Source of the DNA: Hyperoplus lanceolatus
Lineage: Eukaryota; Chordata; Actinopteri; Uranoscopiformes; Ammodytidae
Direction: 5' to 3'
Assembly: GCA_026929865.2 (NCBI GenBank)
Contig: CM049416.1
Span: 23,442,501 to 23,506,500, forward strand
Length of the DNA stretch: 64,000 nucleotides
Shown: positions 1 to 64,000 of the stretch, one piece after another
Layout: each line of letters begins with the position of its first letter
Numbering within the stretch: the stretch's first letter is position 1
The notes under the pieces: generated by a model
Told to the model about the DNA's origin: nothing
The model's input: only the letters and a program-made list of their open reading frames with translations
The model's database searches: none
Position numbers and translations under genes: made by a program

Positions 1-2030
1 ATCTATCCTCCTCCAATCAGATTCACTCCTCCAGTGGGTCGGTGTCACGGTTACGGTGGATGTGGGCGTGTCCTTGGCATTTAAAAGTTGGTAGTTGTTT
101 GGTGGTCATTTGTCGCTGGGCAGATTTCGGGTTGTGGTCCCCTTGGCAACCGTCTCCATGGCGGTTATTAAACGTGATAAAAGTATTGCATCGTTAACTG
201 GCGGCCTCAGACACGTCTCTCTCTTTAGTTTTTGTTTGTGTTTTTTTATTTCACCCTTTTTTTCTTAAAAATACTGCCTTATTTTGTATGTATATATATT
301 CAAATATATATACACATACCTGTATACTGGTGCCTCCTTCAGGGACATTTAAAACAACATGAGATGTGGATTTTTTTTTGATTACAATTGTGACTTTTTT
401 GGAGTTGTTTTTGCGTTTCTTTGTTAGAGTGGCAATGACCATAAAAGGAAAAAATATTTGACATTTTCTGTGAAATACGCATATATTTTTTTTGTTGTTG
501 AGAGTTAGATGGAAAAATTGACCCCACTGATGGCCAACTTAGCTCAGCACAAAGACTGGATTCAGATGGAAAAAGCTAGCCTATAGCTTAACAATGCCTT
601 TTTGAAAGACATGTAACTTATAGAGTATGTTTTAGTTAATAAAACGAAAAAAACTGATTCGCAAAAATATTGTTTTAATGTCAGTAATCAACTGGCAAAG
701 TTACCCTATTCACTGGCAATTTCTAGTGTAACTTGATTGTTGTTGTCTATTTAAAAATGACAAGATTTCTTAATGCTAAGCTAAGCTAGGCTAGGCTAGT
801 TAGCTGCAAATTGAGCCTATAGATTTGACAGTGGGTTTCAATCTTAACTTTTAACTCTCGAAAACAAAACAGATTTAAATTTTCTAAATAACGTCAAGAC
901 TTTTTTCCTTTGTGATCCTGAGATAAGTCACTCCGAGTGTTTTGATTTTGCTCTTAGGACTGTATCCGGGCAGAAAAACTGAGGCCAATAATAAATGAGG
1001 GAGATAATAGAAAAAGAATTGAAGAAAAATTAGGAGTTTAAACACTTAGGAGGTAAAGAAAGAGGGATCAAAGATGGGAAAGAATATGGTGGAAACTGGG
1101 AAAGCCACGTGTTGACATTTTTAATTTGTCTGGTACTTTATTCCAACGATATCTGGCTTTTTTATGCCTTTAGTAACTTTAATTTAATTTTATCAATTGT
1201 TCCAATTCTGGCTGTTTTAATTTTTAGAAAAAAAGTAATTCTGAATTTTATGGTACATTTTTCAACTTTTTTTGTGAAATTGTTCGGAAAAGCTGTATTT
1301 TTTTTTAACAGTGGACTTCCTTTAATTTAAATATAATTCAACTTAAAGAACAGAAAATCGGAACCTCGCTCTGATTGGTGGAAGTGTACAGCTCATGTTA
1401 ACTTTGACCAATCAGAAATCATATACCCCAGCTTTAAATGGCCTGAACTGATTTATAAACATTATCTATTCAAAATCGATAACCTAATGTTTAATCATTG
1501 TTGGAAGTCGAAAGTGTAATAGCGTTTTAAATGGCACAGACCTACTAAAATGTGTTTTTTTTTTTTGCCTAGAACATTTTTTAGACAAAATTATGAATTA
1601 CAAATATGCAAAATAACAGATAATAAAACTTATCTTTAGTTGCAGCCCTTTAATTTATATGGGGATTTTCAATGCAATATGGACCAAAAAGAAATCCAAT
1701 TTGTGTTAACGTTTTAAAACTTTTAGCCTTTTAAAAAAAATGCTAATTTAAAAGGGTGATAAACCAAAAAGGCTGAGAAATACTCACTAGAGCATCAAGT
1801 GTGTATTAATCAGCCACTTAAAACAGTCCAGAACAATCCCATCCTTAAAGTATTCACAGATCTGCACGTGGGATTTTTTTTAAACGACAATAAAAATATA
1901 GAATTAAGCCAGAATTATTCCTTTAAAATGTGAATTGTTGAAAGTAACTTGTGGGAAAGGGTAACAGTGGATTAAAAATGTCAACCATGTCCAACTACAG
2001 CTGTTATCTGACTGTTCAAAACAACACTCA
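1..2030. other. Intergenic AT-rich DNA, no gene seen
   Basis: No ORF in this stretch has coding character; the short ones are low-complexity and AT-rich. I see no transposon ends or RNA gene. Two CCAAT-like sites in opposite orientation lie near 1370-1420, but nothing downstream supports a promoter. Confidence 0.5.
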
Positions 2031-2169
2031 ACTTAACCTCATGAGCGCCACATGAAAACCAAACCAAAAAAAAAGAAAGATATTTTTTCTTCTTTTATTA
2101 TGAAATAGTGCTACAATGTACATTGCATTACTCTCCTGACTGTCCGCTGTCTGTTTTTGCTGCTGTTGA

Positions 2170-2219
<50 letters not shown>

Positions 2220-2850
2220 GTGTGTTGTGAGTTTTGCAATGCTGGAAAAAACCTGGTAAAAACAAACGAGATGATAAATATTTTCAGTTCCTTCCAGAAA
2301 AAGTTCCAAGTATTTTTGACACGACGACGATGTGAAATAAGTATCCATCTTGAAAAGCGATTTTTATTTATTTTTTATTCCGTGTTAAAATTATTTTTTT
2401 AAAAGGTTCTCTAGGCAAAAATAGTCGATTCTTAAGACTGAATAGAAACGTATGAATCGCTCTATCAGATGGACAGTTATTTACAATGTGTGTGTCCCTG
2501 TCTGTATGAGAGTGTGTGTGTGTGTGTGTGTGTGTGAACAAGCTGATGGAGGGATGGGGGTTGGGGGTTGAGGAATAAAAATAAAAAAAAATATAAGGAA
2601 AATGAGGTAAAGAACAAACAAAAAAATTTAGAAAAAAGTTAAAATCATAAGAGTCTATAGCAGGAGTCCCGAGAGTTCCTCAAAGTTGGCCAGATTCACT
2701 TTGTAAGTGTGTTGATGTTGTTGAATGGTTGTTGCTTGTTGGTTGGGTGAAAACCTAGAGCGAAAAGTGGGAGGGGCAACTGATGGGTTGATGGTTGATT
2801 GACAGGCCAGGAGGACCAATGGCAGGCAGGCAGGAGGAGGTAGGATCCAA
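2030..2850 (-). other. cnot2: Probable CNOT2 3' UTR and flank
   Basis: Sequence just downstream of the CNOT2 stop codon on the minus strand. Several T-rich tracts read as AATAAA-like signals on the minus strand near 2365-2380, but no single polyadenylation site can be fixed by eye. Confidence 0.35.
2172..2218. repeat. (TG)n microsatellite
   Basis: A run of TG dinucleotides downstream of the CNOT2 stop codon (minus-strand sense), possibly inside its 3' UTR. A shorter (TG)n tract is at 2514-2536. Confidence 0.9.
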
Positions 2851-14101
<11,251 letters not shown>

Positions 14102-14121
14102 CTGAAGATAACACCCCCACC

Positions 14122-14227
<106 letters not shown>

Positions 14228-14573
14228 TTTACTAACATGACAACAATGGCAGTATTTTGACAAAAGGACGTGATTCATTACACAACATTATTAGAAGATG
14301 CTGTAGATAAAACATATTTGTTTATTTTGCATCTTTGAGTACGCAAACACAAGCAATATTACGTTTCTATTAATTAGGTTAATGCTATATAATTTGTAAG
14401 GTAAAGTTATTCATTATCACTTTATAATAATTTATAATTAATAAATAATATAAATAATTATTTTTAGTACTTTCAACTTTAATATTGTGTTTAAATATTA
14501 TTAAGAAGATATGGTAATTTTCATGGGCAATATAATAATCTTTATTAAGGACTCAGATGGTCCACTCACATCC

Positions 14574-14654
<81 letters not shown>

Positions 14655-14659
14655 TAAAA

Positions 14660-15499
14660 TACATTACTCAATAAAATCACTGCACTAAAATAGGTGCAAG
14701 CTATCATGCCAATGCTTTGGGAGCCTGGATGTGAACCTATAGCCCGTCATAGGGTTGGTTAAGGCTATCATGATGCTATTTTCTGATAAATCCAATCGAC
14801 ACATGAAACTGAACATGAACATTGAATATGGCTTGTCACCATCACTAGCTATTCTTTCTATGAGGCGATGTTTGCTTGACTTTACAATTTCTATTTTTCT
14901 TTTGTATTATTTGTTTCAGTAATTTTTTTAGCAAAATCATGGCAAAAATAATTTCCTCCGTGAATTAAGACCTTATATTATCTTCTATACAATTCAATTC
15001 AAGGACCTTTAGTTCAACTTGATAAGACACTGATGTTGCCCTCAAGACAGGCAATAGTAAAAACACAGTGAACAAGGAATAACCTAGACATAATAAAACA
15101 TAATGAAATAAATAGGAGTCAATACTTAAACAGCAAGAAATTCCGCTAAAACAGTTACATTGATATGTGAAAAATTCAGAAATCATAGTTTCAAATTTAA
15201 CAAAAAGTAGAAAGAGTAAGAGTCATTTTTATCTCGCTTTGCAGGGCATTTATCATGAACTTGAAGCATTTGAAAAGGCCAAGCATCGAAGCTAGTTTAA
15301 CTACCACCAAATGCAAAGCAAATAAATTCAACTAAATTATCCAGAAAAACAACAACAACAACAACAACAACGTAACGTATACAATGATTCTAATTATGTT
15401 AATAAATGTTTGTTCCTCAGTTTCATGTTGGATGTTTGATGATAAGCCACTTCATTTAAATGATGCAAAAATACACTTTATTTGAACGGGTTTGAACTG

Positions 15500-15540
<41 letters not shown>

Positions 15541-16480
15541 GTTCAAAAGCATAATATTAGCTGAATTTCAGAGGGTGAAATTGGAACTAGATACACTGAC
15601 TCTTCCATACGGTTTTCCAAGGTGAATATTTGAAATATAAGGGCAATAATACGACGTGTTAACAAACAACGCAAGGATGCCACGGTGGCTACATAGTTCA
15701 GTAGTTTAGATTTGAGTAATATAACACAGCATAGTAGGTTGAGAGTAGAGTAAAATAGATGAGAGTTCGTTTATAGTAGGATAACAAAAGAGTGTAGGCT
15801 AATAGAGCAGTGCAGTTCATAATTGAGTAGCTAGTGTTTGCCATGTACGCTAATGTTAGCTTTGTTAATCTGCCTTGCCTTATGTTTAACATAAATACTA
15901 AACTTTTCCCGTTGGGTTTTGCACAAATGTTCCGTCTCATGCAACTGTGTGTTTTTTCTGAGTCTCATTCAAACCGCAGCTTTTAGTAGGAATAAACTAA
16001 TTCGTTTTTTTTGTTTTTTTGTTTTTTAAATGTGTCAGTAGCTGCTGGTAGCCGGCTAGCGAGTGTGAGCTAACAGCTAATTCTATAGAAATTAATAGGG
16101 ATGCTAGCGCGAGAGCTAACGGGAGCTAACGAACGGCTTAGAGCACCGTACGAAAACCAATGCAAATGTAGTTAAGAGCGGTTGTGAGGCAGTTTGACAT
16201 GCCGAATACGACGTGTGATATTCGGGTGTAAAGACAGGGGACGTGGGTAAAAAAGGAACCGTGGGCTAAGTGTGTGTGTTTGTCAGGGTTTGGGCCCTGT
16301 TAGCTTCAAAACAACAACAACAAAAAGACCATACACCGCGCTGCCTAGGTTCAAACTGCTATTAACCGCTCCCGCTCGCGACCTAAGCACACAGTAACTT
16401 CCACGCGAAGAGTGCGTTTATCCAAAGTTGGTTTCTTTGAGTTTTTGCTGAGAAAATAAATAAAATGAATTTAAAAAAGG
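14660..16480. other. Probable CNOT2 first intron
   Basis: No exon recognised. It holds (CAA)n at 15350-15371 and (AC)n at 15504-15537. The usual CNOT2 N-terminal coding exon was looked for on the minus strand and not found by eye. Confidence 0.5.
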
Positions 16481-16487
16481 AGCTTAC

Positions 16488-16560
16488 CGCATCAATCTTT
16501 CTTCCCCGCTACAATCCAAGATGGCCGACATCACTTCGCCAATCAGCGAGGATGCTGGGA
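16488..16560 (-). promoter_or_regulatory. cnot2: Probable CNOT2 promoter and non-coding first exon
   Basis: On the minus strand, GGGGAAGAAAGATTGATGCG is followed by a good donor GTAAGC (exon edge 16488). Just upstream are a YY1-type site (AAGATGGC on the plus strand, 16519-16526) and a CCAAT box (16539-16543). The flanks are CpG-rich and TATA-less, as expected for a housekeeping gene. The transcription start is not fixed. Confidence 0.55.
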
Positions 16561-16701
16561 AGAGTTTCACCTCCGACCCCCGAGCCTCCATCACTCAAGG
16601 CCTAGGCTACCGTGTGTGTGCGTGCGTGCGTGTGTGCGTGCGTGTATAGTTTCATGATGATATCTATAAGTTAAAAATTAAAAATCACTCAAGGCCTAGG
16701 C

Positions 16702-16808
<107 letters not shown>

Positions 16809-17074
16809 TGGGCCTACATACAGGACGTGGATCTCGAGGAAGTATTCACATAATTGTTGACTCAACATTTATAGAAGCATCAATAAGACGAGTTAGTTAT
16901 TTTTCAACTGCTTCTGACAAATGACTCAAAATTGAAACTTTGCAAATTTCAAATTCAATAAAAAAAATAAAAATAAAAAACATAATTCAAACCAATACAG
17001 TCAATAAAGATTTTGCAAATTTTACAAAGTGATCCTCCACAAACCAAATTTAAATCCTTTAATTACTCCTTCAA

Positions 17075-17132
17075 ATTCAACAACACATTATTAACAAAAT
17101 ACAAGCTCTACAATGCAATTTCTTTGCTCTAG

Positions 17133-17182
<50 letters not shown>

Positions 17183-18470
17183 CGCTCTTCTCTCACTCAG
17201 AGCGCTTTACATATAATAATACTATAAACAAACAAAAGTATGTGGTTGGGTTGGTGGGTGAACAGGGGTAGGCAGAGGGAAGAGTGGGTCTGAGTTTGGA
17301 CGGAAGTGGTGAGGGACCGGTCACTATGTTGGGGGAGGCGTCCAGAGCCGGAGCCCCAAAAAATTTAGATGTTTGGGTGGGAGAGGTTTTTGGCTGAGGA
17401 GGATCTGAGGGCCCAAGGGGGTTGATAGGGGGGAGAGAAGGTCAGTGAGATATGGGGGTCCAGATGGTGGAGGGCTTTGTAGGTGAGGACCAGGAGTTTG
17501 TAATTGATCCGGAAAGAAATGGGGAGCCAGTGGAGCTTTTTGAGGACTGGGGTGAAATGTGGTTCCACGAGGTGGTGAGAGTGAGGAGACGGGCATTCTG
17601 GACACGTGGAGTCTGTTGATGGAGGTGGTGCTGAGCCGGGGGGGAGTGAATTACAATAGTCAAGGCGGGAGGAGATGAAGGCATGAATGAGTCTTTCAGC
17701 AGCATGGGGTGTGAGGGAGGATCTAATCTTTGCAATATTACGGAGGTGATAGAAGGAGGTTTTGACAGTGTGACGGAGTGGGTTCAAGGGGGAGGGTGGG
17801 ATCAAAAATTAATTATATATTATATTAATTATATTAATTATATATATATAAATATATAATATTATTATTATTTCTTTTGCTTTTTTAAGTGTGTAGGGGG
17901 GGGGGGGGGACATATATATATATATATATATATATTTTAATTATTATCTTAACCATACAATGAATATGTAGACAATAACAGCATACAGAAACCGTAGTAC
18001 ACATAAATAAAAGGTATAGATAAAACGGATAAAGTATAAGCAAGACAATTATAAAAGAAGTAAACAAATGTATATATGTTTTAAATAACATGAAAAGATG
18101 CAATAAATACAGAGAGGTTTAAGTGAAAACAAAGTGTGAGCAGTGATAATACCATAGATAGTATAATATAATACTGGATAATACTCCAGAATGATATACG
18201 TGTGACACAATGGCGACACCTAGTGCGTGGAATAAGCAATAACATCATTTGAGAAATGTGAATCATAAGAACATATGAGCACTATCACATCACAGCATAG
18301 ACACTGCAACAACAGGACATTAATAACAAGATACACAGCTCTATAATGCACTTTCTTTGCTCCAGAACTGTGTGTATATATGTATATACCAAAATGAATT
18401 ATGTAGACAATAACAGGATATAGAAACAAGGATAAAGTGTAAGTAAGACAATTATAAAACAAATAAATTA
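17075..18470. repeat. Old duplicated segment split by the LINE
   Basis: Sequence at 17080-17140 and 17945-18070 recurs contiguously at 18316-18470 (CAATTTCTTTGCTC/CACTTTCTTTGCTC, TGTAGACAATAACAG, AAGACAATTATAAAA). The copy at 17075-18070 is interrupted by the LINE fragment and (AT)n. Confidence 0.6.
17185..17805 (-). pseudogene. L2/CR1-like LINE fragment, 3' end of the reverse transcriptase ORF
   Basis: Minus-strand translation (17805 to 17365) gives SFYHLRNIAKIRSSL, AERLIHAFISSRLDYCNSL, PVLKKLHWLPISFRINYKLL and LTYKALHHLDP, a pattern typical of the C-terminal region of L2/CR1-clade reverse transcriptases. The frame breaks in the middle. The 3' end carries the AAGCGCTCTGAGTGAG-type tail (plus-strand 17181-17215) next to (AT)n. 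A 5'-truncated, inactive copy. Confidence 0.85.
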
Positions 18471-18511
18471 AGAAAAAAAATTAAAAAATACATAAAAAAT
18501 GCAATGAAATA

Positions 18512-18538
18512 ACACACACACACACTCACACACACACA

Positions 18539-18592
<54 letters not shown>
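18512..18592. repeat. (AC)n microsatellite
   Basis: AC repeats between two old repeat segments. Confidence 0.9.
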
Positions 18593-18596
<4 letters not shown>

Positions 18597-18609
18597 AAGT
18601 AGGAGCAGA

Positions 18610-18835
18610 CCTAGTCTCGCAAAGCCAGACCAAACTACAGCAAGTAGTATGGTCTGGAAGCACTCCGTTTAGAGCCGTCTATTCGGGGGGAAACTGGGCT
18701 GGCCTGTTTTTATTTATTTAAACCAATCACAATCATCTACGGCGGGGCTAACCCCGGGAAGCAGCCAATGGAGGCGTAGCGTTGTTTGCCGACGCCAGCG
18801 CTTAATGCTGGCGGGAGTGGTCAAGCCAGACTAGA
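18610..18835. mobile_element. MITE-like element, about 225 bp
   Basis: Starts TAGTCTCGCAAAGCCAGACC and ends in the loosely inverse GGTCAAGCCAGACTA. The GC-rich interior has no ORF. A smaller relative with TAGCCTGG/CCAGGCTA ends lies at about 20044-20127. Confidence 0.5.
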
Positions 18836-19504
18836 GCAGACCTAATACTCAAGAACTACTGTATATGAACTGTATATGCTTATACCTAGTACTATATGGC
18901 TTATACTTATACAATGGCGCCCCCTAGTGGCTAGAGTAAGATATGACACAACACTAAAGGAGCACTATCACATCACAGCATACAACACTACAGTTTTGAC
19001 TTTGTATTTGTAGTAGGGAAAATATCCAAGACAAAATATATCTACCGAATGTTTGGGGGGAAAAATATTTCTACATTGTGTACAAATTCACATACTGATT
19101 TGTAGATGAAAAAAAGCGCCAAAACCGCTTGTTTATAATAGAGAACATGAGTTTATATAGTCAAATAGTAACAGTTAAACATTTGTAAGTTGTTATTTCA
19201 AATTTAAATACAACAAACAAATAAAATGTATAGAAATATTAAAAGATATATACAGTTTATATATAGAAATAATACTTCTGCAGTTCTACAATAAATAAAA
19301 AAACTTCTCAAATAAAAGTGCAAGATCCAAGCCGCAATCCAAACAATCCTGTACATTTGGCATTTTCACACAATAATAACATAACGGCCTGGTTGTTGCA
19401 CAGACTTCTGTTCAAGTCACAGAAGTGAGTACGAACTCACTTGAAGGCGGGTGTCTGTTGAAGTTTTAAAACTATTGGATCTGCCCAGTGCCACTCTGGA
19501 TCTG

Positions 19505-19645
19505 CCAACCAATCGCAAAACGTTTGGTCGTGACGTATGTAATGCGCCGGCTTCTGCAACTGAAACTGGCCCATGACCTCAACGTCATTGTTCTCAGCCA
19601 CTCCCTCTGTTCGCTGATTGGACCGGTATAAAAATCTACAGGAGA
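19505..19645 (+). promoter_or_regulatory. Orphan histone-type promoter-like segment
   Basis: CCAAT (CAACCAATCG, 19507-19516), TGACGT near 19532, a reverse CCAAT (GATTGGACC, 19616-19624) and GTATAAAAAT (19626-19635) sit in the spacing seen at the cluster's histone genes. No histone ORF follows. It may be the remnant of a lost gene. Confidence 0.35.
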
Positions 19646-20539
19646 AAACCCACTAATATACCGCAGACCCAGACTGACTACTGAAGGGAAATGAAAATTG
19701 AGCGGAAGTATTAAGGCGGGCGGTGCCGGGCTAATGCAGAGCCCCATCACGCCCCATCTCTGCTTCTGGGTGGATGAGATACAAACTTCTGAATTGGGAT
19801 CTGGTTCCTCCTCCACATGTCCTCTGGCCCAAAGAGTGAACGGCCTTGTGAGCAGCCAAGCTAAAGAGACTGATGAAAACAAATACAGTTTTTGATTAGA
19901 TATAATATTTAGATGATGTAAAATATTTTTAATTCTATTCTATAGGCCTTTATCAGACCCGCTCCACTGACATGCTCATGCTTTATGTCCCACAAGCCCG
20001 GTCTGAGCTGGGAAAGACTTTTAGCTTCAGTGCCCCTGACTCCTAGCCTGGCTCCGCCCGCCCGCCTACTTCCGGCCAAATTTTATTTTATGAAATGAAG
20101 TACGATGGTCTGGTAGCACCAGGCTACCTGACTCCTGGAACAACTTACAGCAACAAAATAAACTAAACACCTTCATATCCTTTAACCAATTTAAACATAT
20201 TATTTTGAATCAGCCACACTCCACCTGTAACTATTTTAATTAGGCTATTGTTCTGCTTCACTCATTTGATCTGAATGTTTTAATAGTTCTCATCTCTCTG
20301 TCAGCTTGTTGTGTATTTGCATTGTGTTTGTGTGTGTGTGTTGTATTGTCACTCGACATCATTGTAAATGAGGGTCATCACCCCTCAATTGAGCTTTCGA
20401 GGATAAAAAAAGGAAATGTGTGATGGCTCTTCTTCATTGCAGTTTGTTAACATAAAGGAATCTATTTATCATAATCACAGGTTAAGCGTAAATTCAACAC
20501 GTAACTGAGAACGTTTTAGGTTTTATATTGACCAGAGGG

Positions 20540-20995
20540 TGTAATGACAAAGTTACTCACATGCTCTGAGTTTACCCATAGTCTCTTTACTGGTATGTTT
20601 ATGCATTTACATTTTGCCATATTAATTAAGCCTACTACTATTCCATAACCTACTAGCTAACCCGCATAGTCATAACATGCTGTAAGATATAAATAAACCA
20701 TAGGGCTGGGCGATTTGACCTCACATTATAAATCACTTTTAGTAGAACCGCTTTTATGATCCAAGACGTAGCCTAATCGAGCTAATATGTTCAATTAGTT
20801 GATTTGAGGTTAAAACCACCAAGCCCTATTGCTTTGTGGTATCTTACAGCATGTTAGGGCTACCGAATGGGTTAGCTATTAATCCTAATTAATATGGAAA
20901 AATATAAATGCATAAATTTACCAGTAAATAGATTATATGTAAACTCAGTGCCTCTGGTCAATATAACACCTTATAGTTTATATTATGCACTGCAT
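20540..20995. repeat. Fold-back inverted repeat, arms about 150 bp
   Basis: TATTGACCAGAGG, TGAGTTTAC, TTTATGCATTTA, TACTAGCTAACCC and CATGCTGTAAGATA on the left arm reappear in inverse order on the right arm (20835-20990). The spacer is about 140 bp. Probably a decayed DNA transposon. Confidence 0.65.
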
Positions 20996-21489
20996 TAATT
21001 GTACTTGTTACATCTCCATGTAGCACTTACATGTGGCACCTTGCAGTTTGGTTTATTTGAAGCTAAAGTACTGACTTGATTCTTGTTCTTCTGAGTTTGT
21101 ACCTTCATGGTTGAATGCACTTTAATGGAAGTCGCTTTGGATTAAAGCATCAGCTAAATAAAATGTAATGTACAGTAATGCAAAGGGTTAGCCCAGCTAG
21201 CTTAGCTTACCTGCTATTTGACAGGACGCTCCCGCTTGTCATGCTAAATGAGCGCAGATGTTTGATGAACGAGACCTTGTAGCATGTGGTCTACGTTAGC
21301 TAGCATCGTGGCAGCAAGTGGACTCGGTACTGTAAACATCCTACGTAGTCTTACCGACATTACCGACCCGCTACTGGCCCCAGATCACCGGCTTCACCTA
21401 TTCATCCATGATTCATCCACTCATTCAGTACATCTCTCTACAATCATCTGGAGATATACCATTCGCACTTGGAACAGTAACTTGAGTAG

Positions 21490-21626
21490 AAGATTTCTGA
21501 TTGGTTGATTAAACTCACGAACCACAAACTGACCAATGGAGAGTGAGCATGTTGAACGTTCGATGCTATAAAACTATTTGATTCTGCGTGTTATTCATCA
21601 ATTGACTTTTCACATCTGTAGTCAAA
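21490..21626 (+). promoter_or_regulatory. Histone-type promoter of the gag-like gene
   Basis: A reverse CCAAT (21500-21504), a forward CCAAT (21533-21537) and TATAAAA (21567-21573) lie 127 to 54 bp before the ATG. The same CCAAT plus TATA layout precedes the H2A and H3 genes in this cluster. Confidence 0.75.
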
Positions 21627-22619
21627 ATGTCTGGACATGACAACCCCGCCGCGGCAGACGCTTGGTTCCGCCCATGGATCGACTCTGAGCCACAGGAAGA
21701 GGCAGCGTGTCCCGCGGCTTCCCCTCCCCGTATGCAGAGGCCGGAGCCCGTTGTCGCAGTGCCCGTCTCAGCCGCCAGACCCCGGACAGTGCTCGGGGCT
21801 CTGATGGAAGAGTTGCCTGGTATCATCGGCAGGATAGCTGCGAGGAATGGGCTCTCTGTCCCGTTGCCTCATGGACGTGACCCGATCTGGCCGCTATTCC
21901 CCGCCATCATACCCTACCTCCAAAAGGCTGGGGCGGAGCCAGGGAGTCTCCAAGCTCCGGTCAAATTGTTCCTGCAGATCAATAAGACGGAGGGTCTGAC
22001 AGACCGCGCGATCAGGGTGGTACCGCCTCTGGATCCGGCTCTCTATGCTGTGTTTGGGGCCCGGCCGGGGCTCAGCGGCCGCCGCCCCGTTCCCAATGAC
22101 CGGCTGACGGCTCGGCTGGCCGACAAGAGCCACCAGTGCCTGGTGCAGCAGCAGGCGGTGATGAATAACATCGCCTTATTGGCCGATTTCATCACCTCCA
22201 TGGCGGCCGAGCCTGACCGATTGGCCGAACGATCGGTAGAACTGGCCAAAGTCGCCGGAGTGATCCTCTGCCTCTGCAGCCTCGGGGCCGTGGCGGCGGC
22301 GCGCGTGGCCGCCTGGCAGCACGTCATCCACCGGAACCTGTGGCTGCGACAGACCCCGGGCCTCCCGGAGCCTCTGGAGAAGCAGCTGCTGTGGAGCCCC
22401 ATCAGCCCGGACGGGCTCTTCGGGCCGCAGCCGGAACTCCGCTTCTGGGCGTACCGGAGTGACGCGGAGAGGTTCCGACAGCACCCCCTTCCACCCCGGC
22501 ATCAGCGCTCCACTGCAGATTGCCGCCGCCGCCGCAGACGGCCCCGGCCCGCCGACGATCCAGGATCATGGAGCAACACTCCCACAGAGCAGCAGAACAA
22601 GAGGAGGAGGAGGCATTGA
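21627..22619 (+). CDS. Gag-like protein expressed as a histone-type gene (330 aa, single exon)
   Basis: An intact 330-codon GC-rich ORF beginning MSGHDNPAAADAWF. It is not a histone. From memory of the family, residues about 130-285 fit the gag-like ORF1 product of DIRS-type (tyrosine-recombinase) retrotransposons: VPPLDPALYAV (132-142), an Ala-rich helical block around ALLADFITSMA (183-193), then HRNLWLRQ (235-242) and SPISPDGLFG (257-266). The related LAP2alpha domain is also held to derive from such a gag. The N-terminal 50 residues are Pro/Ala-rich. The tail is very basic (RRRRRRPRP at 300-308, KRRRRH at 325-330), suggesting nuclear or nucleic-acid binding. No reverse transcriptase, recombinase or LTR lies nearby. 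A TATA/CCAAT promoter precedes it and a histone 3' stem-loop follows 32 nt after the stop. Function unknown; a domesticated gag is my inference. Confidence 0.8.
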   Translation: MSGHDNPAAADAWFRPWIDSEPQEEAACPAASPPRMQRPEPVVAVPVSAARPRTVLGALMEELPGIIGRIAARNGLSVPLPHGRDPIWPLFPAIIPYLQKAGAEPGSLQAPVKLFLQINKTEGLTDRAIRVVPPLDPALYAVFGARPGLSGRRPVPNDRLTARLADKSHQCLVQQQAVMNNIALLADFITSMAAEPDRLAERSVELAKVAGVILCLCSLGAVAAARVAAWQHVIHRNLWLRQTPGLPEPLEKQLLWSPISPDGLFGPQPELRFWAYRSDAERFRQHPLPPRHQRSTADCRRRRRRPRPADDPGSWSNTPTEQQNKRRRRH

Positions 22620-22651
22620 CTCAAAGAGGGAGAAGTGTGTGACACAACAAC

Positions 22652-22667
22652 GGCTCTTTTCAGAGCC
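22652..22667 (+). terminator. Histone 3' stem-loop of the gag-like gene
   Basis: GGCTCTTTTCAGAGCC: a six-pair stem with a TTTC loop, the textbook SLBP-binding site. An AAAG-containing purine stretch (22679-22685) about 12 nt downstream could act as the U7-pairing element. Confidence 0.9.
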
Positions 22668-22829
22668 ACCCATCGCTTTACTAAAGCGCCGCTTCCTTCC
22701 TCCAACTCAGTTTACATCCGAGCCTGTCTGCCGGCAACAACTGACGCACTTCCCTCCGCACACAGGCCACCAATAGACATTCGATTATTGTGCAGGGATT
22801 CTACTCTCGCTATGAAGTCAAAATCATAG

Positions 22830-23940
<1,111 letters not shown>

Positions 23941-23949
23941 CTCCTCTGA

Positions 23950-24470
<521 letters not shown>

Positions 24471-24496
24471 AGACCCAACACTTCCAACAACACAAC

Positions 24497-24512
24497 GGTT
24501 CTTTTAAGAGCC
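24497..24512 (+). terminator. H2A histone stem-loop
   Basis: GGTTCTTTTAAGAGCC, with one G-T wobble in the stem and a TTTA loop, 26 nt after the H2A stop. Confidence 0.9.
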
Positions 24513-24529
24513 ACCCACTTCTATCTAAA

Positions 24530-26090
24530 GAGCTATCGCCCAACCTTATATTTTTATCGATACAAATGTATGTTTTTTTATTTTTTTTATTTGGATGAGA
24601 TTAGAATGTAGAACCGTAATTACACTAAGACAAATAATTATCAAAACATACATGGACATAGGAGTGTTGGGGGGAGCATAGAATAATTCAGATTCATAAA
24701 CAAGGCAAAACAATATTCAACAAAAAAGCAGACATAAGGCTGAATGACACTGAGAGCAGGATCCTTAAAGGAAATATAAAATATTATAACATTCTTCATA
24801 TCCACCATCATCTGATCCCTGAAAGTCACAAGCAGTACACGTCTAGCTCATATCAAGGGGAAAATAAAACGATGGCACACGATGAAGTGATAGAAATAAA
24901 CAAATAGGTACATACTATTACAATCTCTTGTAACTTAAAATGTACATGTATTTATGCATACACTCAAATAGTTAGTTTACAAATTCATTTCAATCTATAA
25001 CTATATGTGTCCCACATTTTGCCTTATTTAATGTAACATAATATTTTATTGAAGAGATAATGGCGCATGTACAACTTTAAAACCATGCCTGGAAAAGTCT
25101 GATTATAATTAATACAGATTAAAAAGGAAATTTTATTTCTTAAAACATTCAAAAAAAACAATAAGTTGCCAATGTAAGCTATTGCTTTGAGGATATCCCA
25201 CAATCCTTTGCACTTACCGCTCGCAGATTCAAATTTTAGCGGGATATCAACTGAACGTTATCATATCTCTTCTCCTCTGCCTACCCCTAGATCACCCACC
25301 AAGCCAAGCCCCATCAACTCTACATTTTCCTTTTGTTTCTTTACTCTTGTGCTCCTATGTAAAGCGCTTTGAGTGCAAGAAAAGCGCTATATAAATTGAA
25401 TATATCATTATTATTGTTATTATACATTTTACATTAGAATTATATAGACTTTTTTTGTATATTATTTTGAAGGGAATGTTCTAAACCGGAATTGAAACGT
25501 GTTACAGTGTCTGACTTGATCTCAATCTTTGGACATGACGAAGGGAAAATGGCGGGGCTGCCTGTTCTCTATTACGTCCGCGAAACATTTTCTGATGCCT
25601 TTGTTCCAGTCTGTTGCAATTTACTAGTGTCAATACAGGTTAAATATGTAAAACACATACTGTATGACTTCACTGGTAGGAATATAACTATCCACAATTC
25701 CGATACATTGTAATTTCTTTTATTTTAAGAGGAAAAATTATCATTTCAGCTCCTCCATCATGAATATTGGCTGTTTTTATGGCCTGTTTGGTTTGGGATT
25801 GTTATACAGAGTGAAAATACATTTGAAAACGTCGAAATTAACGTGTATAATAATGTGAGTACATTTGTATTAATACATATAACATAGGATATACAACTGG
25901 CCTTGTTTAATGTAGGTTTAACTATAATAATATTACTGTAGCATGTTATTTTATTGAAGAGATGAAAGCACATGTACAATTTACACATCATGTCTGATAA
26001 ATTCAGATTAAATCGAATAAAAATCAAATAGGAAAGGAATAAACACTTCTAGCAAAGGTCCCCTTGAACAATGAAAGGCTGCCACTGTGA
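24530..26090. other. Spacer between H2A and H4, part of the inverted duplication
   Basis: 24596-25400 recurs inverted at about 42430-43200. 25360-25400 is an L2-like LINE tail (AAAGCGCTTTGAGTGCAAGA). A diverged copy of 25020-25115 reappears at 25895-26020. At 25567-25585 a sequence like the H4 promoter element (TCTATTACGTCCGCG) stands without a gene. Confidence 0.65.
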
Positions 26091-26111
26091 CGCCTCCCAC
26101 CGCAGTTCGCG

Positions 26112-26136
26112 CCCATGTCCTCTATCACGTCCGCAG
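26112..26136 (+). promoter_or_regulatory. H4-specific promoter element
   Basis: A 25-nt sequence containing CCTCTATCACGTCCGCAG. The same 25 nt occurs upstream of the other H4 gene (54811-54835, inverted) at the same distance, about 72 nt, from the ATG. A TTTAAAAG box (26143-26150) follows. The position fits the H4 subtype-specific site known in vertebrates. Confidence 0.7.
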
Positions 26137-26195
26137 ACAGGCTTTAAAAGCTGAGATGCGCAGATATGAATTCATTCGTCTAGTTCGACTCATAA

Positions 26196-26519
<324 letters not shown>

Positions 26520-26547
26520 ACGGGACCGACCATAACAACAACCCAAC

Positions 26548-26563
26548 GGCTCTTTTAAGAGCC
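26548..26563 (+). terminator. H4 histone stem-loop
   Basis: GGCTCTTTTAAGAGCC, six-pair stem with TTTA loop, about 28 nt after the stop. Confidence 0.95.
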
Positions 26564-26589
26564 ACACACTTCATATGAAGAGAATATTC

Positions 26590-27740
26590 CTGTCAACCTA
26601 TAATACAATATTTATCACCATTTATTTAATGTGCCTTCCTGATGAAGTTGGATAATTGGTAAACATAAACAATATACTTGTGTACGTATTTAGAATGATC
26701 CTATTGCACCCCCAAATGTATTAAAAGCTGCACAGAGTAATTATTTTATTTTTATTTAGTGGGTATTTGCTAAACTTTTCAAAGTACTTGCTATAAATAA
26801 ACTATTCTATTGGGATGAGGATGTTTTTATTGGGATATTAGTGAGACTGATTGTATTGGGGCATGTTGTATGAAGGAGATGCTGATTAGTGTATGGGGGT
26901 TTGTTATCTTATTGGGTTCTCTGTTCTTGAACGGCTTTGTCAATATTTGACTATTGTTTGTATATACTTCGGTGCACAAGTAAGCAGAGGCTCAACACTG
27001 ATACATTTATATAAACATTTGAGGATAAGAAGTGGGAAGTAATAAGATGTGGCTTCCTCCTGCTCTTAGGACACTTATCACTGATTCATTTCTTCATAAA
27101 TATTGTTAATGAAGCTTTGTAATGTAATGTTTTGTGTATTAGTATGCTGTCACACTTGCTTTTTACTTTCCATTGTGTATGTTTGTTCGAAATAAAGAAA
27201 CATTTTATCCATGATTTTCTGAGATATTAATTGGAAAATATTAATATCTCAATTGGAAATATTTTTTGTTAATTAAAGTAAAATCTCTATATGTCTAAAT
27301 GTCACCGTGTCAGAGCATCATTCGTATAATTAATTAAAAATATGTTTTGTATTATATAATGAAATAAGATACACCTGTTACCTGCCATCTCATCCTACAG
27401 CACAACAACAGATCACTGCGCTGCTCCTCATAACGTTATACATCCACATATCTTTAATGTAGATGCAAAAACGTAAATAATTTAATAATTGTGGAGAAGG
27501 TTGTTTTTCTACCTGGCAACAACCAATCAGATTCCAGCTCCTGTTGTCAGGCAGAGGAGAGGCTCTTTATTGGCTATAATATATATAATATATATAATAA
27601 GTATTTCACTCTTTCTACATTTCTACAGCGTGTCTCACTAACACACAGTAATTAAGAACCTGTCGATACATGATCAATCTCCGCTTCAGATTTAAAAAAA
27701 TTGCTAAAGACTATAATATGAAGGGCACGTACATCGTATC
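26590..27740. other. AT-rich spacer between H4 and H2B
   Basis: No coding ORF, transposon end or RNA gene recognised. Confidence 0.6.
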
Positions 27741-27764
27741 TGCGCATGCTCAGTCTAGGACACA

Positions 27765-27840
27765 AACAACAGCCAATCCTGAGCGAGCAACAGCACATTC
27801 TAGTTTGCATCAGGCACATATAAATATAGCGCCCCCACGG
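27765..27840 (+). promoter_or_regulatory. H2B promoter with octamer
   Basis: CCAAT (27773-27777), an octamer-like GTTTGCAT (27803-27810; ATGCAAAC on the other strand) and TATAAATA (27819-27826) in the order typical of H2B genes. Confidence 0.8.
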
Positions 27841-27881
27841 CCTTGCTACATTCTAGCCAGTTGATCTTCACTGACTCAATT

Positions 27882-28259
27882 ATGCCAGGAGCAGCAGACC
27901 CCGTCAAAGCGCCCAAGAAGGGCTCCAAGAAAGCCGTTTCTAAAGCTACCAAGACCGGCAAGAAGAGGCGCAAGTCCCGCAAAGAGAGTTACGCCATCTA
28001 CGTGTACAAAGTCCTGAAGCAGGTTCACCCCGATACCGGCATCTCCTCCAAGGCGATGGGCATCATGAACTCTTTCGTGTCCGACATCTTCGAGCGTATT
28101 GCCGGCGAAGCTTCCCGTCTTGCTCATTACAACAAGCGTTCCACCATCACCTCCCGGGAGATTCAGACCGCCGTCCGCCTCCTGCTGCCCGGTGAGCTCG
28201 CCAAGCACGCCGTGTCCGAGGGAACCAAAGCTGTGACCAAGTACACCAGCTCCAAGTAA
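27882..28259 (+). CDS. Histone H2B
   Basis: A core histone of 125 residues. I chose the Met of [19 protein letters not shown] rather than an upstream in-frame Met, because it lies at the usual distance from the TATA box and gives family length. The fold is intact: [59 protein letters not shown] and the C-terminal AVTKYTSSK with the ubiquitin-site lysine. The tail differs from the common vertebrate MPEPAKSAP type, and Ser replaces Asn in FVSDIFER. It is the only H2B in the window. Confidence 0.97.
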
Positions 28260-28284
28260 TCGACTGTTTAACCAACGACACAAC

Positions 28285-28300
28285 GGCTCTTTTAAGAGCC
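28285..28300 (+). terminator. H2B histone stem-loop
   Basis: GGCTCTTTTAAGAGCC about 25 nt after the stop, with a CAAAGAG purine element downstream (28312-28318). Confidence 0.95.
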
Positions 28301-28423
28301 ACCCACATCATCAAAGAGTTACTGCTTCCTTAAACATGAATTACAAAGATAAAATAGTCTATTGTAACTTTAACAAGCGCCACACACTACCACAGTGACC
28401 AACTGCTTTCCTAATGTCTAATC

Positions 28424-29591
28424 AGTGTTTCCCCCAGGAAATGTCTTAGTCAAGGTGGTCACTGTCTAGCCGTACAGGAGGCGCAGCGCAACGCGCCTCG
28501 GCGAAAATTTTGGGGGTATTTTGCTCAAAGATGCCAATGCGCACTATAGAAATAGTTGTTTATTTGAATGACACTGACCTTACAGTTGTGCAATTTTGTG
28601 CAAACATGCAGACAAAAAAAATACAATTAAAGAAATTCTACTGTTTTGGTGCAATACCATGCAGACACACTAAATACAAATAAAGGACCATACACTTAAC
28701 ATGTGTATGCACATCAAAGTGCTTTTTAAAGTTCCTTTTTGGATGGGGGGCTGTTGTGAGATTATTGTGGACAATAGGCATACTGTGATGCGATTAATTC
28801 ATATATGGTTATTATTAGCCTACTTGCTTGATTTCTTTTTAAATGCAGAGGTTATTGGTTGTTTTGGAACATGTATTTCCAAATTTAAAACATAAAAATA
28901 AAGCAGCATTTAAAATTCAGAAAAATTAATCTTGTCGGCCTACACAAGCATGCTGTTTGAAAAATAATTCAATTATTATAATAATACAATGTGTTTTCCC
29001 CTTAAAATGACTAAATGCATTTCAAAGACAGTAACAGTGTGGCACTTCTGTAAACTTACTGAAAGGTGCCTGGGCCATCACTCTCATGCATGTATCAGAC
29101 TTTTCTCTGCGCTGTATGAGCCGATAAGTTGTGTTGCCACGGTGATGTGGAGTCTTAAACTAGTCTAGCTTTGCAGAGCACTTCTTTCTGTTCAGCTAAA
29201 TATCCCCATAGAACCGCACTGCGTTTATTATCGCCACCGGTTAAATGTCGGTTTGCTGCTGCTCGTTTACTCTCCCGCGTACATGCCGTAGTCACGCGCA
29301 GCGCGGCACGGTCGCGCGCGCAGAGCCCCCGACACAGAGCAGCTGATAGTCTGAGCAGAGAGAAACGCTTGGAGACATATGTGCACATTTATTTACCCCA
29401 AATCACGGCCTTTCGCGCATTTCTGACCATGACAAATCACACATCGCGCTTGCTAGTACATTAATTGTGCAGCACTAAAAATAAAAAAATTAAAGATTTA
29501 TTTATTTATTTTTGGTCGGTCAGTAGTCAAGGCGGGGGGCTGGTTTTGCTAAGGCGGCCGCCTTAACTATAAAGCGCTGGGGGAAACGCTG
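28424..29591. mobile_element. hAT-type non-autonomous transposon (1.17 kb) with 8-bp TSD
   Basis: Ends AGTGTTTCCCCCAG and CTGGGGGAAACGCTG are inverted copies. GTCTAATC stands directly before (28416-28423) and after (29592-29599), an exact 8-bp target-site duplication as made by hAT transposases. No transposase ORF. A related fragment is at about 37060-37260. Confidence 0.85.
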
Positions 29592-29607
29592 GTCTAATCC
29601 AGAGCAA

Positions 29608-30003
29608 ACATATACATTTTATTTCACCTCTGAGCAAAATGTATTTATTCTGGTTGAATGTCTCCACTAAACAATGGCTCTTTCAGTCTCCTATCTCAAC
29701 ACACTCATTACAGGAAATTCAATTAATCCAATTTGGCCTTGAATGAATTTACTGTTTCATTGTTCTGTAATTGAATGTGTCCTTTGAGTTGTGAATCGCA
29801 TTTTATTGTTGCTAATTGAACATTATGTATTATGACGCCATGGTAATATTACATTCATGTCAATAAAGCCATTTAAATGGTGTGAAAACTACAATGTCTC
29901 AAATTAATTCATTAGACATGTGTGTAGATATAGTGCTGGTGCATAACAATATGGGTAAAGCCTATAATGTATGATATTAATAATTAATTTATATAGGCTA
30001 GCG
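29608..30003. repeat. Direct repeat copy 1 (partner at 42045-42453)
   Basis: TCCTATCTCAACACACTCAT, GGCCTTGAATGAATTTACTG, TATGACGCCATGGTAATATT and CAATATGGGTAAAGCCTATA occur in the same order and orientation in both copies. Confidence 0.8.
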
Positions 30004-30233
30004 CTTACCCACATGCGCCTATGTTGTGTGTTCAACATTTCAGCTCATTTCATAGTGAGACCTTTTCAAAGTGTTCACACTCAGCTGTTTAGCCTTTTCA
30101 GCATCCAGCATATATATATATATATTTATATTTTTGTGACATTTATTATGTTTAGCATTTACAAATTATGAACACACGTGAAGTTTCTATAATTTAAAGA
30201 ATGACGCGAACACATTTCTCAATCAGATTTGTC

Positions 30234-30239
30234 TTTATT
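30234..30239 (-). terminator. Polyadenylation signal of the MABP-like gene
   Basis: AATAAA on the minus strand about 276 nt past the stop codon. Confidence 0.6.
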
Positions 30240-30514
30240 GATTCATTGACAAGCAGGAAGTTTCCAGAATAAGATACAGAGCTCCAATGTTTAATTGGTC
30301 GTTAAGATCCTCTTATCGTTAATATGACTTTAGTTTGATTTTAATCTGACAGATTGTTTAATACAATGAACCCAGCACAGCGTTGATTCTTTCTGAAGAC
30401 AAAAGAGGTTCAATAAACCATCACCAAAATGATTACAACAACTTTACTATTTGCCCAGTAGAGTATCACCTGCGGTTGGGATCACAGACGACCTTCGTAT
30501 TTTATTAAGAGACC

Positions 30515-31009
30515 TCAATATGCTCTCTTCATCCAGATGTAGATGTAGGCTCCCCCCGCCCCGCGGTTCAGATCACCGGGCACTCTCTCCCAGCCGGTAG
30601 CACGCCGGTAGGCCTCTTGGTCTGAATTGGTTGTGACAGAAATGTCCACGATGGGAGTTCCAGAGCCTCTTTGGTACCACAGGTAGATGTAATCGCCGCC
30701 TGCTCCTTTATTGAGATCGTGATAGATCTTGGTGTAGCCTGGGATAATGTTGTTCCTGGTGAATGTGAGACTAAGACTAGTGATGGCCGGGGAGTCTCCT
30801 TTCTTGAACCATAGATAGATATATCTTCCTCCTGCCCCCTTGTTCAGATCAACAGGGATTTTAACGAAACCTCGCGCTCTGAGTCGGTGGTCCCCGTCTG
30901 AACTGACAGACACATCAAGGTCTGTGATGTGTCTGTGTCTGGCATCACCGTGGAGACAACACAGCGCCAGCAGTACGAGGCATGACGTCATCACCAACTC
31001 AAGCGCCAT
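30515..31009 (-). CDS. Small secreted protein with three MABP-like (beta-prism) repeats
   Basis: 164 residues. The chosen Met (MALELVMTSCLVLLALCCLHGDA) has a Kozak GCCATGG and begins a clear signal peptide; an upstream in-frame Met lies beyond a splice acceptor and is rejected. The mature part holds three copies of one motif: DLNKGAGGRYIYLWFKKG, DLNKGAGGDYIYLWYQRG and DLNRGAGGAYIYIWMKRAY. This resembles the MABP domain known from MVB12 and DENND4 proteins, a three-fold beta-prism often linked to membrane binding. An acceptor at 31020 and an upstream non-coding exon (33272 to about 33372) give a two-exon gene; AATAAA lies at 30239-30234. It interrupts the histone cluster and has none of the histone-type signals. 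Function unknown; a secreted lectin-like or membrane-binding role is only a guess. Confidence 0.8.
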   Translation of the reverse strand: MALELVMTSCLVLLALCCLHGDARHRHITDLDVSVSSDGDHRLRARGFVKIPVDLNKGAGGRYIYLWFKKGDSPAITSLSLTFTRNNIIPGYTKIYHDLNKGAGGDYIYLWYQRGSGTPIVDISVTTNSDQEAYRRATGWERVPGDLNRGAGGAYIYIWMKRAY

Positions 31010-31136
31010 GGCGACTACAGCTGTAAGAAAATATGGAGCAAATAAACAAATGCTTTGGAATTCTAAAACAAGTTCTAGAATCCAACCGGGCATTCTGAGA
31101 CATACACATAGAACCCAGTGACATCACATGCTCTCA

Positions 31137-31137
<1 letters not shown>

Positions 31138-31226
<89 letters not shown>
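31138..31226. repeat. (AC)n microsatellite, left half
   Basis: AC tract in the MABP-like gene's intron. It continues at 32571-32612 after a transposon inserted into it. Confidence 0.9.
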
Positions 31227-31230
<4 letters not shown>

Positions 31231-32568
31231 CCCGCCGCTCCCTATATGCAGAGTACGCAGAGTGCGTAGGGCACCAAGTTCCTGGGGGGGCACCCCAAAA
31301 AAAAAAAAAAATAAATTATGATTATATATATATATATATATATTTTTAATTAAAAATTAAAAAAGAGATGGTCTGGGGGCCCCCCAAAATTTTGTTTTTT
31401 TAAAAAGTTCATGATAATCATTACATTACAAAAAATATATAAATAAGTTATGAACAGGCCCATCGTTGTTTTTTCTTAATTGTGTAACCTATCCAGGGGT
31501 GGATTACTGCACAGGCACACCGGGCACAGGCCCAGGGGCCCAAGGGCTCAGGGGGGCCCTCAGCCAGAGATACTGATAGTAACTTTTCATGTTGCATAGT
31601 CAAAGAGCTCGGTCACTCATGTCAATAACAGGGTCCAAAAAGGAATAGCCTAAATATAAGGATACTCATTAAAATGTAACAAGATAGAAATCATCATGGG
31701 CCCCTCAACTAGTAGGGGAGAAATACAAAAGCAAGTTAAAAACAACAGCATTAGTAGCTCTGTCTAAGGGGGTTGAAGGCCCCCTCACACACAAATACGC
31801 TTTATATGTGTGAATTCTAAATTGTTCATATCCACCCTTTATCTGTTGAAATGGGCCCCTCCATCATAGAACATGGGTCTGCAGACCAATCTACTGTTTT
31901 TACAATTGCAGAGTAAAGAGTGCTGCCTGATTAAGAAAAATCTGAAAAATAATGTTCCTTCTGCATCTCAGGATTTGATATCTCTCTAGTGACTAAAAAT
32001 GACTAAAATGCATCAATCTAGTGCACTTTGTGAGGAAATTTTAGAGACTAGAGTCTAGTCTCTAAAATTTCCTCACAAAGTGCACTAGATTGATGCATTT
32101 TACTTTAAAAAGATTAAAAAAAATTCCCTCCAACAGTATCCCAAAATCTTGTGGGAAACACTGACTTCCCTAATATGTTTTTGCCATTAATTGCATGTAT
32201 CTGTGTAAAAAATTCAGTGTACCTGACTGGATAGGGACAAGTGGGGGGCCCTTTAAGAGTGTGTGCCCAGGGGCCCATTATCTCATAATCCGTCTATGAT
32301 CCTATCACTCAATTCCTTTGCAAAGGCAGTTAGGATACTAGGAAACTTTTTTCACAAGTTAAGCTGTTCTTTCTGTTAGTAAATGCTGTTCGCAAAACTC
32401 ATCACTACAGCAAATGTGCCAAAAAGCAGTCGCAGAGATCTTGCAAGGGCAAAAAAATTCCGCTCGCGCCCTACGGACGTGAGCTTCTTGGTGTTTTTAT
32501 TTTTTATTTTTTGGGGGGGGCACCACTGACAATTTAAGCTTAGGGCACCCAAAAGCTTAGCAGCGGCC

Positions 32569-32571
<3 letters not shown>
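31227..32571. mobile_element. hAT-like element inserted in an (AC)n tract
   Basis: Left end CAGGCCCGCCGCTCC and right end GCAGCGGCCCTG are inverted copies, with CACACACA on both sides. The interior is non-coding and includes the long palindrome at 32004-32102. Confidence 0.6.
32004..32102. repeat. Perfect palindrome, 48-bp arms, 3-nt loop
   Basis: The left arm begins TAAAATGCATCAATCTAGTG and ends GAGACTAG; after AGT the right arm is its exact reverse complement. Confidence 0.95.
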
Positions 32572-32615
<44 letters not shown>

Positions 32616-33271
32616 GAGCGCAAGACATTTTTTTAAACAACAGAAGCGCACACTTTGAAACGGTCAAATCTTATATTTACAGAAGATATAATAGGCCTAC
32701 ATTTATTTTATGACCCAAAACACGAGTTCTGGTGGTTGAAGTAAGGTGATATTTCATGAGTTAAATAAACCCCTTTAAAATAGGCCTATAGTAGAAAGCC
32801 TATTTAGAAAAATAAAATGAAGGCTATACAGGGTTATACACTTTATTTTTTTCTCACTGAAGTAAACCCACTATGAGAAATTTAGGGTTTGACAAAATGC
32901 AATTCTAATACCAGGGGTTTAAAAATACATTAGAAAATAAGAATATTGCATTTAAGAGATAATAAAAAAGGTCTAAAACTTGGTGAAAAACGATAAGAAA
33001 TTGCATCTTTATGGCAGTAAAAACACGCATATAAAGGTTAGGCTACAGGTTATAAGAAAAACAGAAAAGAATGCTAATATGCTTAACATTAACATTGTTA
33101 CAAATGAAAATAAATTACTTTTATAAGGCAGTAAAAGCAGCAAAATAAAAAGTTTCAAGTTAGTGGCAAACTTTGAGTTAAAAGTAGGCTAATAGACAAG
33201 CTACTATACATCGGCTAAAATAAAATATATGCTAAGAGACAATATAGAGCTGTGCCACACACTTTTCTTAC

Positions 33272-33410
33272 CTGTATTTTCGCAGATTCAAGTTGTTTTT
33301 CTGCTCAAAATCTGGTCCAACGTTCTGCTGCTCGATGCTGCGGTCAGTTCTCGGTGAAGGAGTGAAGACAGGTGAGATGTGTGTCGGACTCTCGTCCACT
33401 TTATAGTGAT
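33272..33410 (-). promoter_or_regulatory. Promoter and non-coding exon 1 of the MABP-like gene
   Basis: A minus-strand donor AATACAG|GTAAGA (exon edge 33272) and TATAAAG (33405-33399) bracket a first exon of roughly 100 nt. It joins the acceptor at 31020 across an intron of about 2.25 kb. Confidence 0.6.
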
Positions 33411-33804
33411 GCGCGATCCCGACACGCCCACCATGGACCTGCTACTTGTGTCTGAAAAAACAGGTTGGGTAGGTAAGTCACAATTTCAAGGCCTTTATTG
33501 TGAAATCTCTGCATTTTGCGCTGTGGACCAATACCTGAGACTGGGTTGGAATATTAGACCCTGAATGTAAAACGACACAACTTTTTACAACCTATTCCCA
33601 GGGGGAAACCCTGTCTTATAATTGGCCCAATAGGTCATGTGTCACCGCTGCATGTAACAATATTGCATTGGTGATGCATTTTTTTCCTCAATGTAGCGAG
33701 TTATTATTTAAGTGCAGGCAGAGCTTCTTTTTTGTCAGCACTTCCTTCTGAGAATATGTTTCTGCGGCTGCCTGTAGCCTACTTCAACAGCGGGTCTCCA
33801 TACT

Positions 33805-34286
33805 CAGTGCGGTTACATGGCACAGCTAGATTGGATTATCAGATATATCGAACAAGACACTCGAACGGACCTTGTCACTTGTCTGAGTATACATGACCTT
33901 TCAGAAATCGGATAAATGTCCGATGCATGGCTGTCTCCACTATGTTAGGTGGCGCTGTAGCCCTTTCAACCATGCTTTCAACAAGTGCTTTTAGAGCCAC
34001 GTCCGCTTCTCTTCCGTCAATAACCCATGGTGTAGCCTATCACGCGCAGGCACACAAGCACAGAACGAGAAGTCCGATATGCGATATCCGATCCCTGTAT
34101 ACATGCAGAGAGAAAGCCGACTATGAACGAATTATCTAGGTGTTCTTATCCGACTTCTCTTGTCCGTTATTGTGCCGATTTGTGTCCGAAGTAGATCGGA
34201 TAAAGGTGTTTACATGCAGGTTAAAAGTCCTGTTGAGGTCTTATTCGTTTAGTTATCCGATTATGAGTCTGCATGTAAACGCACTG
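33805..34286. mobile_element. Non-autonomous DNA transposon, 482 bp, 3-bp TSD
   Basis: Ends CAGTGCGGTTACATG and CATGTAAACGCACTG are near-perfect inverted copies, flanked by ACT on each side. A 3-bp duplication fits Harbinger- or CACTA-type insertion; the superfamily is not certain. Confidence 0.7.
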
Positions 34287-34456
34287 ACTGTTGATCCGTC
34301 TGGACAACGTTAGCCTGCATGCTTAGGATCCAACTGGCCGGCTGGTTTGAACTCATTTGATTGTCTGTTTTATATTTTACAAGTTTACTCCTTGTGCTCT
34401 TAATTCAAACCGTATATCGCATCAACTCACGTGATGAGAAACATAATCAGACTCCG

Positions 34457-34458
<2 letters not shown>

Positions 34459-34501
<43 letters not shown>
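34459..34501. repeat. (CT)n microsatellite
   Basis: CT dinucleotide run. Confidence 0.95.
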
Positions 34502-34503
<2 letters not shown>

Positions 34504-36043
34504 TCCCACTCCTATCCTCAGAAAAAATCTGATTTTAAAAATGCATATGCCTAAAATAGAAAGCGGATTTTTTTGCATGTTAAATGGGAAATAAACTAAT
34601 AAGAGATAACAATAAATATGAGAGACATATTTTTATATATTTTCATTGTGACACCTGTGACACCTGTTTCAATTAAATAGGTTGCGGTTGTGGTGGGAAA
34701 AAATATCCTACAACTAATTGCAACCCTATATAGGCCTAATAATAATAATAAGTTACTTTCTGCAAGTGATGCTGAGCTCGCAGCTCTCAGTTGTGCCAGA
34801 GCATTCACTGTTGCTAGGGAAACCAGCTAGCGTCGCAGCCCGTGCAGCAGTGTGAACTGCCAGTCAGGCTCGTTGTGAGCATGTGCAGCATTTTCAAGTT
34901 TGCGTCTCGTTGTGTGGTGAATCTTTTGTCTGAACTGGGTTTAACCTGCTCAGCACCGTGAGTGAGCGAACGTTCCCTTACAGAACGTTGTTGGCCACGC
35001 CCACACCACCCTGCAAAATGTTCTAGACAGCAAAAAAGCAGTTTTTTAGACTACAGTTTATAATATTTATGAAAATGTATTTTTAATCGGATAATTGTAA
35101 ATAGCTTATAGAGAAACCTAACATTAATGTCATATATTTATGTCTGTGGGTTGCCACGGCCATTAAGTGATTTAAAGGGAGTTCTGGACTTGGTCTGTCT
35201 GATAGGAATTGGCAAAGAGTTCCAGAGTGTCAGGTTCTGATAGAAAATCATATGTCACTGTTGAAAGGAAGCAAGAAACAGAACTGGGAATTCCTCACAC
35301 CCTAAAGTCAAAACAAGAAATCTAAATGAAGTGATCGTTTCAGAGTGTTGAAATGTTAGTAAGACAGTTGGCAAGTGTACTGACATTGGTAGAAACAAGT
35401 CACGTCATCTGACCTGGAATAACAGCAATGATGAGGAAGTTTAAAACCAGAACAAACACAGACTTTAGTCCGGTCTATTAATCAAACTTACACACAGAAC
35501 TGTTCATCAAATCAATGTTGTTTCTGATCTTTGACAATCTATTTAGTCACAACGAAGATGATCAAAGCATTCCTGAGTCAAGGAAGTGGAGAGAGAAAAA
35601 CACACCTTGAGTTCCAACAGTGTGGGAACAGCATCAGATAAAGGTGTGTGTGTTTTCTGTGTCGGTGCACATAGCATTTACATCTTTTTTTTAAATTTGC
35701 TTAACGACAATGGGGGAAACTGGAGCTACATGTGCAAACCTCTTACTACAGTGTGCACAGCGAATCAGGTCACATGTCATCAGTCATCTTAAATGACTCA
35801 CTGTGTGTTCACTTGTATGTCGCCCATGAACCTTTTGTTTATCTTTCGCCTGTGTCTTAAAGACTTTATGTTGCTTATATTTATGTTGGGTTAAGATTGA
35901 AACACTTTGTATTTACGTTTTGTAGTTTGTGTGTCTTGCACTGGCCGCGTTTCGGTGCCGGTTTGGTCTGTGAATGGTGTGTGGAGCAGGCTAGCTGCCG
36001 ACCCATTGAAGTCCAGTGAATGTGGCCTGGGTGATTTCCCCTC

Positions 36044-36600
36044 GTTTTGCACCCTTGGCAAGCAGAGCGAGGTGTGTTGATTTATTGTGGGCCTTTGACA
36101 CGATTGTGTTTGACTTTTCTCAATTGTACAGAATGTTTTTGTTTCATATTCTTTTTATTTCCTGTATTGGAATAATCTACTTAAATTTAACTGAATATTG
36201 CTCTCAGATGTTTTATGCAGTTTTGCACACACATTAATGTTATCTTGGTATTTAGAGTCAAGTGTCATTTTCTTTATTTTGTGAACATGAACGTAACTGC
36301 ACTGATGTGAATGTGTGTATGAGAGTACAACAAGTTTGTGTTTATATTTTCTGGTTTCACAGTGCTATATCGACAGCACTATGGAGCTAATGCTGATGGT
36401 TCCTCATGTGATCTGCCAAACCGAATACAACATCTGAAAGCAATATTCAGTTAAATTTAAGTAGATTATTCCAATACAGGAAATAAAAAGAATATGAAAC
36501 AAAAACATTTTGTACAATTGAGAAAAGTCAAACACAATCGTGTCAAAAGCCTAAAATAAATCAACACACCTCGCTCCGCGTGCCAAGGGTGCAAAACAGG
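36044..36600. repeat. Fold-back repeat, arms about 168 bp
   Basis: 36044-36211 (GCACCCTTGGCAAGCAGAGC, TTCTTTTTATTTCCTGTATT) is inverted at 36432-36600, around a spacer of about 220 bp. Confidence 0.85.
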
Positions 36601-37059
36601 GGGGGAAAAAGACACAGAACAATTAACTACTAAGAAAATTGACGGACGACCATAGCAGTGGGAGCGACACAGTTATCAATTATTTTCTGTCATGCCCCCC
36701 CTATGGGACAGACATTTCTTTGCCCCCCCCCACCCATCTAAATTGAAATACTATTGAGAACCTGCTTATATTTATTTATTTATTTATCCGTACAAAACCA
36801 CTCTATGAGTAGTTGCATACACCAGCATTCTGCATACAATCAGCTTATTATCAAAATAGATTCAAAAAATTAGCTGAGATAACATCTGCAGCAACTTAAA
36901 ACAATTTCCGAGTTCAGTTTATTTACTCAATTTGTAACATTAAACAGGACTTCTCAAAACAGAGAAACAAGAGCAAATGATTCAGTGAGGTTTGCATTTC
37001 ACTCAAAACATTTTTAAACTGTAAACATAGTAAAGGTGGTGTTTTTTATTATTATAGGC

Positions 37060-37260
37060 CAATAGGCCTTCTGTGATGTGATAACCTATAATTCATTCAT
37101 GTTCATTTGTCTACTTGCTTGATTTATTTTCAAAAAGCCTACAGAGACACTTGGAGACACATGTGCACATTTATTTACCGCAAATCTTGGCCTTTCGCGC
37201 GGTTATGACCATACACAAGCACACATCGCGCTTGCTAGTACATTAATTGTGCAGCACATT
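37060..37260. mobile_element. Fragment related to the hAT element at 28424
   Basis: Shares CTACTTGCTTGATTT, TGTGCACATTTATTTACC and CGCGCTTGCTAGTACATTAA with the element interior near 28800-29470. Confidence 0.65.
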
Positions 37261-37524
37261 AATTGGTCAGTTGGAGATCAAGGCCGTCCGCGTCCCCCCT
37301 GACAACTCACGGCACCCCCCAACATTTGAGAAGCTGTTACAGACTAACTGATGTATGAAGAAACAGCATATTACAAATACAGCTCGGATTGGGAATTTAT
37401 CCCCGAACACCCGCATCACAGTCGGCGTGTTATCCTCTGACCTCTATAGCTGCCACTCAATTCTGTTGAATTACATAAATACACTGCACTATCCCACCAA
37501 CATTAAAGATTCAGTGAGACATGC

Positions 37525-37611
37525 ACGTTTGTAGCGTTCTCTCTTCTGATTGGATATCAGGTTGTGGGATACGAGAAAAGTTTATCTGCCGTTTCCGTGC
37601 AGAGGGGGTGT

Positions 37612-37656
<45 letters not shown>

Positions 37657-40600
37657 TATATAAGTGATCACTGTATGAATATAGAGCGTTTTAACACATA
37701 TTAATGTAAATATATTGTTTACTTCCTCTTTAATGTGCTCTCTTCTTGTTTGGCGAAGTCAGTACTGTAGGCCTATCAGCAACCATGTGTCAAGTGACGC
37801 TGCTGTAACATAGGATATAAGTTTCGTCAGCCCGTCCCGTTAACGTTTGTGTGTGTCGTTACATTTTGTTTCATTAAATAATATGACCAGCTGGCTACGG
37901 GCAGGGTTGGTTGGTTGTGCTTGTGTAACTCTGGCAGAGGGTGAAGATTATGTGGGTTGTGAAACACTAAAAGGTTTGTATTGAGGTAGGCTGCCTTTGT
38001 TTTAACAGTTTATGGATTGAGCTGGTTTCTTTTTCTGCTCAAAGCTTCTCCACCGAACTGCAGACGAGTCAGGTGATTCATTCAGGCATCGCACTTTGCT
38101 GCTTGGGACGTCATATGTCACGTGATTTTTTTGCACTGAAACAAGCTTTGAAGCAGTGGTTCTATGGATTTGTAGTTCAGGGTTTGTATGGAAGCTTCAG
38201 TGTCGCACTGCCATCACCTCTGCACACATTCAGTTATGTTCATCCAGAAACACAGATAAGTGTATGCTCCCGTTTTAAGCAATGAAAATATACTGAAATT
38301 TGACTACCTGACTCCTGCCATACTTAATCTGGTTCTTATGTCACGCTTCTTGCCCCTAGCCTACTTTGGGGACGTAACAAAAGGGTTTCAAATGCAGAGG
38401 CTGAGAGAAGAAGAATTTAGTGAACTTTGACATTCTGTGCAGTTTTAAAATCAAACTCAGGTTTCCGGAGGTTGTTTTGAAACAATACGCAGGTGTTTTT
38501 CTAATTGTCCTTAACTGGTTAAAGGTAAAGTCTGTGATTCTGCTAACTGTAAAAGTATTTTCCAAATTTTTGGGGTTTAAATCTTTTGATCAACTGCAGT
38601 GCTTAGATCAAACAACATTGATTTGAAGAATATTTTAGTGTGTATGTTTGATTTATGGACCAGACTGTTTGTTCTGGTTTTAAACTTCCTCATCATGGCT
38701 GTTATTCCAGGTCAGATGACGTGTCCTTTGTTTTTGTCATGGTTGTTGTGACAGGTTTCAGTTTAGACAATAGGGACTTGCTTCTACCAATGTCAGTACA
38801 CTTGCCAACTGTCTTACTAACATTTCAACACTTTGAAACGATCACTTCATTTAGATTTCTTGTTTTGTCTTTAGGGTGTGAGGAATTCCCAGTTCTGTTT
38901 CTTGCTTCCTTTCAACAGTGACATATGATTTTCTATCAGAACCTGACACTCTGGAACTCTTTACCAATTCCTATCAGACAGACCAAGTCCAGAACTCCCT
39001 TTATATCAGCTCTTAAGTTGTCCAAAAGGCCTTTTTCAGGGAACACAGAATGGGTTCAAAACTTTTATCTTTTCTGCAGCAATAGAAGTAAATGAAGCCT
39101 TGAAAGTTGATGCAAAAGGTTGGTCCAGGTGTCCCAACTTATTTAATATTAATATTCACCCCTTTTTGCAATGTTTGTCTGCAGAAAATAAACACTTGTT
39201 AAATCATGTTGAATAGAAATGATCTTGTTCTTCAACACATAAAAAGTATAAGGGCAGATTGTACATTGTTAAGACCTAGCGCTGCTATGTAATTTTAGTG
39301 TTTTGCTGTCAGGCATGAACATGAATGATACCAAGTTTTCCGCATTATTTTGTTTCAGTATAAATAGGTTTTCTAAACTTTTCACCACAATCATTCCATT
39401 GTGCATCACAATACTTCACAGATCAATCTTTGTCCACATGGTGGCAGCACAACGCAGGCTATAACCATATGATCAGACTCCTACAAAATGAGCTGGAGAG
39501 CCAAACTGTTGACTAGTATCTAACAAAAACAACAATGTCATCATCAACAAAGACTTTACTTCCACCTTCACAGTGGAATGGCTAAAACTCTCATCAGTTT
39601 GACTTTAGCATCCCTCCCCCGACTGAACCTGGCTTCTCTCATTTCCAGGAACAGCTTGTCTCAAACAAGACCAATTATTCTCAGAAATGGACTACTTTGC
39701 ACAATTGAGGGAAAATATCCTGCATTTTGAATAATTGTTAGCCTTTGGAAACCACACCGGGTAGCCCACCTACAATGTGGGGACCTTACATTCTGGGGAC
39801 CAAACAAATCAAAGAGTCTAGAGTTAATGTTAAAGGGAACGTTGTTTATTGGTCACATGGTTTGCAAAAAAATTAAAGTTTACGTACAGTGAACCTAGAC
39901 ACCTAGACTAGGTTTTAGTGCTAAAACTGAAACTAAAAGCTATAGCTCAATGTTTTTGTTTTGAATGTTAAAATTATACTACAGATTGTACTGTCATAAA
40001 TGTGCTTTTATAAATACATTTTACTTACTTACTTATAACTCACCCAGGCCCTTTGGCACAAATCACCCCAACCTCAGAATTTTGGATAAAAAGCATGATG
40101 CAGCAGTTTAGGGCTGACATTGTGCTAACTGTATAGACTCAAAATGTAGCATACTAAAGCACTAAAACATGTGTGCAATGTTTTCAAACGTGTCTATAAT
40201 TGTTCAGACACAATAATCAAAAAACCTTGACCATGGAAATTTTACTTTGAAAGGCAAAAAAGCTTAAATGTGCTTATATGTTATTCCATGTTTCTCCCTT
40301 CTTTACAGGATGAGTCAAATGGATGGCTCTTCTTAAATATGTGGTCACATTTCCAATTTCTTCTGGTTTTCTAGAAACAAGGGGTGGCACAACTACTCTC
40401 CCCTAAAACATGATAAAAACCAGACATTGGGAAGGATTGTTACCTGATCCGCCATTGTAGGCGCATAAACATTCACCCATCTGTTGCTCTGGCGTGCACC
40501 GGCAATGAGACCATGGAGTGTATAGTATGAGTGAGACGAGTGACGATTTGTAGCGTTCTCTCTCCTGATTGGATAAAAAATCGGGATACTACAACATTTT

Positions 40601-40720
40601 AATTGGGCTATTACTGCAAATCAGAATGACTTGGAGACCTGTGATATGACGTCCGCACTCTGTTGAAGTGATTGCTGTAGGAATATGGAGTGATATAACA
40701 CATATATTAACACAAATAAA
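37525..40720. other. Repeat-derived intergenic DNA
   Basis: 37525-37720 and 40545-40720 share TTTGTAGCGTTCTCTCT, CTGATTGGATA and a TTAACACA-rich segment in direct orientation. 39010-40540 shows no recognisable gene or element. Confidence 0.45.
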
Positions 40721-41220
40721 CCGCTCTCACCCCAAAACTTAAATTTTGTTTTGCCTGTTCTTCAGTCCTCCTTCAGCAAGAAAAAGACACTGAGCTGACT
40801 GTTAACAAATTCCTTTGATCACACCTCCTGCTCCTCTGTAGCAAAAGGCTACTCACATGTTTACAGTCAGGACTAGCCTGTAAACATGCATTATAGGATG
40901 AGTACAACTTTTCATGCCATGAATCTAACATGAATCTTATTTTCATCAGCCTCCTTTTAGAAAAGGGACCATAGTTCATCTGCTTTATAACTACATTTCC
41001 TGGTTCAAGCCAACTCACTCATTTACAGCTTTTTAAACCACTTATGTCACCTTCAGACAACTGAATAATTATCTTGATTGCTCATTTCTTTTAAAATCAA
41101 ATTTTCTAGGTCCAGCCGACTTGCCCATTTTACATCTCAAAAGCACAGACACCCATGTTTTTACATTTCTTAGCCTACTGACCATTTCAGCCACAGTTTG
41201 ATGTAGTTTGACCATTTGCA

Positions 41221-41229
41221 CTGCTCCCC

Positions 41230-41260
<31 letters not shown>

Positions 41261-41303
41261 ACACACACAGCGTGACACACGCACACACACACACACACAC
41301 ACG
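41221..41303. repeat. Poly-C then (AC)n tract
   Basis: About 27 C followed by AC dinucleotides. Confidence 0.9.
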
Positions 41304-41559
41304 CTCAATGTCCTGCTATAGTCTATACGAATTTAATGATTTATTTATTTATATGTATCTATTCGCCCTATCCAACATTAATTTCTACATAAAAATCCAT
41401 TTACATTTTTTTTTCAATGTGTGATGTATGTTTTGTTTGCAGTAATTGTATATATTAATGCTGTTAAATATGTTTAAAACTGTGAGGTTTAAAATGTTTT
41501 CATTGTATAATCATATACTCTTATGTTGTTTTGAGAACTTTTACCCTGCGCTTTCCGTC

Positions 41560-41865
41560 GCGGGGGTGGGCGGGCCGCACCGTCCTGTCATAAGAGAGGG
41601 GGGGAGGATATACTGATGTGCGGGGGGGGGGAAAGGGTCTTTTTTTTTTTTTTCGGTCGGGCTCCCCCCCCAGAATGAAAGACAATCCCCCACCCCCACC
41701 CAACACAAATAAAAAAAAAACTAAACACTTTTTGATTCCTTTTTAAAAAATGAGAAGAGAAAAAGAGGGGAGAGGGGGGAGGGGGAGGGGGGGGGGGGTT
41801 GTCCCCCTCCCCTTTTTAATGTTTTTTTTTTTTTGTTTTTTTTTTTTTTTTTTTTTTTTTAAAAC
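41560..41865. other. Homopolymer-rich low-complexity block
   Basis: Long G, C, A and T homopolymers follow one another without repeat-unit structure, ending in a T tract of more than 40 nt. No gene. It may include sequencing or assembly noise. Confidence 0.5.
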
Positions 41866-41888
41866 AGATGAAGATATTGTGTGATTAT

Positions 41889-42012
41889 TACTCTGCTGGC
41901 TTGGCTCAGCTAAACCCATCTCTCCATTGCAGCAGGGCTACTGGTCTGAGGCTGCGATTCAGCTGATGATGCACCGCCCCCTTGTGGCCATGTGTGTGAA
42001 TGTAAAACCACT
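41889..42012 (+). repeat. Dispersed repeat copy (partner inverted at 55903-56032)
   Basis: CTTGTGGCCATGTGTGTGAA and CTCCATTGCAGCA-like blocks occur in the reverse orientation at 55903-56032. Confidence 0.55.
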
Positions 42013-42044
42013 ACCAGTGAAGAGCTGCCAATGCACATACTGTA

Positions 42045-42453
42045 CATCTTATTTATTCTGGTTGGCTTGTCTCTATTACACAATAATGCCAATCACTTCA
42101 ATGCTCCAACACTATGGCTCCTTCAGGGCCTCCTATCTCAACACACTCATTGAATTACAGGAAATTCAATCAGCCTCATTTGGCCTTGAATGAATTTACT
42201 GTTTCAGTGTACTGTGTTTGAATGTGTCCTTTGAGTTGTGAATCCCATTTTATTGTTGCTAATGGAACATTATGTATTATGACGCCATGGTAATATTACA
42301 TTCATGCCAATAAAGCCATTTAAATGGTGTGAAAACTACAGTGTCTCCTTCATTCATTAGACATCCGTGTGTAGATATAACAATATGGGTAAAGCCTATA
42401 GTTATGTGAAGTGTATAATAATATTAATAATATATTCAATTTATATAGCACTT
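42045..42453. repeat. Direct repeat copy 2 (partner at 29608-30003)
   Basis: Shares several blocks of 20 bp or more with 29608-30003. It abuts the right arm of the H2A inverted duplication and ends in an L2-like LINE tail. Confidence 0.8.
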
Positions 42454-43267
42454 TTCTCGCACTCAAAGCGCTTTACATTGGAGCACAAGAGTAAAGAGAC
42501 AAAAGGGAAATGTAGAGTGGATGGGGCTTGGCTTGGTGGGTGATCTAGGGGTAGGCAGAGGAGAAGGGATATGATAATGTTCAGTTGATATCCCGCTTAA
42601 ATTTGAATCTGCGAGCGGTAAGTGCAAAGGATTGTGGGATATCCTCAAAGCAATAGCTTACATTGGCAACTTATTGTTTTAAAAAAAGATTGTTTTAAGA
42701 AATTAAATTTTCTTTTTAATTTGTACTATTTACTATAATCAGACATTATCATGGTTTTAAAGTTGTACATGCGCCATTATCTTTTCAATAAAACAATATG
42801 TTACATTAAATAAGGCTAAATGTGATGACAGTTATAGATTGAAATGAATTTGTAAAATAACTATTTGCATGTATGCACAAATACATGAACATTTTAAGTT
42901 ACAAGACAATAAAAACACTGTAGTAGTAGAGCCATGTTTTGCTTGTGACTTTCAGGGATCAAATGATGGTGGATATGAAGAACGTTATAATATTTTATAT
43001 TTCCTTTAAGGATCCTGCTCTCAGTGTCATTCAGCCTTATGTCTGTTTTTGGGTTGAATATTGTTTTGCCTTGGCTTGTTTATGAATCTGAATTATTCTA
43101 TGCTCCCCCCCAACACTCCTATGTCCATGTATGTTTCGATAATTATTTGTCTTAGCGTAATAACGGTTCTACATTCTAATCTCATCCAAATAAAAAAAAT
43201 AAAAAAACATACATTTGTATCGATAAAAATATAAGGTTGGGCGCTAGCTCTTTGGATAGAAGTGGGT

Positions 43268-43283
43268 GGCTCTTAAAAGAGCC
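43268..43283 (-). terminator. H2A histone stem-loop (minus)
   Basis: GGCTCTTTTAAGAGCC on the minus strand; it lacks the G-T wobble of the partner copy. Confidence 0.95.
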
Positions 43284-43309
43284 GTTGTGTTGTTGGAAGT
43301 GTTGGGTCT

Positions 43310-43765
<456 letters not shown>

Positions 43766-43769
43766 TCAA

Positions 43770-43835
43770 GCTTATATACCCTCCCTGCTGGCCGTTGATT
43801 GGCTGGATAGAACGTTAGTGTATCGGCCAATCAGA
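43770..43835 (-). promoter_or_regulatory. H2A promoter (minus)
   Basis: TATATAA (43778-43772) and CCAAT boxes (43802-43798 and near 43828) mirror the left copy. Confidence 0.85.
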
Positions 43836-45165
43836 GGAGAGTGTCTGAATTCAGCTCTACCGCTCAGGCCCAGCTCTGAGCGTGTAGGGTTGTTTCAAAA
43901 TAAAATATTAAAGATCGAATTCCCTGTAATAATTTCAAATAACCTCAACCAAACTCAGTTAACTGTGTCTTTATCTTTCACAATATTGTTAGACATAGCA
44001 CGATTAACCAACGTTATGCTATTACTCTCTATCAGCTCTCACCACAAATTAAAGTTAGAATACAGTTTACAGATTAATTAATACAGACAGCGATTGTTCA
44101 GTCAATAGGAGAACCGCGCTTGGTAGAAAAACGACAAATAAACTCTAAAATAAAGCCTACACAGGAAAGTCTAATGAGAAGAACCAAGCCTAATCAGAGC
44201 TAGGGAAGTAAATGATAAAAAATGTGTTGACCATAAACATATTAGAGCCACGCTACAATCGTATCAGAGTGGGAAATAATTGACTCAATCATGTTGAGTA
44301 AAAACATGTGTTCTGTATGTTTTCAGACTTAATCAGGGGCAAAATAGATTTTCTGGCACACGTAACAGAGATTACCGTTTAGTTTTCTGGGAACGGAACC
44401 TTGATGAGACAGTCAGCCAGTATTCAGCCTTGTACAGTCATAGACGTGGCCAGAATAACAACAATATAATAATATAAATATGTTACAGCAAACATATTTT
44501 CTATAACAATTTTTGAGTATAAGCATTGTAATGGCTAAAATCCTGTGTCATATTAGTATGGTTCAATATTAGTGAATGATGAAACCAGTGGGACAGTGAA
44601 GGGGCCCTGTTTGATCTTATTCAGTAGGTTTCGTCTTCTAAAAGAAAATACTATTGGAAGTTATCTGGTTGTAGATGATTAATTTAGTGCCAAAAATGTG
44701 TTTGTTTTTAGTGCACACATTACCTAGTATGAGGTGCTATAGCAAACTATGTAGTGTTTGTAAATTAAACTTATGACAGCAAGTTGACGTGCAACAGTCT
44801 GTATGTGTATCTATTATCTTACTGTATACCACTATTCAAATTGTATGTTAATACAATATGTATAAACCAAAATGAGTAGTGCGATATATATTTTTCTTTT
44901 AAATCTGGTTAATGTAAATTACTTTATCATGCCCTGCTTGAAGTATATTACAGTAGGATCTTCCAGAGCTTAGACCTTTTACCGAAGTTAACAGTGACTG
45001 TCATTATCATATATAAGAGCAACTGGTAAGCTTTAAATTAGCCCATACTTAACGTGATGTTACACATATGCTTTAAATTAGCCCATACTTAACGTGATGT
45101 TACACATATGCTTTAAATTAGCCCATACTTAACGTGATGTTACACATATACTTCATATTTTACAA
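43836..45165. other. Spacer between H2A and H3
   Basis: AT-rich with no coding ORF. It holds the 40-bp triplicate at 45030-45149. Confidence 0.6.
45030..45149. repeat. Tandem repeat, 40 bp x 3
   Basis: Three identical units beginning GCTTTAAATTAGCCCATACT, about 50 bp from the H3 stem-loop. Confidence 0.95.
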
Positions 45166-45199
45166 GTTCATGAAAGTCGCTCTATGGTTGTGAGTATGT

Positions 45200-45215
45200 G
45201 GCTCTTAAAAGAGCC
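45200..45215 (-). terminator. H3 histone stem-loop
   Basis: GGCTCTTTTAAGAGCC on the minus strand, 35 nt after the stop. Confidence 0.95.
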
Positions 45216-45250
45216 GTTGGTGTGTGAAGCAGCTGTGAATCAGATCAGAT

Positions 45251-45775
<525 letters not shown>

Positions 45776-45839
45776 ACGAGAGTAGAGCGCGAAATTCAAA
45801 TCTGAGCCGTTCAGGAGAGCCAACGGCTCTGATTCAAAC

Positions 45840-46895
45840 TAACCGCTCCTCCTTCGCCAGCTGCTCTAGCGTCTATAGTTCGAGGTAAAGGCATATAATC
45901 AATATCAAGCAAATATTGGATTAAACCTCGGCCCTTTTTTGATTGATTTACTTAGATATAACCACCGTTGGTCGTCAATGTCTGGTCCGAAATACATTTA
46001 TTTCACTAACAGTCAACAGATCTCATTCCTGCATCAACAACCACCAGTGAGAGACTGTAAGAAGACTTTACTATTAATTCAATGGTAATAATTGACTCTT
46101 TATGTTTATAAACGGTTTTGTTTGGTGTTCATAAAGTTCTAAATTCAGCAAATCCTAAACCCAAATGTGTAGCTTTTGAACATGAAACTCAGCAATACAT
46201 TAAAACTGTTCTCTCCTCCTAACACAAAAGGTTTGTAAAACAGTTTAATCTGTCCTAATGTTAACCTTTTGGCAGATAAAATCAGATAATACCTGAACAT
46301 CAGTGGTTGTTAGACAATTAGACACTAAAATACAGACAGGAATACAATATTTCTTATCAAAACATATGCTCCCAGCTGTCTTGAGTGAATGTGTGTCCCC
46401 TTGCATTTACTAGCCAAGATGTTGTCTTGTTACTTCACTTTCTTATATTTAATAGCTTATCTATACTATAACTAAATATTTACATGTTTTTAATGCAGTA
46501 AAGAAAAGAGAAAAGGGAGGCCTCAAGCAGCATAGTGAGGACTACACCATTCTTGTATTTACACTAAAAACCAAACAAATAAAGGGTGAATAGGTCACTC
46601 AATACTGTAACTCTCAGAAAAACTTTCCACTTAAATCATACTTTTTAATTTTATACTCAGTCTTCACATTGTAATGCCCTTACATTGTACACTATCAATT
46701 TCTTCAGTCTACTGCATATTGCACATGTTGTAAATATATTATTTATCATACTGCAGTACATATTTAAATTAATTTACTTTTTTATACCGCTTGGTTTTGC
46801 TTTACATTTTGCACTATATTTAGAATATATTTGTTGTATATTTTATATCTTTTGTTCTTATTGCACCGTGGGTCCGAGAGAAATGTATGTTCGAT

Positions 46896-46942
<47 letters not shown>

Positions 46943-49240
46943 TGTCTGTCTGTCTGTCTGGAAGATATTGCAGACATTGACAAAGTTGAAATGAGCCATT
47001 CTGCATTATGTAGATTAGAACAACCTGTAGAATTTATAAACTCAGAACTATGAAGACAATATGCCACATTTGAAAATACATATTTCACTAACATGTAGTA
47101 GTTGGGCAACATTTTGAGGAAATATTTACATGATTCTTGCTGTTTTGTGTGCAGGATGAATTAAGGGTTGTTATATTTTAAAATTAAACAAAGTGAATGA
47201 TAATGTTGTATCTTGTTTTGCAGTTTGCAGAGCTGTGAATTGGAACAAGCTACCTTTGCATATTCAAAACATTGAATCAATTTAGTAGTAAATAAAGCTG
47301 AAAACTTGGATGCTGGATAGCTTGGATTTGAAATATGAGAAAGGTAGATAATGTGAAGTTATGTCACTGTTGTACTCTTGTCTGTTGATTAGCTGAATTG
47401 TAGAATGAATGTTTTTTTTTTCATGGTTGCTGAATTGTCTATAATTTATGGTTGTTGTTGTTGCTGTCTGGCATTTTCGACCTTGTACCCTAACCTCTTT
47501 TATACACAGTATACTGTATGTCTAGGTGTGTCTATCCATGACTTATAAAAGCTCTTGATGTATTTTTACTATTGATTTCATATTGGCAAATTAACTACAT
47601 TGGCTTTGTTTTGGAGTTTGTATTGATGTTGTTTTTCTATAGTTTTCAAAACATTCTTTTATTTATTTATTACTACCAGTTGAGAGAGACAGTAAATTGA
47701 TCACACATTAATAGGTTGGCCCATCCTGCCTGCAATCTGTTCACATCATACACAGCTCAATGCTGCCATCTTCTGGCAGAACGCAGAATAACAAAACAGA
47801 GGGACTCTGCACAACAAATATTTCTTCCTTTGTCTGCACTGCTTTTCTATGCATGAGGTAGATAATGTTCTAAGGGAGGACTGTTCTCATTTAAAAGGTA
47901 CAAATTTGGGTTGAGTTTAATTCACCTTACAATCATGTATATATAACGTTGACAATTACAATAAAAAACTATTCCCTTGTATAATATTTAAAATAATATA
48001 ATAAAATAAACAATGAAAATAAATAAAAACGTCTTTAAAATCCAAGTGTAAAATCATTGAGAATGTCTTCTATTTACTATTATATTATAAGCTTATATAT
48101 CACATCATCTTAATGTCAGATTTAAAAAAAATATGTGTCTTATGTATTCCCTTACTGTTTAATATAATGTCACCCTCGCAAAAGACAAACATGTAGAACT
48201 CAAGCTTTGTGTATTCCCTTTGAAATGAAAGTTTGTATAAATAGATGTAGTCAGTGTTTGGGTGCAACAATATTTAATGTTAAAAATTCTCTAAATCGCC
48301 ACTACAGGGAAATAAATGCTCCTGATTTATTCTTGCCTGTTTACCTCTCTCTCACACACACTAGTCACATGCATTATGAATTAATGTTTATAAAAGTACA
48401 CTGAAATACAGATTGAGACTGTTGATGTATTGACATTGCTAAGGCAGTATTTGCTTAATCTTACCTGTCAACCTTGTGTGGAATGCCAACATCATTATTT
48501 ACAATTTGAATTAAAGTTGGCATGGTCTTTGAATTAAAGGGATTTAAACTGGTTTGTGTCATAATATAAGGTTTGAAATTGTAAATACAATGTGCTCTGC
48601 TATTGATAACCTAATGGAATGTGTGACTATTGAAATTTAAATGAAAGATACATGTTAATTATCAGCTGTGTGTTCAGAACACCCGAGTTAAAATTGGAAG
48701 ACTTTCTCTGACTGAAGAATTTGTAAATACACTGCATGTTATGAGACTGTAGCCGAGGTCAGCAGACACACTGACTGTTTTGAATACTTTTGCAGAGGTG
48801 TTTAGGCTACTAGAGAAGAAATGGACAAGGCCATATCTGCATTGTCACAGGGAGAGAGGAAAATAGAGACCTAAAATTATTTGTGTATTAGAATGAATCT
48901 TCTTAAGAAAAAAAAAAATGTGTTCTAACTGTAGTAGCTGTGTATCTGTGTATCTGAATCTTATGGCAGTGGGGGCGGGACTCGATAAGCCTTTGGCTTC
49001 TCCTGCTACCCTTCGGACGATAACACAAAGTAATATGTATGAATATGCAATGTGAAAATTATGTATTATGTGTAATTGTCCAGAAGAATAATAATAAATA
49101 AATAAATTATAATGTGTGGATAAAAAGTATTGATATAATATAATTTGCATGTACATTTAATTTTGATCTAAAAATATTCAATTTTATTATAATTTTTATT
49201 CCTAGATCGCCGTCATAGTGTGGTTGTGGTAGGAAAAGCT
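45840..49240. other. Spacer between H3 and H1
   Basis: AT-rich, no coding ORF recognised. It contains (GT)n followed by (CTGT)n at 46902-46960. Short ORFs there are repeat or AT artefacts. Confidence 0.55.
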
Positions 49241-49259
49241 CTTTAGTGGAAGTTGTGGT

Positions 49260-49275
49260 GGCTCTTAAAAGAGCC
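49260..49275 (-). terminator. H1 histone stem-loop
   Basis: GGCTCTTTTAAGAGCC on the minus strand about 26 nt after the H1 stop. Confidence 0.95.
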
Positions 49276-49301
49276 TTTGGTTATTTAAGCTGGAAGCGGA
49301 T

Positions 49302-49907
49302 TTACTTCTTTGCCTTCTTGGATGCGACCTTCTTTGCTGGTGCTCTCCTGGCCGCTGGCTTCTTGGCTGCGACTTTCTTCACGGTCTTCTTGGCGACAGC
49401 TTTCTTGGGGCTTTTCTTCGCCACGGGCTTCTTGGCTGCTGCCTTCTTGGCGGGTGCCTTCTTGACCGGGGTTCTCTTGGCCGCTGGCTTCTTGGCTGCT
49501 GCCTTCTTGGCCGGTGACTTCTTCACGGCGGGTTTCTTGGCCTTGGCAGGTGCCTTCTTCTTGACCACTTTCTTCGCTGCTTTGGGGGCCGCCTCCTTCT
49601 TGGCGATCTTGAAAGACCCGGTGGCTCCGATGCCCTTAGGCTGGCTCAGACTGCCGGCGGACACAAGTCTGGTCACGGCGGAGTTGATGCGCTTATTAGC
49701 CCTCTGGACGTCGACACCCTTGGCGGCGAGCACCTTCTTGACGGCAGCCAGAGAGACACCCTTGCGCTCCTTGGAGTCGGCCACGGCTGCCAGGATCAGC
49801 TTGGGCAGCGTGGGTCCATCCTTCTTGGGACGGGCTGCTGCCCTCTTCTTGGGGGCCTTTGCTGGGGCTTTCGCCGGGGCAACTGCGGGAGCTGTTTCTT
49901 CTACCAT
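49302..49907 (-). CDS. Linker histone H1
   Basis: 201 residues. A short acidic and Ala/Pro/Lys N-terminus (MVEETAPAVAPAKAPAKAPK) is followed by the globular winged-helix domain at about residues 30-103 (LPKLILAAVADSKERKGVSL, NKRINSAVTRLVSAGSLSQ, GATGSFKIAKKE), then a Lys/Ala/Pro-rich C-terminal tail with SPKK/TPVKK-type sites. It binds linker DNA at the nucleosome dyad. Single exon with a histone stem-loop, so it is replication-dependent. The plus-strand 224-codon ORF opposite is an antisense shadow. Confidence 0.97.
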   Translation of the reverse strand: MVEETAPAVAPAKAPAKAPKKRAAARPKKDGPTLPKLILAAVADSKERKGVSLAAVKKVLAAKGVDVQRANKRINSAVTRLVSAGSLSQPKGIGATGSFKIAKKEAAPKAAKKVVKKKAPAKAKKPAVKKSPAKKAAAKKPAAKRTPVKKAPAKKAAAKKPVAKKSPKKAVAKKTVKKVAAKKPAARRAPAKKVASKKAKK

Positions 49908-49969
49908 GTTGACGATTTAGTCGATTGTTGAGTTCGTTCAGAACAAGTGTGGAGTCCGGGCGCACGAGG

Positions 49970-50060
49970 CGTAGTTTATACATTCCATGAGAACCGTGGA
50001 GAGTCAACTGCACAGCCGCTCTGCCGCGCTGGCTCAAATGTGGCGACACTTTGTGTTTTC
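49970..50060 (-). promoter_or_regulatory. H1 promoter with H1 (AC) box
   Basis: TATAAA (49980-49975) and AAACACAAA (50058-50050), the H1-specific box, about 145 nt upstream of the ATG. Confidence 0.8.
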
Positions 50061-52480
50061 TCCTCCACTTTTCGGCGTTAATAGTCATATAATGTAAACA
50101 TTTTACTCCATAAAAGTTATTCTAATAGATGGAAAACGTTCTTATCTTCAGAGTGGGCTCTTATTTATAGCCGTGGACGCGTTAATTTTACTCCAGGAAG
50201 CTTCAAACCTCTCCCAAACACCGTCATTTTGGGCAACTCATAGCGACTTTCTTTCACATTTCGTCTCCAAAAATGTCTAAAAGTTATTTGTATTAAATGT
50301 GAAAGCGGTTTTCCAGTTAGCAGAGATGTCTGACTATGGAATTAACGTGAAATCTCTATATGAGATGGTTTTATTTTGCTTAAATCTGAGCTCTTTTCGG
50401 TGGAAGTAAACACACGGATGTTGCCTGTGATTTAGGTGCTCAGACCGACTCCTAACAATAGGATCAGCTGGGAAAAGATTTTCTGTCTCCACAAAATGTA
50501 GATTTAACATGAAAAGACTGACAGTGCAATGTAATAAGATACAAATAGTCAGTTTTAGCATTTCAGTTAAGTATTATTTATTAATTCTGATGTATTTAGA
50601 CCTGATTTGATCACTTTAACAGCTCCAGTTGGGAAAATGGGCATTCTGTCTGTGACATGATTTGGTTGGCTCAGACAGAAGTATAAAGCAACATTTAAAC
50701 ACTTTTATTTCGTAATTTAACATGATATTCTTGATTATTCTCATCAAGTCACTTAGCTGCCACTGTGTTACAGCTGTTTTGACATCTGCATTGTATGTCA
50801 TTGGGAGATGTAATGGCATGTGGTGCATTTAAGCCTTTTTACGTCTACATTTCAGCTATTGGTGTGAAATATAATGTTTTTTTTTTTTTACTTTTGTGTT
50901 GGCAGATGCATTTTAAAACTCATTTCACTTGTCTTTTTTTCTGATTCCAACCATAGACTGAATATAAGATTTCAACCCAGTCTTTTCAATCGGCTCGTGA
51001 TGGTATAGGCCTATATCATATGCACGCAAAATGTATGTAGGCCTATTGCATGCGTTTTTTAAGTGTGAAATCTTGCTATATGAGCAGATTGAAGTGACTG
51101 CGTTTCTGATTCATATAGGCCTATAGGTGATACAACAACAACAAAAATTGCAATGGTATTTGAGATGTGATTCACTGGCTGCATGACTGATTCAAATCTG
51201 CCAAATGCTGTTTAAAAAAAACTTCATGTGAGACTTAGCTATGCAAAATCTGATTCTTCAAATTGTATCAATGATCAAACTCAGGCACATGGTTCACTAT
51301 TTATTCATATAATCTACAATACGTCCCAGAAAGCCTTATATTCTGTGCAGCAGCAACAATATATTAAACTAAATTACAACATATATCATTAACTAACCAT
51401 ACATGATTCTTTCTTCAGCCTCTGGATTGAAGATATTGACATATGAACTAAAGAGGCCTAAAACATGCTTTTGCAATGCCAACTTTGATCTCATTCACAC
51501 TTAGAATTAAATCAATTTATAAGATATAACAAATATATATTTTGTTTAAGTACAATTTGAAAAAGGGACTATAGGAGAACTGTGTGCACTTTTCAGTTGA
51601 AAAATAAATAATAATAAATAATAAATAATAATTTTGTATACAGAGTAAAGTGCATGATATGCTACAGTACAGTAGAAAACAATTTACAAAGCAGAGAGTG
51701 GACATGTAAATAAACACCGGGTGAATAAAGATATATCACTGTAATCAGTCAGGTGTGGTTCCCTTTTTTAACAGGGTAAAAGCATTTTAAAAAAGCATTC
51801 TGCTGGGTAATACATCAAAATTAAAGTCAAGACCACATGTCCAATTCCAATACTTGTTATATACGGAGTAATATGGAAAGATAGTTTACCAGAAGTGAAT
51901 GTGACTATCATTTTAAGTATGAAATGCAAAGTTGAGACAGGACTAAGGACAAATAGGCCTACAGGCTGGGGAGGGAACTGTTTATTATTTTCACTTTTCA
52001 AAATCATATTTTTATTTTTAATTGTTTTCAGGTACGTTCACACACAAAAGGAGTTTGCCTTTGGTCAAACTGTGAACACAATAAACATAGCATAACATCA
52101 TAACTATAATATTTAAAATAAAATGTTAGAAAAATGTTCAATTGTTTTATTTAAATAAATGAAAATCGGTTCTGTACAATTACGTGACATCTGCACTGAA
52201 ACAAAGATACACTAATATTGTATATGATGGGTCAATTTATTGTGAGCTATTGTATTAGAAAACTTAATGATTATCATTAGTCATTGCATGCATCATTTAT
52301 ACTAAATAGGAAACTCACTAAGATTGTGACAAGTCCAATATTTACATTAATTCCATAAATTGTTTTTTCATTTTTAACTTTAAAATAAAAAACACTCAAC
52401 GTTTGAGTAAAAGTAAATCCACTATCAGGTAATCTATATTGCTTTATACTGTCTTATCAGACTTTATATTCATGATGTTA
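50060..52480. other. Spacer between H1 and H3
   Basis: AT-rich, with no gene, transposon end or RNA recognised. Confidence 0.5.
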
Positions 52481-52515
52481 TTTACAGGAAAGTTGCTCTA
52501 TGGTTGTGAGTATGT

Positions 52516-52531
52516 GGCTCTTAAAAGAGCC
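52516..52531 (-). terminator. H3 histone stem-loop (second H3)
   Basis: GGCTCTTTTAAGAGCC on the minus strand. The distal flank GCTCTATGGTTGTGAGTATG is shared with the first H3 gene. Confidence 0.95.
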
Positions 52532-52561
52532 GTTGTTGGGTCAATAGACGTGTGGTCAGAT

Positions 52562-52990
<429 letters not shown>

Positions 52991-53037
52991 CTAGACGTGA
53001 GAAAAACGTAGTGAGTCACTACCGCGGATGAGAACTG

Positions 53038-53110
53038 GATTATATAGAGCAGAGGAGACGATGATTGGTTCAAAGTTCACACGTGACGCAGCTCAGCATT
53101 TTATTGGTCG
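53038..53110 (-). promoter_or_regulatory. H3 promoter (second H3)
   Basis: TATATAA (53046-53040), a CCAAT box (53068-53064) and another CCAAT at about 53104-53108. Confidence 0.8.
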
Positions 53111-53114
53111 AAAT

Positions 53115-54180
53115 TTGAATTTTCAAGCTTCCCGCTCGCTCTGAAGACGGTTAGTCAGTTACACTCTTTTGTATGTTGTATAACAATATAAAAACGTATT
53201 AAAAACATATCCACAAAGAATAACGCGCCCCATCTTAATATACAAATAACTACACTTTTAGGAACACAAATTCTCCCATTTTACACATAATTTATAAAAC
53301 CTATATTCAAATATACAAGCCAGATGTAACAAAAGGACAGGAGCTTTGATTTCACTGTGATTTGTTTCTTCTTCAATTTGATTTCTAATTAATATCAAAC
53401 CCTGAACTAAATTGAAAATGAACTACATTCTATTTGAATTTATATCGGTCATCATTCAGTAAAAGTCACTTAGATTAAGGACTTTGTAAAACATTTTTTA
53501 ATAAAACAGATCCATACAGATGAGTATAGGCTAAATGGAGAAGAGACATGTAGATTTTTTCTTTTTGTATATATTATTCACATACATTCTGCTTCCATGT
53601 TATTTTGTAATGAGCTCAAAAACATTATTCGCTTTAATAGAGGGGATGAGTTTGTAACAGAAATGCCATATTGATAATCACATCAGTTTACATATGTTAA
53701 AAAAAATCTGTTTACACTTGAACGTTAACCAATCAAAGTCTTCATTTACATGTGGACATATCGAGTCCTCTTTATTATTTAAAATTATCCAATTTCACTT
53801 GTTATTATTTCCACAGTATTGTTTAATCTGTTATTCTGCATGATGAAATTACTTTATATTTATGATGCACCTTATCTGTACACATCTATCTGCACTGTGT
53901 CTTTGCTCTACTGTTGTAATTATGTCTCGGGTGTTGCCGTCTTTACTTGTTTTTCTTCTATATTGCATTGTTGAAAGGAGCTCAGGTCAATTGTCATTAA
54001 CTGTTGCTGTAATTGTTAATGTGCATATGACAAATCAACCTGAGCCATCTATTGTTCAGGCACACTGTGGTATTGGATCTGGGGTGCTTTGGAATGAGCA
54101 CATCTTTACCATTTCATTCATTGTTTTATATGTTATTTGTCTCTATAGATTGTTCTGTATACATCACATTATAAAAACTA
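53115..54180. other. AT-rich spacer between H3 and H4
   Basis: One hydrophobic 116-codon plus-strand ORF (53862-54212) has no family resemblance and its 3' end runs into a MITE. No gene called. Confidence 0.5.
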
Positions 54181-54186
54181 CATATT

Positions 54187-54292
54187 GGGCCGGTTTCACA
54201 GACATGGATTAAGCCTAGTTCTGGACTAAATTGTACTTTCAATGGACAATCTCCATTCAAAACTGCTTAATCCATGTCTGTGAAACCAGCCC
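54187..54292. mobile_element. Short palindromic MITE, 106 bp
   Basis: GGGCCGGTTTCACAGACATG and CATGTCTGTGAAACCAGCCC are inverted termini of about 29 bp around a core of about 48 bp. A widespread fish element type. Confidence 0.8.
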
Positions 54293-54382
54293 ATTAACTA
54301 TTAGCTGTTGCTTGGTCGTCATGTCATGGTTAATAATAGTAAAGATTAAATTAGGAAAATATTCTCTTCATATGAAGTGTGT

Positions 54383-54398
54383 GGCTCTTAAAAGAGCC
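54383..54398 (-). terminator. H4 histone stem-loop (minus)
   Basis: GGCTCTTTTAAGAGCC on the minus strand, followed by the same ACACACTTCATATGAAGAGA flank as the plus-strand H4. Confidence 0.95.
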
Positions 54399-54426
54399 GT
54401 TGGGTTGTTGTTATGGTCGGTCCTGT

Positions 54427-54753
<327 letters not shown>

Positions 54754-54810
54754 TTAGTACTACTAGATGAATGAGGCTAAATGCAGCGCGTCTCACTATC
54801 TAAAGACTTA

Positions 54811-54835
54811 CTGCGGACGTGATAGAGGACATGGG
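54811..54835 (-). promoter_or_regulatory. H4-specific promoter element (minus)
   Basis: Exact inverted copy of the 25-nt element at 26112-26136, with the same spacing to the ATG. Confidence 0.7.
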
Positions 54836-54849
54836 GCAGAACTGCGGTG

Positions 54850-57800
54850 GGAGGAGCCAACTCAGCGTTGGAAACCGTTAACTGTTGACAGCAGTTTGTT
54901 TTATCTGAACCTTTGTCATCAGGAATTTTTCGTTCCTTATAACTTTTTATTGTGTATTTTAATCAGGCATCAAGGACGTCCTTAGTGCTTTTAAATCATC
55001 TTCAGTAAAATAACCCAAACTATGAACCTTTCACCAAATATAAATATTTTAGCAAGATTTATTGAGCAAAAATCTCTAGTTTTATCGCTTCAGTCCCAGA
55101 ATTGAACACAAATTGAAACATATTCATTTAATAATTAAATGTCATTTAAATTAATGTCTTGGTCATTCTCATGAGGCCTTTAGCTGCCAAACATTTGACC
55201 TCTGAACTTGTGTTGAATTTATTTAGGCCTATTTTAAGTCATTTATTTCAAATAACGTTTTTTTTGTAATGATATTATAGATTTGTTTGTTTATATGGTT
55301 GAATATGACTTATTAAAGTCTGTAAGGTGATGGTTTATCGCAGAGCTGCTTAAGACGTTTCTCATATATCTGAAACTCTCACATACACTTATGATCACAT
55401 CAACTTTCCTGACACATTAAATATTGATTGGACAGAGATGCTTGATGTTATATTATCACTGAATCCAATAAGATCAAGTGTTGTCCACAGTAATACTCAC
55501 ACTTTTCACTGATGGTATAGGCTTAAAAGTAAAAATGTTTCACTGCCTTATTGCTTTAACCTTTTATGGTCAAAGATCGAATATGTTTATCTTTTGTAGT
55601 GCTCTATTCTGTCCATCTTGTTGTTCTCTGCATGTGAGATTTTTTTAAACTTATCGTTTTGTTAATTATTCTAATTGTATTTCTTGATGACAATGTCCCA
55701 TTATGAAGGTTACACAACAGGAATCACTTTATTCTTGGGCCCCATAAAATGAAACTTGCTTTTATTGACTGAATATTTTTTGTAATAAATACAAATTGAA
55801 TAATTAATTGTCTGATTCCCTATTAAAAAATAGTGAACATTTTATTCATAACTTTTTTCGACTTAACTCATTGAAAATCAAAAATCAAATGCATATTTAC
55901 TCTACTAGGGTTTGGACATTTTACATTCACACACATGGCCACAAGAGGGCAGTGCAACATCAGCAGAATTGCACCCTTAGCCCTCATGGACATGCTGCAA
56001 TGGAAAGATGGGCCAAGCCAGAGTAATATAGATGCAAAGTTCATTTGTTTAAACTTTAAACAGTTATTGGTATGAGTGTATACAATAAAAAGTTATGTTT
56101 AAATTGCCCTTTTTTACGTATTTCATGGAAATGCTGATGTCTAGAAGCAGCAAACTATACAGCAAAATATAAACACTATGAATTGTCCTCACTGAGATAA
56201 CACACACTGTCACTCAGAACCTGCTCAGAGTACACACACTAGCATCAAACCCCAATACACAAATTACAAACTTTTAATCTTTACAGTTTGAATAATTTGA
56301 GTTATTTCACACAAATTACATATTTTCTTTGATGAAAGGGTGAAATTCTTTCACATGAAATTGTTTATTTTATAACATACCAGTTTTTTTTAGGAAAACA
56401 AAAAGAAATGAAAATCAGAAGTTTGCTTCAATAGATACACATTTTGTATACTTTACTGAAAACATTTCCAAATATTTATCTGTTTAAATATTCTATAATT
56501 GTAATACAGAAATCTATCCTGTAATGTTGTCATTTACTGTAAGGATGCAACTCTATTGTTTGCTGGAAAATTCGTATTACAGATGCAACTTTAGATTTTT
56601 GCAGATTGGGTTGAGAGACCATGATTCAACAGGGTCTATCAGTGTTGCCCACTGCATTTCATCAGACATTACAGCTCATCTTGTCTTCCTCCACACATCA
56701 CTCTCACTGCCACTCTTCTCCCTCCAACAACCTGTCTTCATTGGTCCATTTCCAAAAAAATATACATTTTTGAGCTTTCCCTTTATATATTGTATATGTT
56801 CACTAACAAGTCTAAAACAAGACATCTAGTGTTTCAGTTGAAATTGCAATCCACAGTGTTTGAAATGCACTATGCATTCATTCTGTTTTGAATGTGTGGT
56901 TTACAGCTGTGGCAGTAGTGCAGATAGCGTTTGAAAAAAAGGGCTGGAAATCCACAGTGTTGTGCCGCCTGTGGTTTTCAATTTGATGGTTTTCGTTCAT
57001 CTGTTCCATTATTTTATTTTGTTATTGTTTTGTCGAAAAGTTTTGATTTGTTTAACCCACGAGCCAAACATCATAGACACTGACTGATTCAAACTGAACA
57101 TTTTTTTTTTTTGTAAACAATTATAAAAGATAAGAGGGGGTAGGACCAGAAAAGTTTTTCTTAACTTCTTCCCTTTTGAACATGAACTATGTTATTTGAG
57201 TTATGAGTTGTTGCTTAGGATCCTGAGGACATTGGTTTGTTTTTAATTTATTTCGTTCCTTTTTTACTGCTAAATCGTTTTATTTTTGTTTGTATTCTTT
57301 TTTTTTAACCATGTTCAATAAAGACTTAAAATTTTTTTTTTTTAAAAAGCCATGAGATAGGTGTGTAGAGATTTGAAAATTGTGTTTAAGCAATGAAAAA
57401 CGATCTAGAGTTTGGTCCGAATGAACCGCTGCTCTGCATATGCTGTTAGAGTTTTGCACTTGTCGTTCCAGTTGTGCCCACTGTGGTCAATCGAAAAAAA
57501 CTGTATTTCAACAATACCAAAAGATTTGGGGGCAGGGCCGCCCATAAGGGGTAAAGTGGGAAGGCTTTCTAGGGCCCAGCCACTTGGGGGGCCCATGGTC
57601 TTTGGAAGCCAAGAACCTAACTAAGCTATTCTTAGATTATTTATGTCCATATTCAGAGTTGCTTACGGCTATTTAAAAAGCAGCAGAAAAGCAGAAATGT
57701 TCAAAATGTTTCAGATTGAGCACAGCGGAGTGTAACTGTTTCAAACATAATCCATCCTATAAACCCTTTGTGTGCCAAATGGTGACAAGATTGGGTTTTG

Positions 57801-58760
57801 ATATCAAACAGTTTTGTCTGGATTATATTTCCTGAGTCGTTCCTGCTCATGGAAAACATATGTACCTGCTACTTGTGTCTGGGTGTGGCTGTGAAAAGGA
57901 TTTGGACCCCATGAAAAAACAGGTTGGGTACCTTTTGTAGTTCTTCTACATTCTTATAAAGAGGACAGGCTAGTTACTCTGTAATGTTCCTGGGTCTACA
58001 AACAGGTTTGAATTATCTCTCCCTCATACATTTTTGTGAAAAAGAATTTCCCTTTGGGGAAAATAACTTCTAAAGGCTTTGACATAAGTCTTCAGGATGA
58101 CACGGCCAGCCAGGTCTGACCAGTTTTTCAGAAACCTGGCTAATTGACCAACCAGCCGGGTCCTACCACAATGAAGCTGACGAGCAGCATCATCCTGTTT
58201 TAATTTTTGCCTTAACCACCAAGGTCCTGCTTTCTGTATTGTTTCTAAAAATAAAAAATAAAAATAGACCTAAAAAGTTCTTAGTGCAAAGAAAGACACA
58301 AGGCACAAAGAAGTTGGAAATAATTGAAGGAACAGATTTGAGTTCAAAGATTAAAAACTTTTGTTGTAATGATTTCAGTGCTTTTGCAGTGATGAGAGCA
58401 GAATGAACTAAGCCTAAATGTTGCAACCAAACATAGGCCAACTTTATAGTTTTGAGGGTAGGTTGGTTTGGTTATTCTTGTAGAGAATCGCCTTTTTTCA
58501 TGTGTGTGAATAATTTGTTGTTGTTGTTTTTTAAGTTTTATTTATTTCAACAATACCACCAACAGATTTCAAATTATTTATGTCATGTGCAGAAATACAA
58601 AAAAGTGCAATATTTGGTGCAGTCAATTAGTGTGAATGTATCTTACCATAAACTAGTAGCATATAGAAAACGTGCAAATTGTGAAAAAACTGTTTGCTTT
58701 AGTGAATACAAAAGAAGAACAATGTCTCTATGTGAACTGATTATTAGAGATCTGTTGATC
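54850..58760. other. Intergenic DNA right of the histone cluster
   Basis: No gene recognised. A dispersed repeat copy lies at 55903-56032 and a hAT-type end (CAGGGCCGCCCATAAGGGGT) at about 57535-57554. Confidence 0.5.
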
Positions 58761-58768
58761 TGTTAAAC

Positions 58769-60311
58769 CAGGGATTCCCAAAGTGTGGTGCGAGCTGCTG
58801 CTAGGGGGTGCGCGAGATGAAAAATGTAATGGCGGTCTGATCATTACACAATCCATATTGGTCCGAGTATAAGAGGGTTTTATTTTCTCGGAAATAGGTC
58901 GTAAAAAGTCGGGTCGTGTTTTCCAAGTTGTGTTTATTCTCTTTTTTTAATCAGATGGAACACTGGCTGTGCTCTCGGAAGCGGCCGGGGCGTTTGTGCG
59001 CTTGGAGAGAGAACGCTTTGTGTGGAGAGAAAAAAGAGGCACGGGACATCAACAAAGCCGATTCACAGCCTCAAATCATTATGTTGCCAGTCAACGTGTC
59101 AGAGGCAGGAATCGGCAGAGCGATCGACTGTGGCTTTTTAGCTGCTGCAGTTGTGCTGAGGAGAGATGCCGACTGCGTTGTCCTTTATGCACCAGCACTG
59201 CTGCTGTAATGTTCAGATTTCATCATTTGCATCAAAGCCCTAATGATTTTAAGAATGAGAGGCTTCATTAAAACGCTGTCCATGCTCTGTCTATGCGGTG
59301 TTGTGATTACTTTGTCGGCAGGGAAACTGAAACTAACGGAGATCTCGGAGGGCTTCCCCTCGACAACTGTAACGTGCCCCAGTTATCATTTCAGCCTTAA
59401 ACCACGGCGTTGATAGCTTTTGTTTCAGCACTAGGCTATGTGATTAACTATGAGCATTAAATAAATGTTGCGTCTCAGATGCCGAGGACAGCAGCGAAGG
59501 ATGACCCGCTATGCACCGAACCAGAGTATAGGAGAGATGACAGCGAGAGCGATCACAGCGGGGCAGAGGAATGTGCGTGTGAAGAATAGTCTGTAGTGAA
59601 CACATCAGAGTTCGGTCTATTTGCACTATCCTACTGTTTATTTGCAATGAAGAAAAGTGTTTTTTTCAATGCGTTTTTATTTTCGTACATTATTTAAATA
59701 AATAAAATGTATTGAGTTGAGTTTTGAAAAACAGGGGGGTTCGTCTTATAATCGGGGTTGTCTTATACTCGGACCAATACGGTACAGTGTTTTTTCTCCA
59801 CACAATAAAGATGTGTAAATAAACATTTCCTTTGTAAAATTTAGAATCAAAAACTTGAATTTTAATTAATAAATAAATGGAGGCTATTCAAAATGAAGCG
59901 AAGTTATCTTCTTCTACGCATATGCGCACCTAGTTTGTGGCCTCTACATTCATTCTCACAATTTATTTAAAATTACTGGCGTTCTAATTTTATTTCCATA
60001 ACCTGTGTTATGATGACGGGGTTGTTTGCTCCACGGTCATTTAAACTTGCTGCAATTGTTGCTCAACGTGACTCAAAATATTAGGCTAGAATATTTTCCC
60101 CATTTTATCTGCTTTCTGCCCCTTGTTGTGATCGTGATTATTTTATCGTGTGTGTTCTGGTCATTTGAGCATGATTGAACATGGCACCTTTAATATGGCT
60201 ATAAAAAAGCTTGTTGCATTTATTTTTTTTAAGGTGTGGGGGATTGGGGGTGCGTCAACCCGGTTGGGACATAGAAGGGGGTGCGTGGCTAAAAAAGTTT
60301 GGGAACCGCTG
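58769..60311. mobile_element. hAT-type transposon (1.54 kb) with 8-bp TSD
   Basis: Ends CAGGGATTCCCAAAGTGTGG and AAAAGTTTGGGAACCGCTG are inverted copies. TGTTAAAC stands on both sides (58761-58768 and 60312-60319). No transposase. A second element is nested inside at about 58853-59783. Confidence 0.85.
58853..59783. mobile_element. Nested DNA element inside the hAT copy
   Basis: CCATATTGGTCCGAGTATAA and TTATACTCGGACCAATACGG are inverted termini about 930 bp apart. Short ORFs inside (for example 58916-59209) show no known domain. Confidence 0.7.
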
Positions 60312-60555
60312 TGTTAAACAATTGTGTGTAACCCTTACACAATCAAAATAAATTGGTAGGTAGGCTGGGCTAAGTCAGAAATGTGCTACTATTTTAAACA
60401 GCCCAGTCTCTCCAATATGCGTACAAATCGCACGGTTTTACACTTTCAAAACGCGTGCAGTACATACGCCAAATGCCAATTTCGCGTGCATACGATACTC
60501 AAAACCCATCATTGATTTATGTGGAGGGCAGATGCGTACAAATAACACGCATCAC

Positions 60556-60631
60556 TTTATACCCATCCCGACGTCACCAGCGAGGCTCAGTCCATTCAAC
60601 GCTGGACATCTGCAAGAAGTAGGTAAGGAGA
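60556..60631 (+). promoter_or_regulatory. Possible promoter and non-coding exon 1 of the zinc-ribbon gene
   Basis: CTTTATACCC (60555-60564), a CRE-like GACGTCA (60571-60577) and a donor GAAGTAG|GTAAGG near 60631 could start the gene whose coding exons begin at 63170. Weak evidence. Confidence 0.3.
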
Positions 60632-60809
60632 AACGACCGCAGCATCACCGGTAATATCAGCTACTTATTTCTGATGTTACTTTACCTAGTCACATCTTAA
60701 TTATTTTATCCAGTCCTGTTGCAGTTTAAAGTAGCCTAAATAAATAGTCCTTATCGTGATTTGACACGACTGTCAATATGATGCTGTCAGTGACAGCGCC
60801 ATACACCCG

Positions 60810-62527
60810 GCCGGTGTAGGTACCAGATCGACTCGGGCTGCAAGATTGACTCGGGGTCCTGCGCCTACTGATGACGTATCAACACTTGACGTTGTCACCA
60901 TAGATACTGCTACGCAACGGCAAGACGTATCGACACTTGACGTTGTCACCATAGATACTGCTACGCTACTGCAAAGCATTGTGGACATACACAACATTTG
61001 AAAAGATCGCGATAGCTGATGGTGCGAAACTCAAACAACATGTAAAAGATCGCGCTAGCTGATAGACGTATCGACACTTGACGTTGTCACCATAGATACT
61101 GCTACGCTACTGCAAAGCATTGTGGACATACACAACATTTGAAAAGATCGCGATAGCTGATGGTGCGAAACTCAAACAACATGTAAAAGATCGCTAGCTG
61201 ATAGCTTAGCCAGTAGGCTCCATAGATAGATCGATTTATTTATTGTTCTGCAAGGTTTAAAATTAGTTGTTACGTTTGGCTTATAGTAGTCATCTCTCAA
61301 TATTAAGGTTAAATTACATTTTATTTTATACGAATTTATAGTTTAGCAAGGTTTAACCCCCGGTTTTAACCCTGTTTGAGTGCTAAATTAAACATTTATT
61401 TAATAATACTTTAAACATTGAATGAGTATTTTAGTTTAATGTACTCTAGCATGTATTTTAAGAAATACTATTTTATTAAAAGAACAACTATCCCCTGGGT
61501 TCACTGTTATTTTACATCACACTGAAAAACAATGTGTATAATGAGAGTTTCATAATGATATTTATCAGTTAAAAAATGTAAAGGTGTGGCTCTGATGTAC
61601 AATTTCCAGCCCCTGGAGCATTTGTAGTGTCTTGCATCACTGATAAATAGATTCATTCATTCAACCTTCATTAAATAAAATAAAAAAGTACATCAGATTT
61701 TGTTTAATCTGATTTGTATTTTACTTATTCAACCACATATACCACCTTTTGTAGTGTCTTGCAGCAATGCCATCGACTGTCCAAACAGCCTACTATTTAC
61801 AGTGAGTCTCTGCAGAACATTTCTCAATGGGAATAGTTCACTTAATGTGTGACACAGCAGGTGAATAGGGTACACTTTTGGAATAATAGATATCATGAAG
61901 CTCTGCTAGTTGATAATATTAAAACAATACATTTTTGTATAACAACTTTTGTTTGAAACATCTAGATGTTGAATAAAGCCAGTGTTGAATCTTAATTTTC
62001 ATCAATTCTTTTTATTATTTATTTTCATGATTGATGGGGTCCAGGATGGGCTGCACGATGGGGTCCTGATAACAGACAGGAAACAAAGTGTTAAAGAGAT
62101 GTTCACGTTCCAATCCCCATACTTCATATCATCTTATCAAAGCTAACCCCCCCCCCCCCCCCCCCCGCTAATGTTTATTAGCTCACGTTAGCTATCAATC
62201 TAAAGCCAAAAATATTATCTTATCAAAGCAAACGGTCATGTTATACAATGTATGTTTAATTTCAGTAATTTGATAAGCGTATGACTAAGGTTTATCTTTG
62301 TACATTAGATTATTATTCATAGTCTTAAATTAGAAAATCATTAGAGATCGTTTACCTTAATACTTACCGAGATAGCGGGATAACCAAGTGGGATAAACAG
62401 AGCGCATGCGCATAACCATAGCGCATGCGCATTTAAAAGACAAAGTTTACAGGAAGTGCGTCATAATCGCGCATCTAGGACCCCGAGTCAATCTTGCAGC
62501 CCGAGTCGATCTGGTACCTACACCGGC
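60810..62527. mobile_element. 1.7-kb element with terminal inverted repeats of about 52 bp
   Basis: GCCGGTGTAGGTACCAGATC, continuing to GACTCGGGGTCCT at 60861, is exactly inverted at 62476-62527. The interior carries tandem repeats (60872-61200) and AT-rich sequence but no transposase. No target duplication recognised. Confidence 0.8.
60872..61200. repeat. Tandem repeat, about 140 bp x 2 plus a partial unit
   Basis: GACGTATCGACACTTGACGT begins each unit. The first, shorter copy (60872-60922) stops after about 51 bp; the next two are nearly identical. Confidence 0.9.
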
Positions 62528-62569
62528 ACGGAAGGGATTAACTACCTTTAAATCGTGCCTGCAGTAAAG

Positions 62570-62960
62570 GCCGGTTTATGCAAACATATGCAACTATATG
62601 TTTTATGCAACTGTATGCCACCGTGGTATCTTTGTTTCATGCTAATAGTTACAAATTAATAATGCGCGCGATCGGGGTCCCGCCCTCTTTGTTATACGGT
62701 GGGGGGGAGACCTGGGACCGGACTACTTCGCGCGCTTTGATTCCGAACTGCAGTGGTGACAATATGAAACCTGAAACCTGTGAACTCCCTTAACATCATG
62801 AAAACAAAAAGAGGAGTGTTATGCACACATCTATATATGTTTTATGCAATGCTGTACGCTATCGTGGTCTCCTTGATTCACGTTGTAAACTACACATTAC
62901 CAATCCCGCAGTCGGTGACTTGGCTGACGCCAGATCAGTTTAAGAGTTTACTGCTCACGT
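62570..62960. repeat. Diverged tandem duplication
   Basis: TATATGTTTTATGCAA, then TGTATGCCACCGTGGTATC or TGTACGCTATCGTGGTCTC, occurs twice about 235 bp apart. Confidence 0.55.
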
Positions 62961-63169
62961 ACATTCACTGTTCAAGCCGATCTGAGAGCTGCTAACATAT
63001 TTGGCGGTGGTTTATTTTAGCCAGACATTACTAGTTGCACGCAGATGCACGATGCACTTAAGATCACAGTGAAATGAATGTAGTAGGCCTACTTGTATAA
63101 TGCAATAATTAACAGTCATTGTCTCAATAATTTAATGATTTTTGTTATTTTCTTTGTATAGTACAGAAA

Positions 63170-63976
63170 ATGCCAGGCGGGTCAACAGCTAGACAGTGCC
63201 CCCATTGCCAGGGGAAATCCAACTGTGGCAATAAAAGATGCACCAAGGTAAATATTGTACTGTAGTCTAATATACTGTCTGTTTTGTCTGACAATAAAAG
63301 TAGTTTGGAGAGTAGACATAAGTTACATACCAAAAACTCAGTTTTGTTGCACCTTAATTTTTTTTAATTATTTCTTATTTTGTTATTTCATAACATTTTA
63401 CTTCCCGCATGATGGGAGACTATCTGTTGCAATTGGATGTTTGACTTTTGGCTTGTTTAAATAACACCCTATTACAAAGGTCTATTAAAGAAAATAAAAT
63501 TGTTCTGTTGCAATAATGAATGCAAATTATTCGATTATCCATGTTTTGCATTAATATCCATGTTTTGCATTAACATTCAATTCAGTTTTACACCTCCTCA
63601 AAAGCAAGCAATAATGCATTATGTATCTAGCCAGGTAATGGGCATTCTTATATTTCATAATTTTTTTTATAGATATGGATAGTTTTAGTGAGTCCTATGG
63701 TTCTGTTTATTGGTTGTCCTAACTTGCTGTCTAGCACCCTGCCTATAATATTATTATCATTCCCCAGGGATACAGCTTATAACCTACCTGTTACTAATTT
63801 TTGTCATACCATGCTTTTGTGTCTCTCTCTCTCTTATTCAGTGTGGCAAACTTTTAGAACTAAAGTCAAGGCAGTCTGCCCGGATGAAAGGCTTCAGAGC
63901 CAGGGCCAAGGAATGGGCGGAGAAAACCAAAAAGTCCCGCAACCAAGCAAAAGTGTTTGATAACACAGCCCTGATG
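63170..63976 (+). CDS. Zinc-ribbon protein, first two coding exons (gene runs off the window)
   Basis: Exon 1 63170-63247 (MPGGSTARQCPHCQGKSNCG and onward to TK) ends in AAG|GTAAAT. Exon 2 63842-63976 starts after a pyrimidine-rich tract and AG, and ends ATG|GTAACA. Joined in phase 0 they give 71 residues. CPHC (10-13) and CTKC (24-27) form a CxxC/CxxC zinc ribbon, followed by a Lys/Arg-rich, probably helical segment (RMKGFRARAKEWAEKTKKSR). An acceptor TATAGTACAG precedes the ATG, so an upstream non-coding exon is likely. I do not recognise the family with certainty; it could be a nuclear regulator or transposon-linked. Confidence 0.65.
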
Positions 63977-64000
63977 GTAACAAAAATGTTGTTTGTCTTT

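Follow-up and report, generated by a model that had tools for sequence, protein, structure and literature searches.

Histone-type stem-loops in DIRS and Harbinger transposons of Hyperoplus lanceolatus, and a gag gene in a histone cluster that probably descends from one such element

Replication-dependent histone mRNAs are described in PMC12775136 as the unique class of mRNA without a poly(A) tail. Two further reports concern DIRS retrotransposons: the terminal repeats of Dictyostelium DIRS-1 show promoter activity (PMC4482531), and isoforms of LAP2alpha (TMPO) and ZNF451 are domesticated DIRS gag domains of mammals (PMC4495291). In LAP2alpha and ZNF451, gag is an alternative exon of a host gene, whereas the gene analysed here, in which DIRS ORF1 would likewise have become host protein sequence, is a separate gene with histone-type signals. 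This gene lies in the window, by which we mean the whole 64-kb stretch of the H. lanceolatus genome, C22:23442501–23506500, that was analysed. The SLBP/U7 3' end is considered to be exclusive to replication-dependent histone mRNAs. We found no report linking DIRS or Harbinger elements to a histone stem-loop in the open-access literature, a silence that is weak evidence of novelty, because only that literature was covered.

Like a replication-dependent histone gene, the window gene has a CCAAT/TATA promoter, a stem-loop less than 50 nt from its stop codon, an HDE-like element and a position in a histone cluster; unlike such a gene, it codes for a non-histone protein, and its 3' end is transposon-derived. 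Compared with DIRS1-like elements, it has lost the Cys/His part, pol and the repeats. Its relatives elsewhere in the genome share with DIRS1-like retrotransposons the gag homology, reverse transcriptase (RT), RNase H, tyrosine recombinase and both inverted terminal and internal complementary repeats, but they add a histone stem-loop and HDE between gag and RT, as well as an H4-like left end. A second set of elements has the DDE_Tnp_4 transposase and the dispersed copies of PIF/Harbinger transposons and, in addition, a histone stem-loop 20–44 nt past the transposase stop. The explanation that we favour, with a probability of roughly 0.7 for the whole of it, is that the DIRS gag gene is histone-like, that the window gene descends from a fragment of such an element, and that Harbinger elements arrived at the same mimicry independently. 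The evidence for reading these features as histone mimicry is the DNA sequence of one genome.

The window gene has an intact ORF of 330 codons with zero internal stops at 21627–22619 of the plus strand, on which all of its features lie. As the original prediction stated, two CCAAT boxes and a TATA box precede it: the histone-type promoter (21500–21572) has ATTGG at 21500–21504, CCAAT at 21533–21537 and TATAAA at 21567–21572, at −127, −94 and −60 from the ATG, respectively. The stem-loop that had been called, GGCTCTTTTCAGAGCC, is exact at 22652–22667, 32 nt past the stop codon. The pattern is found exactly at nine sites in the window, behind this gene and behind each of the eight histone genes, compared with 0.58 sites expected from shuffles even when two mismatches are allowed. 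The loop is UUUC, as it also is in one of the DIRS copies described below (L009), versus UUUA in all eight histone genes of the window. The Rfam Histone3 model matches at 22647–22691 with 33.4 bits (E 2e-8), which is 0.6 below the gathering score of 34; among the stem-loops behind the eight histone genes, five exceed this cut-off. The product was rightly said not to be a histone, no Pfam match being found for the window protein at E<=10, and the gene does stand at the head of a histone row, with H2A (1.5 kb away), H4 and H2B downstream on the same strand, each with its own stem-loop (24087–28324, plus strand). The cluster also contains, on the minus strand at 30515–31093, a 192-aa ORF with three DLN(K/R)GAGG-Y-IY-W repeats, apparently coding for a secreted protein.

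Protein searches with the window protein returned 15 relatives. Thirteen come from Boreogadus saida or ENA contigs and are 47–70% identical, and the other two, P0010 (ENA) and P0011 (Scortum barcoo), are more distant; the closest annotated proteins are those of B. saida. Two relatives (P0007 and P0001) extend into a region that is common to fish proteins with Pfam RVT_1. One model from Trematomus bernacchii (P0032) combines a gag-like part with RVT_1 and a sub-threshold RT_RNaseH match; P0031 of Champsocephalus esox also has a sub-threshold RT_RNaseH match, and its database name gives a recombinase core-binding domain. The identity of the recombinase in the DIRS copies was assigned from this name together with tblastn using P0031. 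In the genome itself, the window protein is homologous to multicopy gag genes that lie ahead of RT, RNase H and a tyrosine recombinase in elements bounded by inverted terminal repeats, which supports the DIRS gag origin that the original prediction had proposed. The window protein and the open 475-aa gag frame of copy L011 share 52% identity over 315 aa, with homology to the element from about codon 19; the N-terminal Cys/His part is missing from the window protein, as are 21 aa in mid-protein. The window protein keeps the basic tail that had been pointed out, and this is a gag feature (P0004 ends KRRRRK).

That no RT or recombinase lies near the gene had also been stated, correctly. We found that tblastn with 37 proteins, including RT, RNase H and recombinase, matches the window only at 21681–22730, so the 64 kb hold no related pol; the locus is without the RT, RNase H, recombinase or terminal repeats of a DIRS element throughout the 64-kb window. 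Protein, profile and pattern scans found no relatives among viral contigs or genome contigs, and no PDB sequence matched the profile of the window protein. Two structure models of the protein, both of low confidence, gave different top matches: LAP2alpha for the first (2v0x comparison), and another protein for the second, in which LAP2alpha was not favoured.

We searched the genome with the window protein and obtained 41 matches, which by hand count represent 23 places: the window, 18 gag places taken as 10-kb loci (L009–L026, 177 kb) and four weaker ones taken as 4-kb loci (L027–L030). A histone stem-loop follows gag at 11 of the 18 loci, in 11 of 11 cases 38–44 nt past the gag stop, and the RT match, where found, lies beyond the hairpin. 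Of any family, cmscan of the 18 loci reported eight matches above gathering; all are Histone3 and all are at the post-gag hairpin. CTAAAGA, which resembles a histone downstream element, lies 15–20 nt behind the hairpin in ten of the 11 copies, seven of which have it as CTAAAGAG. The DNA similarity between the window gene and the DIRS copies spans 21680 to 22757, through and beyond the stem-loop. The 3' UTR of the window gene (22620–22651) is element-derived, judging from the alignment and an element-like read-through tail, and is 12–15 nt shorter than in the aligned DIRS copies; the stem-loop itself (22652–22667) is at the same place as the hairpin of the 11 copies. Behind it, the HDE-like CTAAAGCG (22681–22688) has one mismatch to CTAAAGAG and is probably weak, and the remaining element-derived flank (22689–22757) extends to the end of the blastn similarity to DIRS copies (L006 and L008 alignments). 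Because DIRS copies in the same genome hold the same stem-loop inside the element, we conclude from the alignments that the stem-loop came with the transposon: it is inherited from a DIRS element, which reverses the account given by the original prediction.

Seven of the 18 loci have no scoring hairpin. L010, L017 and L022 have no match to that region, a deletion in L019 reaches into it, L024 has a stem of six pairs left and an altered loop, and L025 and L026 belong to distant families. In the weaker copies, L027–L030, no hairpin was found after gag. L027, which represents a third, older DIRS subfamily, has two degenerate histone-like hairpins before gag, TTTTCAGAGCCAC twice, 77 nt apart, at plus-strand positions 2808 and 2885 and read on the minus strand; they are uncalled by Rfam. 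L030 (C11:25334516) is a degraded gag fragment roughly 7 kb away from a histone stem-loop at C11:25327747, and its similarity to other DIRS copies (as high as 77%) exceeds that to the window gene (68.5%).

The hairpin is conserved above neutral sites. Between L011 and L013, only 49 of 111 fourfold sites are identical, versus 20 of the 24 nt of the hairpin box; for the window gene and L013 the values are 53 of 110 and 23 of 24, respectively. L011 and L012 have a compensatory stem change, from GGCTCT/AGAGCC to GGCCCT/AGGGCC. Averaged over all pairs of the 11 copies, identity reaches 0.907 in the box and 0.879 in the 25 nt that follow, versus 0.79, 0.817 and 0.753 in the surroundings, a contrast that, taken alone, is modest. 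We read the hairpin as maintained by selection on the DIRS element. Pairing with U7, for which we used the 5' end of human U7, is clear only in L009, L015, L018 and L020 and is weak in the other DIRS copies. For CTAAAGCG of the window gene it is no better than for shuffles (111 of 200 as good), and the window histone genes H3, H3b and H4b likewise fail this test. The read-through tails of three protein relatives (P0005, P0009 and P0014) fit the element 3' region minus about 24 nt, the hairpin. Some relatives thus seem to be hairpin-free, since these tails read across the gag end without the hairpin segment, and it looks as if the hairpin was lost or gained within the family.

The order gag, RT, RNase H, tyrosine recombinase is seen in L011, L012, L013, L015, L016, L018, L019 and L023. 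Self-comparison of L011, L013, L015 and L016 reveals inverted terminal repeats of 158–169 nt (96–98% identity) and internal complementary repeats of 47–57 nt; the family is a canonical DIRS element. Identity between L013 and L016 is 99.06% across 5.6 kb, indicating that the element moved recently. Read-through of the gag stop codon into RT was considered as a general rule and dropped, as the RT match of seven out of nine copies is in the +1 frame relative to gag; L009 has it in the same frame as gag, and L023 in the +2 frame. In L011 (1370–6163), the gag frame reopens past the gag stop for 1122 codons and carries the recombinase, the RT match being in the +1 frame.

Eleven copies have a readable left end; for five of these, the 225 nt upstream of gag were compared with the promoters of the window. 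The DIRS left end and the promoters of H4 and H4b have a block of 18–19 nt in common, for which none of 500 shuffles was as good in L019, L013, L011 and L010; L015 matches weakly, with 15 and 10 of 500 shuffles reaching the same level. The next best gene after the H4s is H2A, with 12–22 of 500 shuffles as good in four copies. CGTCCGC is at −85 to −90 in seven of the 11 copies. The H4 and H4b promoters have it at −80 and −81, and no other window promoter contains it. In L011 and L012, CGTCCGC is at −113, counted from an anchor that is not the start codon, the ATG being 24 nt upstream; L015 and L022 have GCGGACG only. The H4-like block, which we take to be a HINFP site, lies within the DIRS terminal repeat.

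Domestication of the window gene is plausible from its sequence: the gene is single copy and intact, has an omega of 0.33 and has lost the Cys/His part. The strongest competing explanation, which we rate below even odds and yet take seriously, is that the gene is undomesticated, an ordinary recent insertion or a relic that by chance is still open. A codon model of 12 sequences estimated omega at 0.33 for the window path, at 0.137 for internal element branches and at 0.387 for element tips, and fixing omega at 1 on the window path was 8.0 lnL units worse. The excess of 0.33 over 0.137 would fit an undomesticated gene, as would a hairpin just below gathering and a degraded HDE. Such a gene is harder to reconcile with the lack of a close second copy, the next best genomic match being 63% identical, and with the protein tree, where the window gag is placed outside the two subfamilies of this genome and also outside the B. 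saida copies, although the support is weak (66 and 76) and the outgroups are very distant. At 0.1 neutral substitutions per site, about three stops would be expected in the window ORF and the probability of none is 0.04, which, together with the intact promoter elements, also speaks against a chance survivor. The codon model does reject an omega of 1; this is, however, no proof of constraint after capture, because the window path mixes transposon life with host life. The original prediction saw a domesticated gag converted into a histone-like mRNA. The histone-type signals are there, but conversion during domestication is not supported, as the stem-loop and both of its flanks belong to the transposon family. 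If the window gene has a role, it may be interference with related elements, or one in chromatin.

A whole-genome Histone3 search (166,771 candidates) scored at least 75 places, 73 of them above the cut-off. We checked 31 of the 75, hand-picked and not random: four of 11 places of equal score (L031–L034), 12 outside clusters (L035–L046) and 15 mainly within clusters (L047–L061); L062 is the same place as L036. Among the 31 are 17 PIF/Harbinger transposase genes, 11 histone genes, one H2B remnant and two places of an unclassified repeat. The Harbinger genes (L031–L038, L040–L044, L046 and L054–L056) are dispersed and belong to several subfamilies, and seven further places score 38.4 bits like L031–L034. 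DDE_Tnp_4 was matched at about 1e-30 in both loci scanned (L032 and L033), and the 15 others were assigned to Harbinger by similarity. The distance from stop codon to hairpin is 20, 24 or 44 nt, depending on the subfamily, in 13 of 14 elements measured; the end of L040 is broken. L032 and L035 agree in 161 of 246 aa and in 22 of 86 fourfold sites, which is chance level, and in 23 of the 24 nt of the hairpin box. The top Histone3 score of the genome, 42.5 bits, is that of a Harbinger (L044), and four Harbingers have a GAAAGAG downstream element.

We propose that the DIRS gag gene is itself built as a replication-dependent histone gene: the terminal repeat supplies an H4-like promoter, gag is one open frame, and the short 3' UTR behind it contains a stem-loop of SLBP type and a downstream element of U7 type, everything lying ahead of RT. 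From this arrangement we infer S-phase expression, use of SLBP/U7 and control of gag relative to pol, as we infer domestication for the window gene. DIRS RNA would start at the H4-like promoter in S phase, and SLBP/U7 cleavage past the stem-loop would most likely yield an abundant poly(A)-minus gag mRNA. Transcripts that escape cleavage would run through RT, RNase H and recombinase and serve as pol mRNA and genome, in which case the choice of 3' end would set the gag to pol ratio. In Harbinger elements, the same 3' end would confine the transposase to S phase. As Harbinger is an unrelated family with this 3' end, the transposons of this genome would have acquired histone-mRNA mimicry on two or more occasions. 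We think the odds lean somewhat towards the general form of the proposal, a class of histone-mimic transposons from two unrelated orders, with gag or transposase tied to S phase and SLBP/U7, DIRS gag:pol set by 3'-end choice, and histone-type host genes seeded by such elements, the window gene being one.

The hairpin of the transposons might instead serve recoding, packaging or DNA structure and merely resemble a histone 3' end. In DIRS it lies directly after gag, a site where recoding hairpins can lie, but RT is in the +1 frame of gag in the seven of nine copies mentioned above and not in all, and Histone3 reaches its best score in Harbinger, where recoding is unneeded. Another function would also have to account for the fact that hairpin, loop, AC(C/A) flank and stop distance obey the histone rule in two unrelated families, and for the H4-like block at the DIRS left end, an independent histone feature. 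We consider this alternative unlikely and prefer histone mimicry.

In the window gene, only the promoter and start region look host-histone-like, and they are nearest to H2A. For the whole 5' region, none of 300 shuffles was as good as the match to H2A or H2A2, and one of 300 as good as that to H4; H3 versus H2A 5' regions also gave none of 300, so this comparison identifies the promoter class and not the donor gene. For 21566–21640, the shuffles as good out of 500 numbered 0 for H2A2, 1 for H4b, 2 for H2A and 5 for H4, versus 83–246 for six DIRS copies. The leader and first codons (21573–21636) are nearest to H2A and unlike the transposon, with CAAAATGTCTGGAC at 21623–21636 identical in H2A2. 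The H4-type CGTCCGC block of the DIRS elements is absent from the window gene promoter. According to the explanation that we favour, a DIRS fragment would have come to sit behind a host H2A-like promoter in the histone cluster and stayed open, probably under constraint; with the 3' end of its family and the H2A-like promoter, it would make up a complete histone-type gene for a gag protein. The opposite account, along the lines of the original prediction, in which a fragment of gag inserted into a histone gene and gained a host promoter and a host 3' end with its stem-loop, so that histone 5' and 3' parts surround the element fragment, fits the H2A-like leader and start and the resemblance of the hairpin box with its flanks to histone 3' ends, but we dropped it as very improbable, since DIRS copies elsewhere carry the hairpin with alignable DNA on either side, and gene conversion of the hairpin alone by a neighbouring histone gene is made less likely by the UUUC loop, shared with L009 and different from the eight window histones.

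The comparisons suggest that mobile elements of two classes borrow the replication-linked histone expression system of the cell. If this is true, such elements could synchronize gag or transposase with S phase and with the rapid divisions of germ line and embryo, would possess a new means of setting the gag to pol ratio and are predicted to depend on SLBP and on H4 promoter factors; non-histone genes, in turn, would have a route for turning into histone-type genes.

The genome-wide scan yielded two further observations. L039 and L045, which share 90.6% identity across 254 nt, represent a third dispersed repeat that has no clear ORF ahead of a perfect histone stem-loop that is followed by CATTCACT-type repeats. 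The H2B remnant, L047 (C17:23663790), consists of the last 11 codons and has kept a perfect stem-loop and a CAAAGAG element.
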